Shown: one piece after another, positions 1-64,000 of the stretch
Numbering within the stretch: the stretch's first letter is position 1
How the letters are laid out: each line of letters starts with the position of its first letter
Assembly (NCBI RefSeq): GCF_019931575.1
Contig: NZ_CP082923.1
Coordinates: forward strand, 5,022,001-5,086,000
Length of the DNA: 64,000 nt
Direction: 5' to 3'
Origin: Caulobacter segnis
GTDB taxonomy: Bacteria > Pseudomonadota > Alphaproteobacteria > Caulobacterales > Caulobacteraceae
Program-made: the position numbers and the translations under genes
Notes under the pieces: generated by a model
What the model was told of the DNA's origin: nothing
The model's database searches: none
What the model saw: the letters and a program-made list of their open reading frames with translations, nothing else

Positions 1-400
1 CGCCGAAGCCCTGCTCGACCCACGCCTCGAACAGGCGGCCGCGCTGACGGGTGACCTCGATGTTGTCGACGCCCTGCAGCGTGCCGGCGTCGTCATTGGG
101 CGTCGCGCCGCTGTTGTTCAACAGCAGGACGTGAACGGTCGCGCCCTTCCAGCCGACGGCCTTGTCCAGGTCGAGGTCGGCCGAGACCTGCAGGTCATCC
201 AGCATCCGGCCGCGCTTGGCCAGGCCGCCGCTGACCGTGCCCGTCACATCGGCCGTGTAGCTGACGCCCAGCTGCAGCGCCGAGCTTTCCCCGGCATGGG
301 CGCGCGTCGCCAGCAGCCCGGCGGCGATGAAGAAGGATCCGGCCGCCAGGCGGTAGGCGAGCTGGTTGGTCTTGGCCCCACTGGCCCTGGATTGGCGCAT
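1..400 (-). CDS. Carbohydrate porin, OprB family (N-terminal part)
   Basis: The start codon is the ATG at 400-398 and the gene runs off the left edge, so only about 133 residues are visible. Residues 1-38 look like a signal peptide: a basic start, then a hydrophobic stretch ending in ATRAHA before GESS. The mature part shows the alternating pattern of an outer-membrane beta barrel, and the segment LFEAWVEQGFG resembles the conserved start of the OprB barrel. OprB porins let sugars diffuse across the outer membrane. The missing C-terminus prevents a firmer call; a different barrel family is possible but less likely. The 237 bases between this start and the tRNA hold no gene that I can support. 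Confidence 0.7.
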   Translation of the reverse strand, partial: MRQSRASGAKTNQLAYRLAAGSFFIAAGLLATRAHAGESSALQLGVSYTADVTGTVSGGLAKRGRMLDDLQVSADLDLDKAVGWKGATVHVLLLNNSGATPNDDAGTLQGVDNIEVTRQRGRLFEAWVEQGFG

Positions 401-637
401 TCTAGCCCCCGCTGTCCCGACGTTCGATCGGGCGAGGGGGCAATCTCCCGCCGGGCGGGGCGCCAACCGGTAAATCTCCGCTGTGGCGCGTCGTCGCAGA
501 CGGATCCGCGCGCCAGGGATTCGGCGTTGCTGCGGCGAGATGACGCTGACGCCCGCACAGAGGGCATGAACGTGCACGGCCAAGCTTGCGCGCGGCGGGG
601 CGCTTCCGGCAGGGTCAGGTGATGTTGGAAAGGTCCT

Positions 638-713
638 TGGTGGAGCCGAGGGGAATCGAACCCCTGACCTCCTCATTGCGAACGAGGCGCTCTACCATCT
701 GAGCTACGGCCCC
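638..713 (-). tRNA. tRNA-Ala (anticodon CGC)
   Basis: Read on the minus strand, the 76 bases fold as a complete cloverleaf: a 7-bp acceptor stem (GGGGCCG with CGGCTCC), a D arm with GCTC/GAGC, an anticodon stem CCTCG/TGAGG around loop TTCGCAA, and a T arm AGGGG-TTCGATT-CCCCT. The anticodon is CGC, which reads GCG alanine codons. The discriminator base is A and the terminal CCA is encoded (640-638). GCG is common in the neighbouring genes, which suits a dedicated CGC isoacceptor. Confidence 0.97.
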
Positions 714-826
714 AAGGAGCGGCGGAGATACGGCCCTTGAGGCCTCCCGTCAAGCGGGGTTCTCAACCCGCCTTGCCAGCACCCTCCAGGCACGGCAAGA
801 AGCTCTGGCGTCCGGACGGAAAACTC

Positions 827-1141
827 ATGGCCCCCATCATCAATCTCGTCTTCTTCATCCTCAACGCCCTGTTGAACCTGCTCTGGTGGGCCATCATCAT
901 CTCGGCGGTCCTGAGCTGGCTGTTCGCGTTCGACGTGATCAATCGCCGCAATCAGTTCGTCTACAACGTGGCGACCTTCCTGGATCGCGTCACGGACCCG
1001 ATTCTAGCGCCTTTCCGCCGCATCATCCCGTCGATCGGCGGCGTCGACATCAGCCCGATCATCGTCCTGCTGCTGCTGCGGGGCGTCCAGATCTTCATCC
1101 TGCCCGCGCTGCAGAACACCCTTCTGAACGTTCTTGGCTGA
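827..1141 (+). CDS. YggT family membrane protein
   Basis: This 104-residue protein has two hydrophobic blocks (about residues 3-30 and 72-98) separated by the typical YggT segment with YNVATFLDRVTDPILAPFRRIIP. YggT proteins are small integral membrane proteins; some have been linked to osmotic tolerance or to chloroplast and cell division, but the bacterial role is unsettled. The reading frame extends 30 codons upstream, but the family homology starts at MAPIINLV, so the ATG at 827 is chosen. Its end overlaps the start of the DUF167 gene by 8 bases. yggT beside a DUF167 (yggU) gene is a common bacterial arrangement. Confidence 0.9.
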   Translation: MAPIINLVFFILNALLNLLWWAIIISAVLSWLFAFDVINRRNQFVYNVATFLDRVTDPILAPFRRIIPSIGGVDISPIIVLLLLRGVQIFILPALQNTLLNVLG

Positions 1142-1418
1142 GGTCCTGGCCGTTCGCCTGACGCCGCGTGGCGGCCGCGACGCGATCGACGGCTGGGCGG
1201 CGGACGCGGACGGCCGTCCCTACCTGAAGGTGCGGGTGGCCAGCCCGCCCGTCGACGGGGCCGCCAACGCCGCCTTGCTGGCCTTCCTGGCCAAGACCCT
1301 GAAAATTCCCCGCTCGGCCGTCCGCCTCGCCGCCGGCGACACCGCCCGCCTCAAGCGCCTGGAGCTGGACGGCGTCACCGCCGAGGACCTGGCGCGCGCC
1401 TTCGGTCCGCGCCCCTAG
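1134..1418 (+). CDS. DUF167 (YggU) family protein
   Basis: A 94-residue protein with the DUF167 signature: LTPRGGRD near the N-terminus, then LKVRVASPPVDGAANAAL, and a C-terminal helix. The fold is a small alpha/beta domain with no established biochemical function. It starts at a TTG (1134-1136) inside the last codons of yggT, so the two genes are translationally coupled. The 179 bases after it carry no gene; they must hold the histidine kinase promoter, but I see no convincing consensus. Confidence 0.88.
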   Translation: MAEVLAVRLTPRGGRDAIDGWAADADGRPYLKVRVASPPVDGAANAALLAFLAKTLKIPRSAVRLAAGDTARLKRLELDGVTAEDLARAFGPRP

Positions 1419-1597
1419 CGTCACGAGGGGCAAATCCTTGCCGATTCGATCCGTCACGCAGCCCAGCGCGCACGATCCTGCCCACCTCAAATCGGGCCAA
1501 GCCATTGACGTGACGGCGTTCTTTTACTTCCCTGTAGCCGTTCGCGACTAGCCTGGTCGTGAGCGGGGACCGGGGGGTCCCGGGGGCAAGGGCGTCC

Positions 1598-3361
<1,764 letters not shown>

Positions 3362-3787
3362 TCCAGCACCGCCCGCAACCGCGCGGTCAGCGCCGGCTCA
3401 TCCTTGAAGTCGCACTCCCACACCACCTCGACCCGCCAGCCCGCCGCCGCGAGCGCCGCCGTCGAGCGCTCGTCGCGGGCGACGTTGCGGGCGACCTTGG
3501 CCAGCCAGTAGTCGCGATTGGCCTTGGGGACCCGCGAACCCCGGGCGCAGTCGTGGCCGTGCCAGAAGCAGCCATGGACGAAGAAGGCCAGCTTGCGGCC
3601 CGCCATCACCAGGTCGGGATTGCCGGGCAGGTCCTTGCGGTGCAGGCGATAGCGCGCGCCCAGGCCGGTCAGGATACGGCGTAGCGCCCTTTCCGGCGTG
3701 GTGTCCTTGCTCTTGACCCTGGCCATGACGGCCGAGCGCTTCTCCTTGTCGTAGACGTCGGTCAAGGCGCTCGGCCCGGTATGACGG

Positions 3788-4774
<987 letters not shown>

Positions 4775-4847
4775 AGCAGCACCCAGGGAGCGTTAGGTTG
4801 CGGAAAGCGGCCGCACCCTAGCCCTCCAAACCCCAGCTGTCAGGGGG

Positions 4848-5972
4848 TCATTCAGCGGCGAGGCTTGCAGTTTTGCTATCGAGCAAGGGCTCCAGAAGGC
4901 TTTCCGCCAGCCAGCGTACGGCCGGGACCGCCACGCCGTCGCCGATCACCTGCAGACCGGCCGTCTGGGAGCGCGGCAGCCGATAGCTGTCCGGCAGGCC
5001 CATCAGGCGCGCGCCCTCGCGCGGGGTGACCAGGCGCGAGCGGACCTGGCCGTTCTCGATGGCCAGCAGGGTCTGGCGCGAGGAGCCGCCGCGCGGGGTG
5101 CGCAGGCAGCCGGCCACGCCGTCGAACCGCACCTCGGCCCGCTGGTCGCCGCCGCGCATGCGCCGGAACACCGCTCCGACCGCGCGTTCCCCCGACCGGA
5201 TCCGCAGCTCGACCGCCTCGCGGTGGCTGTCGGCCATCAGGGCCAGCAGGGCGTCGGTGCGCTCCTGCGGGTTCCAGGTCACGGCCTCGTCGGGCTCGAG
5301 CACCACGGCGAGGTCGGTGTTGCGGGCCGGCGGCGAGGGCACGCCCCACCAGATCCAGCGATCCTTCAGGTCGTCGGGCAGGCGGGCGGCGGCCTCGCGC
5401 ACGGCGCGGGTGTGGAAGGCGCTGGGCCCCTCCAGGTCGCCGGTCGGCAGGCGGGTGGCGACCACGAAGACGCGGGGCCGCGACTGCGGCACGAAGGCGC
5501 TGGCGTCGATCTCGACCGCCCCGAAGCGATAACCCTCTTCCGAGAGCGCGCCGCACAGGGCGGTGAAGTCGTCGCCGTGGTGCGAGGTCAGCAGGCCGAC
5601 CACATTCTCGATGACGATCAGCGGCGGGGCGCGACCTTCGGCCGACATCGCCTTCATCAGAGTCCAGAAGCCGAAGAAGGCCGAGGACTTGCCGCCCGCC
5701 AGGCCCGCCCGCGCGCCGGCCAGGCTGAAGTCCTGACAGGGGCTGGAGGCCCAGGCCAGGTCGGCGCTCGGGATCCGGTCCGCCGTCAGGGCGAAGACAT
5801 CGCCGGCGTGGAAGTGTGTCTCCGAATCCGGAAAGTTCGCCCGATAGACGTCCGTCTTCACGGCGTCGAAGTCGTTGGCGAAGGCGCAAGCCCAGTCGCC
5901 GCCCAGGCCGATGCGGGCCATGCCGCCGCCGGCGAAGAACTCTAGAAAGGTGTGGCGGGCGGTCCGATTCAT
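4848..5972 (-). CDS. DNA (cytosine-5-)-methyltransferase
   Basis: A 374-residue C5-cytosine methyltransferase. Motif I is FLEFFAGGGMARIGL near the N-terminus, motif IV is SSPCQDFS (catalytic Cys about 79), motif VI is VIENVVG, motif VIII is QSRPRVF, and the C-terminal motifs include RLMGLPDSY and GDGVAVPAVR. The target recognition region between motifs VIII and IX is moderate in length. No restriction endonuclease is adjacent, so it looks like an orphan methylase protected by the nearby Vsr. Caulobacter crescentus is known to carry an orphan m5C enzyme (reported site YGCCGGCR); whether this is its orthologue is inference. An upstream GTG (5993) would add 7 residues; motif I lies close to the ATG at 5972, which I prefer. 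Confidence 0.92.
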   Translation of the reverse strand: MNRTARHTFLEFFAGGGMARIGLGGDWACAFANDFDAVKTDVYRANFPDSETHFHAGDVFALTADRIPSADLAWASSPCQDFSLAGARAGLAGGKSSAFFGFWTLMKAMSAEGRAPPLIVIENVVGLLTSHHGDDFTALCGALSEEGYRFGAVEIDASAFVPQSRPRVFVVATRLPTGDLEGPSAFHTRAVREAAARLPDDLKDRWIWWGVPSPPARNTDLAVVLEPDEAVTWNPQERTDALLALMADSHREAVELRIRSGERAVGAVFRRMRGGDQRAEVRFDGVAGCLRTPRGGSSRQTLLAIENGQVRSRLVTPREGARLMGLPDSYRLPRSQTAGLQVIGDGVAVPAVRWLAESLLEPLLDSKTASLAAE

Positions 5973-6056
5973 CTCGCCCGAGTCTAGCCTCACCTCGTCC
6001 GGCGGGCATAGGGCAATGGCGCGCCGACGCGCGCCGCCCTGTTGATAACCGCCCCG

Positions 6057-7373
6057 CTAGTCGCCCTTCGGCCCCAGATAGTCAGCGCCGTAGACCGCCT
6101 GGCGGAAGTCGTGATGCAGGGTTCCGTCGAACGGATAGGTCTGGACGAAGAACACCGCCGTCAGGTGGTTTACCGGATCGACCCAGAAGAGGGTGGTCTC
6201 GCGGCCGTCCCAGAAGAATTCGCCGACCGCTCCGCGGTTCTCGGCCGCCGTCTGCGGCTGGCTCTTGCGGACCGTGAAGTCGAAGCCGAAGCCGACCGTG
6301 CCCTTGCTGGGCAGCCAGCGGCGCTGGGTCACGCGGGCGTCCAGGTGATCGGTGGCCATCAGGCGCACGGTCGAGGGCTTGAGGATCCGGACCCCGTCCA
6401 GCTCGCCGCCGTTCAGCAGCATGCGCGAGAAGCGGGCGTAGTCGTCGATCGGGGCCACGATGCCGGCCCCGCCCATGGTCAGGCGACGGTTAGGATCGAA
6501 GTTCAGCCGCCGGGTCTCGACGTCGTCCTGGCGAACCAGCTTGCCGTCGGGACCCTTGTTGTAGGTGGCGGCCAGACGGGTGAAGGCGGCCTCGGGCTGG
6601 GTCCAGGCCGCCTCCTTCATGCCCAGCGGCTCCAGGACATGGGCCTTCACATAGGCTTCGAAAGGCTGGCCGGTCAGCTTCTCGACCAGCAGGGCCTGGA
6701 CGTCGACGGCGGCGCTGTAGCTCCACTCCTCGCCCGGATCAAACAGCAGCGGCGCCTTGGCGATGCGACGACCGAACTCGGCGAGGTCGTTGTTCAGGCT
6801 CATCGGGTCGAGGGCCGAGAAGGCCGCGTCGGCCGGGGTGGCGGTCCCGCCATACGAGAAGCCCGCCGTGTGGCGCAGGATGTCGCGGATCAGGATCGGC
6901 CGGGCGGCCGGGCGCGCCTGGCCCCGGGCGTCCATCACCTTCATCTCGGCGAACTCGGGCAGGTAGCGCGATAGCGGGTCGTCCAGGCCGAACTTGCCCT
7001 GCTCCCACAGCTGCATCAGCGCTACGCCGGTCACCGGCTTGGTCATCGAGAAGATCTGCACCAGGGTGTCGCGGCGCATCGGCTTGCCGCCCTCGCGGTC
7101 GGCCATGCCGGCGGTCCCGAAGTAGCGTTCCTGGCCATCCTTCCAGACCAGGGCCGAGACCCCCACGGCGCGGCCGCTGTCGACCATGGCCTTCAGGGCG
7201 GCGTCGATCCGGGCCTTGTCGATCTTGACCGAGGCGACGACCTCGGCGGCCGGCGCCGGACGCGCCAGGGCGGGAGCGGCCGGGACGGCCAACAGCGTCG
7301 CCGCGACGGCGGCGAGGATGATCTTCTTGCGCAACACGGCCTCCCCGACGCTTCTCATGACAACGTTGGCCAT
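6057..7373 (-). CDS. Exported serine hydrolase, class C beta-lactamase family
   Basis: A protein of up to 438 residues. A hydrophobic signal peptide follows the basic MRSVGEAVLRKK stretch and ends near APALA. The catalytic SxxK motif is SMTK (Ser about 109, Lys about 112), followed by PVTGVALM. The second motif region reads WSYSAAVD, so Tyr is present but the usual YxN Asn is replaced. The C-terminus has a GFGFDFTV core and ends around HHDFRQAVYG. Members act as esterases, D-aminopeptidases or peptidases in the periplasm; a true antibiotic beta-lactamase is not implied. The translation start could be 7373 or the Met six residues in (7358). No co-directional partner lies close. Confidence 0.83.
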   Translation of the reverse strand: MANVVMRSVGEAVLRKKIILAAVAATLLAVPAAPALARPAPAAEVVASVKIDKARIDAALKAMVDSGRAVGVSALVWKDGQERYFGTAGMADREGGKPMRRDTLVQIFSMTKPVTGVALMQLWEQGKFGLDDPLSRYLPEFAEMKVMDARGQARPAARPILIRDILRHTAGFSYGGTATPADAAFSALDPMSLNNDLAEFGRRIAKAPLLFDPGEEWSYSAAVDVQALLVEKLTGQPFEAYVKAHVLEPLGMKEAAWTQPEAAFTRLAATYNKGPDGKLVRQDDVETRRLNFDPNRRLTMGGAGIVAPIDDYARFSRMLLNGGELDGVRILKPSTVRLMATDHLDARVTQRRWLPSKGTVGFGFDFTVRKSQPQTAAENRGAVGEFFWDGRETTLFWVDPVNHLTAVFFVQTYPFDGTLHHDFRQAVYGADYLGPKGD

Positions 7374-7448
7374 GACGAGGCGGGACTGTCGCCGAGCGAG
7401 CGCCGCTTTTCCAGCCCGTCGTGGTCGTAGACGCGGGCCTTCGGGAGG

Positions 7449-8333
7449 TCAGACCTGATGATCGGCCTGGGAGGCGATCATCTTCAGGTAGGCCCCATAG
7501 GGCGACTTGGCCAGGTCGTGGGCCAGGCCCAGCAGCTGCTCGGTCGAGATCCAGCCGTTCTGGTGGGCGACCTCCTCGACGCAGCCGATCTTCAGGCCCT
7601 GGCGGTGCTCCAGGGTGCGCACGAACTCCGAAGCCTCCAGCAGGCTGTCGTGGGTGCCGGTGTCCAGCCAGGCGAAGCCCCGGCCCATGCGCTCGACCGA
7701 CAGGGCGCCCGCCTCGAGATAGAGGCGGTTGATGTCGGTGATCTCCAGCTCGCCGCGCGCCGACGGCTTGAGGTCGCGGGCGAAGTCGACGACCCGGTTG
7801 TCGTACATGTAGAGGCCGGTAACCGCCCAGTTCGAGCGCGGCTTCTGCGGCTTTTCCTCGATCGACACGGCCTTGCCCGAGGCGTCGAACTCGACGACGC
7901 CGTAGCGCTGCGGATCGTTGACGAAATAGGCGAAGACGCTGGCCCCGCTCTTCGAGCGCTCCTTGGCGCCCTGTAGGATGCGGCCCAGGCCCGCGCCGTA
8001 GAACAGGTTGTCGCCCAGGACGAGGACGGACGGCTCGTTGCCGACGAAGTCCGCGCCGATGCGATAGGCCTCGGCCAGGCCGTTGGGATTGGCCTGCTCG
8101 GCATAGGTGATGTTGATCCCCCAGCGCGCGCCGTCGCCCAGAAGCCCCTCGAACAGCGGCAGGTCGCGCGGCGTGGAGATGATCAGCACGTCCCGCACGC
8201 CGGCCATCATCAGGACCGACAGCGGATAGTAGATCATGGGTTTGTCGAAGACCGGCAGCAGCTGCTTGCTGATCGCCATGGTCACGGGATGGAGGCGCGT
8301 GCCCGATCCGCCCGCGAGGATGATGCCCTTCAT
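7449..8333 (-). CDS. rfbA: Glucose-1-phosphate thymidylyltransferase
   Basis: A 294-residue nucleotidyltransferase that joins dTTP and glucose-1-phosphate to make dTDP-glucose, the first step of dTDP-L-rhamnose synthesis. It begins [16 protein letters not shown], the family nucleotide-binding loop, followed by [17 protein letters not shown] and LGDNLFYG. The frame is open for 30 more codons upstream, but homology starts at the ATG at 8333, which has a purine-rich GAAGAAGA ribosome site. It lies 123 bases after rfbD on the same strand and belongs with rfbB and rfbD. Confidence 0.95.
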
Positions 8334-8456
8334 TACGTCTTCTTCTTCAGTCCTGTAGCCGGACCCTAGAGCGGAATTGACGACGGCGTCAGTGCTTTCG
8401 CTCAAGGGTCGGCGTTTCAACACGATGATCTTGGAGGATTTTGGGCGACGCCGGCC

Positions 8457-9335
8457 TCAGGCGTGACCCTTGGCGGCCAGGTAGCGGTCCAGGGCGTCCG
8501 TCCAGGAGGCCATCGGCCGGCCGATCGCGGCCTCCAGCTTGGCGTTCGACAGGGCGCTGTACGGCGGCCGGCGCGCCGGGGTCGGGAACTGGCTGGTCGA
8601 GATCGGCGCGACCTCGGCGGCCACGCCATCCTTTGTAACCCTGGCCTTGTCGATGATCGCCTGGGCGAACGCGCACCAGCTGGCGACGCCGGAATTGACC
8701 ACGTGATAGACGCCCGCCGGGGCCTGGGCGGCGATCAGGTCCAGGATCGCCTCGGCGGCGTCCCACGACGCGGTCGGCGACATCACCTGGTCGTCGACCA
8801 CGGTCAGGCGACCGCGTTCCCTGCCCAGACGGATCATGGTCTCGACGAAGTTGCCGCCCTTGCCGCTGGCCCCGGCCACGCCGAACAGCGAGGCGACTCG
8901 GGCGACGATGACATCGTCATGCTCCAGCCGGGCCAGGTCCTCGCCCAGGGCCTTGGTCGCGCCATAGACATTGACCGGCGCACGGCCGACCTCTTCCGAG
9001 AGCGGCTCACGCTGGCTCTGGCCGCCATAGACGTAGTCGGTCGAGACCTGCACCAGCCGCGCGCCCCTCGCGGCGCAGGCCTTGGCCAGGCGCTCGGCGA
9101 AATGGGCGTTGATCGCCACGGCCGGCGCAGGATCCTTCTCGCAGCCGTCGACATGAGTCACGGCCACGCAGTTGATGGCGACGTCGAAGGAAAGATCGTC
9201 GAAACCCGCCGCTGGGTCGGCCGCGTCGACCTGGGCGCGGGTCACGGCCACGAGGTCCAAACCGCGCCGATCGGCCAGCGCGACAAGGTCCGACCCCAAC
9301 TGGCCATTGGCGCCGAAGAGGGCGATGCGCGGCAT
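8457..9335 (-). CDS. rfbD: dTDP-4-dehydrorhamnose reductase
   Basis: A 292-residue extended short-chain dehydrogenase that carries out the last, NADPH-dependent step to dTDP-L-rhamnose. The N-terminal nucleotide loop is LFGANGQLGSD, the catalytic Ser/Tyr/Lys set is in VSTDYVYGG and VNVYGATKALGE, and ARVASLFG follows. The start ATG (9335-9333) shares its A with the TGA stop of rfbB (TGATG), so the pair is translationally coupled. The 27 extra in-frame upstream codons belong to the rfbB end and are not used. Confidence 0.94.
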   Translation of the reverse strand: MPRIALFGANGQLGSDLVALADRRGLDLVAVTRAQVDAADPAAGFDDLSFDVAINCVAVTHVDGCEKDPAPAVAINAHFAERLAKACAARGARLVQVSTDYVYGGQSQREPLSEEVGRAPVNVYGATKALGEDLARLEHDDVIVARVASLFGVAGASGKGGNFVETMIRLGRERGRLTVVDDQVMSPTASWDAAEAILDLIAAQAPAGVYHVVNSGVASWCAFAQAIIDKARVTKDGVAAEVAPISTSQFPTPARRPPYSALSNAKLEAAIGRPMASWTDALDRYLAAKGHA

Positions 9336-10402
9336 CAGGCGGTCTTCAGCCCCAGGCGCTGGCCAGCGTAGCGTTCGCGCAGCGGGGCCCACCAGGCCTC
9401 GTTGTCCAGGTACCACTGGACCGTCTTGCGCAGGCCGGTGTCGAAGGTCTCCTGCGCCTTCCAGCCCAGCTCGGTCTCCAGCTTGGTGGCGTCGATGGCG
9501 TAGCGGGCGTCGTGGCCCGGACGGTCGGCGACGAAGGTGATCAGCTCGCGACGGCGAAGGCCCGCGACCGGGCGCAGCTCGTCCAGCACGTCGCAGATCG
9601 CTTCGACGACCTGCAGGTTGGTCCGCTCGTTGCGGCCGCCGACATTGTAGCTTTCGCCCGGGACGCCCTTGGTGGCGATCAGGTGCAGCGCGCGGGCGTG
9701 GTCCTCGACGTGCAGCCAGTCACGGATGTTGTCGCCCTTGCCGTAGACCGGCAGCGGCTTGCCCTCCAGGGCATTGAGCGTGACCAGCGGGATCAGCTTC
9801 TCGGGAAAGTGATAGGGCCCGTAGTTGTTCGAGCAGTTGGAGACCACCACCGGCAGGCCGTAGGTGTGATGCCAGGCGCGGGCCAGGTGGTCGGACGAAG
9901 CCTTGGAGGCCGAATAGGGCGAGCGGGGATCGTAGGGCGTGGTCTCGCTGAACAGGCCCTCGGCGCCCAGGCTGCCGAACACCTCGTCGGTCGAGATGTG
10001 GTGGAGGCGGAAGGCGTCCTTCTCGGCGCCCTCCAGGCCCTGCCAGTGCTCCAGCGCCGCCTGCAGCATGACGTACGTGCCGACGATGTTCGTCTGGATG
10101 AAATCGCCCGGACCGGTGATCGAGCGGTCGACATGGCTCTCGGCGGCCAGGTGCATGACCACGTTGGGGCGAAAGGCCTTGATCGCGGCCGAGACCGCCG
10201 CGGCGTCGGCGACGTCGCCCTGCACGAACCGGTAGTCGGCCTTGCCCTCCAGCATGGCCAGGCTGGCCGGCGAGGCGGCGTAGGTCAGCTTGTCGTAGTT
10301 GAGGATCGCGACGTCGTTCTGGCCGGCCAGATGACGGCACACGGCCGAGCCGATGAAGCCCGACCCGCCGGTCACCATCACGCGGAGATTCTGCTGCGAC
10401 AT
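9335..10402 (-). CDS. rfbB: dTDP-glucose 4,6-dehydratase
   Basis: A 355-residue extended SDR that converts dTDP-glucose to dTDP-4-keto-6-deoxyglucose. It has the NAD loop [13 protein letters not shown], the motif [12 protein letters not shown], the catalytic region [10 protein letters not shown] and [11 protein letters not shown], and [17 protein letters not shown]. The length matches the family. It is the first gene of the leftward rfbB-rfbD-rfbA group; rfbC is not in this group but lies at 14408 on the opposite strand. An AT-rich stretch just before the start (10430-10470) is a likely promoter region. Confidence 0.96.
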
Positions 10403-10475
10403 GCGCTGGATAGCCCTCGGCGGTCGAAGACGGCAGCCCGTATCCAGTTTTTAGTGTATGCGCAACAGGCTAGGG

Positions 10476-11318
10476 CTAGTCGGTGAACACCACCGTCTTG
10501 CGGCCGTTCAGCAGCACCCGGTCCTCCAGGCGGTAGCGCAGGGCCCGCGCCAGCACGCGGCGCTCGATGTCGCGGCCCTTGCGAACCAGATCCTCGGGCG
10601 TGTCGCGGTGGCTGATGCGCTCGACGTCCTGCTCGATGATCGGACCCTCGTCCAGGTCGCCGGTCACGTAGTGGGCGCTGGCCCCGATCAGCTTCACGCC
10701 CCGCGCGTGGGCCTGGTGATAGGGCTTGGCGCCCTTGAAGCCCGGCAGGAACGAGTGGTGGATGTTGATGCAGCGGCCCTGCAGCTTGGCCGACAGGCCG
10801 TCGGACAGCACCTGCATGTAGCGGGCGAGCACGACGATGTCGGTCTTGGTCTCCTGGATCAGTTTCCACAGCTCGGCTTCCTGCTCGAACTTGGTCTCCT
10901 TGGTCACCGGCATGTGGTGGAAGGCCAGGCCCGACAGGTCGATGTGCTCGTAGGTCTCGGCCGGATGGTTGGAGACCACGCCGACGATGTCCATCGGCAG
11001 CTCCCCGATGCGCCAGCGATAGACCAGGTCGGCCAGGCAGTGGTCGAACTTGCTGGCCAGCAGCAGCACGCGGTAGCGCTCGGCGCGGTCGCGCAGGGTC
11101 CATTTCATCTTCAGCGTCGTGGCGAGGTCGCCGAAATCGCCGCGCAAGGCGGCCCGATCGGCGCCATCGGCGTCGAAGACCACGCGCATGAAGAACTGGC
11201 CGGTCTCCTGGTCGTCGAACTGCTGGGCGTCCAGGATGTTGCAGCCGCGCTCGTAGAGGAAGGCGGAGACCTTGGCGACGATGCCGCGCTGGTCGGGACA
11301 GGAGAGGGTCAGGATCAT
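10476..11318 (-). CDS. purU: Formyltetrahydrofolate deformylase
   Basis: A 280-residue enzyme that hydrolyses 10-formyl-tetrahydrofolate to formate and tetrahydrofolate and so balances one-carbon pools. An N-terminal ACT domain (residues 1-80, starting [20 protein letters not shown]) is followed by a formyltransferase domain with the catalytic segment [20 protein letters not shown] and the [13 protein letters not shown] motif. The gene stands alone between rfbB and a GST gene; the 90-base gap to the GST gene gives no sign of co-transcription. Confidence 0.96.
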
Positions 11319-11408
11319 GGTCCGCTCCCTCTAGAGAACAGCGTCGCCGAAGAAAAGCGCCTGAACGCGACAGGCGAGGCCGATTTTCCCGTCGCGACTG
11401 GAGTTTTC

Positions 11409-12044
11409 CTAAACCTTCGGCACGGCCATGCCCCTCTGGACGGCCAGGCGGGCCTCCATGGCCATCAGCCAGTTCTCGACCGCCGGAACGCCCGGATCGC
11501 GATCCGGCTCGGCCTTGGCCAGGGCTCCGAGAATGACCTTGGTCCAGCTGTAGCTGGCGATGTCGGCGATCGAATAGTGCTCGCCCGCGATCCAGGGATG
11601 GTCGTTCAGCCGCCGGTCCAGCACGCCCAGCAGCCGCGCGACCTCCTCGCCGAAACGGTCGATGGCGGCCGGCACCTTCTGCTCGGCGCGAAGCGCGAAA
11701 TAGCCGTACTGGCCGGCCATGGGCCCCAGGCCGCCGACCTGCCAGAAGGTCCACTCCAGAGCGGCCCAGCGTTCGGGCCCCTCGGACGCCAGCAGCTTTC
11801 CCGTCTTTTCCGCGAGATAGACCAGGATCGCCCCACTCTCGAACACCGCCTGGGGCCCGCCGGGCGCGTCGTGGTCGACGATGGCCGGGATCTTGTTGTT
11901 GGGCGAGATGGCCAGGAAGTTCGGGTCGAACTGTTCGTTCTTGCCGATGTCCACCGGGTGGACCCGGTAGGGCAGGCCGACCTCCTCCAGCATGATCGAC
12001 GCCTTGCGGCCGTTGGGCGTGGTCCAGGTGTAGAGGTCGATCAC
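11409..12044 (-). CDS. Glutathione S-transferase family protein (YfcG/Nu-like)
   Basis: A 211-residue GST. The N-terminal thioredoxin-fold domain starts MIDLYTWTTPNGRKASIMLEE, the Thr/Asn-containing glutathione site typical of Nu-class enzymes such as E. coli YfcG, and contains NKIPAIVDHD and ESGAILVYLAEK. The helical C-terminal domain includes the GPMAGQYGYF segment. YfcG-type enzymes show disulfide-bond reductase activity toward small substrates; the natural substrate is unknown. The gene is divergent from argE, with 113 bases between the starts. Confidence 0.9.
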   Translation of the reverse strand: MIDLYTWTTPNGRKASIMLEEVGLPYRVHPVDIGKNEQFDPNFLAISPNNKIPAIVDHDAPGGPQAVFESGAILVYLAEKTGKLLASEGPERWAALEWTFWQVGGLGPMAGQYGYFALRAEQKVPAAIDRFGEEVARLLGVLDRRLNDHPWIAGEHYSIADIASYSWTKVILGALAKAEPDRDPGVPAVENWLMAMEARLAVQRGMAVPKV

Positions 12045-12157
12045 GGAGCGTCTCCCAGGAAACTTCAGCTGCGCCTTTCGCGACCAACAACGCGCGGGCG
12101 GACGATCTTGCTGCGCGTGGGTAGGCGGCGCAACGAGAACGGGTCTAGGCTCGGATC

Positions 12158-13336
12158 ATGGTTTCCTCTTCCGAAGTCTTGTCCGATCGCGCGATCGATC
12201 TGCTGGCCAAGCTGGTGGCGTTCGACACCACCTCGCGTCGCTCGAACCTGGAGCTGATCCAGTGGGTCGAGGGCTACCTGGCCCATCTCGACATCCCCTC
12301 GCGCCGCGTGCCCAACGCCGACGGCACCAAGTCGAACCTGATGGCGACCATCGGCCCGGCGGTCGAGGGTGGGGTGGTGCTTTCGGGCCATACCGACGTC
12401 GTGCCGGTCGACGGCCAGCCCTGGTCCAGCGACCCCTGGGTGCTGACCGAGCGGGACGGGCGGCTCTATGGCCGGGGAACCTGCGACATGAAGGGCTTCC
12501 TGGCCCTGGCCCTGGCCGCCGCCCCGGACCTGGCCCAGGCCACGCTCAGCAAGCCCGTGCACCTGGCCTTCTCCTATGACGAGGAGGTCGGCTGCCTGGG
12601 GGCGCCGGACATGATCGAGGTGATCGCCACCGACCTGCCGCGTCCGGCCCTGGTGGTGGTCGGCGAGCCCACCGACATGGTCGCCGTGCGCGGCCACAAG
12701 GGCATCGCCACCTTCACGGTCACCGTCACCGGCCGCGAAGCCCATTCCAGCCTCACGCACCTGGGCGTTTCGGCCAACACGATGGCGATCAAGCTGATGG
12801 CGATGTTGGTCGCGCTGTCGGAAAAGCTCGAGCGCGACGCCGATCCAGCCTCGCCGTTCACGCCCAAGGGCGCAACCCTGACCGTCGGCATGGTCCATGG
12901 CGGCACGGCCGGCAACATCCTGGCCCGCGAGTGCAAGTTCCTGTTCGACCTGCGCACCCCAGCCGGCCAGGACCCGATGGCGCTGCTGGCCGACTTCTTC
13001 GCCGCCGCAGACGCCATGGACGCCGAGATCAAGGCCAAGGCGCCCGAGGGCGGGGTCAAGGTCGAGCGCCGCTCGCTGACCCCGGCCTTCGCGCCCGAGG
13101 AGGACGGTGTCGCCGAGACATTCGCGCGACGCCTGGCCGGCGACAACGGCCCGGCCCGGGTCGTGCCCTACGCCGCCGAGGCCGGGCAGTTCCAGGGCGC
13201 GGGCTTCTCGACCGTGATCTGCGGCCCCGGTTCGATCGACCAGGCCCACCAGCCGGACGAATATGTCGAGATCAGCCAGATGCAGCGCGGCGCGGCCTTC
13301 ATGCGCCGGCTGATCGAGGATCTGTCGGTCTCCTAG
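12158..13336 (+). CDS. argE: Acetylornithine deacetylase
   Basis: A 392-residue M20-family metallopeptidase-like enzyme that removes acetate from N-acetylornithine in arginine synthesis. Metal-binding motifs are SGHTDVVPVDG and GTCDMKG, the catalytic Glu is in YDEEVGCLG, and the dimerisation domain follows (GREAHSSLTHLGVSAN). The C-terminus carries the GPGSIDQAHQPDEYV motif that is distinctive for ArgE. Its TAG stop overlaps the TAG stop of the opposite glycosyltransferase gene within one CTAG (13333-13336). Confidence 0.94.
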   Translation: MVSSSEVLSDRAIDLLAKLVAFDTTSRRSNLELIQWVEGYLAHLDIPSRRVPNADGTKSNLMATIGPAVEGGVVLSGHTDVVPVDGQPWSSDPWVLTERDGRLYGRGTCDMKGFLALALAAAPDLAQATLSKPVHLAFSYDEEVGCLGAPDMIEVIATDLPRPALVVVGEPTDMVAVRGHKGIATFTVTVTGREAHSSLTHLGVSANTMAIKLMAMLVALSEKLERDADPASPFTPKGATLTVGMVHGGTAGNILARECKFLFDLRTPAGQDPMALLADFFAAADAMDAEIKAKAPEGGVKVERRSLTPAFAPEEDGVAETFARRLAGDNGPARVVPYAAEAGQFQGAGFSTVICGPGSIDQAHQPDEYVEISQMQRGAAFMRRLIEDLSVS

Positions 13337-14370
13337 AGTCCCCGCGCCTTGCGGATCACGAAGCGGCGGCCGATGAACGCGGCCGGATCGATCGACATCA
13401 CCCGCAGGATCGCCCCGGGCGAGGCCTTCCGCTTGGCCTGGATGGCGCGACGGTCGGCCAGGACCTGGTCGAAGTCCTCGCGCTTCAGCGCCGCCTTGAT
13501 CCCCCGGATGGCCGGCGCGACGTCGCCGCGCCGCCAGTGCAGCAGCAAGAGGCCCGCCGTCACCGCCACATGCAGCGGCAGGGTGACCGGAAACAGCCAG
13601 CCCGGCGTGTTCTTGACGAAGGTCCAGACCCGGTTGCGCGAGCCGTGGAAGATCGAGAAGTCCGAGCGCACGCCGGTGCTGGCCGAGCCGACGTGGGCGA
13701 CCTTGGCCCTGGGCAGCAGCAGGGTCGGCTGGCCGTAGAGGCGCAGGCGATAACCCAAGTCGACGTCCTCGCAGTAGCAGAAATAGCGCTCGTCGAAGCC
13801 GCCGACGTCCAGGAACAGCTGGCGGTCGATCAGCATGGCCGCGCCGCAGGCCGAGAACACCTCGCCCTCGGGCAGGACTGACGGGATCTTGCGGCCATAC
13901 CCGCCCCGAAACGGTATGCCCGCGCTGGTGACGTTGTCGCCGGCCCCGTCCAGCAGACCCGGCCGGTCGGCCGACAGCTGCAGCGAGGCGAAGCTCTTCA
14001 CGGTCGGATGGCGCTCGACCCCGGCCATGAGCTCGGCCAGCCACTCCGGCTCGGCATAGGCGTCGGGATTGAGCAGGACCAGCCAGCGGCCCTTGGCGCG
14101 GCGGGCGGCCAGGTTGTTGCCGGCCGCGAAGCCCAGGTTCTCCCCCGCCTCGACGAAATCGACCCACGGATGGGCCTTGGCCGCCGCCTGCGGCGCGCCG
14201 TCGGTCGAGGCGTTGTCGATCAGGATAGTCTCGAAGCCACGAAAGGTCTGGGCGGCGAGACGCGCCAGGCACGGCTCCAGGGTAGGACCGCTCTGGTAGG
14301 AGACGATGATGACGGTCACCGCCGGGGCCCCATTCTCCTGGCTCTTGTTTTCGGTCGCTTCAGGCGGCAT
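13333..14370 (-). CDS. Family 2 glycosyltransferase, rhamnosyltransferase-like
   Basis: A 345-residue GT-A fold glycosyltransferase. It has the nucleotide-sugar motif VTVIIVSYQSG, then ILIDNASTDGAPQ, AAGNNLAARRAKG, the DXD-like region LLNPDAYAEPEW, and the acceptor-side segment CEDVDLGYRLR. A hydrophobic segment near residues 240-260 (VTLPLHVAVTAGLLLL) may attach it to the membrane. This subgroup (WbbL/RfbF-like) often transfers rhamnose onto polysaccharide, and rfbC starts 38 bases away on the other strand, so a dTDP-rhamnose donor is a reasonable inference. The acceptor is unknown. Confidence 0.85.
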   Translation of the reverse strand: MPPEATENKSQENGAPAVTVIIVSYQSGPTLEPCLARLAAQTFRGFETILIDNASTDGAPQAAAKAHPWVDFVEAGENLGFAAGNNLAARRAKGRWLVLLNPDAYAEPEWLAELMAGVERHPTVKSFASLQLSADRPGLLDGAGDNVTSAGIPFRGGYGRKIPSVLPEGEVFSACGAAMLIDRQLFLDVGGFDERYFCYCEDVDLGYRLRLYGQPTLLLPRAKVAHVGSASTGVRSDFSIFHGSRNRVWTFVKNTPGWLFPVTLPLHVAVTAGLLLLHWRRGDVAPAIRGIKAALKREDFDQVLADRRAIQAKRKASPGAILRVMSIDPAAFIGRRFVIRKARGL

Positions 14371-14407
14371 CGGTGGCCAGTTCGTTTCTCAAATCAAAGT
14401 ACGCGTC

Positions 14408-14971
14408 ATGAAGATCACGCCGCTGGCGATCCCCGAAGTGCTGCTTATCACGCCCGCGCGCCATGGCGATGAGCGGGGCTGGTTTTCCGAGACCTTCCGC
14501 CAGTCGGCGCTGGAGGAAGCGGGTTTCAAGGCCGGGTTCGTGCAGGATAACCACGTCCGCTCGACGACGCGCGGCATCCAGCGCGGCCTGCACTACCAGA
14601 AGCCGCCGCACGCCCAAGACAAGCTCTTGCGCTGCGTGGTCGGGGCGATCTTCGACGTGGCGGTCGATATCCGGAAGGGCTCGCCGACCTACGGCCAGTG
14701 GGTCGGGGCCGAGCTGTCGGCCGACAACCGCCAGCAGCTGCTGGTCCCCAAGGGCTTCGCCCACGGCTACGTCACCCTGACCGATGCCTGCGAGGTGCTC
14801 TACAAGGTCACCGACTACTACGCCCCGGCGGCCGAAGGCGCGGTGCGCTGGAGCGACCCGGCCATCGGCATCGACTGGCCGATCCCAGTGACCGAGATCA
14901 CCGCCAACGACCGCGACAACGCCGCGCCGCTGCTGGCCGAGATCGACTCGCCGTTCACCTACGAAGGCTGA
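14408..14971 (+). CDS. rfbC: dTDP-4-dehydrorhamnose 3,5-epimerase
   Basis: A 187-residue cupin-fold epimerase that acts between RfbB and RfbD in dTDP-L-rhamnose synthesis. Visible motifs are DERGWFSETF, the substrate-binding QDNHVRS, GIQRGLHYQ with the catalytic His, VAVDIRKGSPTYGQW and PKGFAHGY. It starts at the ATG at 14408; upstream in-frame codons overlap the divergent glycosyltransferase gene and are not homologous. The alpha/beta hydrolase gene follows after 2 bases and is probably co-transcribed. Confidence 0.95.
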   Translation: MKITPLAIPEVLLITPARHGDERGWFSETFRQSALEEAGFKAGFVQDNHVRSTTRGIQRGLHYQKPPHAQDKLLRCVVGAIFDVAVDIRKGSPTYGQWVGAELSADNRQQLLVPKGFAHGYVTLTDACEVLYKVTDYYAPAAEGAVRWSDPAIGIDWPIPVTEITANDRDNAAPLLAEIDSPFTYEG

Positions 14972-14973
14972 TC

Positions 14974-15873
14974 ATGAGCTTCACCGACTTCTTCTGGACC
15001 TCGCCCGAAGGCCTGCCGCTGCACGCGCGGGACTACGCTCCAATCGGGGACGCCCAGAAGCTGCCGGTGATCTGCATCCATGGCCTGACCCGCAACGCCC
15101 GCGACTTCGAGGACCTGGCGCCGCGCATCGCCGCCATGGGCCGCCGGGTGTTGGCGGTCGACGTACGCGGCCGGGGCCTGTCGGCCCCCGATCCTAACCC
15201 GATGAACTACCATCCCGGGACCTACGCCGCCGACATCACGGCTCTGCTGGCGGCGGCCCGGATCGAGAAGGCGGTGTTCGTCGGCACTAGCATGGGCGGG
15301 CTGATCACCATGGTGCTGACCTCGATCCAGCCCGAGGCGATCGCGGCGGCGGTGCTGAACGACGTTGGCCCCGAACTGTCGCCCGTGGGTCTGGCCCGCA
15401 TCGCCGGCTATACGGGCGTGGCCAGCCGGTTCGAGACATGGGACGACGCCGTCGCCTATGCCAGGGCGATCAACGCGGCCGCCTTCCCGAGCTACGGCCC
15501 CGAGGACTGGGACGTCTTCGCCCGCCGGCTGTTCGACGAGCAGGACGGCGGCTACGTCCTAGCCTACGACCCGGACATCTCGGCCCCGATCAAGGCCGCC
15601 GCCGAAGCCGCGGCGAAAACCCAAGCCCAAGGCGGCGCGGCCCTGGCTCCGCCGGACATGTATCCGCTGTTCCGGGCCCTGGCGAAGGACCGTCCTCTGC
15701 TGCTGGTGCGCGGCGGGATCTCGGACCTGATCGACCCCGCCATCGCCGAGCGCATGCGCGCGGCCGCGCCCCACATGGCCTACGCCGAGGTCCCCGGCGT
15801 CGGGCACGCGCCGATGCTGGTGGAGCCGGAAGCCTGGGCCGCCATAGAAAACCTGCTGGAGACCGCGCCCTAA
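14974..15873 (+). CDS. Alpha/beta hydrolase
   Basis: A 299-residue alpha/beta-hydrolase-fold protein. The oxyanion loop is CIHGLTRNARDF, the nucleophile elbow is VGTSMGG (Ser), an acidic residue lies in GGISDLIDP, and the catalytic His is in VPGVGHAPML. The substrate cannot be told from sequence; relatives act on esters or lactones. It begins 2 bases after rfbC, which implies co-transcription but not a shared pathway. Confidence 0.88.
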   Translation: MSFTDFFWTSPEGLPLHARDYAPIGDAQKLPVICIHGLTRNARDFEDLAPRIAAMGRRVLAVDVRGRGLSAPDPNPMNYHPGTYAADITALLAAARIEKAVFVGTSMGGLITMVLTSIQPEAIAAAVLNDVGPELSPVGLARIAGYTGVASRFETWDDAVAYARAINAAAFPSYGPEDWDVFARRLFDEQDGGYVLAYDPDISAPIKAAAEAAAKTQAQGGAALAPPDMYPLFRALAKDRPLLLVRGGISDLIDPAIAERMRAAAPHMAYAEVPGVGHAPMLVEPEAWAAIENLLETAP

Positions 15874-15949
15874 AGGGGTGTGCCCGGATGGCTCGGCCGT
15901 GCTAGACGCCCGCCACGGCTCGTTTCTCGCCGCGACAGAGTGCTGACCG

Positions 15950-17152
15950 ATGACCCTCGACCTCGCCGCCATCCAAGCCGCCGCCGGCCGCCTGAAGGGT
16001 CAGATCGAGCGCACGCCCTGCCGCCACTCCAAGACCCTCTCGAAGATCACCGGCGCCGAGGTGTGGGTGAAGTTCGAGAACCTGCAGTTCACCGCCGCCT
16101 ACAAGGAGCGCGGCGCGCTGAACAAGCTGATGCTGCTGTCGGAAGCCGAGAAGGCCAAGGGCGTCATCGCCGCCAGCGCCGGCAATCACGCGCAAGGGCT
16201 GGCCTATCACGGCGCCCGCCTGGGCGTGCCCGTCACCATCGTCATGCCCCGCACCACGCCGTTCGTGAAGGTGCAGCACACCCGCGACTTCGGCGCGACC
16301 GTGATCATCGAGGGCGAGACCTATGACGACGCCAACACCCACGCCCGCAAGCTGCGCGACGAGCAGGGCCTGACCTTCGTCCATCCGTTCGACGACTACG
16401 ACATCATGGCCGGCCAGGGCACGATCGCCCTGGAGATGCTGGAGGACGCGCCGGACCTGGAGGTCCTGCCCGTGCCGATCGGCGGCGGCGGCCTGATCAG
16501 CGGCGTGGCCACGGCGGCCAAGGCCCTGAAGCCCGACATCCGCATCATCGGCTGCGAGCCGGCCATGTACCCGTCCTTCACCGCCCGCATGCGCGGCGTC
16601 GCGGCCCACTGCGGCGGCCAGACCATTGCTGAGGGCGTGGCGGTCAAGCAGGTCGGCGACCTGACCTACGGCGTGGTGCGCCCGCTGATCGACGACGTGC
16701 TGCTGCTGGAAGAGCCGCACCTGGAGCAGGCCGTCTCGCTGTACTGCAATGTCGAGAAGACCATCGCCGAGGGCGCCGGCGCGGCCTCTCTGGCGGCGCT
16801 GCTGGCCTATCCGGAACGCTTCCGGGGCAAGAAGTGCGGCCTGATCCTGTGCGGCGGCAATATCGACACCCGCCTGCTGGCCTCGGTCCTGACCCGCGAA
16901 CTGGTCCGCGCCCAGCGCCTGGCCTCCCTGCGGATCATCGGCGACGACCGCCCGGGCCTGCTGTCGACCGTGGCCAGCGTGATCGGCGCGATGGGCGCCA
17001 ACATCATCGAGGTCAACCACAACCGCCTGGCCCTGGACGTCCCGGCCAAGGGCGCGGAATTCGACATCACCATCGAGACCCGCGACGCTCAGCACACCCA
17101 GGAGGTCATGGACGCCCTGCGCGAGAGCGGCTACCCGCCGCGGGTCGTCTAA
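15950..17152 (+). CDS. ilvA: Threonine ammonia-lyase with C-terminal ACT domain
   Basis: A 400-residue PLP enzyme that deaminates threonine to 2-oxobutyrate. The PLP lysine is in TAAYKERGA (about residue 50), the Gly-rich phosphate loop is PIGGGGLISG, and SAGNHAQGLAYH is the substrate region. Residues about 325-400 form a single ACT domain (LRIIGDDRPGLLSTVASVIG). One ACT domain and about 400 residues match the shorter TdcB-like/IlvA form found in alphaproteobacteria rather than the 510-residue E. coli IlvA with two ACT-like domains. Regulation by isoleucine is possible but not shown. Confidence 0.92.
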   Translation: MTLDLAAIQAAAGRLKGQIERTPCRHSKTLSKITGAEVWVKFENLQFTAAYKERGALNKLMLLSEAEKAKGVIAASAGNHAQGLAYHGARLGVPVTIVMPRTTPFVKVQHTRDFGATVIIEGETYDDANTHARKLRDEQGLTFVHPFDDYDIMAGQGTIALEMLEDAPDLEVLPVPIGGGGLISGVATAAKALKPDIRIIGCEPAMYPSFTARMRGVAAHCGGQTIAEGVAVKQVGDLTYGVVRPLIDDVLLLEEPHLEQAVSLYCNVEKTIAEGAGAASLAALLAYPERFRGKKCGLILCGGNIDTRLLASVLTRELVRAQRLASLRIIGDDRPGLLSTVASVIGAMGANIIEVNHNRLALDVPAKGAEFDITIETRDAQHTQEVMDALRESGYPPRVV

Positions 17153-17155
17153 ACC

Positions 17156-17653
17156 TTACTGTTTCGGCTTGCCCGGTCCGATCCGGTTCACGTCCAAGAG
17201 CTCGATGCGGAAGATCATCACGCTGTTGGCCGGGATCGGGCCCTTGTCCTGGGCGCCATAGCCCAGGGCCGGCGGCACATAGAGGATCCACTCGTCCCCG
17301 GCCTTCATGCGCTGCAAGGCGATGATCCAGGCCGGCACCAGGCCATCCAGCGGGAACACCGCCGGCACGCCGCGCTCATAGCTGCTGTCAAACACCGTGC
17401 CGTCCAGCAGCTTGCCCTCGTAGTGGACCTTGACCTCGTCGGCCTTGGTCGGGTGCATGCCGCCGTTCGGCCCTTCGCGCACCACCCGGTACTGCACGCC
17501 TTCCGGCAGGGTGACGACGCCGGGCTCCTTGGCGTTCTTGGCCATGAAGGCGTCGGCGACGGTCAGGTTCTCCTGCGCCTTCTTGCTGGGACCGCAGGCG
17601 GCCAGGGTCAGGCCGGCGGCGGCGAGGGTGAAGAGCAGGGCGCGGCGATGCAT
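17156..17653 (-). CDS. FKBP-type peptidyl-prolyl isomerase lipoprotein
   Basis: A 165-residue protein. The N-terminal signal ends in the lipobox LAAC (Cys about 20), so it should be lipid-anchored. Residues about 70-155 form an FKBP domain: DEVKVHYEGKLLDGTVFDSSY, then MKAGDEWILYVPPALGYG and NSVMIFRIELLDV. FKBP enzymes speed proline isomerisation in folding; here the site would be the periplasm. The stop lies 3 bases from the ilvA stop on the other strand. Confidence 0.92.
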   Translation of the reverse strand: MHRRALLFTLAAAGLTLAACGPSKKAQENLTVADAFMAKNAKEPGVVTLPEGVQYRVVREGPNGGMHPTKADEVKVHYEGKLLDGTVFDSSYERGVPAVFPLDGLVPAWIIALQRMKAGDEWILYVPPALGYGAQDKGPIPANSVMIFRIELLDVNRIGPGKPKQ

Positions 17654-17766
17654 GAAAAAACCTCGAACAACCAGACCGCTCAGCTAGCACGGACCGCCCG
17701 GGATTCCATCTCCGGACGAACACGTTGTCGCGGGCGAACAATTTTCACGGAACAGTGGTGGCTTTC

Positions 17767-17795
17767 GGTGGAAACGTTTTCTAGAAACGACCACC
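17767..17795. promoter_or_regulatory. Imperfect palindrome upstream of galU
   Basis: The 29 bases hold nested inverted arms: GGTGG (17767-17771) with CCACC (17791-17795), and CGTTT (17775-17779) with AAACG (17785-17789), centred on a perfect TTTCTAGAAA. It lies 22 bases before the galU ATG. It could be an operator or a leader hairpin; there is no T-run to make it a terminator. Confidence 0.4.
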
Positions 17796-17816
17796 CAATA
17801 CTCAGACGAGACGCCC

Positions 17817-18692
17817 ATGAAACCCGTTCGTAAAGCCGTCCTTCCCGTCGCCGGTCTCGGCACCCGTGTGCTGCCGGGCACCAAGACCACGCCGAAGGAA
17901 CTGCTGAACGTGGTCGACCGGCCGATCCTGTCGTACATCGTCGAGGAAGGCCGCAAGGCGGGCATCGAGCACTTCGTCTTCGTCACCGGCCGCTCCAAGG
18001 GCGCGATCGAGGACTATTTCGACCACCAGATCGAGCTGGAAAGCCAGCTGGAGGCCAAGGGCAAGCTTGATATCCTCAAGCAGCTGCGGGACGAACTGCC
18101 CAAGCCCGGCGAGATGAGCTTCGTGCGCCAGATGGCCCCGCTGGGCCTGGGCCACGCGGTATGGTGCGCCCGCGACATCATCGGTGACGAGCCATTCGCG
18201 GTCATGCTGCCCGACGTCATCGTCGACGCCGATCCTTCGGCGCTGGGCCAGCTGATCGAGGTCTATGACAAGGTCGGCGGCGGCAACGTCATCGGCGTCG
18301 AGGAAGTCCCCGAGAGCGAGACCCACAAGTACGGCATCGTCGCCCCGGGCGAAGTGAACGGCCGCCTGGCCACCATGACCGGCATGGTCGAGAAGCCGGC
18401 CAAGGGCACGGCCCCCTCGAACTGGTCGATCGCCGGCCGCTACATCCTGCAGCCCGAGATCTTCGGCCTGCTGGCCAGCCAGGAGAAGGGCGCGGGCAAC
18501 GAGATCCAGCTGACGGACTCGATGGCCAAGCTGATGACCCAGCAGAAGTTCCACGCCTATGTCTACGAAGGCGCCACCCACGACTGCGGCGACAAGATCG
18601 GCCTGCTGAAGGCCAATGTCGCCCTGGCCCTGAAGCGTCCCGACCTGGGCGCGGCGGCCCGCGCGGCCGTGGAAGCGGCCCTGAAGGCCTAG
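17817..18692 (+). CDS. galU: UTP-glucose-1-phosphate uridylyltransferase
   Basis: A 291-residue nucleotidyltransferase that makes UDP-glucose for envelope polysaccharides. It has the N-terminal loop PVAGLGTRVLPGTKTTPKE, then VDRPILSYIVEE, PLGLGHAVWCAR and VMLPDVIVD. The length and motifs fit bacterial GalU. Its TAG stop shares the CTAG at 18689-18692 with the queG stop on the opposite strand. Confidence 0.95.
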   Translation: MKPVRKAVLPVAGLGTRVLPGTKTTPKELLNVVDRPILSYIVEEGRKAGIEHFVFVTGRSKGAIEDYFDHQIELESQLEAKGKLDILKQLRDELPKPGEMSFVRQMAPLGLGHAVWCARDIIGDEPFAVMLPDVIVDADPSALGQLIEVYDKVGGGNVIGVEEVPESETHKYGIVAPGEVNGRLATMTGMVEKPAKGTAPSNWSIAGRYILQPEIFGLLASQEKGAGNEIQLTDSMAKLMTQQKFHAYVYEGATHDCGDKIGLLKANVALALKRPDLGAAARAAVEAALKA

Positions 18693-19807
18693 GCCCATTC
18701 GGCGAGGACGACGTCGTCGTCCTCGTTCGCCTTGAGGGCCTGCGCCGCTTCGCCCATGAGACGGCGCGCGGCCCAGACGGCCGCGCCGCGCACCACCGGC
18801 GCGGGGTCGGCCAGAAGCGGCTGGACCACCGTCATGAGACCGGCGTCGCCGCTGTTGCCGATCGCGTAGAGCACGTTGCGCACGAAGCGGTCGCGGCCGA
18901 TCCGCTTGATCGGGTTCTTCGAGAACAGAGTCCGAAATTCGGCGTCATCCAACACCGCCAGCTCGGCCAGCGACGGCTGCCGCAGGCCCTCGCGCGCCTG
19001 CAGCTTGGCCTCGTTCGACAGCGAGGCGAACTTGTTCCACGGGCACACCGCCAGGCAATCGTCGCAGCCGTAGATCCGGTTGCCCAGGGCCGGCCGGAAC
19101 TCGGCCGGGATCGGCCCGGCGAGCTCGATGGTCAGGTACGAGATGCACCGCCGCGCATCCAGCTGCCGCGGGGCCGGGAAGGCCTTGGTCGGGCAGATGT
19201 CGAGGCAGGCGCTGCACCGGCCGCAATGGTCGACCTCGGCCTCGTCCGGCGGCAGGTCCAGGGTGGTCAGCACGCTGCCCAGGAACAGCCACGAGCCGAA
19301 CTGGCGCGAGACCAGATTGGTGTGCTTGCCCTGCCAGCCCAGGCCGGCCCGCTGGGCCAGGGGCTTTTCCATCAGCGGCGCGGTGTCGACGAAGACCTTC
19401 ACGTCCTGACCGAACCGGCGGTGCATCCAGCCGGCCAGCACCTTCAGACGCTTCTTGATCACGTCGTGATAGTCGTCGCCCTGGGCGTAGACCGAGATGG
19501 CCGCGCCGCTCTTTGCCGCCAGCTGCTCCAGCGGATCGATGTCGGGGCCATAGTTGACGCCCAGCACCACCGCCGACCTGGCCTCGGTCCACATGGCCGT
19601 GGGGTGAGAACGCCGGTCCAGCGTCTCCTCCATCCAGCCCATGTCGCCGTGCCGCTCGGCCTCGACGAATTCGCGCAGCCATTCGCCGTTCGGCCAGGCG
19701 GCCGCCGCGTCGGCGAAGCCGCAGGTCGAGAACCCCAGGGTCAGGGCCTCGGCGCGGATCTCGTCCTTGATCGCGTCTGGCGAAAGGTCAGAAATCGAGG
19801 TCGTCAT
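18689..19807 (-). CDS. queG: Epoxyqueuosine reductase
   Basis: A 372-residue cobalamin- and iron-sulfur-dependent enzyme that reduces epoxyqueuosine to queuosine in tRNA, the last step of the pathway. It shows the family N-terminus (GFSTCGFADAA), two 4Fe-4S clusters in CGRCSACLDICPTKAF and CDDCLAVCPWNKF, and a C-terminal HEAT-like repeat segment (about residues 300-360). The ATG at 19807 lies inside the fzlA coding sequence (20-base overlap), so the two genes are co-transcribed. Confidence 0.94.
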   Translation of the reverse strand: MTTSISDLSPDAIKDEIRAEALTLGFSTCGFADAAAAWPNGEWLREFVEAERHGDMGWMEETLDRRSHPTAMWTEARSAVVLGVNYGPDIDPLEQLAAKSGAAISVYAQGDDYHDVIKKRLKVLAGWMHRRFGQDVKVFVDTAPLMEKPLAQRAGLGWQGKHTNLVSRQFGSWLFLGSVLTTLDLPPDEAEVDHCGRCSACLDICPTKAFPAPRQLDARRCISYLTIELAGPIPAEFRPALGNRIYGCDDCLAVCPWNKFASLSNEAKLQAREGLRQPSLAELAVLDDAEFRTLFSKNPIKRIGRDRFVRNVLYAIGNSGDAGLMTVVQPLLADPAPVVRGAAVWAARRLMGEAAQALKANEDDDVVLAEWA

Positions 19808-20474
19808 AATGCGCGGCCGGCGCGAGGCCGGGCCAGCGGTCGGCCAGGATCGGGCGGAAGGCCGGCCTCGACTTCAGCTTCATGTACCAGGTCTTGGCCG
19901 TCGGGAAGTCCTTCCACGGCACGTCGCCGAAATAGTCGATGACGGAAAGGTGCGCGGCGGCGGCGAAGTCGGCCAGGCTCATGCGGCGACCGGCCAGCCA
20001 GTCGCGGGTCTGCAGCAGGCCGTCGACATAGCCCAGGTGCATGCGCAACGCCTCACGGCCCTGGCGCAGGGCGGCCAGGTCCGGCGCGCCCATCCGCAGC
20101 AGGCGCTTCTCCATCTTCTCGTGCAGCAGGAAGCCGTTGACCTCGTTGTCGAACTTGCGGTCGAACCACTGCAGCAGGCGACGCGCCTCGGCGCGCTCGC
20201 CGGCGTCGCGGCCCAAGAGCGGCGGCTCAGTCTCCGTCTCCTCGATGTGCTCGAGAATGGCCCGCGTCTCGCAGACCACCAGGTTGCGCTGGTTGCGGGT
20301 CTCGACCAGCACTGGCGGCAGGCCCGAAGGGTTCAGCGCGGTGAACTCGGGCGGCATCTCCCAGTAGCGGACCTGGATCTCGACGAACGGCAGCCGCTTT
20401 TCGCCCAGCGCCAGACGCACCTGTCGCGAGGCGGGGTCGAGGGGGAAATGGTGGAGGGTGCGTTCGACGCTCAT
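19788..20474 (-). CDS. fzlA: FtsZ-binding GST-fold division protein FzlA
   Basis: A 228-residue GST-family protein: an N-terminal thioredoxin-like part (FPLDPASRQVRLALGEK, NPSGLPPVLVE, CETRAILEHIEE) and a helical C-terminal part (WLAGRRMSLADFAAAAHLSV). The Caulobacter FzlA protein binds FtsZ filaments, is essential, and needs its extreme C-terminus; published work uses a D227K mutant. Here residue 227 is Asp, within the terminal YDDLDF, which supports the assignment. This rests on family knowledge, not on a search. The start of queG overlaps its end. Catalytic GST activity is not expected. Confidence 0.8.
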   Translation of the reverse strand: MSVERTLHHFPLDPASRQVRLALGEKRLPFVEIQVRYWEMPPEFTALNPSGLPPVLVETRNQRNLVVCETRAILEHIEETETEPPLLGRDAGERAEARRLLQWFDRKFDNEVNGFLLHEKMEKRLLRMGAPDLAALRQGREALRMHLGYVDGLLQTRDWLAGRRMSLADFAAAAHLSVIDYFGDVPWKDFPTAKTWYMKLKSRPAFRPILADRWPGLAPAAHYDDLDF

Positions 20475-20590
20475 GCCCAGGTGCGCTCAGGCTGCATCGA
20501 AAGAGCGATGCGCCGCTTTGCTTAACAAGAGATTGCCGAACGGCGTTTAGCCTGGAAATCCAGGCTTTTGCGCGGCGCTTTTACTCAGAG

Positions 20591-22042
20591 TCAGCTGTTC
20601 ATGCGAGCAATGAGGTTGGTCGTGCTCTGGCCTTGCTTCAGCTCGGCCAGCACCACCTTGCCGCCGTAGCCGAGCACGATGTCGGAACCGACCACGGTCT
20701 CGACCGTGTAGTCCGCGCCCTTGACCAGCACGTCGGGGTGGAAGGCCTTGATCAGGTCCAGCGGCGTGTCCTCGTCGAACAGCACCACCAGATCCACCGA
20801 CGACAGCGAGGCCAGCACCGTGGCGCGGCCCTGCTCTTTCTGCACCGGGCGGGTCGGGCCCTTCAGCTTCGAGACCGAGGCGTCGGTGTTGAGGCCGACG
20901 ATCAGCCGGTCGCAGGCGGCCTTGGCCTGGCTGAGCAGCGAGACGTGACCCGGATGCAAGAGGTCGAAGCAGCCGTTGGTGAACCCGACCTTCAGGCCCC
21001 GGGCGCGCCAGCCCTCGACGATCTCGGCGGCGTGGTCGCGATCGGCGATCTTGATCTCGCCGGGCTCGCCCTGGGCTGAACCGGCCTGGGCGGTCAGTTC
21101 GGCGGCGGTGACCACGTCGGTGCCCAGCTTGGCGACCACCAGGCCGCCGGCCAGGTTGGCCAGGTGGGCGGCGTCGGCCAGGCTGGCGCCGGCCGCCACG
21201 GCCAGGGCCAGGGTCGCGGCCACGGTGTCGCCCGCGCCCGAGACGTCGAACACCTCGACCGCCGTCGCCGGCAGGTGGACGTGCGGCTGGCCGCGCACGG
21301 ACAGGGTCATGCCCGCGCCGCCGCGGGTGATCAGGGCGGCTTGCAGCCCCGGCGCCATGGCCAGGATCGCCGCGCCGGCCTCTTCCGAAGCCTCGTCGGA
21401 ATTATCGACGACGCCGGTGGCCTCGGCGGCCTCCTTGCGATTGGGCTTGATCAGGGTCGCGCCGTCGTAGCGGGCGAAGTCGCGGCTCTTGGGGTCGACG
21501 ATCACCGGCTTGCCGGCCGCGCGGGCGGCGTCGATCGCCCCGCGCACCACCTCGGCGGTCAGCACCCCCTTGGCGTAGTCGGACAGCACCACGACATCCG
21601 CCGAGGCGAGGCGCGCCTTGAACGCCGCCAGCAGGGCCGCGCCATCGCCGGGTCCGCGATCCTCGCGGTCGACGCGCAGCATCTGGTGCGCGCCGGAGAT
21701 GTAGCGGACCTTTTCGGTCGTGCGACGCGCGGGATCGGCGACCAGTTCGGCGTCCAGCCCGTGCTCGACGTCGATCATGCCGCGCAGGGCCGCGCCGGCC
21801 TCGTCCTGGCCGATCAGGCCGATCAGCACCGCCTTGGCGCCCAGGGCGGCGACGTTGCGGGCGACATTGCCCGCCCCGCCCAGCATGGCCGTCTCCTTCT
21901 CGACCGCGATCACCGGCACCGGCGCTTCGGGCGAGATGCGGTCGACCGCGCCGTAGATGAAGCGGTCCAGCATCACGTCGCCGAGAACCAGCACGGTCTT
22001 GCCGGCGAAGGCGCGGGGCAAGTGGGCGAGGGTGTCGTTCAT
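20591..22042 (-). CDS. hldE: Bifunctional heptose 7-phosphate kinase / heptose 1-phosphate adenylyltransferase
   Basis: A 483-residue fusion for ADP-heptose synthesis, used in the lipopolysaccharide core. Residues 1-320 are a ribokinase-type kinase (GGAGNVARNVAALGAKA, DYAKGVL, DVSGAGDTVAATLA with the catalytic Asp). Residues about 345-483 are a cytidylyltransferase-like domain with GFTNGCFDLLHPGHVSLL, whose HPGH is the nucleotide-binding HxGH. Both halves look complete. No other heptose gene is next to it; a CDF transporter gene lies 31 bases upstream on the same strand. Confidence 0.95.
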   Translation of the reverse strand: MNDTLAHLPRAFAGKTVLVLGDVMLDRFIYGAVDRISPEAPVPVIAVEKETAMLGGAGNVARNVAALGAKAVLIGLIGQDEAGAALRGMIDVEHGLDAELVADPARRTTEKVRYISGAHQMLRVDREDRGPGDGAALLAAFKARLASADVVVLSDYAKGVLTAEVVRGAIDAARAAGKPVIVDPKSRDFARYDGATLIKPNRKEAAEATGVVDNSDEASEEAGAAILAMAPGLQAALITRGGAGMTLSVRGQPHVHLPATAVEVFDVSGAGDTVAATLALAVAAGASLADAAHLANLAGGLVVAKLGTDVVTAAELTAQAGSAQGEPGEIKIADRDHAAEIVEGWRARGLKVGFTNGCFDLLHPGHVSLLSQAKAACDRLIVGLNTDASVSKLKGPTRPVQKEQGRATVLASLSSVDLVVLFDEDTPLDLIKAFHPDVLVKGADYTVETVVGSDIVLGYGGKVVLAELKQGQSTTNLIARMNS

Positions 22043-22073
22043 GCGGAGTTTCGTACCTGCCCGCCCCGAAAAC

Positions 22074-23003
22074 TCAACCCTCGACGCCCTCGGCGAAGAC
22101 GCCGCCGTGCTTCTCGGCCAGGCCCCTCGGATCGGGGTGGATGATGATGTCGGCCGAGGGGAAGGCCTCCAGCAGGCGGTTCTCGGCGGCGACGATGACG
22201 CTGTGGGCCTCGGCCAGCGAGATGTCGGCGGGCAGGTCGGCGTGCATCTGCATGTGGATATAGGGTCCCGAGGCTCGCGTGCGCAGCTGGTGCACGCCCA
22301 GCAGGCGTGGATCGGCCGTGGCCAGGGTCACGATCCGCTCGCGCTCCGCCTCGGGTAGCTCGCGATCCAGCAACTGGTCCGAGGCCTCCCGGAAGACGCC
22401 GACCGCGCCCCAGATCAGCCACAGCGCCACGATCAGACCCGCCGCCGCGTCGACCCAGGACAAGCCCAGCCAACCGGCCGCCGCCACCCCGACCAGAGCC
22501 ACCGCGTTGGAGCCCAGGTCGGCGGCGTAGTGGGCGCGGTCGCCGGCGATGGCGATTGAGCCGCTCGCCTTCAGCACCCGGCTCTGGGCGGTGATCAGGG
22601 CCAGGGTCAGGACGATCGAGACGATCATCACGATCACGCCGGCCAGGCCGTGCTCGACCGGGCGCGGGTGCAGGAAGGCGGCGATGGCCTCGCGGCCGAT
22701 CAGGGCGCCCGAGGCGAACACCAGGCCGCCCTGCAGCAGGCTGGAGAAGGCCCCGGCCTTGCCATGGCCGAAGCGGTGCTCGGCGTCCGGCGGCACGGCC
22801 GCGTAGCGCACGGCGTAGACGGTGATGAGCGAGGCGACCAGGTCCAGGGCCGAGTCCGACAGCGAGGCCAGGATCGCCACCGAGCCGCTGGCCCGCCAGG
22901 CGATGGCCTTGACCACGATCAGGACCGCCGCCGTCGCCACCGACAGCAGGGCGACCCGCTGGGTGGCGGCGCGGGTTTCGGGCGAGGCGGCGGACAGGGA
23001 CAT
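22074..23003 (-). CDS. Cation diffusion facilitator (FieF-like) metal exporter
   Basis: A 309-residue CDF transporter with about six membrane segments in residues 15-205. The metal-site motifs are DSALDLVAS in the second segment and HYAADLGSN in the fifth, close to the D-x-x-x-D and H-x-x-x-D pairs of FieF/YiiP. The cytoplasmic C-terminal domain (about residues 215-300) has GVHQLRTRASGPYIHMQMHAD, typical of the dimeric metal-sensing domain. The substrates are probably Zn2+ and/or Fe2+; specificity cannot be read reliably. The hldE start lies 31 bases downstream. Confidence 0.9.
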   Translation of the reverse strand: MSLSAASPETRAATQRVALLSVATAAVLIVVKAIAWRASGSVAILASLSDSALDLVASLITVYAVRYAAVPPDAEHRFGHGKAGAFSSLLQGGLVFASGALIGREAIAAFLHPRPVEHGLAGVIVMIVSIVLTLALITAQSRVLKASGSIAIAGDRAHYAADLGSNAVALVGVAAAGWLGLSWVDAAAGLIVALWLIWGAVGVFREASDQLLDRELPEAERERIVTLATADPRLLGVHQLRTRASGPYIHMQMHADLPADISLAEAHSVIVAAENRLLEAFPSADIIIHPDPRGLAEKHGGVFAEGVEG

Positions 23004-23034
23004 GGTCCCTATCTACCGCACCCCGCGCCGAAGG

Positions 23035-24120
23035 CTAAGCCGCCGCGCGCACTTCAGGACCGACATAGACCGACTGCGGCCGGATCAGCCGGCCCCCGGC
23101 CAGCTGTTCGCGGGCGTGGGCCAGCCAGCCGGCGACGCGGCCCATGGCGAAGACGCAGGTGAAGCTGGCGGGCGGCAGGCCCAAAGCCTCGAGCAGCAGC
23201 GCCGTGTAGAATTCGACATTGGTGTCGAGCGGCCGGTCGGGCTTGTGCTCCCGCAGGATCTCCAGCGCCGCCTGCTCCACCGCCTCGGCGAAGGCGACGC
23301 GGCCGGGCAGGCTGGGCGAGGCCGCCGCCAACTTGCGCACGGCCGCCTTCAGGGCGTCGGCGCGCGGATCGCGGACCCGGTAGATGCGGTGACCGAAGCC
23401 CATCAGCCGGTCGCCGCGCGCCAGGGCCTTTTCCAGCCAGGGGCGGGCGTTCTGCGGCGCGCCGATCGCGTCCAGCATCTCGATCACCGGCCCCGGCGCA
23501 CCGCCGTGCAGCGGGCCCTTCAGGGCCGAGAGGCCGGCCAGCACCGCCGAGGTCAGGCCCGCGCGAGTGGAAGCCACCACCCGCGCGGCGAAGGTCGAGG
23601 CGTTGAGGCCATGGTCGCAGACCGTGACCAGATAGGCGTCGAGCGCGGCGGCCTCGGCGTCGGTGGCCGGCGTCCCGCGCGCCATCCGCAGGATGTCGGC
23701 GGCATGCGACAGGGCCGGGTCGGGGACGACCGGGCTCTGGCCCTTGGCGACGCGCAGCACGGCGGGGGTGAAGACGGCCGGGGCGGCGATCAGCAGCAGG
23801 GCGGTCGGCAGGTCATCGCCGTCGGGCAGGCGGGCCAGCAGGGCGCGCATCGCCTCGACCGGATCGCGGCGGGCCAGGGCTTCGTCCAAGGCGGCCACCT
23901 CGGCGAAGGCGCGGACCCGGGCCTCGCCCAGGGCCGGCGCCAGATCCGACGGCGCGTCCTCGAAGAAGCCGTCGAACAGCAGGTGGGCGGCCTCCTCGTA
24001 GCGGGTGCGGCCGGAGAGATCCTCGACGGCGTAGCCCCGGATCACCAGGCGGCCCTTGGCCCCGTCGACATCGGACAGAACGGTGCGGGCGGCGATGACG
24101 CCCTCAAGACCATCGGACAT
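23035..24120 (-). CDS. Citrate synthase family protein (citrate/2-methylcitrate synthase-like)
   Basis: A 361-residue citrate synthase homologue, shorter than the about 430 residues of the Gram-negative hexameric enzyme. It has DHGLNASTF, the active-site His in KGPLHGGAP, a second His in MGFGHRIYRVRDPRA, and a C-terminal GRVAGWLAHAREQ. The usual catalytic Asp position reads NVEFYT, so Glu replaces Asp; this also occurs in some actinobacterial-type citrate synthases. The start is the ATG at 24120, after a strong AAAGGAGA ribosome site. It is divergent from a second homologue with a DNA-binding domain, 75 bases away. Confidence 0.88.
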   Translation of the reverse strand: MSDGLEGVIAARTVLSDVDGAKGRLVIRGYAVEDLSGRTRYEEAAHLLFDGFFEDAPSDLAPALGEARVRAFAEVAALDEALARRDPVEAMRALLARLPDGDDLPTALLLIAAPAVFTPAVLRVAKGQSPVVPDPALSHAADILRMARGTPATDAEAAALDAYLVTVCDHGLNASTFAARVVASTRAGLTSAVLAGLSALKGPLHGGAPGPVIEMLDAIGAPQNARPWLEKALARGDRLMGFGHRIYRVRDPRADALKAAVRKLAAASPSLPGRVAFAEAVEQAALEILREHKPDRPLDTNVEFYTALLLEALGLPPASFTCVFAMGRVAGWLAHAREQLAGGRLIRPQSVYVGPEVRAAA

Positions 24121-24160
24121 GTGCGGTCTCCTTTCGAGCGGCAAAACACGCGCTCAAGGC

Positions 24161-24190
24161 TTGATCGTCAATCTTGATCAATATAATCAA
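24161..24190 (+). promoter_or_regulatory. Promoter with inverted-repeat operator, probable leaderless start
   Basis: In an AT-rich island, TATAAT (24182-24187) matches the sigma-70 -10 consensus exactly, and a TTGATC (24161-24166) can serve as -35 with a short 15-base spacer. The ATG at 24196 lies 8 bases after the -10, so transcription should begin at or next to the start codon. A perfect inverted repeat TTGAT-N7-ATCAA (24174-24190) overlaps the -10 and is a good operator candidate. Confidence 0.6.
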
Positions 24191-24195
24191 TCTAT

Positions 24196-25353
24196 ATGGC
24201 CGATTGGTTGGACGCGGATCAGGTGCTGGAGCGGCTGGGGATCCGGCCGCAGACCTTGTACGCCTATGTCAGCCGAGGGCGGATCGAGGCCGCCGCCCAT
24301 CCGCACGACCCGCGCCGCAGCCTCTATCGCGCCTCGGACGTGGCGGCCCTGGCCCAGAAGAAGGCGCGCGGCCGCCGCGCCGCCGATGTCGCGGCCGAGG
24401 CCATCGCCTGGGGCGAGCCGGTCCTGCCCTCGGCCATCACCACCATCGCCGGCGGCCGTCTCTGGTATCGCGGCCGCGACGCCGTCGAACTGGCCGAGCA
24501 GGGCCTGACGCTGGAGAATGTCGGCCGGCTGCTGCGCGGCGGCCACGGCGCGGCGCTAAAGTCGTCCCGACGGCCTGAGCCGCCGAGCGCCGACAGCGCG
24601 CGAGCGCGGCTGTTTCTCACTCTCGCCGCCCGCGCTGGTCGCGAGCCCCCGGCCCGAGGTCGCGCGCCGCTCGCGCTCGCCATGGAGGCCGCCGACCTGC
24701 TGGAAGCCGTGGTCGACGCCGCCACGGGGCAAGCCGGGGAGGGCCCGGCCCACGCCCGCTTCGCCGCCGCTTGGGGCCTGGACGCCGCCGGCGCCGACCT
24801 CGTCCGCCGGACGCTCGTCCTGCTGGCCGACCACGAGCTGAACGCCTCGACCTTCGCCGCGCGGGTGGCGGCCTCGACCGGGGCGTCGTTGTCGGCGGCC
24901 TGCCTGGCGGGCCTTTCGGCCCTGTCAGGCCCCCTGCACGGCGGGATGGCCGCGCGGGTCGAGGCCTTCGTCGAGGAGGCCGAGCGGCGCGATGCGGCCC
25001 ATGCAGTCTCGGCCCGGCTGGCGCGCGGCGCGTCGATGCCCGGCTTCGACCATCCGCTCTATCCCGATGGCGACCCGCGCGCCGCGGCCCTGCTGGCGGC
25101 GTTCGAGGCCCCGCCCCTGCTGGCCGAACTGCGCGCGGCCACCGAAACCGCCACCGGCCTCGCGCCCAATATCGACTTCGCCCTGGTCAGTCTGGCCCGA
25201 ACCCTGAAACTGCCGCCCGACGCGCCCTTCATCCTGTTCGCCACGGCAAGAAGCGCGGGCTGGGCGGCGCACGCGATCGAGCAGCTGCAGACGGGACGGC
25301 TGATCCGGCCGAGAGCGCGGTATGTGGGGGAAAACCCAATCCCCTCCCCTTGA
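24196..25353 (+). CDS. Citrate synthase homologue with N-terminal helix-turn-helix
   Basis: A 385-residue fusion. Residues 1-55 form a MerR/excisionase-like helix-turn-helix (LDADQVLERLGIRPQTLYAYVSRG split across the first helices, then SLYRASDV). The rest is a citrate synthase domain with DHELNASTF, SGPLHGG, the second His in GFDHPLYPDGDPRA, the Asp in PNIDFALV, and SAGWAAHAIEQ; the key His/His/Asp set therefore appears intact. A low-complexity insert lies around residues 115-160. Similar fusions are known in alphaproteobacteria, but I know of no settled role; a DNA-binding metabolic enzyme or a citrate-sensing regulator are the two options. It is divergent from the paralogue at 23035-24120. 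Confidence 0.82.
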   Translation: MADWLDADQVLERLGIRPQTLYAYVSRGRIEAAAHPHDPRRSLYRASDVAALAQKKARGRRAADVAAEAIAWGEPVLPSAITTIAGGRLWYRGRDAVELAEQGLTLENVGRLLRGGHGAALKSSRRPEPPSADSARARLFLTLAARAGREPPARGRAPLALAMEAADLLEAVVDAATGQAGEGPAHARFAAAWGLDAAGADLVRRTLVLLADHELNASTFAARVAASTGASLSAACLAGLSALSGPLHGGMAARVEAFVEEAERRDAAHAVSARLARGASMPGFDHPLYPDGDPRAAALLAAFEAPPLLAELRAATETATGLAPNIDFALVSLARTLKLPPDAPFILFATARSAGWAAHAIEQLQTGRLIRPRARYVGENPIPSP

Positions 25354-25368
25354 TGGGGGAAGGACATT

Positions 25369-26397
25369 TTACTCCCCCTCCTCCTCGTCGTAACCGACCA
25401 GCCGCAAGGCCCGCGCCGGCAGGCCTTCCAGTTCGCACCACCGCTCCAGGGCCTCCTCGCGGCCGTGAGTGATCCAGACCTCGCCGGGGCGCAGCTCGCT
25501 CAGGGTCGCCGTCAGCTCGTCCCAGTCGGCGTGATCGGACAGGATCAGCGGCAGCTCGACGCCCCGCTGCCGCGCGCGAGCTCGCACCCGCATCCAGCCC
25601 GAGGCGAAGCAGTCGACGGGATCGGGGAACCGCCGCGACCAGCGGTCGGCCACGGCGCTGGGCGGGGCGATGATGATCTGGCCGGCGAAGGCGTCCTTCG
25701 GACCCGAGGCGGTCGCCGGCGCCAGCGCCCCGAGCTCGACCCCGTGCGCCTCGTAGAGGGCGTTCAGCCGCTCCAGCGCCCCGTGCACGAAGATCGGCCT
25801 GTCCCAGCCGCCCTCGCGCAGCAGCTTGATCACCCGCTGGGCCTTGCCAAGGGCGTAGGCCCCGACGATGTGGCAGCGCTCGGGAAACTGCTCGACCGAG
25901 GCCAGAAGACTACGGATCTCGCCCGCGTCGTCGGGATGGCGGAAGACCGGCAGGCCGAAGGTGGCCTCGGTGATGAAGACGTCGCAGGGGACGGGCTCGA
26001 ACAGGGCGCAGGTCGGGTCGCGGCGGCGCTTGTAGTCGCCGGACACCACCATGGTCAGCCCCTTCCAGCGCACCACCGCCTGGGCCGAGCCCAGCACGTG
26101 GCCGGCCGGGACCAGGGTCACCTCGACCCCATCGCGCACAAAGCTCTGGCCATAGGCCACGGCCTCGCGGCGGCCGGCGAAATCCTCGCCATAGCGGACC
26201 GCCATGATCGCCAGGGTCTCGGGCGTGGCGGCCGCCACCCCGTGGCCGGCGCGGGCGTGGTCGGCGTGGCCATGGGTGATCACGGCCCGGTCCACGGGGC
26301 GGACGGGGTCGATATAGAAGTCTCCCGGCGGACAGTAGAGGCCGTCCGGCCGGGGACAGAGAAGGTCTTCGGGCCTGATCACGTCTGGATATGACAA
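25369..26397 (-). CDS. Ligase-associated DNA exonuclease, metallo-beta-lactamase fold
   Basis: About 342 residues. The beta-lactamase metal motif is THGHADHARAGH, with a further His in PAGHVLGSAQ and an Asp in VSGDYKR; a beta-CASP-like region follows, with ITEATFGLPVF, and ILSDHADWDEL near the end. The family is usually encoded beside an ATP-dependent DNA ligase and is predicted to process DNA ends; no ligase lies nearby here. The start is uncertain: TTG (26397), GTG (26382) and ATG (26424) are all in frame. The ATG would overlap the divergent thioesterase start, and the family normally begins just before RPEDLLCP, so I take the TTG. Confidence 0.85.
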   Translation of the reverse strand: MSYPDVIRPEDLLCPRPDGLYCPPGDFYIDPVRPVDRAVITHGHADHARAGHGVAAATPETLAIMAVRYGEDFAGRREAVAYGQSFVRDGVEVTLVPAGHVLGSAQAVVRWKGLTMVVSGDYKRRRDPTCALFEPVPCDVFITEATFGLPVFRHPDDAGEIRSLLASVEQFPERCHIVGAYALGKAQRVIKLLREGGWDRPIFVHGALERLNALYEAHGVELGALAPATASGPKDAFAGQIIIAPPSAVADRWSRRFPDPVDCFASGWMRVRARARQRGVELPLILSDHADWDELTATLSELRPGEVWITHGREEALERWCELEGLPARALRLVGYDEEEGE

Positions 26398-26422
26398 CGC
26401 AAGAGACGCTAAGCCTATCCTC

Positions 26423-26920
26423 ATGAGCGACAACGAACAGAGCCGCATGATCGCCACGGCGATGAACGAGGGCAGCCCCCAGGCCAAGGCGCTGGGCTTT
26501 TCGACCCTGGAGATCGGCGACGCGGTCGCCGTGCTGAAGGTCCCCTACCGCCCCGAGATCGTCGGCGATCCAGAGACCGGCGTCATCGCCGGCGGGGTGG
26601 TCACCACCCTGCTGGATCACGCCAGCGGTCAGGCCGTGCACGCGGCCATGGAGACCTGGACCTCGATCGCCACCCTGGACCTGCGCATCGACTACATGCG
26701 GCCGGCCGAGCCGGGCCTGGACGTCATGGCCCGCGCCCACTGCTACAAGATGACCCGTTCGATCGCCTTCGTGCGCGCCGTCGCCTACGACCGCGACCCG
26801 GAGGATCCGGTCGCCACCGCCCAAGCGACCTTCATGCTGGACTCCAGCGCCGGCAAGAAGCCCGGCGCCAATCTCAAGCCCTCGCGCCAGCCGCGCGCCA
26901 AGACGGGAAGCGTGGACTGA
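26423..26920 (+). CDS. PaaI-type hotdog thioesterase
   Basis: A 165-residue single-hotdog acyl-CoA thioesterase-like protein. The motif GVIAGGVVTTLLDHASGQAV is the PaaI/YbgC central helix with the catalytic Asp, and LRIDYMRPAEPGLDV is the following strand. The terminal GANLKPSRQPRAK tail looks disordered. Its stop overlaps the ATG of a second PaaI-type gene (ATGA at 26917-26920), so two paralogous hotdog proteins are co-produced and may pair. The substrate is unknown. Confidence 0.88.
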   Translation: MSDNEQSRMIATAMNEGSPQAKALGFSTLEIGDAVAVLKVPYRPEIVGDPETGVIAGGVVTTLLDHASGQAVHAAMETWTSIATLDLRIDYMRPAEPGLDVMARAHCYKMTRSIAFVRAVAYDRDPEDPVATAQATFMLDSSAGKKPGANLKPSRQPRAKTGSVD

Positions 26921-27339
26921 TGAGCGACGCCGACACCCGCCTGGTCTCGATGCTGGACGCCATTCCCTACGCCCGCTTCCTGGGCGTGAAGGCCGAGCTG
27001 GCCGGGGACGAGATGACCGCCATCCTGCCGTTCGCCCACCACATCGTCGGCAATCCGATGCTGCCCGCCATCCACGGCGGGGTGCTGGGCGCCTTCATGG
27101 AGATGACCGCCCTGGCCCAGCTGTCGGTGGCCGCGCCGATGAAGCGCCAGCCGCGCACGATCGACGTCTCGATCGAGTACCTGCGCTCGGGCCGCCCCCT
27201 GACCACCTACGCCCGCGCCAGCATCAAGAAGCTGGGCCGGCGCATCGCCAACGTCCATGTCGAGGCCTGGCAGGAGACCCGTTCGGCCCCGATCGCCACC
27301 CTGCGTGGACTCTTTTTGGTGGCGCCCAGCGAGGATTAA
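26920..27339 (+). CDS. PaaI-type hotdog thioesterase (second copy)
   Basis: A 139-residue hotdog protein with NPMLPAIHGGVLGAFMEMTA at the central helix and TIDVSIEYLRSGRP in the next strand. The central acidic residue is Glu (FMEMTA) where the upstream partner has Asp (LLDHAS). The coupling to the upstream thioesterase gene suggests the two proteins act together, perhaps as a mixed oligomer, which is an inference. An AT-rich 219-base region follows before the small peptide gene. Confidence 0.87.
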   Translation: MSDADTRLVSMLDAIPYARFLGVKAELAGDEMTAILPFAHHIVGNPMLPAIHGGVLGAFMEMTALAQLSVAAPMKRQPRTIDVSIEYLRSGRPLTTYARASIKKLGRRIANVHVEAWQETRSAPIATLRGLFLVAPSED

Positions 27340-27558
27340 CGGAGACGTGCCCGCTGGATCGTCTCAGCGGATAAAGTTTCCGATGAAACAGTTACAGACG
27401 ACCACATTAATCCCCTGTAATGCCGGTTAGGTGCGACAAAGTTTCTTAAATCGGCGTCATGAAGCAAGGGTAACGTGCATTAACGAGAGTCAGCGCCTAT
27501 ATCCTTGCTCATCGGACGCCGACGTGGCGCCGACCTAAAGAAAACAGGGATCAAGACC
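27340..27558 (+). promoter_or_regulatory. AT-rich regulatory region before a small peptide gene
   Basis: These 219 bases are far more AT-rich than anything around them. They hold two copies of AAAGTTTC (27373-27380 and 27438-27445), TTAA-N7-TAAT at 27407-27421 (a weak CtrA-like match), a TTAAC half-site at 27480, and TATATC at 27498-27503 as a possible -10. No gene is visible inside. It most probably contains the promoter and operators of the 32-codon gene that follows. Confidence 0.45.
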
Positions 27559-27657
27559 ATGACTCTCAAGACCAACGCCGTCGCCGGCCTCGCCTCGCTC
27601 GTTCTCGCGGTCCTGCCGCTCGTCGTTATCGCCGGTTCGCTCGCTTCGAGCCTGTAA
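27559..27657 (+). CDS. 32-residue putative single-pass membrane peptide
   Basis: ATG at 27559 to TAA at 27655-27657. The peptide begins MTLKTNAVAGLASLV and is almost entirely one hydrophobic helix after the Lys at position 4, so it should sit in the inner membrane with a short N-terminus. An AGGGA ribosome site lies 8-12 bases upstream. A 10-bp hairpin follows 17 bases after the stop. No known function. A dedicated AT-rich leader, ribosome site and hairpin argue that this is a real gene, but chance cannot be ruled out. Confidence 0.6.
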   Translation: MTLKTNAVAGLASLVLAVLPLVVIAGSLASSL

Positions 27658-27673
27658 GTGATCGCCGCTTAGC

Positions 27674-27711
27674 CTCCGTCGGGCCGCTCCCAGAGAGCCG
27701 CCCCGACGGAG
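27674..27711 (+). terminator. Stem-loop after the small peptide gene
   Basis: A perfect 10-bp inverted repeat, CTCCGTCGGG (27674-27683) and CCCGACGGAG (27702-27711), with an 18-base loop that can pair further. There is no T-run on either side, so it may be a weak terminator or an mRNA-stabilising 3' hairpin. It lies between the peptide gene and the convergent HDAC-like gene. Confidence 0.5.
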
Positions 27712-27739
27712 ATGGCGATCTCCAGGTCGCCCCGAACGA

Positions 27740-28663
27740 CTAAGACTTGCTTGAAGAATAAAGACTTTTCGCCGTCCGATGCAGGATGGCGTGGCGAGCC
27801 GCCAGACGATCGATATCCGCGTCGTAGCCGCCGCCGATGACCCCGACCACGGGGATCTCAAGAGAAAGACAAGCGCCCAGGACATAGGCCTCTCGTCGCC
27901 CCAGACCGTCATCGGTCAGCGACAGACGGCCCAGCTTGTCGTCCGCGTGCGGATCCACCCCCGCATTGAAGAAGACGATATCCGGCCGGACGCTGCCCAG
28001 CAGCGCCGGCAGGATCCCTTCCAGCCTTTCCAGATACGCATCGTCGCCCGTCCCGTCGGCCAGCTCGACGTCGAGATCGCTGGTCGCCTTGCGGTGCGGG
28101 AAGTTCTTTTCGGCGTGCATCGAGAAGGTGAAGACGCTGGGATCGCCCTCGAAGATCCGCGCCGTGCCGTCGCCCTGGTGGACGTCGAGATCGACGACCA
28201 GGGCCTTGCCGATCGCGCCTTCCGCCAACAGCCGCCGCGCGGCCACCGCCACGTCGTTGAATACGCAGAACCCCGCGCCGCTCTCGGCCGAGGCGTGATG
28301 GCTGCCGCCGGCCGTGTTGCAGGCGATCCCGTGCTCCAGCGCCAGACGGGCCGCCAGCAGGGTGCCGCCGGTCGCCGCGCGGGCCCGGGTGGCGACGCTG
28401 TCGGTATTGGGCATGCCGATGCGCCGGACCACCTCGGCCGGCAAGGAAAGCTCGATCACGCCCCGGATATAGTCTTCGGCATGGGCCAGCCGCAGGGTCT
28501 CGACATCGATGAACTCGGGTTGGACGAAACCGTCCGGCCCCGGAATGCTCTCGGCCTCCAGCACGGTCGCCAGGCGCGAGAACTTATCCATCGGAAACCT
28601 GTGCCCGGCCGGCATCTCGGCGCGGAAGGCAGGGTGATGGATGACGGGCGGAGAGGACGACAT
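27740..28663 (-). CDS. Histone deacetylase-family amidohydrolase
   Basis: A 307-residue arginase/deacetylase-fold zinc enzyme. It shows SHHASAESGAGFCVFND, the zinc site in DLDVHQGDGT, a further Asp in NAGVDPHADDKLG and the glycine loop GGGYD. Bacterial members remove acetyl groups from acetoin-utilisation proteins, acetylpolyamines or related substrates; the specific substrate here is unknown. It is convergent with the small peptide gene and divergent from tesB. Confidence 0.9.
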   Translation of the reverse strand: MSSSPPVIHHPAFRAEMPAGHRFPMDKFSRLATVLEAESIPGPDGFVQPEFIDVETLRLAHAEDYIRGVIELSLPAEVVRRIGMPNTDSVATRARAATGGTLLAARLALEHGIACNTAGGSHHASAESGAGFCVFNDVAVAARRLLAEGAIGKALVVDLDVHQGDGTARIFEGDPSVFTFSMHAEKNFPHRKATSDLDVELADGTGDDAYLERLEGILPALLGSVRPDIVFFNAGVDPHADDKLGRLSLTDDGLGRREAYVLGACLSLEIPVVGVIGGGYDADIDRLAARHAILHRTAKSLYSSSKS

Positions 28664-28744
28664 CGCCCCACGATGGGGAGCCGGCTCGCCTGACGCAAGG
28701 TGACGGCTTTCGGCGGCGCCGAACCGGGCCTATCGCACTGCGTC

Positions 28745-29599
28745 ATGCAGACGACCGAGACCCTCGCCGACATCCTCGACCTCGAAGCGATCGAGGTGAA
28801 CCTGTTCCGAGGCGTCAGTCCCAACGACGGCTTCCCGCGCATCTTCGGCGGACTGGTGATCGCCCAGGCTCTGCTGGCGGCCTACAAGACCGTGCCGGAC
28901 CGGATCTGCCACTCCCTGCACGCCTATTTCATCCGTCCCGGCGACGTGAACGCCCCCGTGCTCTACGAGGTCGAGCGAGCCCGCGACGGCGGCACCTTCA
29001 CCACCCGCCGGGTGGCCGCCATCCAGCATGGCGAGCAGATCTTCAACCTGGCCGCCTCGTTCCAGACGCCGGAAGAGGGCTTCGAGCACCAGTCGGACAT
29101 GCCGAACGCGCCCGACCCGGAAAGCCTGCCGACCGAGGTCGAGTTCCTGAAGAGCCTGGGCGACCAGATCCATCCCAAGATGCTGGCCATCGCCGGCAAG
29201 CCGCGCCCCGTCGACGTGCGCTGGGAGGATCCGCAGAATCCGGTCGCCCCGGTCAGGAAGTCGGGCACCAAGAACGTCTGGATGCGGGCCAAGGCCCCGC
29301 TGGGCGACGACATCAAGATGCAGCAGGCTGCCCTGGCCTATGCTTCCGACATGGCGTTCATGGAAAGCGCCCTGCGTCCGCACGGCCTGATCTGGATGAC
29401 CCCCGGCCTGCAGGCCGCCAGCCTGGACCACGCCATGTGGTTCCACCAGCCGTTCGATTTCAACGACTGGACCCTGTTCGCCCAGGACAGCCCGGCGGCC
29501 TCGCACGGTCGCGGCCTGGTGCGTGGCCAGATGTTCAGCAAGGACGGCAAGCTGCTGGCTTCGGTGGCGCAGGAATGCCTGATGCGGGTCCGGACGTAA
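28745..29599 (+). CDS. tesB: Acyl-CoA thioesterase II
   Basis: A 284-residue double-hotdog thioesterase. The N-terminal domain has NLFRGVSPNDGFPRIFGG and IRPGDVNAPVLYEVERARDG; the C-terminal domain has AYASDMAFMESALRPHG with the catalytic Asp and SLDHAMWFHQPFDFNDW. It hydrolyses medium- and long-chain acyl-CoAs. The ATG at 28745 matches the family start; a GTG 15 codons upstream is not supported. The stop is one base from the stop of the opposite NUDIX gene. Confidence 0.95.
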   Translation: MQTTETLADILDLEAIEVNLFRGVSPNDGFPRIFGGLVIAQALLAAYKTVPDRICHSLHAYFIRPGDVNAPVLYEVERARDGGTFTTRRVAAIQHGEQIFNLAASFQTPEEGFEHQSDMPNAPDPESLPTEVEFLKSLGDQIHPKMLAIAGKPRPVDVRWEDPQNPVAPVRKSGTKNVWMRAKAPLGDDIKMQQAALAYASDMAFMESALRPHGLIWMTPGLQAASLDHAMWFHQPFDFNDWTLFAQDSPAASHGRGLVRGQMFSKDGKLLASVAQECLMRVRT

Positions 29600-29600
29600 T

Positions 29601-30167
29601 CTAGATCGAGTCGATCTTCGCCACGCCCGCCGCGACCAGACCGCGCAGCAAGGCCGCGACCTGCATGCCGTTGGTGAGCTCCCCGGCCAGGGCCATGCGA
29701 ATGGCCTCGGCGGCCGAGACCCAGAGGCTCTCGATGCGCTCGCCGGGATCGTCCAGAGGATCGGCAACGCGGACAACGTCGCGGGCCAGGATGATGTGGG
29801 TCCGGTTGGCATGACTGGCGGCATTGGGCCGGCTTTCGCCGATCAGGGTCAGGGTCCCGGCGCAGCCCGCCTCCTCCAGCAGTTCGCGCCGGGCCGCCTC
29901 GACGGGATCGGTCTCGCCCGGATCCATGTTTCCGGCCGGCAGTTCAAGGGAGACGTCGCCCAGGCCGTGGCGGTACTGCCGGACCAGCAGGACATTGTCG
30001 GCGGCGTCCAGCGCCACGACCTCGACCCAGTCGCGATATTCCAGGACATAGTAGGGGGCGACCACCGCGCCCTCGTCGGTCACGCAGTCGTCCGCGCGCA
30101 GGCTGATCCAGCGATCCTTGTGAACATGGCGCGAGGCGGTGACCCGCCACTTTCCGTCCGACGTCAC
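29601..30167 (-). CDS. NUDIX hydrolase (ADP-ribose pyrophosphatase-like)
   Basis: A 188-residue protein. The Nudix box fits GX5EX7REUXEEXGU: it begins at GNMDPGETDPVEAARRELL and continues to EEAG. Upstream, LLVRQYRHGLGDVSLELPAG is typical of ADP-ribose or nucleotide-sugar pyrophosphatases. The start is a GTG (30167-30165) behind a strong GAAGGAG; the in-frame region further upstream is rimM antisense and is rejected. It follows rimM by 23 bases on the same strand and takes the place where trmD is usually found. Confidence 0.87.
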   Translation of the reverse strand: MTSDGKWRVTASRHVHKDRWISLRADDCVTDEGAVVAPYYVLEYRDWVEVVALDAADNVLLVRQYRHGLGDVSLELPAGNMDPGETDPVEAARRELLEEAGCAGTLTLIGESRPNAASHANRTHIILARDVVRVADPLDDPGERIESLWVSAAEAIRMALAGELTNGMQVAALLRGLVAAGVAKIDSI

Positions 30168-30190
30168 TGCGCATGCTCCTTCGCGGAAAA

Positions 30191-30754
30191 TCAGTCCCGC
30201 TCGCCCAGCTCTTCCTCGGCGGGGCCTTCCTGCTCGCCCACCAGGGCGGGCGGGTCGGCCAGGATCAGACCTTCGCCGATCTTGACCTCGGGCACAGCCG
30301 CCCGCGTGAACGGCAGGTACCAGGTGGGACCGCCAAGATCCGGGGTGATCTCCAGAATGTCGCCGGCGCCGAAATTCTGGACGCTCTTCACGCGGCCCAG
30401 CAGGACGTCGGTCTGGATGTGGCGGACGGTCAAACCCACGAGATCCGTGAGATAGAACTCGTCCTCGTCGGGCTCGGGCAGGGCCGAGCGGGGGACATAA
30501 AGGCGAAGCCCGCGCAGCGCGTCGGCGGCTTCCTTGGTCTCGACGCCCGGACAACGGCAGACGACGCCGTCCTTTGTCTTGCGCGCCGAAGTGATGCTCA
30601 GGGCGACCGAGCCGTCCTGGCGCTTCAGCGTCTTGAAGGCCGCGATGCTCATCGGGTCTTCGGTATAGGTCGAGATCCGCACCTCGCCGCGCACGCCGAA
30701 GCCGCCGGCCACGCGGCCGACCAGGATCAGCGGATCATCGGAAGATGCGGCCAT
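30191..30754 (-). CDS. rimM: Ribosome maturation factor RimM
   Basis: A 187-residue protein that helps 30S head maturation and binds protein S19. It shows the N-terminal barrel start LILVGRVAGGFGVRGEVRI and the PRC-barrel segment EFYLTDLVGLTVRH, then ITPDLGGPTWYLPFT and an acidic C-terminus. It lies 56 bases after rpsP, the normal order in bacterial ffh-rpsP-rimM-trmD clusters. Confidence 0.95.
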   Translation of the reverse strand: MAASSDDPLILVGRVAGGFGVRGEVRISTYTEDPMSIAAFKTLKRQDGSVALSITSARKTKDGVVCRCPGVETKEAADALRGLRLYVPRSALPEPDEDEFYLTDLVGLTVRHIQTDVLLGRVKSVQNFGAGDILEITPDLGGPTWYLPFTRAAVPEVKIGEGLILADPPALVGEQEGPAEEELGERD

Positions 30755-30810
30755 GGTCTGGACAGAGTCGCGCCGCCGCCTCGAAAGAGACGGCGGCGCT
30801 GGAACCCTGA

Positions 30811-31362
30811 TTAGCCTTCCGAGGCTTCTTCGGCCGGCGCTTCAGCGGCCACTTCAGCAGCGGGAGCCTCTTCAGCGGCGACTTCGGCGGCGGGGGCTTC
30901 TTCAGCCGGAGCCTCTTCGACGGCCGGAGCGGCGGCAGCAGCAGCGGCGGCTTCGGCAGCGGCGACCTTGGCGGCTTCAGCGGCTTCGGCGGCGGCGACC
31001 TTGGCGTCGGCTTCGGCTTGCTTGCGGTCTTCCTCGCGCTGAGCGCGCTCGGCCGAACGCTCTTGAGCCTTCTTGCCCGGAGCGCCCTTCTGCGGGTTGT
31101 TGCCGTGGGTCCAGGTGGTCAGGCCTTGAGCGGCCAGGAAGCGGGCGACGCGGTCGGTCGGCTGGGCGCCCTTCTTGAGCCATTCCTGGATCGACTCGAC
31201 CTTCAGGGTGACGCGGTTGGCGTCGTCCTTCTTGAGGAGCGGGTTGTAGGTGCCGACCTTCTCGATGAAGCGGCCATCGCGCGGCGAGTGGCTGTCGGCG
31301 ATGACGATCGAGTAGTACGGGCGCTTCTTGGCGCCGCCACGGGCGAGACGGATCTTCAGCAT
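30811..31362 (-). CDS. rpsP: 30S ribosomal protein S16 with long Ala/Glu tail
   Basis: Residues 1-80 are a normal S16 ([57 protein letters not shown]). The protein is 183 residues, about twice the usual length. The extra C-terminal 100 residues begin with a charged, probably helical segment and end in an Ala/Glu/Pro tail with repeated [15 protein letters not shown]-like units. Long S16 tails occur in Caulobacter relatives; their role is unknown. The gene lies 24 bases after ffh. Confidence 0.95.
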
Positions 31363-31386
31363 TTCGGTAGTCCTTGGTCTAAAGTT

Positions 31387-32913
31387 CTATTTCTTGAACG
31401 GGTTGAAGCCGGGCAGGCCCAGGCCGGAGAGAGGGTTGGGCTTGGCGTCGCCGCCGCCCGAAAGGCCCGGCAGACCGGGCAGCCCCGAGAGGCCTTGGCC
31501 CCCCGCTGCATTGGGATCGGGCTGAGGCATGCGGCCCCCGCCCATGTTTTTCAGACGCGCCATGTCGCCGCCGCCCATCATGGACGCCATGCGGGCCAAG
31601 CCCTTGCCGCCGTCCTTGGACATGGCCTTGAACATGTCGGCCATCTGGCGGTGCTGCTTCAGCAGGCGGTTGACCTCGGCAACGTCGACGCCCGAACCGG
31701 CGGCGATGCGGCGCTTGCGCGAGGCGGCCAGGATGTCGGGCTTCTTGCGCTCTTCCTTGGTCATCGAGCTGATGATCGCCTGCTGGCGACGGAAGATGCT
31801 GTCGTCGATGCCGCTCTCGGCGATCTGCTTCTTGACCTTCTGGACACCGGGCAGCAGGCCCATGATGCCTTCCATGCCGCCCAGCTTCTGCATCTGGGAG
31901 AGCTGGGCCGACAGGTCGTCCAGGTCGAACTTGCCCTTGGCCAGCTTCTTGGCCATGCGCTCGGCCTCGGCATGGTCGAGGTCGGCGGCGGCCTTTTCGA
32001 CCAGCGCGACGACGTCGCCTTGACCCAGGATGCGGCCGGCGACGCGGCGGGCGTCGAACACGTCCAGCGCGTCGATCTTCTCGCCGGCGCCGAGGAACTT
32101 GATCGGCAGGCCGGTGACGTGGCGCATCGACAGCGCCGCGCCGCCGCGGCCGTCGCCGTCGGCGCGGGTCAGGATCAGGCCGGTCAGCGGCAGGCGCTCG
32201 TGGAACGCCTTGGCCGTGCGCACCGCGTCCTGACCGGTCAGGCTGTCGGCGACCAGGATGGTCTCGGACGGGCTGGCGATGCGGGCGATCTCGGCCGCCT
32301 CGCTCATCATCGCCTCGTCCAGCGTGGTGCGGCCGGCGGTGTCGAGGATCAGGACGTCGTAGCCGCCCAGCTTGGCGGCCGTCAGGGCGCGCTTGGCGAT
32401 GTCCGTGGCGCTCTGGCCGGGAACGATCGGCAGGCTCTCGACCTCGACCTGCTTGGCCAGGGTCGCCAGCTGCTCCATGGCGGCCGGACGACGGGTGTCG
32501 AGCGAGGCGACCAGCACCTTCTTGCGCTCGGTCTTGGACAGGCGCAGGGCCAGCTTGCCGGTGGTGGTGGTCTTGCCCGAGCCCTGCAGGCCGGCCATCA
32601 GGATCACCGACGGCGGATTGAGGGCGAGGTTCAGACCGGTCGGCTGCTCGCCGCCCAGCATGTCGACCAGGCCGTCATAGACGATCTTGACCACCTGGTC
32701 GGCCGGCTTGACCGAGCGGATGACGGCTTCGCCAGCGGCCAGTTCCTTGGCCTTGCTGATGAAGTCCTTGACGACCGGCAGGGCGACGTCGGCCTCGAGC
32801 AGGGCGACGCGGACCTCGCGCAGCGCCTCGTCGATGTCCTTTTCGGACAGCACGCCGCGACCGCCGAGGCGATCGAAGACGCCTGAAAGTCGCTCTGTAA
32901 GGCCGTCGAACAT
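31387..32913 (-). CDS. ffh: Signal recognition particle protein Ffh (SRP54)
   Basis: A 508-residue GTPase that binds 4.5S RNA and signal sequences and delivers ribosomes to FtsY. The N domain is residues 1-95; the G domain has GLQGSGKTTTTGKLA, SLDTRRPAA, LDTAGRT, and TRADGDGRGG; the M domain is Met-rich (GKGLARMASMMGGGDMARLK) and followed by a Gly/Pro-rich end GLPGFNPFKK. Its receptor gene ftsY lies at 56.4-57.4 kb. It is the first gene of the leftward ffh-rpsP-rimM-nudix run. Confidence 0.97.
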   Translation of the reverse strand: MFDGLTERLSGVFDRLGGRGVLSEKDIDEALREVRVALLEADVALPVVKDFISKAKELAAGEAVIRSVKPADQVVKIVYDGLVDMLGGEQPTGLNLALNPPSVILMAGLQGSGKTTTTGKLALRLSKTERKKVLVASLDTRRPAAMEQLATLAKQVEVESLPIVPGQSATDIAKRALTAAKLGGYDVLILDTAGRTTLDEAMMSEAAEIARIASPSETILVADSLTGQDAVRTAKAFHERLPLTGLILTRADGDGRGGAALSMRHVTGLPIKFLGAGEKIDALDVFDARRVAGRILGQGDVVALVEKAAADLDHAEAERMAKKLAKGKFDLDDLSAQLSQMQKLGGMEGIMGLLPGVQKVKKQIAESGIDDSIFRRQQAIISSMTKEERKKPDILAASRKRRIAAGSGVDVAEVNRLLKQHRQMADMFKAMSKDGGKGLARMASMMGGGDMARLKNMGGGRMPQPDPNAAGGQGLSGLPGLPGLSGGGDAKPNPLSGLGLPGFNPFKK

Positions 32914-32952
32914 GGGTAGCCCTGAGTAAAAACCGGCTCCAAACGCGATCAG

Positions 32953-32980
32953 CCCCCGTGGACGATCACGTCGACGGGGG
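32953..32980 (-). promoter_or_regulatory. Strong hairpin in the ffh upstream region
   Basis: CCCCCGT (32953-32959) pairs with ACGGGGG (32974-32980); inside, GACG (32961-32964) pairs with CGTC (32969-32972) around loop ATCA. It lies 40 bases before the ffh ATG on the minus strand and has no T-run. It could be a 5' leader structure in the ffh message or part of a promoter-proximal control element. Confidence 0.4.
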
Positions 32981-33120
32981 TCCTCGCCGTCCTCGTCCGG
33001 ATGGATCCTGCGCTAACAGGCCGGGGTCGTGACGGTGGAGGCGCTGCTGATAAAGCGCCGGAAGCCGGGGCTTATGCACAAATTTCGGGAAGGAGTCAAA
33101 AGAGACCCGCTACCTCCGTC

Positions 33121-33240
33121 TTCCCGGCGAAAGCCGGGACCCAGATCCCACGGCGTTTGGGCTGATTGGAGGAGCACGGAGTTCGAGGAACCCGCCCCAG
33201 CGCTCTTCCATCTAGGCCCCGGCTTTCGCCGGGGAAACGG
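33121..33240. repeat. REP-like inverted pair of palindromes
   Basis: Arm 1 (33121-33141) is a hairpin with stem CCCGGC-GAAA-GCCGGG. Arm 2 (33215-33240) holds stem CCCCGGC-TTTC-GCCGGGG and is nearly the reverse complement of arm 1, so the two face each other across about 75 bases. The layout is that of a bacterial REP/BIME-type intergenic repeat. It lies in the 341-base gap between ffh and the DUF1993 gene (32914-33254), in which I see no gene. Confidence 0.65.
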
Positions 33241-33254
33241 GGTTTGGGCTGGGC

Positions 33255-33761
33255 TTACGCCGTGCCCAGGAAGTCCCGCTTCCCGACCTCCACGCCGTTG
33301 TGGCGCAGGATCGCGTAGGCGGTGGTGATGTGGAAGAAGAAGTTCGGCAGCGCCTGGCCCTGCAGGTAGTCCAGGCCGTTGAAGCTGTAGGTCTCGCCGC
33401 GACGGACCAGCTGGACGTCCCGGGCCTCGCCGCCCTCGAAGGCCGCCGGGTCCAGGCCTTCCACGAAGGCGATGGCGCGGTCGATGCGGGCGATCAGGCC
33501 CTCGAACGAGGTCTCGACGTCGTCCCAGGTCGGAACCTCGGCCTGGGCCAGGCGCGCGGCGCCGCCCTTGGCGAAGTCGGTGGCGATCTGCACCTGACGG
33601 ATCAGGGGGAACATGTCGGGATAAAGCCGTGCCTTCAGCAGGGCGTCGGGATCCCACTTCTTGGCCTCGACCAGGGCCGCGGCCTTGGCCAGCACGCCCT
33701 TCAGACCCTTCAGGCCCTGGATGAACACGGGCGCGCTGGCCTGGTGGATCGAGATCGACAT
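33255..33761 (-). CDS. DUF1993 family protein
   Basis: A 168-residue protein matching DUF1993: it begins MSISIHQASAPVFIQGL, continues with LYPDMFPLIRQVQIATDFAKG, and has LPNFFFHITTAYAILRHNGV before the C-terminal GKRDFLG. The pattern of four long helices with a conserved His near the end resembles the DinB-like helical-bundle superfamily. No biochemical role is known. A REP-like repeat lies directly downstream of its stop. Confidence 0.85.
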   Translation of the reverse strand: MSISIHQASAPVFIQGLKGLKGVLAKAAALVEAKKWDPDALLKARLYPDMFPLIRQVQIATDFAKGGAARLAQAEVPTWDDVETSFEGLIARIDRAIAFVEGLDPAAFEGGEARDVQLVRRGETYSFNGLDYLQGQALPNFFFHITTAYAILRHNGVEVGKRDFLGTA

Positions 33762-33882
33762 GGATGCTCCACGAAAAGAGGGAGCGCCTAGATAGGGGCG
33801 CCCGGCGTCGATCGGAAGCGGAACGGTTGGACCCGCCCGCGGGTTTTACAGCCTCGGAATTCAAACCCCACGAGGTTCCCCC

Positions 33883-34314
33883 ATGAAAGTCAGCGACGCC
33901 ATGACCACGCAGGTCTCGATCGCGCGTCCCACCGACACCATCCGCCAGGTCGCCGAGACCATGGCCAAGGTCGACAGCGGCGTGGTGCCGGTGGTCGAGG
34001 ACGGCAAGGTGGTCGGCCTGGTCACCGACCGCGACATCGTCCTGCGCGTGGTCGCCGAAGGCCGCAGCTTCGACAGCCCGATCTCGGACGCCATGTCCGA
34101 CGGCGAGGTGCTGAGCGTGAAGGAGGACGACGTCCTGGCCGACGCCACGGCCAAGATGGCCAACAACCAGGTCCGCCGCCTGGTGGTCCTGAACGACGCC
34201 GGCAATCTGACCGGTATCCTATCCCTCGGCGACGTCGCCAAGGACTACGGCGCCAAGCAGGTCGGCAAGACCCTGGAGGAGATCTCGCAGGAACCCGGCG
34301 ACGCGGCGCACTAG
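33883..34314 (+). CDS. Tandem CBS-domain protein
   Basis: A 143-residue protein made of two CBS domains (about residues 1-60 and 70-130), with GVVPVVEDGKVVGLVTDRDI in the first and VRRLVVLNDAGNLTGILSLGD in the second. A CBS pair binds adenine nucleotides and normally regulates a partner protein; stand-alone forms of this size are common and mostly uncharacterised. Its TAG stop shares the CTAG at 34311-34314 with the opposite gene. Confidence 0.92.
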   Translation: MKVSDAMTTQVSIARPTDTIRQVAETMAKVDSGVVPVVEDGKVVGLVTDRDIVLRVVAEGRSFDSPISDAMSDGEVLSVKEDDVLADATAKMANNQVRRLVVLNDAGNLTGILSLGDVAKDYGAKQVGKTLEEISQEPGDAAH

Positions 34315-35099
34315 GGTCGTTTCAGCTTCCTGGCCAGGGGCGTGATCTTCGACCAGTCGAAGGGGATCGCGACCTGGCCGCCGGCGATGGCGTCGCCGTC
34401 CTGCGCGCGCCGCGGGGCGACGAAGAGCGACGCCAGAGCCAGCATGGCCTTCCGGGCCGCGGGCGTTGCCTCGGGCGTCGTCAGACATCCCGTCAGCGTC
34501 CCGTCGGCCGCGGGCTCGCACAACAAGACCGAAGTTCCGGCGTCCATGTCGACACCGTCCAACGCCGGCAATGTATCCTGCAGGCTCGGTTGCTTGGCCC
34601 ACACGATCGCATGATCCGTGCATAGCTGCTCCGGCTTGCCCTCTTCCGGGCATGGCCGAGCGCCACGCGCGCCCTTCTTCACACCGGCCTTCATCATCCA
34701 CGCGCCCTGGCCGACCAGATAGCCCTGCGCCGGCAAGGGGCTGCCGGCGAAGCCGAAGATGATGGGCACGATGTTGCGACGGCGCGCCGGATCCGAAGGA
34801 TCGACCGATTTCGCGTTCATGCGGAAGAGGCCCGTCAGCTTCAGGGCAGCTTCGCCGAAGCCGTAGCCAAGGGGCGTCTCCTCCACCACGCGGCACCGCT
34901 CCAGCGAACCGGCGGCGGTGACGTCGCAGTCGAGGATGGCGCGCCCCGCGACGCCCTGGTCCGCGGCCACCTTGGGATAGTAGCGCACGAAGTCGGCGCC
35001 GGTCGGCGTTTGCGCCCAGTCCGATTTCGCCTGGGCCCAGGCGGGCCCGGACACCGCCAGCGCCAACATCAACCCCACCAGAACCTTCTTCGCCACCAT
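34311..35099 (-). CDS. Exported protein with TonB C-terminal-like domain
   Basis: A 262-residue protein with a clear signal peptide (MVAKKVLVGLMLALAVSG, cleavage near AWA-QA). Residues about 35-105 resemble a TonB_C domain: YYPKVAADQGVAGRAILDCD, then LERCRVVEETPLGYGFGEAAL. A second, weaker domain of the same style may follow (LLCEPAADGTLTGCLTTPEA). It has no membrane anchor after cleavage, so it is not a normal TonB energiser. The chosen start is the ATG at 35099; longer starts at 35114 and 35159 precede the signal peptide. Function unknown. Confidence 0.7.
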   Translation of the reverse strand: MVAKKVLVGLMLALAVSGPAWAQAKSDWAQTPTGADFVRYYPKVAADQGVAGRAILDCDVTAAGSLERCRVVEETPLGYGFGEAALKLTGLFRMNAKSVDPSDPARRRNIVPIIFGFAGSPLPAQGYLVGQGAWMMKAGVKKGARGARPCPEEGKPEQLCTDHAIVWAKQPSLQDTLPALDGVDMDAGTSVLLCEPAADGTLTGCLTTPEATPAARKAMLALASLFVAPRRAQDGDAIAGGQVAIPFDWSKITPLARKLKRP

Positions 35100-35157
35100 G
35101 CCCGCCTCGATCATCTTAGGTTGTATGGCAGACCACGGCTCAAGCACGACCACAAGC

Positions 35158-35190
35158 AAAAAGGGCGGCCCCGCGAGGAGCCGCCCTTTT
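35158..35190 (-). terminator. Rho-independent terminator of mdh
   Basis: On the minus strand, AAAAGGGCGGC pairs with GCCGCCCTTTTT around an apex with TCCTCGCGG. It starts 24 bases after the mdh stop and ends in five T residues. The A-run on the other side means it could also act weakly for plus-strand reads. Confidence 0.85.
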
Positions 35191-35213
35191 CGTATTCAAC
35201 TAAGCCTGGAGGC

Positions 35214-36221
<1,008 letters not shown>

Positions 36222-36311
36222 CTAGACCCGTCGCGGCTCGGCCTCAAGCCCTCTTTCCCGTTTCGCTGCACTGCGGCAAAGATGCGTGAACAACGATAAG
36301 AGGAGCAGGGG

Positions 36312-37358
36312 ATGAACAAGACCGATCCGGGCCATTTCTTCGAGGACTTCAAGCTGGGCCAGAGGCTGGTCCACGCCACGCCTCGGACGGTCACGGCGGG
36401 CGACGTGGCGCTGTACACGGCGCTGTACGGGCCGCGCTTTTCCCTGTTCTCGTCGGATGAATTCGCACGCGCCTGCGGCCTAGCGGCCGCGCCCGTGGAT
36501 CCGCTGGTCGCCTTCCACGTCGTGTTCGGCAAGACCGTGCCCGACATCAGCCTGAACGCCGTCGCCAATCTGGGCTATGCCGAGGGCCGCTTCCTGGCCC
36601 CGGTGTTTCCGGGCGACACCCTGACCGCGGTCTCGGACGTGATCGGGCTGAAGGAGAATTCCAACCGCAAGACCGGCGTCGTCTATGTGCGCACGACCGG
36701 CGCCAACCAGCGCGGCGAGGCGGTGCTGAGCTATGTCCGCTGGGTCATGGTGCGCAAGCGCGATCAGGACGCGGATATCGCCGAGCAGACGGTCCCGGTC
36801 CTGTCCGACGCGGTGGCCCCGGCCGACCTGGCGCCGCCGCCGGGTCTGGACTTTTCCACCTATGACTGGACCCTCGCCGGCGCGCCGCACGCCTTCGAGG
36901 ACTACGCGATCGGCGAGAAGATCGACCATGTCGACGGCATGGCGGTCGAGGAGGCCGAGCACCAGATGGCCACCCGCCTCTGGCAGAACACCGCCAAGGT
37001 CCACTTCAACCAGTTCGAGCGCGGCAAGGACCCGTCGGGGCGGCGGCTGGTCTATGGCGGGGTGGTGATCTCGACGGCCAAGGCGCTGTCGTTCAACGGC
37101 CTGCAGAACGCCGGCCTGATCCTGGCGATCAACGGCGGCCGGCACGTGGCTCCGTTCTTCGCCGGCGGCACGGTGTTCGGCTGGAGCGAGGTGCTGGACA
37201 AGGCGGATCTCGGCGGCGTCGGCGCCCTGCGCCTGCGGCTGGTGGCGACCAAGGACCGTCCCTGCGACGACTTCCCGGACAAGGACGGCGAAGGCGTCTA
37301 CAACCCCGCCGTCATTCTCGACTTCGACTACTGGGCGGCGGTTCCCAAGCGTGGCTGA
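36312..37358 (+). CDS. mch: MaoC-like dehydratase, probably mesaconyl-CoA hydratase
   Basis: A 348-residue double-hotdog hydratase. The N-terminal half has GHFFEDFKLGQRLVHATPRT and FHVVFGKTVPDISLNAVANL, the C-terminal half has FEDYAIGEKIDHVDG and VYGGVVISTAKALSF. Length and segments match the mesaconyl-CoA hydratase of the ethylmalonyl-CoA pathway, which turns mesaconyl-CoA into beta-methylmalyl-CoA. A CitE-like CoA lyase that could cleave that product lies 1.4 kb away, and mdh is next door. Another enoyl-CoA hydratase role is the main alternative. Confidence 0.75.
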   Translation: MNKTDPGHFFEDFKLGQRLVHATPRTVTAGDVALYTALYGPRFSLFSSDEFARACGLAAAPVDPLVAFHVVFGKTVPDISLNAVANLGYAEGRFLAPVFPGDTLTAVSDVIGLKENSNRKTGVVYVRTTGANQRGEAVLSYVRWVMVRKRDQDADIAEQTVPVLSDAVAPADLAPPPGLDFSTYDWTLAGAPHAFEDYAIGEKIDHVDGMAVEEAEHQMATRLWQNTAKVHFNQFERGKDPSGRRLVYGGVVISTAKALSFNGLQNAGLILAINGGRHVAPFFAGGTVFGWSEVLDKADLGGVGALRLRLVATKDRPCDDFPDKDGEGVYNPAVILDFDYWAAVPKRG

Positions 37359-37776
37359 CTTCATTCTCGATCCGGCCTTCGTCGCCACCTCGCACAAAAT
37401 CGCCGACCTGCCGCTGTGCGAGGTCCGCCTGCAGGACGACGCGCGCTATCCGTGGCTGGTGCTGATCCCGCGCCAGCCCGACCTGCGCGAGATCGAGGAA
37501 CTCGACACCGGCCACCGAATCCAGCTGATGGAGGAGATCGTCCTGGCCGGGACCGCTGTCCGGGCGATTGGGGGGGCTCTGGGCCTGGCGGTCGACAAGC
37601 TGAATGTCGGGGCGCTGGGCAATGTCACCGCCCAGCTGCACGTCCATGTCGTGGGCCGCCGCGGGGACGATCCGGCCTGGCCCGGCCCGGTCTGGGGTCA
37701 CAGCCCGGCCAGCGCCTATGCCGCCGAGGCCCTGGCCGCCCCGATCGCCGCGGCGCGCGACGCGCTGAAGGCCTAG
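37351..37776 (+). CDS. HIT family protein
   Basis: A 141-residue histidine-triad-type nucleotide-binding protein. The core reads LNVGALGNVTAQLHVHVVGR, so the first His of the triad is Gln, which is usual in this alphaproteobacterial subgroup. Members hydrolyse or transfer nucleotidyl groups; the substrate is unknown. It starts with GTG (37351) inside the end of the hydratase gene (8-base overlap), so the two are translationally coupled. Its stop shares the CTAG at 37773-37776 with the opposite gene. Confidence 0.87.
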   Translation: MADFILDPAFVATSHKIADLPLCEVRLQDDARYPWLVLIPRQPDLREIEELDTGHRIQLMEEIVLAGTAVRAIGGALGLAVDKLNVGALGNVTAQLHVHVVGRRGDDPAWPGPVWGHSPASAYAAEALAAPIAAARDALKA

Positions 37777-38729
37777 CGCTTCTTCCTTTTCTTGGACGCC
37801 GTCGCCTTGCCCCTGCGGGCGGCGGTCGCCTTGGCCTTGGCGCCCTTGTCCTTCCTCGCGGTCGAACCCTTGGACTTGCGGGCGGCGGCGGCGCACTTGG
37901 CCTTGGCGGCCTTCAGCGCCTTGCCCTTCTTGCCCTTGGTCGAGCAGGCCGGGGCGGCGGCGGCCGAGCGGCTGGCGGCGACGCGCTGGGCGCCTGGCCA
38001 GACATAAGGACCCCGACGCTCGGTCTCGTAGCCGGGCGGAGCCTGGGGCAGGAGGTGCTCAGCGGCCACCGCGACGCTGGCGCCGTTCTCGGCCAGCTCG
38101 CCCGTCCAGCGCTCGTCGCCGGCAGACCGCAAGGTCAGGACCGAGGACTCGCCGACCTTCGGACTGAAACGGATGACGATGTCGTCGCCGTCGCGGCGCA
38201 GTTCCTCGACCAGGCCGGTCGAGCCGACGGAGCCTGTCCGCCGCAGGTCGCGCCAAGCGCCTTCCAGCTCGCCCTGGCCACCGGCCTTGTCGACGATCTG
38301 CAGGGCGTACAACTGAACTCCGTCGGCGCCGGTGATCCTCCAGCCGCCGTCCAGAGGGCCCTGCAGGTTCTGGGCGGCCGCGACCGAGCCCTTGACCCGC
38401 AGTTCGTAGACCTGGGCCTTGGTCAGCTCGCCACCCGGCGAGGCCGGCGCCTCTGGCTCGGGCGGCGGGATCGGCAGGATAGTCGCCTTGTGCTTCGGCG
38501 CCGGCTTGCCGGCGGCCTCGACCTCTTCCTCGTCGGTGGTCTGGTTGCTTTGCGAGATCAGGTCGGCCAGCGGGTCGAGGGCCGGCGGGACCTGGGCGGC
38601 CTCCGGCGTCGGGACCGACGCGGGCGCGGTGCTGACGGGAGCGTCCTGCGAAGCCGGCGCGGGCGCCGTCGGGATCTGCGCCAGCGCGGGGCTGGCGACC
38701 AGGACGACGGAAAGAACGATAGCCCGCAT
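37773..38729 (-). CDS. Exported protein with Pro-rich linker and Lys-rich tail
   Basis: A 318-residue protein of unknown family. Residues 1-17 are a signal peptide (ends SPALA-Q). A Pro/Ala-rich disordered stretch covers about 18-95. A compact domain lies at about 100-230 (LTKAQVYELRVKGSVAAAQN, GPLDGGWRITGADG), somewhat like small periplasmic beta-barrel inhibitor domains. The last 60-70 residues are Lys/Ala/Arg-rich, much like a histone H1 tail. Such a basic end on an exported protein suggests binding to an acidic polymer such as LPS or DNA, which is speculation. Confidence 0.6.
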   Translation of the reverse strand: MRAIVLSVVLVASPALAQIPTAPAPASQDAPVSTAPASVPTPEAAQVPPALDPLADLISQSNQTTDEEEVEAAGKPAPKHKATILPIPPPEPEAPASPGGELTKAQVYELRVKGSVAAAQNLQGPLDGGWRITGADGVQLYALQIVDKAGGQGELEGAWRDLRRTGSVGSTGLVEELRRDGDDIVIRFSPKVGESSVLTLRSAGDERWTGELAENGASVAVAAEHLLPQAPPGYETERRGPYVWPGAQRVAASRSAAAAPACSTKGKKGKALKAAKAKCAAAARKSKGSTARKDKGAKAKATAARRGKATASKKRKKR

Positions 38730-38750
38730 ACTCGACCTTCACCGACCCCC

Positions 38751-39626
38751 TTAGGCTTCGCGGGCCTCGATGGCCTTCGCCACCGCGACCAGACGCTCGG
38801 CCTGCGCCAGATGCAGACGTTCGGCCATCTTGCCGTCCACCCGCAAGGCGCCTTTGCCAGAATTTTCGGGCGCGTTGAAGGCGGCGATCACCGCCTGGCT
38901 CCAGGCGATGTCCTGGGGCGAGGGCGAAAAGACCCGGTTGCAGATCGGGAGGTGCTTGGGATGGATCAGCGTCTTGCCGTCGAAGCCGAAGTCGACGCCC
39001 TGGACGCAGACGGCCTCCAGCGCCTCCAGGTCTTCGATGTCGTTGTGGACCCCGTCCAGGATGGTCAGGCCATGAGCGCGGGCGGCGGCGACCGATAGGG
39101 TCAGCAGCGGCAGGAACGGCGCGCGGTCCGGCGTCTGGCGGGCCCGCATCTCCTTGGCGAAGTCGTTGACGCCCATGACCCAGGTCGACAGGCGGGTGCC
39201 GTGGACGGCGCCGGCGATCTCCCACAGGTGGAAGGCCGCCTTGGCCGTCTCGATCATGGTCCAGAGGCGCGTCGCGGGCGGGGCGGCGTTCAGGTGCTGA
39301 TCGTAGAGGCGGACATCGGCCGCGTCGTCGACCTTGGGCACGAGCACCGCGTCCGGGCCCGCCTCGGCGGCGGCGCGCAGATCCTCGGCGCCCCAGGGGG
39401 TGTCGAGGCCGTTGACCCGGATGACCACCTCGCGCGCCCCGAAGCCGCCGGCCTTGACCGCCGCCACCGCCGCCTCGCGCGCCGCCGGCTTGCTCTCGGG
39501 CGCGACGGCGTCCTCCAGGTCCAGGATGATGACGTCCGCGTCCAAGGTGCGGGCCTTCTCGACAGCCTTGGCGTTGGAGGCGGGCATGTAGAGGGCGCTG
39601 CGGCGCGGCCGGCCTTCGAAGGTCAT
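38751..39626 (-). CDS. HpcH/HpaI aldolase, CitE-like CoA lyase
   Basis: A 291-residue TIM-barrel lyase. The family pattern is visible: RSALYMPASNAKAVEKA, then VIILDLEDAVAP with the metal-binding acid, VIRVNGLDTPWGAEDL, a Glu in TMIETAKAA, and FDGKTLIHPKHL. Relatives cleave citryl-, malyl-, beta-methylmalyl- or citramalyl-CoA. The nearby mesaconyl-CoA hydratase-like gene makes a malyl- or methylmalyl-CoA lyase attractive, but sequence alone does not settle it. The ATG at 39626 has a GGGGAG ribosome site. Confidence 0.82.
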   Translation of the reverse strand: MTFEGRPRRSALYMPASNAKAVEKARTLDADVIILDLEDAVAPESKPAAREAAVAAVKAGGFGAREVVIRVNGLDTPWGAEDLRAAAEAGPDAVLVPKVDDAADVRLYDQHLNAAPPATRLWTMIETAKAAFHLWEIAGAVHGTRLSTWVMGVNDFAKEMRARQTPDRAPFLPLLTLSVAAARAHGLTILDGVHNDIEDLEALEAVCVQGVDFGFDGKTLIHPKHLPICNRVFSPSPQDIAWSQAVIAAFNAPENSGKGALRVDGKMAERLHLAQAERLVAVAKAIEAREA

Positions 39627-39761
39627 GGAAACTCCCCTGCTTTGTTTTCTGCGTTGCCGCGACCTTAGCATTGCTGCGTCGCAGCAAAAGCCTTCCGACC
39701 AAAAAGCGCCGTGACGCGCGAAGCCGCTTGGCGCCGCCCGCCCGGGGTCTAGGATCACCTC

Positions 39762-40142
39762 ATGAACACCCGGTACGACAAGAGCGCCAAGAACGTCCTG
39801 GGCGGCGAACTCGCCTCCTGCTCCCTGGACCCCGTGACCGGCTTCTATCGCAACGGCTGTTGCGAGACCGGGCCGCATGACCTGGGCCTGCACACCGTCT
39901 GCGCGGTGATGACCGACGACTTCCTGGCCTTCTCCAAGGCGCAGGGCAACGACCTCTCCACGCCCCGACCCGAGCTGGCCTTTCCGGGCCTGAAGGCCGG
40001 CGACCGCTGGTGCCTGTGCGCCGGCCGGTGGAAGGAGGCCCTGGACGCCGGCATGGCGCCCCAGGTCGTTCTGGCGGCGACCCACGAGGAAATGCTGGCG
40101 ATCGTCCCTCTGGGCGTGCTGAAGGACCACGCGGTGGCGTGA
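39762..40142 (+). CDS. DUF2237 family protein
   Basis: A 126-residue protein that matches DUF2237 across its length: NVLGGELASCSLDPVTGFYR, NGCCETGPHDLGLHTVCAVM, FLAFSKAQGNDLSTPRPE, and GDRWCLCAGRWKEA. Several Cys residues are conserved (CC, WCLC), which suggests a metal or redox site, but no function is established. Confidence 0.88.
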   Translation: MNTRYDKSAKNVLGGELASCSLDPVTGFYRNGCCETGPHDLGLHTVCAVMTDDFLAFSKAQGNDLSTPRPELAFPGLKAGDRWCLCAGRWKEALDAGMAPQVVLAATHEEMLAIVPLGVLKDHAVA

Positions 40143-40217
40143 GCCCGCCAACTCGCGCTTGACGAAAGGGCCTGTCCCGCTAGAGCCAACGCCAAGCTTG
40201 GCCGGAGCCGCGACGAC

Positions 40218-40904
40218 ATGTTCGACTTTCCCGACGACATCTTCACCGAACCCGAGGACGTGGATCCGGACACCCTGGCCAATCTGGGCCCGCTGCGCCG
40301 CCTGGCCGGCGTCTGGGAAGGCCGCAAGGGCGTCGACGTCAATCCCAAGGCCGAGGGCCCCGAGCGGCGCGAATTCCTCGAGCGCATCGAGATCCAGCCG
40401 ATCGACCCGCAGGCCAATGGGCCTCAGTTGCTCTACGGCTTGCGCTACCACGTCCATATCGTCGCCTCGGACGAGGACACCACCTTCCACGATCAGGTCG
40501 GCTACTGGCTGTTCGAGCCGAAGACCGGCCTGATCATGCAGACCCTGGCCATTCCGCGCGGCCAGACGGCGCTGGCCAGCGGCCGCGCGCTCGAGGACGG
40601 TTCGGGCCTGACGGTGCGCGCCGAGCGGGGCGAGCCGGGCTACGGCATCTGCTCGACCGACTTCCTGGAGTGGGCATTCCGGACGGATTCCTACCAGCTG
40701 GACGTCAAGTTCGAGGCCGACGGCGGCTGGTCCTACGTTTCGACCACCATGCTGCAGGTCCGGGGCCGCGAGGAGCCGTTCAAGCACATCGATCGCAACA
40801 CCCTGGCCAAGGTGGCCGAGCCCCGACCCAATCCGTCGGCGCGGATCGCGGCGGGCGAGACCCTGGTCCAGGCCCACGGCTTCACCACGATCGGCCACGA
40901 CTAG
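40218..40904 (+). CDS. Heme-binding-like beta-barrel protein (nitrobindin/FABP-like)
   Basis: A 228-residue protein. Residues about 30-190 follow the nitrobindin-like barrel pattern: LGPLRRLAGVWEGRKGVDV at the start, then LLYGLRYHVHIV, DQVGYWLFEPKTGLIMQTLAIPRG (split over two strands) and ATMLQVRG-like strands near the end. Members bind heme or hydrophobic ligands; the function in this family is unsettled. The stop is 2 bases from the stop of the opposite thpR gene. Confidence 0.78.
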   Translation: MFDFPDDIFTEPEDVDPDTLANLGPLRRLAGVWEGRKGVDVNPKAEGPERREFLERIEIQPIDPQANGPQLLYGLRYHVHIVASDEDTTFHDQVGYWLFEPKTGLIMQTLAIPRGQTALASGRALEDGSGLTVRAERGEPGYGICSTDFLEWAFRTDSYQLDVKFEADGGWSYVSTTMLQVRGREEPFKHIDRNTLAKVAEPRPNPSARIAAGETLVQAHGFTTIGHD

Positions 40905-40906
40905 GT

Positions 40907-41446
40907 TTAGCCCGCCAGCGGATACTCGCGTTCCAGGCGGTAGGCCGAGCCCTCGTGCGTCCGCCAGCTGGAGTAGAGGCCGAAGCGATCGACATGGAAG
41001 GCCGGCGAATGGAGCAGGTTGTTCGCCTGGATCCAGGCGCCGACCTCGGGAACGGCGGGGCGCTTCAGATAGGCCAGGGTGACGTGGGGCGTGTAGAGCC
41101 GCGTCTCGGGCTTCAGTTCGGCGGCGCGGGCGGCGCTCTCGTTGGCCTTCTGCAGGCGGCGCAGCGGGGCGCTGTCCTCGACCCCGGCCCAGACGGCGTG
41201 GATCTCGGCGCCCTCGCCGAAATGGCCGACCCCGGCCAGCGCCAGGTCGAAGGCCGGCGCGTCGATCTCCGCCAGCGCCTCGTCGAGGTCGGCCGCCGCC
41301 GGCTCCTGCACGTCGCCGACGAAGCGCAGGGTGATATGGAACGCCTCCTGCGGCCGCCATCGCGCCCCCTCGATCCCATGCTGGCGCGAGAGCAGGCCCT
41401 GGCCGATCTTCGGCGGGATGGCGATGGCGGTGAAGAGGCGGATCAT
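40907..41446 (-). CDS. thpR: RNA 2',3'-cyclic phosphodiesterase
   Basis: A 179-residue 2H phosphoesterase. It begins MIRLFTAIAIPPKI and has the two catalytic motifs HITLRFVG and HVTLAYLKRP. Members open 2',3'-cyclic phosphate ends on RNA. The length matches the bacterial family. An aldo/keto reductase gene lies 14 bases upstream on the same strand. Confidence 0.93.
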   Translation of the reverse strand: MIRLFTAIAIPPKIGQGLLSRQHGIEGARWRPQEAFHITLRFVGDVQEPAAADLDEALAEIDAPAFDLALAGVGHFGEGAEIHAVWAGVEDSAPLRRLQKANESAARAAELKPETRLYTPHVTLAYLKRPAVPEVGAWIQANNLLHSPAFHVDRFGLYSSWRTHEGSAYRLEREYPLAG

Positions 41447-41459
41447 GCGGGACTGACGC

Positions 41460-42512
41460 CTAGGGGCAGGGATTGGGCTGGCGGGCGTGGATGGCGTCGA
41501 CCGCCTTTTCCAGCTCGTCGGTCCAGGTCAGGTCGAAGGCGTCGATATTGGTCTTCAGCTGGTCCATCGACGTCGCGCCGATGATCGTGGCGGTCACGAA
41601 CGGGCGCGCATCGCAGAACTTCAGGGCCAGCTGGGCCGGATCCAGGCCGTTGGCCCTGGCCAGGTCGACATAGGCGCGGAAGCTCTCCTGGGCCCCGGGG
41701 CCCTCGTAGCGCTGCATGCGGTTGTAGAGCGCCTTGCGCGAACCCTCGGGCGCGGCCCCGTCCAGATACTTGCCGGTCAGCTGGCCCTGGGCCAGCGGGG
41801 AATAGGCCAGCAGGCCCACCTGCTCACGCATGGCGATCTCGGCCAGGCCGTATTCGAAGGTGCGGTTGGCCAGGTGATAGGCGTTCTGGATCGAGGCGAC
41901 GCGCGGCAAGCCCTTGGCTTCGCTCTCGGCCAGGAACTTCATCACGCCCCACGGGAACTCGTTCGACACGCCGACGTGGCGGATCGAGCCCTTCCTCACA
42001 TGGGCGTCCAGCGCTTCGAGGATGTCGCCGAACGCCTCGAAGTCCTGGTCATAGTCCTTGTAGGTCTGGCCGCCGAACACCCGCACGCGGCGGTCGGGCC
42101 AGTGCAGCTGGTAGAGGTCCAGATAGTCGGTCTTCAGGCGGCGCAGCGAGCCCTCGACGGCCTCGTCGATCTGGGCGCGGGTCTGGCGGGTGGTCGCGCC
42201 GTCCTTGCGCATCCAGGACAGGCCGCCGAACGCCGCGCCCTGGCCGGCGACCTTGGAGGCCAGCACGACGTCCTGGCGCTTGCCCGTCTTGGCCATCCAC
42301 GAGCCGATATATTCCTCGGTTCGCCCTTGAGTTTCGGGATTGGGCGGGCTGGCGTACATCTCGGCGGTGTCCCAGAAGGTCACGCCGCGCCCCAGCGCGT
42401 AGTCCATCTGCTCGTGCGCCTCGGCCTCGGAATTCTGCGAACCCCAGGTCATGGTGCCCAGGCAGCAGCGCGAGACGGTGACGTCCGTCCGGCCCAGCTT
42501 GACGTACCGCAT
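41460..42512 (-). CDS. Aldo/keto reductase (Tas-like)
   Basis: A 350-residue NADPH-dependent reductase of the Tas/YghZ type. The catalytic tetrad is visible: Asp in TFWDTAEMY, the Tyr in AEMYASPP, a Lys in VLASKVAG and a His in LYQLHWPDRR. The cofactor region includes FVTATIIGATSMDQL. The substrate is unknown. It is probably co-transcribed with thpR downstream. Confidence 0.92.
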   Translation of the reverse strand: MRYVKLGRTDVTVSRCCLGTMTWGSQNSEAEAHEQMDYALGRGVTFWDTAEMYASPPNPETQGRTEEYIGSWMAKTGKRQDVVLASKVAGQGAAFGGLSWMRKDGATTRQTRAQIDEAVEGSLRRLKTDYLDLYQLHWPDRRVRVFGGQTYKDYDQDFEAFGDILEALDAHVRKGSIRHVGVSNEFPWGVMKFLAESEAKGLPRVASIQNAYHLANRTFEYGLAEIAMREQVGLLAYSPLAQGQLTGKYLDGAAPEGSRKALYNRMQRYEGPGAQESFRAYVDLARANGLDPAQLALKFCDARPFVTATIIGATSMDQLKTNIDAFDLTWTDELEKAVDAIHARQPNPCP

Positions 42513-42709
42513 GCGCTAGCCCCTCTTTTGCCTTGTTGGGCAAGCTTTCTAAGGGGCGTTACCCGGCGCCGGCAAGGCGGCTCTATGGCGGGTCGACTTT
42601 CACGAACGCATACCATGAACACTTTCGTGAGGGGATTGCGCGGCCGGCCGGGACACCCGATATTCATCTGGCGTCCACCGTGGACGCTCTAGCTCAAGGG
42701 CTTATTTCG

Positions 42710-43459
42710 ATGAACGACTTCAACCGCGGCTACGCGCGCTCGATCCCCGCGGATCGCGCCGACATGTCGGTTGACGCCGGCCTGCGTAGTTTCATGCTCG
42801 GCGTCTACAACAAGGTGGCGCTGGGCCTCGTCCTGTCCGGCGCCCTGGCGTGGGTCACCTCGTCGGTCCCGGCCGTGCGCGACCTGATGTTCGTCGTCCA
42901 GGGCGGCGTCCTGGTCGGCGTGACCCCGATCTATCTGGTCGTCGCCTTCGCCCCGATCGTCCTGCTGCTGGTGGCCGGCTTCGCGCTGCGCAACCCCACG
43001 CCGCAGACGGCCGGCGCGCTGTACTGGACGATCGTCAGCCTGATCGGCGCGTCGCTGGGCACCGTGTTCCTGCGCTATACGGGCCAGTCGGTCGCCTCGA
43101 CCTTCTTCATCACGGCCGCCGCCTTCGGCGGGCTGAGCCTGGTGGGCTACACGACCAAGAAGGACCTGACCGGCTTCGGCAGCTTCCTGATCATGGGCGT
43201 GTGGGGTCTGCTGATCGCCTCGATCGTGAACATGTTCCTGCACAGCAGCGCGCTCATGTTCATCGTCAACATCCTGGGCGTGCTGATCTTCGCAGGCCTG
43301 GTCGCCTACGACACCCAGCGCCTGAAGATGACCTACTACCAGCTGGGCGGCGACACGGCGGCCCAGGGCGTGGCCACCAACTTCGGCGCGCTGTCGCTGT
43401 ACATCAACTTCATCAACCTCTTCCAATTCCTGCTCAGCATCCTGGGCAGCCGCCGCTAA
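42710..43459 (+). CDS. Bax inhibitor-1/YccA family membrane protein
   Basis: A 249-residue protein with about seven membrane helices (from MLGVYNKVALGLVLSGALAW onward). The family segments ALYWTIVSLIGASLGTVFLRY, FFITAAAFGGLSLVGYTTKK and AGLVAYDTQRLKMTYYQ are present. Bacterial relatives leak calcium or act in membrane protein quality control with FtsH. The ATG at 42710 follows AAGGG; the in-frame region upstream to 42533 is not homologous. A strong terminator follows. Confidence 0.94.
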   Translation: MNDFNRGYARSIPADRADMSVDAGLRSFMLGVYNKVALGLVLSGALAWVTSSVPAVRDLMFVVQGGVLVGVTPIYLVVAFAPIVLLLVAGFALRNPTPQTAGALYWTIVSLIGASLGTVFLRYTGQSVASTFFITAAAFGGLSLVGYTTKKDLTGFGSFLIMGVWGLLIASIVNMFLHSSALMFIVNILGVLIFAGLVAYDTQRLKMTYYQLGGDTAAQGVATNFGALSLYINFINLFQFLLSILGSRR

Positions 43460-43485
43460 GGCGGGACTGGAAGTCGGAAACGACG

Positions 43486-43515
43486 AGCCCCGGCGGGAAA
43501 CCGCCGGGGCTTTTT
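43486..43515 (+). terminator. Rho-independent terminator after the Bax inhibitor-1 gene
   Basis: AGCCCCGGCGG (43486-43496), loop GAAA, CCGCCGGGGCT (43501-43511), then a run of T residues to 43515. An 11-bp stem with a stable tetraloop makes this a strong terminator. Confidence 0.93.
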
Positions 43516-43575
43516 CTTTGGCCACGCTTTTCCTTTGGCGGCGCGCGACCCATCTTGGCGGTGATGGAGACCACG

Positions 43576-43932
43576 ATGATCCGGACCTTCGGCCTCGCCC
43601 TCGGCGCTACCCTGATCCTCGCCGCCGCCGCCCAGGCGCAGACGGCCCTGCCCGCCTATCCGCCCGTCATCAAGGGTCCGATGCTGTCGCTGGCGCGGCC
43701 CGAGCTTTCCAAGTCCGTTTCGCCGGTCGAGCTGCGCTATGCGCGGGCCCCGGCGGTCCTGCCGCGCGGCGTGGCCAAGACGTCGGTCGAACGTCGCGAA
43801 GGCGGCGTCACCGGCGCGGCCGGGGTGCTATGCGGCATCCAGCCCAGCGCCGACGACAGCGGCGTGGGCACGGCGCGCGGCTACGACAACGAAGGCCGTT
43901 TCGTCGGGGCCAAGCTGGCCTTCTCGTTCTAA
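43576..43932 (+). CDS. Small exported protein of unknown function
   Basis: A 118-residue protein with a signal peptide (MIRTFGLALGATLILAAA, cleavage near AQAQ). The mature part has a short Pro-rich start and a region PAVLPRGVAKTSVERREGGV followed by a single Cys and a GYDNEGRFVGAKLAFSF C-terminus. I recognise no domain. The ATG at 43576 has GGAG at the right distance; an ATG 4 codons upstream is the alternative. The terminator upstream means it has its own promoter. Confidence 0.65.
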   Translation: MIRTFGLALGATLILAAAAQAQTALPAYPPVIKGPMLSLARPELSKSVSPVELRYARAPAVLPRGVAKTSVERREGGVTGAAGVLCGIQPSADDSGVGTARGYDNEGRFVGAKLAFSF

Positions 43933-43939
43933 CGACGCC

Positions 43940-44272
43940 TCAGTCGACGACCGAGAACTTTCCCTTCTCGAACACCCGCAGCACCTGGGCCAGCTCGTGG
44001 CCGCGCTTAAGGATCTGTCCGCCCTGGCCGAACACGGCCCAGGCGCCCTGCTTGCGGCTCAGGGCCGGATGCTTCTCGACGCGATAGAGCGGGGCCTCGG
44101 CGGCGTGGCGGAAGATCGAGAACACCGCCCGGTCCGACAGGCCGGCGATGCCGTAGTCGCGCCACTCGCCGGCCGCCACCATGCGGCCATACAGGCGCAT
44201 CAGCTGGTCGAGCTCGCGCCGTTCGAAGAAGACGACGCCGCCGGGCGAGGAGGGATGGGTGTCCAGGGCCAT
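43940..44272 (-). CDS. DUF2794 family protein
   Basis: A 110-residue protein matching the alphaproteobacterial DUF2794 family: VFFERRELDQLMRLYGRMVAAG, WRDYGIAGLSDRAVFSIFRHA, PLYRVEKHPALSRKQGAWAV and LAQVLRVFEKG. The function is unknown, but the family is widely conserved in Alphaproteobacteria. Its start faces the small-RNA region. Confidence 0.85.
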   Translation of the reverse strand: MALDTHPSSPGGVVFFERRELDQLMRLYGRMVAAGEWRDYGIAGLSDRAVFSIFRHAAEAPLYRVEKHPALSRKQGAWAVFGQGGQILKRGHELAQVLRVFEKGKFSVVD

Positions 44273-44452
44273 CGGCGGAATCTAATCCCAAATCGGCCGA
44301 TTGGAACAGACATGGCGGGAAATGGGTCTGGCGGCGTTCGTCCGTGTCCGGCCGGTCACGCCCGCCAAAAATGACACGGCACGGTCAAGGTGCGCCCCGA
44401 TATGACCTTAATTTGGTCCTTCGCCCGCCTGTTTGCGGGTCGATAACATCAA

Positions 44453-44594
44453 TGTCGGCTGATCGGACATCCTTCGGTCTCGGATCCTGAACAGCCCCCC
44501 CAGCCCCCCAGATCGCGGGCCGGTTAGCCGACAAACTCTATATCCCCTCCCCCAATGAGCCCGCGCGGATCCTCCCCCACCGCGCGGGCTTTTT
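44453..44594 (+). ncRNA. Candidate small RNA A, C-rich loop with intrinsic terminator
   Basis: No gene fits here. TGTCGGCT (44453-44460) pairs with AGCCGACA (44526-44533), with three further GC pairs inside, and encloses a C-rich box that contains CAGCCCCCCCAGCCC from 44492. A C-rich single strand (around 44541-44553) follows, then a terminator hairpin: AGCCCGCGCGG (44558-44568), loop ATCCTCCCCCA, CCGCGCGGGCT (44580-44590) and five T. A CGATAA at 44441-44446 is a possible -10. The CCTCC loops could pair with Shine-Dalgarno sequences. Alternative: an untranslated leader with attenuator, but no gene follows on this strand. Confidence 0.65.
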
Positions 44595-44697
44595 GCGTTT
44601 TCAGCCTGGAAGGCGCGCCGCATAGCGGCCATGACCCGCCCTGAAAGCACCTTTGTTCGGCCCAGCCCTCGCCCGATGGGCCCGCGATAAAGAGATC

Positions 44698-44821
44698 GTC
44701 GACGAAGAGCGGACCGGGGTCCTGTCCAGCCCCCCCAGCCCACCCGGTCACGAGACGTTCGTCGTCGACATGCAAAAGGACCCGCGCGGCTAATCCCCTC
44801 CAGCCGCGCGGGTTTTCTTTT
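44698..44821 (+). ncRNA. Candidate small RNA B, paralogue of A with intrinsic terminator
   Basis: This has the same plan as element A. GTCGACGAA (44698-44706) pairs with the TTCGTCGTCGAC at 44758-44769 (with a bulge) and encloses the same 15-base CAGCCCCCCCAGCCC, from 44727. The terminator is ACCCGCGCGGCT (44780-44791), loop AATCCCCTCC, AGCCGCGCGGGT (44802-44813) and a T-rich tail. CGATAA at 44685-44690 again lies just before the 5' stem. In the two elements the sequence differs but the structure, the C-box and the -10-like hexamer are kept. The hairpin may also end the opposite DUF1223 message. Confidence 0.65.
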
Positions 44822-44844
44822 GTCCGGACGTCGGCGTGACGCCG

Positions 44845-45612
44845 CTAGCGTTCGAGCTTGGGGGTTTCCAGCACGCCCAGGATGCGGCCGCCCTTGGCGC
44901 CCTGCAGCAGGATTACCGTCTCCAGGTCTGGATCGGCGCCGATGGCGGTCGGCAGGCGGTAGAGCTTGGGCTTGCCGGCCCAGGGGCCCAGGCGGACCAG
45001 CTCGCGCACCACGTTGCGATGGATCAGGGTCTGGCCCTTGTTGTCGCCGCGCTTGATGGCGATGTCCTGCTCGCGCGGGTCGTAGCGCACCAGCCAGACC
45101 TCGCCGCCGCCGCCGCGCGGCGAGGGGCCGGAACCGACGGCGACCCGGGTCTTGCCGATGAATTCCATGTCCGGCGCGTTCACGGACGTGCGCTCCGCGG
45201 ACTTGACCAGGTCCTCGACCGCCTCGGCCTTGGTTCCGGACGCCTGGACGCGGCCCCCGACCACGATCTGGGGCGTGGGTACGTCGCGCAGGGCGAACTT
45301 CTTGGCGTAGGCGCGCTGGCGTTCGGCGAAGTCCGGCTTGGCGAAGGTGTCCTTCCAGCCGAGATAGTCCCAGTAGTCGACCGAATAGGTCAGGGCCAGG
45401 ACGCCCTCGCGCTTGGACAGGTCGGCCGCCAGCTGGTTGGCCTTGCCGCAGGACGAGCAGCCCTGGGCGGTGAACAGCTCGACGACGACAGGCGTCTTCG
45501 CCCTGGTCGCCACGGCCCTCGCGGGTTGGCTCCAGGCGGCGGGTCCCCATGACAGGGAAGAGGCAGCGCCGGACAGGGCCAGGCAGAGCAGGGAAAGGGC
45601 GGCCTTACGCAT
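44845..45612 (-). CDS. DUF1223 thioredoxin-like exported protein
   Basis: A 255-residue protein. It has an N-terminal signal peptide (MRKAALSLLCLALSGAASS), then PVVVELFTAQGCSSCGKANQ, whose CSSC is a thioredoxin-like CxxC, and YSVDYWDYLGWKDTFAKPDF, the typical DUF1223 segment; TPQIVVGGR follows. The fold predicts a periplasmic redox or Cys-binding protein; no role is established. Confidence 0.87.
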   Translation of the reverse strand: MRKAALSLLCLALSGAASSLSWGPAAWSQPARAVATRAKTPVVVELFTAQGCSSCGKANQLAADLSKREGVLALTYSVDYWDYLGWKDTFAKPDFAERQRAYAKKFALRDVPTPQIVVGGRVQASGTKAEAVEDLVKSAERTSVNAPDMEFIGKTRVAVGSGPSPRGGGGEVWLVRYDPREQDIAIKRGDNKGQTLIHRNVVRELVRLGPWAGKPKLYRLPTAIGADPDLETVILLQGAKGGRILGVLETPKLER

Positions 45613-45724
45613 TGCGGGTCACTTAAGCCAAGAACGTCCGGTTTATCCGTTCACGAGGCCGTGAATAGCGACGTCATGTGGGGAGAAAGCAGGCGAGACA
45701 TCGTTGTCGGGGTCCGCGCCAATG

Positions 45725-45756
45725 AAAAACGGCCGACTCCGCGAGGAGCCGGCCGT
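45725..45756 (-). terminator. Rho-independent terminator of acnA
   Basis: On the minus strand the stem is ACGGCCG...CGGCCGT with an inner CTCC-TCGC-GGAG apex and one A/C mismatch, ending in five T. It starts 26 bases after the acnA stop. The apex GGCTCCTCGCGG is shared with the mdh terminator. Confidence 0.85.
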
Positions 45757-45781
45757 CTCTTTCACGCGTCGAACGCTACGC

Positions 45782-48472
<2,691 letters not shown>

Positions 48473-48654
48473 GCTAAGGATCCTTCTCTGTCCACGGCCG
48501 CCCGAAAACCACTCCCGGGATCACGCGCTAATCGGAAGGGACGCACAGGTTCCGCCTCCGCGCCGCGTACCACCCTGAACGACTGGAGGGGGGCGACCGG
48601 CCGCTTCTTAGCGCCACCGCCGCGCAACGTCCATGTCGCGCGCGGGGTCTTGCC

Positions 48655-49278
48655 ATGTTGAGAGTTGTTCTCATTAAGGATCTGGCGATCTCGCGGGGCG
48701 AGCGCCGGCTGTTTTCGCATCTCGATCTGACGCTTAGCGCGGGCGAGGCGGCGGTGCTGGTGGGCCGAAACGGGGCGGGCAAGACCAGCCTGCTGCGCGC
48801 CGTCGCAGGCCTGCTGCGTCCGGTCGAGGGGACTGTCGCCTTCGAGGGCCAAGGGGGGCCGATCGAGGCCGACACGGCGCGGGCCGAACACCTGCACCTG
48901 CTGGGCCACCAGGACGGGCTGAAGTCCAGCCGCACCGCCTGGGAGGAGCTGCTCTTTCAGACCTTGTGGACCGGCGGGACCGAGGCCGGCGCCCGCGCGG
49001 CGGCCAGGCGGTTCGACCTCAATCGCCTGATGGACCTGGAGGTCCGTCGCCTGTCGGCCGGCCAGCGCCGGCGCCTGGCCCTGGCCCGCCTGGCCGCCAG
49101 CCCCCGGTCGCTGTGGTTGCTGGACGAGCCGATGGCCCCGCTGGACGCGGGCCAGCGCGCGGCGTTCGGCGCGGTGATGGCCGAACATCTGGCGGGCGGC
49201 GGCATGATCCTGGCCTCGGTCCACGATCCGCTGCCCATTCCCACCCGCAGCATCTCCATCGGGGAGATCGGCCAATGA
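48655..49278 (+). CDS. ccmA: Cytochrome c maturation ABC ATPase CcmA
   Basis: A 207-residue ABC ATPase. Walker A is [12 protein letters not shown], the signature is [14 protein letters not shown], and Walker B is [12 protein letters not shown]. CcmA with CcmB drives release of heme-loaded CcmE from the CcmC complex. The TTGAGAG after ATG reads [12 protein letters not shown]. Its stop overlaps the ccmB ATG (ATGA, 49275-49278). Confidence 0.95.
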
Positions 49279-49940
49279 AGGCGTTCGGCGTCCTCCTGCG
49301 GCGGGAGCTGGCCCTGGCCTGGGGCAAGGGCGGCGGGCCGCTTCTGGCCCTGACCTTCTATGCCTGCGTCGTCGTATTGCTGCCGATGGCCGCCGGCCGC
49401 GCGCCCGAACGCCTGGCCGCCATCGCGCCGGGCATCGCCTGGCTGGCCTTGGCCCTGGCCGCCCTGCTGTCGCTGGAGCGCCTGTTCGAGCGCGACTACG
49501 AGGACGGCGCCCTGGACCTGCTGGCCCTGGGCCCCGCGCCGCTGGAGGCCGTGGCTGTCGCCAAGTGCCTGGCCCAGTGGCTGGCCACCGGCGCGCCCCT
49601 GGCCCTGGCCGCCCCGGTCGCCGCGCTGATGCTGGGCGCCGAGCTCAAGGTCATGCCCCTATTGGTGCTGTGCGCCCTGGCCGGGGGCCTGGCCTTCGCC
49701 TTTCTGGGCGGCCTGGGCGCGGCCCTGGCCCTGGGCAGCAAGCGCGGCGGCCTGCTGGTGGCGGTGATCGTCCTGCCGTTGTTCGCGCCGCCGGTGATTT
49801 TCGGGGCCGGAGCGCTGGACGGCTATTCGGCCGGCCTGCCGTGGACGGGCGGTCTGATGCTGATGCTGGCCTACTGCGTCGGCGCGGTGGCGCTGTCGCC
49901 CCTGGCCATGGGCGCGGCGTGCCGAAACGCGCTGGACTGA
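49275..49940 (+). CDS. ccmB: Cytochrome c maturation permease CcmB
   Basis: A 221-residue integral membrane protein with six predicted helices. It begins [20 protein letters not shown] and has [20 protein letters not shown], the conserved CcmB loop. It pairs with CcmA. In the usual operon ccmC would follow, but here three other genes come first (49946-52833) and ccmC starts at 52909. Confidence 0.95.
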
Positions 49941-49945
49941 CGGTC

Positions 49946-50839
49946 CTACGGCGTCGGCGCGACCGTCGCCTGCAGCTCGCCCGGCTGGGCCTTCCGTTCG
50001 CCCAGAACCACCGCGAAGCTGCCGCCGATGATCAAGAGGCCGCCGGCGAACAGGGCCGCGGTCAGATGGTCGCCAAACAGCAGCACCCCACAGGCCGCGC
50101 CGATCAGCGGCTCGATATTGATGAACACCCCGGCGCTGGCGGCCCCGACGCGCGCGGCGCCGTACTGCCAGGCGGCGGTCGCCAGCAGGGTCGCCAGCAC
50201 GCCCTGGGCCAGGATCGCGGCCCAGACCGGCGCGCTCAGCGCCAGCTTCGGCGGGCCGTGCATGACCAGGGCGATCGGCAGCACGGTGAAGGCCGCCACG
50301 ATGATCGACACGGCCGGAATGGCCATGGCGTTGGGGGCCGGCGGCGCCCGGCGCAGGGTCAAGAGCCAGGCCAGGAACAAGAACAGCGCGCCGATCGACA
50401 GGGCCACGCCCCACGGCGAGCTGGCCCCGTCGGGCTTGCCGGCGATCAGGGCCGCGCCCAGGGTCGCCGCCGCGACGCCGGCCCACGACATCCTCGAGAC
50501 CTTCTCGCCCAGCACCTTGGCGCTGACCGCGATCAGGGCCGGCATCGCGCCCACCAGCAGGGCCGCGACCGTGACGCTGACATGGGCAAGCCCCTCGAAC
50601 TGGACCATGAACGCCACGCCGTAGAGCACGCCCGCCAGCAACACCACAGGCGAGCGGAACAGCGCCCGGACCTCGGGCTTGCGCAGGGCGAACGGCGCGG
50701 CGGCCAGGGCGGCCACCGCGAAGCGCAGCAGCACCATGTGGGCCGCGTCCGTCTCCGTCAGGATCAGCTTGCCGGTGGGAAAGCCCAGACCCCAGCAGAT
50801 TCCCGCCAGGGCCAGGGCGACGAAAGCGATCGACTTCAT
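49946..50839 (-). CDS. EamA/DMT-family permease
   Basis: A 297-residue transporter with ten predicted helices in two EamA repeats. Visible segments are ALALAGICWGLGFPTGKLIL, MVLLRFAVAALAAAPFAL, GALFLFLAWLLTL in the middle, and NIEPLIGAACGVLLFGDHLT in the second repeat, the most conserved EamA feature. The substrate, often amino acids or metabolites for export, is unknown. The ATG at 50839 is chosen; the open frame upstream is not homologous. Its stop is 6 bases from the ccmB stop. Confidence 0.9.
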   Translation of the reverse strand: MKSIAFVALALAGICWGLGFPTGKLILTETDAAHMVLLRFAVAALAAAPFALRKPEVRALFRSPVVLLAGVLYGVAFMVQFEGLAHVSVTVAALLVGAMPALIAVSAKVLGEKVSRMSWAGVAAATLGAALIAGKPDGASSPWGVALSIGALFLFLAWLLTLRRAPPAPNAMAIPAVSIIVAAFTVLPIALVMHGPPKLALSAPVWAAILAQGVLATLLATAAWQYGAARVGAASAGVFINIEPLIGAACGVLLFGDHLTAALFAGGLLIIGGSFAVVLGERKAQPGELQATVAPTP

Positions 50840-51071
50840 GCGGACTCCCAAGGCCAGACGGGGACGCGCGTCGCACGGAAGCCCGTGCGCGCTTGCTAGA
50901 GGATGACGTTTCCCGGATGTGGCAGCTGACATAACGCGCGCCAGCTTGAGCGCAAGCCGGCGTTCGTCTCGGCCGCGCGCCAAACCTGTAACATTGTTCA
51001 TGAAGTCAGACATTTTCGCGCCATAACGCGTGGCCAAGCTCTCGCTCATCAACGACAGGGAGCTCACAACC

Positions 51072-51642
51072 ATGCGTAAATCACTCGTTCGCCTGGCGCT
51101 CGCGGGCGCCGCCGTCACCGCGCTGGCCGCCGGCGCCGCCGGAAGCCCCGCAACCGCCGCCCCCGCCTGAACCGCCGCCCGGCCTGATGGGCATGGGTCC
51201 GGAGGCGATGTTCATGCATCACGCCCGCGCCTTCGATCCCGAAAAGCGCGCCCAGCGCCTGCGCGACGTCCTGCAGCTGCGCCCCGACCAGGACCGCGCC
51301 TTGAAGGCCTATGTCGAGGCCACGGGCCCGAAGATCGTCAAGATCAAGAAGGAGGAGGCCAAGGACGGCGACAAGACCGCCGAGCGCGGTCCGCCGACCA
51401 CGCTGGAGCGCCTGGACCGCATGTCCAAGGCCGCCGACGCCCTGAAGGCTCGCGCCGAGGCCACCCGCGCCTTCTACCTGGCCCTGACCCCCAGCCAGCA
51501 GAAGACCTTCGACGTGCTGGACCTGGACGATTCCGGCCCCGGCGGCGAGCGCGTCCACATCCATCGCCTCGACACCCGCGGCCCCGACGTCTTCAAGAGC
51601 GGCGAGCGCAAGGTGATCATCCAGCAACGCAAGGTCGGCTGA
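51072..51642 (+). pseudogene. Spy/CpxP-like periplasmic protein, apparent frameshift in the signal peptide
   Basis: The start at 51072 reads as a signal peptide (MRKSLVRLALAGAAVTALAA) but hits TGA at 51168-51170. The +1 frame from about 51124 reads a Pro-rich linker and then a 150-residue helical domain from MGMGPEAMFMHHARAFDPEK, with LTPSQQKTFDVLD, the LTxxQ pattern of Spy/CpxP proteins. One extra base between about 51118 and 51140, perhaps in GCCGGCGCC, would explain the split. Read as one frame the product would be a normal exported 190-residue protein. It may be a true lesion or a sequencing error; the downstream frame is otherwise open from 51187. Confidence 0.7.
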
Positions 51643-51699
51643 CCCCGATCGAGCGTGAAGGCGCGGCGCGCCTGCACACGCCGCGCCTTCTCTCGCTTT

Positions 51700-52833
51700 C
51701 TAGGGGCTCGCCTGCCCCAGAAAGTCCTCAAGCACGACCTGTCTTTCGATCAGCGTCTGGCCTCGCCGCAGCGTCAGGGCGATGGTCGTGCCGCTCGGCT
51801 GCATCCAGACGGACGGCGCATCGACCCGCGCGGCGTAAGCCTCCGGCGCGAGACCATCCAGCCGCACCAGAACGTCGCCATCGAGGATTCCCGCGCGACT
51901 GGCCGGACTGGCCGTAGCCACGCGCGCGACAAAGCCCGGCGGCGTGAACGCGGCTCCCAGTCGATTGTAGACGACAGGCGTCGGCCGCTCCGGCGGCAGG
52001 AGGACCACTGTCTTCCCCGGCCCATCCAGATAGAGGTCCTGGTTGGCGAACACGTCGAGGCCGATGATCGCTTCGGGTGGGACGGCGCCGTAGTGCCGAG
52101 AGGCCGGCAGCTCCGAAACCAGAACGTTGCGCAGCGTCAGTCGCCCCAGGCGCAAGACGGACGCGAAGGCTTGCGGCGTAACGATCGCTTCCGTGGCTGG
52201 CGAATAGGAACTGTGCAGCGTCATCGGTTGCTCGGGATGCGCCTTGAGCCAGGCGATCCACAGCGCGCTCGACAGTTGCACGCCGGCGTTGGACCCGGTG
52301 TCGATCATCACGGGCAACGGGGAGGCGGGCGCTCCAGCGTCCAACACCGCGACGTTGCTGTCGATCAGCCGGAAAGCCTGACCCGCCGAAAGGTCCATCG
52401 GAATGGCGCGGTCGAATCGCGCCACGCCACGGCCAGGCGCGTAGTACAGGACGTTGGCCTCGATCGTCGCCCAGCCGATCATGGCGTCGAAGTCCCGGCC
52501 TGGGACAAGACCCTCCGGAGCCGACTTGAACAGGACAAAGACGCCTTGCGCTTCGGGCGAGCTTTTCGAGATGAGGATGCGCCTTGCCGACGAGAGGCCC
52601 CTCATCAGCACGCTCGCGGAGTCCCCCGACGGCGGCGGCTCGGCGACCGTCAGGCCAAGCCGGGCGGCGCCGTCCGGAAAGGCCGCCAGACTGTAGCTGA
52701 GACCCGTATCCAGCATGAAGCGGGTCGGCTTTCCGTCGACCCATCCATCGAGGCTCAGCCGAACTTCCGCCCGCGCGGCGCTTCCGGTCGCGATGACAGC
52801 CATCATCGCGATCACGCATGCCCTGAACCTCAT
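51700..52833 (-). CDS. Exported aspartyl protease-like protein with PDZ domain
   Basis: A 377-residue protein. It has a signal peptide (MRFRACVIAMMAVIATGSAA) and two retropepsin-like halves with LDTG (FMLDTGLSYS) near residue 40 and IDTG (VMIDTGSNAGV) near residue 180. A PDZ-like domain fills about 290-365 (SPASRAGILDGDVLVRLDG). The pair of D-T-G motifs matches an aspartic protease or aspartyl-protease-like fold. Targets are unknown. The codon use at third positions looks slightly less GC-biased than in its neighbours, which may mean later arrival; this is an impression, not a count. Confidence 0.78.
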   Translation of the reverse strand: MRFRACVIAMMAVIATGSAARAEVRLSLDGWVDGKPTRFMLDTGLSYSLAAFPDGAARLGLTVAEPPPSGDSASVLMRGLSSARRILISKSSPEAQGVFVLFKSAPEGLVPGRDFDAMIGWATIEANVLYYAPGRGVARFDRAIPMDLSAGQAFRLIDSNVAVLDAGAPASPLPVMIDTGSNAGVQLSSALWIAWLKAHPEQPMTLHSSYSPATEAIVTPQAFASVLRLGRLTLRNVLVSELPASRHYGAVPPEAIIGLDVFANQDLYLDGPGKTVVLLPPERPTPVVYNRLGAAFTPPGFVARVATASPASRAGILDGDVLVRLDGLAPEAYAARVDAPSVWMQPSGTTIALTLRRGQTLIERQVVLEDFLGQASP

Positions 52834-52908
52834 CGATGCCTCCCCGCGACCCGCCTCCGTAATGATACGGCCATTGCGGGCGTTCGTCGGCCGCTCTAAG
52901 CAGCCTGC

Positions 52909-53652
52909 ATGGACGCGCGCCACACGTTCGATTTCCTGATCAATCCCGAGCGGTTCATGGCCTTCTCGCGGTGGGCCGCGCCGTTGCTCGGCGTTCTGTC
53001 CGCCGCCGCCGGCGTCGCCGGCCTGATCATGACCTTCCTGGTCCCCGAGGACTATCAGCAGGGCGACACGGTGCGGATGATGTTCATCCACATCCCGGCC
53101 GCCTCGATCTCGATCTTTATCTATGTCTGCCTGGGCGTGGCCAGCTTCCTCGCCCTGGTCTTCCGCCAGGCCCTGGCCGACCTGGCCGCCCAGGCCTGCG
53201 CCCCGATCGGCGCGGTCTATACGGCCCTCGCTTTGATCACCGGCTCGCTGTGGGGCAAGCCGATGTGGGGGACCTGGTGGGTGTGGGACGCGCGCCTGAC
53301 CTCGGTGCTGGTGCTGCTGCTGTTCTACCTGGGCTACATGGCCCTGCGCGGGGCCCTGGACGACGAGCAGAAGGCCGCGCGGGCGGCCGCCATCCTGGCC
53401 CTGGTCGGGCTGATCAACCTGCCGATCGTCAAGTTCTCGGTCGAGTGGTGGAACACCCTGCACCAGGGCTCCTCGACCTTCATGGCCAAGCGCGGCGACG
53501 GCCTGCCGGCGATCTACGCCTGGCCCGCCGTACTGATGGGCCTGTCGTATCTGGGGGCGTTCGGGGCCCTGTGGCTGGTGCGCATCCGAGCCCTGGTCTG
53601 GCGGCGCAAGGCGCGCGGCCTGGCCATGAAGCTGGCGGAGACCGCTCGATGA
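52909..53652 (+). CDS. ccmC: Cytochrome c maturation protein CcmC
   Basis: A 247-residue heme-handling membrane protein with six helices and the periplasmic tryptophan-rich motif GTWWVWDARLTSVL, plus conserved His residues that hold heme (MFIHIPAA near 60, EWWNTLHQGSS near 185). CcmC loads heme on CcmE. Its stop overlaps the ccmD ATG (ATGA at 53649-53652). Confidence 0.96.
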   Translation: MDARHTFDFLINPERFMAFSRWAAPLLGVLSAAAGVAGLIMTFLVPEDYQQGDTVRMMFIHIPAASISIFIYVCLGVASFLALVFRQALADLAAQACAPIGAVYTALALITGSLWGKPMWGTWWVWDARLTSVLVLLLFYLGYMALRGALDDEQKAARAAAILALVGLINLPIVKFSVEWWNTLHQGSSTFMAKRGDGLPAIYAWPAVLMGLSYLGAFGALWLVRIRALVWRRKARGLAMKLAETAR

Positions 53653-53816
53653 GCTTCGATTTCGACGCCGGCAAGTACGCCGCCTATCTGTGGCCCGCCT
53701 TCGCGATCTCGGCCGTGGCCTTCGCCTGGCTGATCGCCGACAGCGTGCTGGCCGCCCGCCGCTGGCGGCGCGAGGCCGAGCGCCTGCAGGCCGAGCTGGA
53801 CGAGATGGCGCGATGA
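53649..53816 (+). CDS. ccmD: Cytochrome c maturation protein CcmD
   Basis: A 55-residue single-pass membrane protein: FDAGKYAAYLWPAFAISAVA is the helix, and a basic/helical RRWRREAERLQAELDEM tail follows. CcmD helps release holo-CcmE from the CcmABC complex. It overlaps ccmC at the start and ccmG at the end (ATGA at 53813-53816). Confidence 0.93.
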   Translation: MSFDFDAGKYAAYLWPAFAISAVAFAWLIADSVLAARRWRREAERLQAELDEMAR

Positions 53817-54325
53817 AACGCTGGCTGGCCTTCACGCCGCTGCTGATCCTGGTCGCCCTGGCGGCCCTGTTCGCCGGATATGCCCTCAAGCGCGATCCTC
53901 GCGTCCAGCCGCACGCCCTGGTCGGCAAGCCGATGCCGGCCCTGTCGCTGCCCGAGCTGACCAGCGGCCGCCCGGCCCCGATCCGCGTCCCGGGCGAGGG
54001 GCCGATCCTGGTGAACTTCTTCGCCTCGTGGTGCGCCCCATGCGAGATCGAGCACCCGCAGCTGATGGCGCTGAAGGCCCAGGGCGTGAAGGTGGTCGGC
54101 GTCGCCTATAAGGACGCCCCGGCCAACACCCAGGCCTTCCTGACCCGCCTGGGCGATCCCTTCGCCCAACGCCTGCTCGATCGCGATGGTCGCGCGGGCC
54201 TGGAGTTCGGCGTGACCGGCGTGCCCGAGACCTATCTGGTCGGCTCGGACGGCATGATCCTGGCCAAGCACACCGGCCCGCTGACGCCGGACGCGGCGGA
54301 AGACCTGCTCAAGAAGGCTCGCTAG
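53813..54325 (+). CDS. ccmG: Thioredoxin-like cytochrome c maturation protein CcmG (DsbE)
   Basis: A 170-residue membrane-anchored thioredoxin-fold protein that reduces apocytochrome c before heme ligation. An N-terminal anchor is at about residues 5-24, the active site is FFASWCAPCEIEHP (Cys 74 and 77), and the cis-Pro loop is GVPETYLV. It is the last of the ccmC-ccmD-ccmG run. Its last 17 bases overlap the 3' end of a minus-strand gene. Confidence 0.95.
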   Translation: MKRWLAFTPLLILVALAALFAGYALKRDPRVQPHALVGKPMPALSLPELTSGRPAPIRVPGEGPILVNFFASWCAPCEIEHPQLMALKAQGVKVVGVAYKDAPANTQAFLTRLGDPFAQRLLDRDGRAGLEFGVTGVPETYLVGSDGMILAKHTGPLTPDAAEDLLKKAR

Positions 54326-54713
54326 CCGTCGACTTCACGCACGTCTTGGGCGACGCCGTCTGGCGCATCATGCCCGAGCGCAAGGCCAGAGCCTCCGTCT
54401 TCGAGACCGGGCGCAGCGCGCCACGCCCCTCCGCGACCTGATAGTCGCAGTCGGCGAGCGCGAAGGGCGGCTTGTCCTCGGTCGTGCGGCGCTCGACCAG
54501 CATCCGGTCGGCGGAGGACCATACCGAGGTCACCTCCGTCACCAGCGTCTGGCGATCCGGCGACCGAATCCAGGTCTCGCCCTTGCCGCCCACCGAGATT
54601 TCGTAGCCGTTCGGCAGGGTCTGCTTGGTCGCGAACATCGACCCCACCATGGCGGCGATCAGCAGGCCGACCCCGGCGAGAACGACCAGGAAGACGATCT
54701 TGTAGGTGCTCAC
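54309..54713 (-). CDS. Small membrane-anchored protein of unknown function
   Basis: A 134-residue protein. A membrane helix lies near the N-terminus (YKIVFLVVLAGVGLLIAAMV, residues 4-23), followed by a soluble domain with TLPNGYEISVGGKGETWIRS, LVERRTTEDKPPFALADCDY and two Cys residues. I recognise no domain. It overlaps the ccmG end by 17 bases. A frame at 54322 on the same strand is longer but lacks a convincing start. Confidence 0.6.
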   Translation of the reverse strand: MSTYKIVFLVVLAGVGLLIAAMVGSMFATKQTLPNGYEISVGGKGETWIRSPDRQTLVTEVTSVWSSADRMLVERRTTEDKPPFALADCDYQVAEGRGALRPVSKTEALALRSGMMRQTASPKTCVKSTASEPS

Positions 54714-54775
54714 GGGGGCCTCCGGACGACGGGCTGCGCTGGCGGGGTGCGCTCACAGGTCGCGGAGCTATCGCG

Positions 54776-54818
54776 TTAACCTGGCGTTGACCATACTCGC
54801 CGAGTCTTTGTTAACCAT
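54776..54818 (+). promoter_or_regulatory. Candidate CtrA binding boxes
   Basis: TTAA-CCTGGCG-TTGA (54776-54790) fits the CtrA TTAA-N7-TTAA box with one mismatch, and TTAACCAT (54811-54818) is a full CtrA half-site. Both lie within 60 bases of the ATG at 54834, in an otherwise short intergenic gap. CtrA control of the following gene is an inference. Confidence 0.55.
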
Positions 54819-54833
54819 GTTATATCGCGCGTC

Positions 54834-55112
54834 ATGAGCACCGTCCGTCCCGCCGGTTGGCCGTCCGTCCCATCGAAACCCGCTTCCGCGCCCGCAACCA
54901 CGGGTCCGGCGGCCCAGACGCGCGCGGCTTTCTTCCAGTCGGCCCTGGGCGACGCAGCCCCGGCCCGGCCGGCCGCCGCGCCCTCGACGGTGCAGATGCA
55001 GACCATGGCCCAGCCCCAGCAGCGCCAGGCGCCGGCCCGGCCCTTCGTGCAGCCGGACAGCCAGCCGCAGAAGATCCTGCGCCCGGGTTCGCTGCTGAAC
55101 ATCGTGGTCTAG
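54834..55112 (+). CDS. 92-residue disordered protein, possibly CtrA-controlled
   Basis: The protein (MSTVRPAGWPSVPSKPAS...) is Ala/Pro/Gln-rich and almost certainly disordered; the only ordered-looking part is QKILRPGSLLNIVV at the C-terminus. The family is unknown to me. CtrA-like boxes directly upstream suggest expression late in the cell cycle and a polar, flagellar or division-related role, which is speculative. The stop is 10 bases from the opposite marR stop. Confidence 0.6.
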   Translation: MSTVRPAGWPSVPSKPASAPATTGPAAQTRAAFFQSALGDAAPARPAAAPSTVQMQTMAQPQQRQAPARPFVQPDSQPQKILRPGSLLNIVV

Positions 55113-55121
55113 GCGAAAGCC

Positions 55122-55682
55122 CTAAGCCGCCTTCTTCGCGGCCTTGTCCTTCTTGGGCTTCTTGTCCTTCTTCGGCTTTTCGACCTTCGACGCCTTGGCC
55201 TTCTTGGCCTTGGGCTCCGGTTCGGCCGGGTGCAGCTCGGCGCCGGCCATGTCGGAGATCAGGTCGAGGAAGCCTTCGCGCTTGCCCGGCTTGAGCAGGG
55301 CCAGGATGCGGGCGTCGGCCATGGCCACCATCGGGCGGATGGCTTCCAGCGCCTCGCGGCCGGCGTCGGTCAGGCGGACGCTGTTGGCGCGGGCGTCCTC
55401 GCTGGAGCGCTGGCGTTCCAGGTGACCCTTGGTGATCATCCGGGCGACCATGTCGGCCAGGGTCGAGCGGTCGATGCCGGTGGCGCGGACCAGGGCCGTC
55501 TGGGTGACGCCCTCGTTCTCGGCCACGGCCGCCAGCACGGCGAACTGGCGCTGGGTGACCCCGGCCTCGCCGCACTCCTCGGCGTAGATATCGAGCGCCA
55601 GCTGCAGGACCCGGTGCAGAAGGTGGCTGGGCGAACGCTCCAGCAGACCGCCGACCGCCTTGTCGCCCTTGCTCTTGGCCAT
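55122..55682 (-). CDS. MarR-family transcriptional regulator with Lys-rich tail
   Basis: A 186-residue regulator. The winged helix-turn-helix spans about residues 35-135 (VTQRQFAVLAAVAENEGVTQ, LVRATGIDRSTLADMVARMI, and the wing GHLERQRSSEDARANSVRLT). The last 35 residues are a Lys/Ala run (KAKKAKASKVEKPKKDKK...), which could add non-specific DNA binding. The target genes are unknown. Confidence 0.9.
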   Translation of the reverse strand: MAKSKGDKAVGGLLERSPSHLLHRVLQLALDIYAEECGEAGVTQRQFAVLAAVAENEGVTQTALVRATGIDRSTLADMVARMITKGHLERQRSSEDARANSVRLTDAGREALEAIRPMVAMADARILALLKPGKREGFLDLISDMAGAELHPAEPEPKAKKAKASKVEKPKKDKKPKKDKAAKKAA

Positions 55683-55791
55683 GCCTCGCCCCTGTCCCCA
55701 TCCGGCCGTCGCTCGGCCGACGGATGAAGGCTAGCACCCGAACACGTCGGTTTGACGACAACGGTCCGTGGACGGTGGAAGTAGGAAGGCT

Positions 55792-56415
55792 CTAGAAGCC
55801 GGCGTCCGGCGGCTCGGCGGCGGCGGGTTCGTCGCCCTTGGCCATGTGCTTCATCATGAAGGGCACCTGGGTGGCGACAAAGACCAGGGCCAGCGGCAGC
55901 AGGCCCAGGCGGAACTTCACCCAGGTGTCGGTGCCCTGGGTGTTGCGGACGATCTCGTTCAGCAGGGCGACTACGGCGAAATAGCCGCCGTAGCGCAGGG
56001 TCAGGGTGCGCCAGGCCGCGTCTGACAGGTGCAGGGCCTCGCCCATGATCAGCTTCAGCGGCTGGCGCCCCGCGATCACCCCGCCGAACAGGAAGGCGGC
56101 CAGGGCCAGGTTGATCACCGTGACCTTGATCTTCACGAAGACGTCGGAGTGGAAGATCAGGCCCAGCGTGCCGAAGATCAGCGCCATGCCGCCGAAGAAC
56201 AGCGGCAGCAGGGCCAGGCGCCGCTCGACCGCGAAGCCGATAGCCAGGGCGGCGGCCGAGGCGGCCACCAGCACCCAGGTCGCCTTCTGGAAGTCCTTGG
56301 TGATGAAATAGGCCGCGCCGAACGCGATGGCCGCGCCGTAGTCGACGACCGTCCGCACCCAGCCGTTGCTCTTTTTCCCAGCGGGTCCTTGGGGCGTCTC
56401 GACCAGTTCGCTCAC
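55792..56415 (-). CDS. ispZ: Inner membrane septation protein IspZ/YciB
   Basis: A 207-residue membrane protein with five to six helices; VVDYGAAIAFGAAYFITKD, ERRLALLPLFFGGMALIFGT, GGVIAGRQPLKLIMGEALHL and ALLNEIVRNTQGTDTWVKF match YciB/IspZ. It affects envelope width and septation in other bacteria. It follows ftsY by 3 bases on the same strand, a common pairing in Alphaproteobacteria. Confidence 0.93.
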   Translation of the reverse strand: MSELVETPQGPAGKKSNGWVRTVVDYGAAIAFGAAYFITKDFQKATWVLVAASAAALAIGFAVERRLALLPLFFGGMALIFGTLGLIFHSDVFVKIKVTVINLALAAFLFGGVIAGRQPLKLIMGEALHLSDAAWRTLTLRYGGYFAVVALLNEIVRNTQGTDTWVKFRLGLLPLALVFVATQVPFMMKHMAKGDEPAAAEPPDAGF

Positions 56416-56418
56416 GGA

Positions 56419-57360
56419 TCAGTCCTTCAGGCCGACGAGGGAGCGCGAGAAGGCCCGGGCGTCGAACGGTTGCAGGTCGTCCACGCCCTCGCCGACGCCG
56501 ATCAGCTTGATCGGGCTGTCGGAGGCGCGCGCCACCGGCACCAGCACCCCGCCCCGCGCGGTGCCGTCCAGCTTGGTCATGACAATCCCGGAAACGCCGA
56601 CCTGGTTGCCGAAGATCTTCTCCTGGGCCAGGGCGTTGCGGCCGACCGTGGCGTCCAGCACCAGCAGGGTCTCGTGCGGATAGTCGGGATCGACCTTCTT
56701 CACGACACGGATGACCTTGAGCAGCTCATCCATCAGGCCCTGCTTGTTCTGCAGGCGGCCGGCGGTGTCGATCAGCACCACGTCGTAGTGCTCGGCCTTG
56801 GCGCGCTCGACGGCCTCGTAGGCCAGGGCGGCGGCGTCGGAGCCGGTCGGCTTGGACATGAAGTCGGCCCCGGCCCGGTCGGCCCAGACCTTCAGCTGCT
56901 CGACGGCGGCGGCGCGGAAGGTGTCGCCGGCGGCGATCAGCACGCGCGCGCCCTTCTCGGTCAGGTCGGCGGCGATCTTGCCCAGGGTCGTGGTCTTGCC
57001 CGAGCCGTTGACGCCGATGAACAGCACCACATAGGGGCGCGGACCGGCCAGCGGGTCGAACTCGCCCTGGCGGTCGGCCAGCTCGGCGGTGATCAGCTCG
57101 GCCAGGGCTTCCTTGATCTCGTCATCGGTCGACGACTTGCCGAAACGCGACTTGCCGAAGGCTTCGGTGATGCGGGCGGCGATCTGCGGACCGAGGTCGG
57201 CCTCGATCAGCATCTCTTCCAGGGCGTCCAGCTGCTCCTGGTCCAGGGGCTTCTTGGTGAAGACCCCCGTGACCTGGTCGGTCATCGCCTGGGAAGACCG
57301 GGTCAGGCCGGACGTCAGGCGCTGGAACCAGCCTTTTTTCTGCTCGGGCTTGTCGCTCAT
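56419..57360 (-). CDS. ftsY: Signal recognition particle receptor FtsY
   Basis: A 313-residue GTPase. The short N-terminal part is followed by an NG domain with GVNGSGKTTTLGKIAADL, AGDTFRAAAVEQLKVWADR, LIDTAGRLQNKQGLMDELL, and TKLDGTARGG. It lacks the long acidic A domain of E. coli FtsY, as is usual outside gammaproteobacteria. It works with the ffh product (31.4-32.9 kb) in membrane protein delivery. Confidence 0.97.
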   Translation of the reverse strand: MSDKPEQKKGWFQRLTSGLTRSSQAMTDQVTGVFTKKPLDQEQLDALEEMLIEADLGPQIAARITEAFGKSRFGKSSTDDEIKEALAELITAELADRQGEFDPLAGPRPYVVLFIGVNGSGKTTTLGKIAADLTEKGARVLIAAGDTFRAAAVEQLKVWADRAGADFMSKPTGSDAAALAYEAVERAKAEHYDVVLIDTAGRLQNKQGLMDELLKVIRVVKKVDPDYPHETLLVLDATVGRNALAQEKIFGNQVGVSGIVMTKLDGTARGGVLVPVARASDSPIKLIGVGEGVDDLQPFDARAFSRSLVGLKD

Positions 57361-57445
57361 CCGCGCCCCTTTAGTCGAAAGGGCGAAAGTGTAAATCAGG
57401 ATTTAAGGGACCACGGTTAGCGCGAGGCGGAACCGCGTGTCATGA

Positions 57446-58093
57446 ATGGGCATGGACTTGCAGCTTGACCCTCTGGGAACGGCCCTTTTCTGGCTCGACT
57501 ACGCCGCCGTGGCCGTTTTCGGGGCAACCGGCGCCCTCGCGGCCGCCCGACGCAAGCACGACATCATCACCTTCGGATTCTTCGCCGCCATCACCGGCGT
57601 GGGCGGCGGGACCCTGCGCGACCTGCTGATCGGGGCGCCGGTCTTCTGGGTGCAGCGGCCCGGCTACATCCTCGCCTGCCTGGCCGCCGCCACGGTGGTC
57701 TGGCTACTGGGCAAGCGCGGCTGGCGGTTCCGCGCCCTGCTGTGGCTCGACGCCTTGGGCATGGCCGCCTACGCCGTGGTCGGCACGGCCAAGGCGCTGG
57801 GCCTGGGCGTCCATCCGTTCAGCGCCGTGGTCATGGGCGTCCTGACCACTGCCTTCGGCGGCGTGATCCGCGACGTGCTGGCCGAGGAGCCCAATCTCCT
57901 GCTGCGCCGGGAGATCTACATCACCGCCGCCCTGCTGGGCGCGGCGGTGTTCGCGGTGCTGCAGCTGCTGGGCGCGCCGTTCTGGCCGGCGGGGATCGCC
58001 GGATTCGGCGCGGCCTTCGGCCTGCGGGCCTGCGCGATCAAGTTCGGCTGGAGCCTGCCGGGCTTCCACGGCGGGGAAGAGGTCGAGGAGTAG
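57446..58093 (+). CDS. Trimeric intracellular cation (TRIC) family channel
   Basis: A 215-residue membrane protein with two copies of a three-helix repeat plus one helix. The repeat motifs are VFGATGALAAARRKHDIITF with GVGGGTLRDLLIG in the first half, and FGGVIRDVLAEEPNLLLRR in the second, the glycine-rich kinks typical of bacterial TRIC channels (UPF0126). Such proteins conduct K+ or Na+; the physiological role is unknown. A second Met two codons in (57452) is the alternative start. Confidence 0.9.
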   Translation: MGMDLQLDPLGTALFWLDYAAVAVFGATGALAAARRKHDIITFGFFAAITGVGGGTLRDLLIGAPVFWVQRPGYILACLAAATVVWLLGKRGWRFRALLWLDALGMAAYAVVGTAKALGLGVHPFSAVVMGVLTTAFGGVIRDVLAEEPNLLLRREIYITAALLGAAVFAVLQLLGAPFWPAGIAGFGAAFGLRACAIKFGWSLPGFHGGEEVEE

Positions 58094-58105
58094 CGCCTTC
58101 GATCC

Positions 58106-58555
58106 TCAGGTGTCGTGGTCCGGATGCTGGCGGCTGACCGCCGTCCCGCTAGGCCCCATCGGCGGGCGGACCGGCATGTCGGCCAGGTGCTCGATCCAGG
58201 CCGGACGGTTCTCGACCGCCAGCTGGACCACCGGCGCCACCGCCGAGGGATCGTCGAAGGCGAAGACGGCCAGGTCGATCTTGTCCGCGCTCCACTCGAA
58301 GGTCAGCGGCGTGCCGCAGGCGGCGCAGAAGCCGCGCCTGATGGCCTCCGAGCTCTGGAAGGTCGCCCGCTCGCCCCGCGTCCAGGTCAGGTCGGCGACC
58401 TCGACGGTCACCAGCGCGCCGAACGGCCCGGCGAAGGCCTTCTGGCACATGCGGCAATGGCAGATCGAGGCGCGGCCCGGCTCGCCCTCCGCCCGGAACC
58501 GCACCGCGCCGCATTGGCAGCCGCCGCTCAATCCCGTCTTTCCGTCCTGGCCCAT
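58106..58555 (-). CDS. GFA-family (glutathione-dependent formaldehyde-activating-like) zinc protein
   Basis: A 149-residue zinc-binding protein with the GFA Cys motifs: GGCQCGAVRF, CHCRMCQKAFAGPFGALV, and FCAACGTPLTF. Most members have no proven role; formaldehyde chemistry applies to only a few. The start follows the EEP-family gene by 2 bases, so they form an operon with mtaB and dapF. Confidence 0.9.
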   Translation of the reverse strand: MGQDGKTGLSGGCQCGAVRFRAEGEPGRASICHCRMCQKAFAGPFGALVTVEVADLTWTRGERATFQSSEAIRRGFCAACGTPLTFEWSADKIDLAVFAFDDPSAVAPVVQLAVENRPAWIEHLADMPVRPPMGPSGTAVSRQHPDHDT

Positions 58556-58557
58556 CC

Positions 58558-59544
58558 CTACCCCCTGGGTGTCAGCTTGAAGGTCACCTTGTAGCCGTCG
58601 TGATCCGACAGCACCGGCTCGTCGGCGCCGTCGAACGTGGCCTCGACCGCGATCGGGGTCACCGCGACCGCCGCGCCGTCGAGGAAACCGATGAGGTCCT
58701 GGGTGTCCAGCCACGGCGCGTCGCCGTCATATGAGATTTGGGTGTCGCAGGCCTTGGGGCGCGCGTGGCACCAGCGGCTGACCACCTCGAACGGATAGTC
58801 GCGCATCACGTGGTCGAAGCGCTCGGGCGAGTGCATGACGTTGAAGTCGCCGCCGACGATCAGCGGGGCGCCCGGCGTGCGATCGGCCTGCATGAAGCGC
58901 TTCAGCTCGTCGGCCTGCAGGTGGTGGGCCTCCGTCGCCCGGCGGCGCGGGACGCCCGAGGCGCCCTTGGAATTGAGGTGGGTGTCGGCGATCTCGACCG
59001 GCGTGGGCAGGCCCGCCACGTCGACCGCCACCAGCATCACGCCCTTGTTGGCCAGGCAGTCCAGGCCCGCGCAGTAGCGATAGGCGTGCGACTTGACCCA
59101 CTCGATCGGATGGTTGGACAGCACCCAGAGGCCACTGGAGCCCCACTTGCCCAGGCCCTCGCCCTTGCGGCGGTATTTCACGCGGCGAAAGTCGGGTCGC
59201 TCGCCCTTGGGGAAGACGTTGGGATCGCGCTGGCCCTTGCGCGGGCCACGGGCCACGTACGGGTAGTCGCTCTCGTCGATCAGGTCCCAGATCTCGTCGC
59301 GGAAGCCCTCCTGGATCAGGACGACGTCGGGCTCGGTTCCCTTGGCGCGCATGGCCGCCAATTCGTGGCCGATCTGCTTCAGCGCCGTCCCGCGTCCCTT
59401 GCGGACCGGCCAGGGCAGGCCTTCGACATTGTAGGTCATGACGCTGAACGTGACCGACTTGGCGGCGCTCGTCCCCTCGTCGGCGCGCGCCGGCGCGACC
59501 GCCAGCAGGGCCAGCGCCAGAACGGCCCAGGCCCGCCGGATCAG
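58558..59544 (-). CDS. Exported endonuclease/exonuclease/phosphatase-family protein, probable CTG start
   Basis: An EEP-fold metal-dependent hydrolase. The core begins TFSVMTYNVEGL, has LIQEGFRDEIWDL with the catalytic Glu, IADTHLNSKGA, GGDFNVMHSPERF, and ends LSDHDGYKVTF with the catalytic Asp-His. The first ATG (59439) lies inside the first beta strand, so translation must begin upstream. There the frame reads a signal peptide (LIRRAWAVLALALLAVAPA) and no ATG, GTG or TTG, so the likeliest start is CTG at 59544-59542, overlapping the mtaB TGA. A mutated ATG is the alternative. Substrates may be nucleic acids or phospholipids. Confidence 0.7.
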   Translation of the reverse strand: MIRRAWAVLALALLAVAPARADEGTSAAKSVTFSVMTYNVEGLPWPVRKGRGTALKQIGHELAAMRAKGTEPDVVLIQEGFRDEIWDLIDESDYPYVARGPRKGQRDPNVFPKGERPDFRRVKYRRKGEGLGKWGSSGLWVLSNHPIEWVKSHAYRYCAGLDCLANKGVMLVAVDVAGLPTPVEIADTHLNSKGASGVPRRRATEAHHLQADELKRFMQADRTPGAPLIVGGDFNVMHSPERFDHVMRDYPFEVVSRWCHARPKACDTQISYDGDAPWLDTQDLIGFLDGAAVAVTPIAVEATFDGADEPVLSDHDGYKVTFKLTPRG

Positions 59545-60884
59545 GCCGCCCGCTCCACGACCATCCGGGCGATGACATGCGATCCGTCATGGCCGGTCAC
59601 CGTGAAGGCGACGATCTCGCCCAGCGGAGCCTCGCCCTCGAAGCGGATTTCGGTGAAGTCGTCGGCGCGAGCCACGCCTTCGCGCTCGACCAGGCCCGGC
59701 AGGGTGCGGCCGACCTGGCGCTGAAGGTGACGCTCCAGGCCGCGCTGGCCGGCCTCGCGCAGGCGGCGAGCGCGATCCTTGATCACCGGCCCCTTCACCG
59801 GCGGCATCCGCGCGGCCGGGGTGCCGGGGCGCGCGCTGTAGGGGAAGACGTGCAGGAAGGCCAGGTCCGCCTCCTCGACCAGGCGCAGGGTGTTCTCGAA
59901 CGCCTCGTCGGTCTCGGTCGGGAAGCCGGCGATCAGGTCGGCGCCGAAGGCGGTGTCGGGGCGCACGCGGCGCACCTCGGCCACCAGCTTCAGGGCGTCC
60001 TCGCGACTGTGGCGGCGCTTCATGCGCTTGAGGATCAGGTTGTCGCCGGCCTGCAAGGACAGGTGCAGGTAGGGCATCAGGCGCGGCTCGGTCTCCAGCA
60101 GCTTGAAGAGATCGGGATCGATCTCGGCCGCGTCGATCGACGACAGGCGCAGGCGCGGCAGATCCGGGACCATGCGCAGAATGCGGCCGACCAGTTGGCC
60201 CAGGGTGGGCTGGCCCGGCAGGTCGGCGCCCCAGGAGGTGACGTCGACGCCGGTCAGCACGACCTCGCGATAGCCTTCGGCGGCCAGCTTGCGGACCTGC
60301 TCGACGACCTCGCCGGCCGGGGCCGAGCGTGAATTGCCCCGGCCATAGGGGATGATGCAGAAGGTGCAGCGATGGTCGCAGCCGTTCTGGACCTCGACAT
60401 AGGCCCGGGCGCGGTCCTTCAGGCCGTCGATCAGGTGACCGGCGGTCTCCTTGACCGACATGATGTCGTTGACCCGCACGCGGGCGCTGGTGTCCATCAG
60501 CGCGCCGGGCGCGGCCTTCTCGGCGTTGCCCAGCACGAGGTCGACCTCGGGCATGGCGGCGAAGGCGGCCGGATCGATCTGGGCGGCGCAGCCGGTGACG
60601 ATGACCCGCGCGCCCGGACGCTCGCGGCGGGCCTTGCGGATCGCCTGGCGGGCCTGGCGCACGGCCTCGTTGGTCACGGCGCAGGTGTTGAACACCACCG
60701 CGTCGGCCAGGCCGTCGGCGGCGGCGCGGGCGCGGATGGCCTCGCTCTCGTAGGCGTTCAGGCGGCAGCCGAAGGTGACGACGTCGACGCCGTCCGGACC
60801 GGACATGGTCGTCGCCGGCCCGCCCTCCTCGCCGACTTCAGGCTTGGGCTTCGCGGTCGCCTTGATGACGGTGTAGGTTCCCAT
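59541..60884 (-). CDS. mtaB: tRNA t6A methylthiotransferase MtaB
   Basis: A 447-residue radical SAM enzyme that adds a methylthio group to t6A37 of tRNA. The N-terminal MTTase domain has Cys in TFGCRLNAYES, NTCAVTNEA and VTGCAAQIDP. The radical SAM cluster is NGCDHRCTFCIIPYGRGNSR, and a TRAM domain closes the protein (about residues 370-440). The annotated ATG is 60884; a Met 27 residues in is the alternative. It lies 3 bases after dapF and overlaps the next gene. Confidence 0.93.
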   Translation of the reverse strand: MGTYTVIKATAKPKPEVGEEGGPATTMSGPDGVDVVTFGCRLNAYESEAIRARAAADGLADAVVFNTCAVTNEAVRQARQAIRKARRERPGARVIVTGCAAQIDPAAFAAMPEVDLVLGNAEKAAPGALMDTSARVRVNDIMSVKETAGHLIDGLKDRARAYVEVQNGCDHRCTFCIIPYGRGNSRSAPAGEVVEQVRKLAAEGYREVVLTGVDVTSWGADLPGQPTLGQLVGRILRMVPDLPRLRLSSIDAAEIDPDLFKLLETEPRLMPYLHLSLQAGDNLILKRMKRRHSREDALKLVAEVRRVRPDTAFGADLIAGFPTETDEAFENTLRLVEEADLAFLHVFPYSARPGTPAARMPPVKGPVIKDRARRLREAGQRGLERHLQRQVGRTLPGLVEREGVARADDFTEIRFEGEAPLGEIVAFTVTGHDGSHVIARMVVERAA

Positions 60885-60887
60885 GGC

Positions 60888-61742
60888 TCAAGCCGCCACG
60901 GCCTCCGGCAGCTTGCCGGCGTATTCCATGGTGATCGGACCGGTCATGATCACGTGGCCGTCGCTCTCGCGCCACTCGATGACCAGCGACCCGCTCTCGA
61001 ACTCGACCTTGGCCTTGCGGTCGGTCAGGCCGCGCCGCACGGCGGCGACCTGGGCGGCGCAGGCGCCAGTGCCGCAGGCGGCGGTCAGGCCCGCGCCGCG
61101 CTCCCAGACCTTCAGCCGGATATGGTCGCGGCTCTCGACATGCGCGAAACCGACATTGACGCCCTCGGGAAACAGCGGGTGGTGCTCGACCAGGCTGCCG
61201 GTCTTGGTGGCGAACGCGTCCGTGACCGGCGCGTCGACGAAGAACACGACGTGCGGATTGCCCATAGAGACGCAGACCGGCGTATGGACCAGCGGCGCGT
61301 CGATCGGACCGACCTGCAGCTCGACCCGGGCGGTGTCCATCTCTTCCGACAGCGGGATCTCTTTCCAGTCCAGGCCCGGCTGACCCATGTCGACCGTGAC
61401 CAGCTTGTCGCCGGCGGCCACGCCCGAAAGGCGGCCCGCGACGGTGTCGAAGGCCACGGCCTCCTTGCCGGCCGACTGCATCAGCAGCCACGCCACGCAG
61501 CGGGTGCCGTTGCCGCAGGCGCCGGTCTCCTCGCCGTCCGAATTCCAGAACCGCACATAGGCCGACGCGCCCTCCGCCTTCGGAGGGTCGATGGCGATGA
61601 CCTGGTCGCAGCCGACACCGCCGTCCCCACGTTTGGCGATCGCGCGGATCTCCTCAGGGGTCGGTTCGAAGCTCTGGGTGGCGGTCTCGATGACGACGAA
61701 GTCGTTGCCGAGCCCGTTCATCTTCAGGAAGGTGCGGCTCAT
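60888..61742 (-). CDS. dapF: Diaminopimelate epimerase
   Basis: A 284-residue cofactor-independent epimerase that makes meso-diaminopimelate for lysine and peptidoglycan. The first catalytic Cys is in GACGNGTRCVAW and the second in TAACGTGACAAQ; MGNPHVVFF is also conserved. The ATG at 61742 fits the family start MSRTFLKMNGLGNDF; the long open frame upstream is not coding. It leads the leftward dapF-mtaB-EEP-GFA run. Confidence 0.96.
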   Translation of the reverse strand: MSRTFLKMNGLGNDFVVIETATQSFEPTPEEIRAIAKRGDGGVGCDQVIAIDPPKAEGASAYVRFWNSDGEETGACGNGTRCVAWLLMQSAGKEAVAFDTVAGRLSGVAAGDKLVTVDMGQPGLDWKEIPLSEEMDTARVELQVGPIDAPLVHTPVCVSMGNPHVVFFVDAPVTDAFATKTGSLVEHHPLFPEGVNVGFAHVESRDHIRLKVWERGAGLTAACGTGACAAQVAAVRRGLTDRKAKVEFESGSLVIEWRESDGHVIMTGPITMEYAGKLPEAVAA

Positions 61743-61814
61743 GACGCGGCTATATAGTGGAAAGCGGCGCAAAATGCACCGCGACGATATGGGCCCACAC
61801 AGGGCGGAGACCCG

Positions 61815-62603
61815 ATGAGCCAGGACGAACACGAAGGCCTTCGTCTTCGCGCCCGCCTGCGGGCCCTGTACCACGGGGCCTCGCCGGCGGCGGTGCGGTT
61901 CCGTTACGCCGTCATCCTGATCGACCTGGCGATCATCGCCTTCTTCATCGCCGCGCCGCTGATGCAGCGTCACGGCGTGACCTTCTACCTGATCGACTAC
62001 GGCGTAGCGGCCTTCCTGGGCCTGGACCTGGCCGCGCGGGCGCTCGCCCACGGCGACATCCGGTCCTGGCTGAAGAAGCCGATCGTCTGGCTGGACCTGT
62101 TCGTCCTGGCCACCCTGCTGTTCCCGGCCTGGCTGTTCAATTTCGGCTTCCTGCGGGTGCTGCGCCTGTGGACCCTGATCCACAGCGAGTTCTTCTGGCG
62201 CACGGTCGCACGGCGCTACGACGACACCCGGGTCGAGGACATCACCCGCGCCGCCAGCTCGCTGCTGACCTTCGTCTTCGTGGTCACCGGCTTCGTCTAT
62301 ACGAGCTTCGTCGGCCGGCACGACGGCATCTCCGGCTATGTCGACGCCCTGTATTTCACCGTCACCAGCCTGACGACCACCGGCTATGGCGACGTCACCC
62401 TGCCGGGCGCCTGGGGCAAGCTCCTGTCGATGGCGGTGATGCTGGGCGGGGTGTCGCTGTTCATCGGCCTGATCCAGTCGATCCTGCGGCCGCACAAGGT
62501 GATCTATCAGTGCCACGCCTGCGGCCTGCGCCGGCACGATCCCGACGCCGTCCACTGCAAGGCGTGCGGCGTTCTGCTGAACATTCCCGACGACGGGGTC
62601 TGA
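61815..62603 (+). CDS. Voltage-gated-like potassium channel with C-terminal zinc ribbon
   Basis: A 262-residue protein. Several membrane helices precede a pore with the filter TSLTTTGYGDVTLP (residues about 190-203) and a final helix (LLSMAVMLGGVSLFIGLIQS). The S4-like region (GFLRVLRLWTLIHSEFFWR) has three Arg spaced 3-6 residues. After the pore, residues about 230-255 form a Cys-x2-Cys...Cys-x2-Cys zinc ribbon (CHACG and CKACG), an unusual attachment for a channel. Ion selectivity for K+ is read from GYGD. Confidence 0.88.
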   Translation: MSQDEHEGLRLRARLRALYHGASPAAVRFRYAVILIDLAIIAFFIAAPLMQRHGVTFYLIDYGVAAFLGLDLAARALAHGDIRSWLKKPIVWLDLFVLATLLFPAWLFNFGFLRVLRLWTLIHSEFFWRTVARRYDDTRVEDITRAASSLLTFVFVVTGFVYTSFVGRHDGISGYVDALYFTVTSLTTTGYGDVTLPGAWGKLLSMAVMLGGVSLFIGLIQSILRPHKVIYQCHACGLRRHDPDAVHCKACGVLLNIPDDGV

Positions 62604-62687
62604 CACGTACTCAAGCGCGCTGGCGCGGGTCGGGATTTGCATTACCGTCGGCCGCAGCCCCTGTCGCGACCGTCGCTGGATGCCTAG

Positions 62688-64000
62688 ATGCGTAAGCGCC
62701 TTCTCGCCCTCCTCGTCACCTCCATCCTTGTTTCCGCGAGCCTGATGACCCTCGACCCCGCGATCGCCGCCGAAGCCCGCACGCCGCTCTCCGAACTGGG
62801 CAAGGACGACCCCTACATCTGGATGGAAGAGATCGAGGGGCCCCGCGCCCTCGACTGGGCCAAGGCCCAGAACGCCAGGAGCCTGCCGGTGCTGCAGGGC
62901 GATCCCCGCTACGCCGACCTGGAGGCCAAGGCCCTGGCCATCCTGAACGCCAAGGACCGGGTGCCGGGGGTCTCGTTCGCCGGCGACGGCTCCCTGCGCA
63001 ACTTCTGGCAGGACAAGGACCATGTCCGGGGGATCTGGCGGAAAACCACGCTGGACAGCTACCGCGCGGCCGAGCCGACCTGGGAAACGATCCTCGACAT
63101 CGACGCCCTATCCGAGGCCGAGAACGCCAACTGGGTGTTCAAGGGCGCAAGCTGCCTGCCGCCGGACGAGACGCGCTGCCTGGTCACGCTGTCCAACGGC
63201 GGCAAGGACGCCGTCACGGTCCGGGAGTTCGACACCACCACCAAGTCGTTTGTCCCCGGCGGCTTCGTGCTGCCCGAGGGCAAGCAGAACTACAGCTGGC
63301 TGGACAAGGACACCCTGCTGGTTGGCCGCGAATGGACCCCGGGCGAGCTGACCGAATCCGGCTACGCCTATGTTCTGAAGACTCTCAAGCGCGGCCAGGC
63401 CCTGGGCCAGGCGGTCGAGGTCTATCGCGGCCAGAAGACCGACGTCTCGGTCAGTCCCTTCGTTCTGCGCGACAGCGACGGCCAGGTCGTGGCCGTGTTG
63501 GCCCACCGGGGGGTGACCTTCTTCGAGAGCGAGACCTACCTGCTGGAAGGTTCCAAGCCGGTGAAGCTCGACCTGCCGCTCAAGAACTCGATCCAGGGCT
63601 ATGTCGCCGGCCAGATGGTCGTGCTGATGGAGCAGGACTGGAAAGGCTTCAAGACCGGCGACCTGGTCAGCTTCGACCTGGCCCAGCTCAAGGCCGCGCC
63701 AGACAAGGCCTTGGCGACCCTGGTGCTGCGCCCGACGGCGCGCCAGTCGATCGAAGAGGTCACCACCACCCGCACCAAGCTGGTCGTCGGCCTGCTGGAC
63801 AGCGTCAAGGGCGCGGCCAAGGTTCTGACCCATGGCGACAGGGGCTGGACCGTCCAGAGCCTGGACCTGCCAGCCAACAGCGCCATCGGCCTGGGCTCCT
63901 CGGCCGAGACCGACGAGCGGCTGTTCATCACCGTCACCGGCTATCTGGCGCCGACCACCTACTGGCTGGTCGACGCCGGGACGCTGAAGCTGGAGCAGAT
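62688..64000 (+). CDS. Prolyl oligopeptidase family (S9A) protease (N-terminal part)
   Basis: About 437 codons are visible; the gene runs off the right edge. A signal peptide (MRKRLLALLVTSILVSASLM, cleavage near AIAA-EA) makes it an exported enzyme. The visible part is the N-terminal seven-bladed propeller, starting with DPYIWMEEIEGPRALDWAKAQ (the S9A N-terminal signature) and LRNFWQDKDHVRGIWRK. The catalytic domain with the GxSxGG serine is not in the window. Confidence 0.85.
   Translation, partial: MRKRLLALLVTSILVSASLMTLDPAIAAEARTPLSELGKDDPYIWMEEIEGPRALDWAKAQNARSLPVLQGDPRYADLEAKALAILNAKDRVPGVSFAGDGSLRNFWQDKDHVRGIWRKTTLDSYRAAEPTWETILDIDALSEAENANWVFKGASCLPPDETRCLVTLSNGGKDAVTVREFDTTTKSFVPGGFVLPEGKQNYSWLDKDTLLVGREWTPGELTESGYAYVLKTLKRGQALGQAVEVYRGQKTDVSVSPFVLRDSDGQVVAVLAHRGVTFFESETYLLEGSKPVKLDLPLKNSIQGYVAGQMVVLMEQDWKGFKTGDLVSFDLAQLKAAPDKALATLVLRPTARQSIEEVTTTRTKLVVGLLDSVKGAAKVLTHGDRGWTVQSLDLPANSAIGLGSSAETDERLFITVTGYLAPTTYWLVDAGTLKLEQ

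Follow-up and report, generated by a model that had tools for sequence, protein, structure and literature searches.

Genomic context of the two elements

The window, that is the whole stretch of 64,000 nucleotides that was analysed, carries a DUF2794 gene (43940-44272, minus strand) and a DUF1223 gene (44845-45612, minus strand) separated by exactly 572 bases, with an aconitase gene beyond the DUF1223 gene. The initial annotation had placed two consecutive elements built on one plan in this gap without a gene, and the coordinates bear this out. Both elements are on the plus strand and both flanking genes on the minus strand. Each element runs from an upstream motif through a CGATAA hexamer and a long hairpin to an intrinsic terminator:

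44399..44419, plus strand: upstream motif of element 1, GAAAYGACCTTNNTTYGGNCC type (GACCTT in 22 of 22 aligned upstream regions of element 1 copies)
44441..44446, plus strand: CGATAA hexamer of element 1, possible -10 (read from the sequence; partly conserved in relatives)
44454..44594, plus strand: element 1, small RNA CC3664 (RF01530, 120.8 bits; fold z-score -6.25)
44454..44532, plus strand: long hairpin of element 1 (predicted fold; consensus structure identical in RF01530)
44487-44489, 44490-44500 and 44501-44503, plus strand: apical parts of element 1, namely CUG, loop AACAGCCCCCC and CAG (predicted fold)
44492..44506, plus strand: C box of element 1, CAGCCCCCCCAGCCC (genome and window pattern searches)
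44543..44553, plus strand: CU-rich tail of element 1, TCCCCTCCCCC (read from the sequence; unpaired in the fold)
44557..44594, plus strand: intrinsic terminator of element 1 (inverted repeat, fold, T-run)
44643..44663, plus strand: upstream motif of element 2 (two mismatches to the GAAAYGACCTTNNTTYGGNCC-type motif; spacing as in element 1)
44685..44690, plus strand: CGATAA hexamer of element 2, possible -10 (read from the sequence; partly conserved in relatives)
44698..44819, plus strand: element 2, uncatalogued sibling of CC3664 (RF01530, 36.1 bits; fold z-score -5.44; partner element in 29 of 47 loci)
44698..44769, plus strand: long hairpin of element 2 (predicted fold)
44722-44724, 44725-44735 and 44736-44738, plus strand: apical parts of element 2, namely CUG, loop UCCAGCCCCCC and CAG (predicted fold)
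44727..44741, plus strand: C box of element 2, CAGCCCCCCCAGCCC (genome and window pattern searches)
44780..44819, plus strand: intrinsic terminator of element 2 with TCCCCTCC in the loop (12-bp perfect inverted repeat, fold)

The 15-base box that the initial annotation had reported for both elements is indeed the same. In the 5.17-Mb genome the exact 15-mer was found only at these two sites, with six more places at one mismatch, and in the window the two occurrences at up to one mismatch compare with 0.06 expected. The description of CGATAA 6-7 bases ahead of the 5′ stem holds as well, the distance being 7 bases in each element (the stems start at 44454 and 44698), as does that of terminators with a common core stem and a CCTCC loop, the CCCGCGCGG stem being present in both. 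The hexamer had also been called -10-like, which we could not confirm: a simple sigma-70 scan gave no promoter-like site in 44250-44900. The plus-strand terminators of both elements were not listed by the terminator scan; their loops exceed the 8 bases that the scan allows. When the predicted folds were compared with dinucleotide shuffles, the z-scores were -6.25 for element 1 and -5.44 for element 2, and in neither case was any of 200 shuffles as good.

Identification of CC3664 and its sibling

Element 1 was recognised by the Rfam model RF01530 ("Caulobacter sRNA CC3664") with 120.8 bits at a cut-off of 60, over the full length of the model (match 44454-44590). It is a confident member of this family and hence not new. 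CC3664 was reportedly described by Landt in 2008. The literature search, which covered papers without their supplements, returned no mention of either name, CC3664 or RF01530. CCNA_R0092 is given as cell-cycle regulated in a section of PMC3829707; its equation with CC3664 is unproven and is not relied on here. CcnA, considered as a candidate for its place near the origin, was ruled out, as CcnA is CCNA_R0094 and lies at the origin itself.

Element 2 (match 44698-44814) gave a weak match over the full model, with 36.1 bits and an E-value of 5.2e-4, under the curated cut-off of 60 bits, and is the second-best place for RF01530 genome-wide. Elsewhere in the genome, L003 (27.7 bits) and L004 (24.5 bits) also matched weakly and were rejected, having no C box at up to one mismatch. 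The layout that served as a criterion for CC3664, a long hairpin with an 11-nt loop closed by CUG and CAG and then a terminator, was found in both elements. Element 2 differs from the RF01530 family in its stem, in an altered start of the loop and in its score below the cut-off, and the tandem arrangement and common upstream motif of the pair lie outside the family model. In relatives, the second-position element reaches up to 61.4 bits (G056). The best RF01530 score, 168.3 bits, was obtained in G077, yet the second element there scores only 30 bits, so it would also be missed by a scan at the Rfam cut-off. The pair is real and conserved; a catalogue entry exists for element 1, and element 2 is a tandem sibling of CC3664 absent from Rfam, missed by the catalogue and not a member of Rfam grade.

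Covariation in the stems

The stems were compared in 59 elements, 53 of them distinct, that the C-box pattern had picked up; this set omits the second elements with AGCCCCTCCAGCCC (L053, L058, L060-L063, L065, L070), the second element of L054, and L063 and L070 entirely, these misses being due to the C-box pattern or the 800-base limit. Across the outer 16 stem positions of the 53 distinct elements, 706 of 848 pairs were standard, and two-sided changes were seen at 13 of the 16 positions. Conservation of paired bases in related genomes had been named beforehand as a test, and it was found.

When the native stem arms were compared with arms swapped between elements, the 53 distinct elements formed 13.32 of 16 pairs natively against 10.97 after swapping, and no permutation out of 10,000 was as good; the comparison leans towards native pairs, the 3′ arm being ended at whichever GAC or GGC paired best, and its permutations ignore kinship. 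The two subsets gave the same count of 0 in 10,000. Within copies of element 2 (E2, n=23) the figures were 12.83 against 9.86 pairs, with duplex energies of -34.3 against -26.8 kcal/mol; within copies of element 1 (E1) together with single copies (n=30) they were 13.7 against 13.15 pairs. In ten distinct Brevundimonas-like loci, native arms reached -52.7 against -44.0 for swapped ones, with 1 of 10,000 permutations as good. For an unlinked third type (n=6), 2852 of 10,000 permutations did as well as the native arms, which is not significant. The initial annotation had seen in the differing stems with retained pairing a sign of selection on structure; the two-sided changes and the arm swap in relatives support this.

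A common upstream motif

The GAAAYGACCTTNNTTYGGNCC motif occurs upstream of both elements, with one mismatch for element 1 and two for element 2. Its spacing is identical in both, the motif starting 55 bases before the stem and 42 before CGATAA. Among relatives, GACCTTA.TT..G.C is invariant across 22 E1 upstream regions, and the E2 upstream regions contain GACCTT in 18 of 22 cases and ACCTT in 21 of 22. CGATAA is weaker in some clades (E1 of L048-L059). Genome-wide, the GAAAYGACCTTNNTTYGGNCC-type pattern at up to two mismatches was found at 44399 and 44643 only; as the pattern was derived from these copies, this search speaks for its uniqueness only. A search for a wider regulon of the motif returned nothing beyond the two sites. 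Because motif and spacing are common to both copies, we would argue that the promoter region was duplicated along with the RNA and that both RNAs are probably under common control.

The motif, which the initial annotation had overlooked, is partly palindromic, of the GACC-N7-GGTC type. In other genomes, looser forms of it stand ahead of unlinked copies (L135, L138-L140).

This conservation bears on whether the elements are independent RNAs at all. They could instead be bidirectional or plus-strand terminator or leader hairpins of the neighbouring genes, as there is a strong terminator at the end of each element, and the second of these was listed by the terminator scan on the minus strand, so that transcription of DUF1223 could stop there. 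However, conservation takes in hairpin, loop and upstream motif together, as one plus-strand unit, with both flanking genes on the opposite strand, and we regard such an origin as highly improbable.

Distribution among relatives

The scan for DUF1223 proteins gave 80 loci, and in 47 of them (L034-L080) the region downstream of the gene was examined with the C-box pattern. Both C boxes were present in 29 loci, one in nine and none in nine. Seven of the one-box loci (L064, L066, L068, L069, L071, L072, L073) are single-copy loci from Phenylobacterium or other Caulobacterales-type records, with the copy 122-230 bases from the DUF1223 gene. The other two one-box loci are L046, which ends 390 bases past the DUF1223 gene, and L054, where a second upstream motif is present and putatively also a second RF01530 hit of 57 bits. 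The loci with no box include L067, with 4 readable bases, and L078-L080, which are more distant DUF1223 genes in genomes that have the pair elsewhere. Most simply, the pair would have arisen by duplication within the Caulobacter line.

At E ≤0.01, RF01530 had matches in 97 of the 119 family genomes, and 38 of these genomes were above the cut-off. Of 385 genomes drawn from the class, two matched at E ≤0.001, both from the same family; this search used strict filters, and two family genomes (G002, G024) gave no match under them though the loop pattern occurs in both.

Further kinds of copies were observed. In L134, L135, L137, L138, L139 and L140, unlinked copies of the third type carry the identical apical unit on a shorter hairpin; by reading, no terminator of hairpin plus T-run directly follows this hairpin. 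Brevundimonas-like copies (L116-L125, L145, L146) have a wholly different stem, followed in most by GCUUCCUCCAAGC or a near variant with a CCUCC loop. Genes for a Bax-inhibitor-like protein and a LigT-like phosphoesterase lie upstream of the element both in the L145 genome (1662-2405) and in the window (42533-43459), so synteny on that side extends beyond Caulobacter.

Conservation of the loop and proposed mode of action

The 21-mer CCTGAACAGCCCCCCCAGCCC, which contains the E1 loop, was exact in 29 of 31 family genomes, had one mismatch in one and was absent from one. Among 119 other genomes of the order it was exact in none, with one match at two mismatches, and CCTGAACAGCCCCCCCAGCCC read backwards as a control matched in 4 of 150 genomes. 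All 15 copies listed as single and 21 of 22 E1 copies had the unit CTGAACAGCCCCCCCAG exactly, but only 2 of 22 E2 copies did. It is thus in E1-type copies that the loop is nearly fixed; E2 retains the C-run and alters the rest. Nineteen distinct further places (21 loci, two repeats) fold into CUG, an 11-nt loop and CAG, with stems differing widely between groups; they were chosen by loop sequence and only their fold counts as a result. The C-run was exposed in every fold made of family members. CCCCTCC, searched from position 61 on, was present in 13 of 22 E1 and 20 of 23 E2 copies, and CU-rich stretches are missing from some copies.

On balance, we favour the view that the elements are a pair of separately transcribed, trans-acting small RNAs whose C-rich loop pairs with G-rich sites in mRNAs. 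The exposed C-run and the CU-rich stretches suggest a fit to G-rich ribosome-binding sites, and GsrN, which is laid out in a similar way, works through its C-rich loop according to PMC5869019. A tandem duplication including the promoter region would have given rise to CC3664 and its uncatalogued paralog as two separately transcribed RNAs, each with a long hairpin presenting the 11-nt C-rich loop closed by CUG and CAG, and then a terminator. The C-run would pair in trans with several mRNAs at G-rich sites, either ribosome-binding or in the 5′ leader, CU-rich unpaired stretches in the tail or terminator loop may assist it, and pairing would alter translation or stability of the mRNAs. The analysis shows homology, conserved structure, a conserved loop, the common upstream motif and the range of the family; what we infer in this picture is the transcription of both RNAs in this strain, the pairing mechanism, the targets and the sign of regulation.

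In 26 genomes of the genus, the complement of the 11-nt E1 loop had 58 matches, compared with 27 for the backward control; the 58 include the hits of the elements themselves, expected at least once per genome and checked by place in four genomes only. In these four (G000, G077, G056, G047), five of ten complement matches were the elements and five were other sites, and the control had four. After allowing for these own hits, the complement is no clearer than the control. No single long complementary partner was found in this genome or in the 26 genus genomes. Moreover, near-fixation of the whole E1 apical unit exceeds what pairing with many targets needs, and this counts against trans-pairing, as do the copies that lack CU-rich stretches and the negative result of the simple sigma-70 scan.

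The near-fixation would be accounted for if an RNA-binding protein reads the apical unit CUG-AACAGCCCCCC-CAG, so that the RNAs titrate, store or guide the protein and further copies raise the dose. The 21-mer, unaltered in 29 of 31 family genomes, and the unit, kept in 36 of 37 E1-type or single copies on varying stems, point that way, as do the extra copies at unlinked places in some genomes and the lack of an excess of long complements. However, the whole unit is present in only 2 of 22 E2 copies, and binding of such a protein to element 2 would then have to be weaker or of another kind; we know of no protein that binds the CC3664 apical unit, and none was found. We consider a protein reader rather unlikely.

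The C-rich loops might also act as a sponge that pairs with and holds back a G-rich small RNA, as CrfA does on SisA-D. Sponging of one small RNA by another has been demonstrated in Caulobacter, according to a section of PMC12559287, and a long C-run would suit a G-rich partner. In this genome, though, GGGGGGCTGTTCAGG at 0 or 1 mismatch is found only in element 1 itself, and sites with two mismatches number 24 against 15 for the backward control, which makes a sponge quite improbable in our opinion.

A bolder version joins several of these observations. CC3664-type RNAs may form a Caulobacteraceae family with multiple copies, in which a single conserved partner, most probably a protein, reads the entire apical unit. 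For this partner they would be a decoy or platform with the dose set by copy number and the dedicated upstream motif, and element 2 may have drifted so that its C-run is read in a related but not identical way. We regard this as speculative and unlikely. In most of the Caulobacter loci examined, CC3664 is accompanied by a tandem sibling; some genomes have relatives of it at other places, and its loop is close to fixed throughout the family. The sibling RNA may mask the effect of a single deletion, and the comparison points to bases worth changing and to the upstream motif as a candidate control site.

Comparison with other C-rich small RNAs

The initial annotation had described two structured C-rich small RNAs, which stands, and had left their group membership between GsrN, cuckoo/CcsR and something new. 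Element 1 belongs to the CC3664 family with element 2 as its sibling, and the searches did not place the pair with GsrN or cuckoo/CcsR. As in ar14 and the cuckoo/CcsR RNAs, the loops of the elements are C-rich and could pair with Shine-Dalgarno sites, and CcsR1-4 likewise stand as several copies side by side. The ar14 model (RF02344), which we take to stand for the cuckoo group, scored 24.6 bits on element 1 at a cut-off of 58.8. CCTCCTCCC, present in the ar14 consensus and presumably the motif of cuckoo/CcsR RNAs, is absent from the window. A DUF1127 protein, given in a part of PMC10253847 as a neighbour at the cuckoo/CcsR CIN1 locus, was not among the seven neighbouring proteins scanned (small ORFs were scanned non-exhaustively).

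SisA-D (alphaR8) are sibling Caulobacter small RNAs as well, with an anti-Shine-Dalgarno-like core, UUUCCUCCCU, according to a part of PMC12559287. They are dispersed and have unrelated promoters, whereas this pair is in tandem with a common upstream motif. As an identity of the pair SisA-D were rejected: UUUCCUCCCU at up to one mismatch occurs once in the window, at 4755 and not at the elements.

The layout resembles that of GsrN (ccna_R0081), which in sections of PMC5869019 binds its targets through a C-rich 5′ loop. Both have a 5′ hairpin with a C-run in the loop, then a terminator; for the elements, the C-run in the loop, compared with the six-C loop of GsrN, was seen in the predicted folds. 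GsrN probably has an Rfam family of its own and, unlike the elements, a sigT-type promoter and a neighbourhood of GSR genes. The sigT-type pattern GGAAC-N15..19-CGTT has one match in the window, at 5165, far from the elements. The nepR, sigT and phyR genes were considered too, with NepR about 132 kb from the elements; this is a weak criterion, since according to a part of PMC5869019 gsrN of C. crescentus is itself distal from those genes.

RF01529 (CC3552) is not among the 12 matches at E ≤5 in 44300-44850. It matches at L163:8426-8532, about 130 kb from the elements and 1.9 kb from NepR, and the RF01530 model does not hit the RNA there. A GGAAC-N16-CGTT site precedes this match, in a 13.5-kb stretch where a relaxed sigT-like pattern has 11 matches. 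From its place, its length of 106 and its promoter, CC3552 is likely the GsrN of this genome, a family separate from CC3664, and this equation would tie the Rfam name to a characterised RNA.
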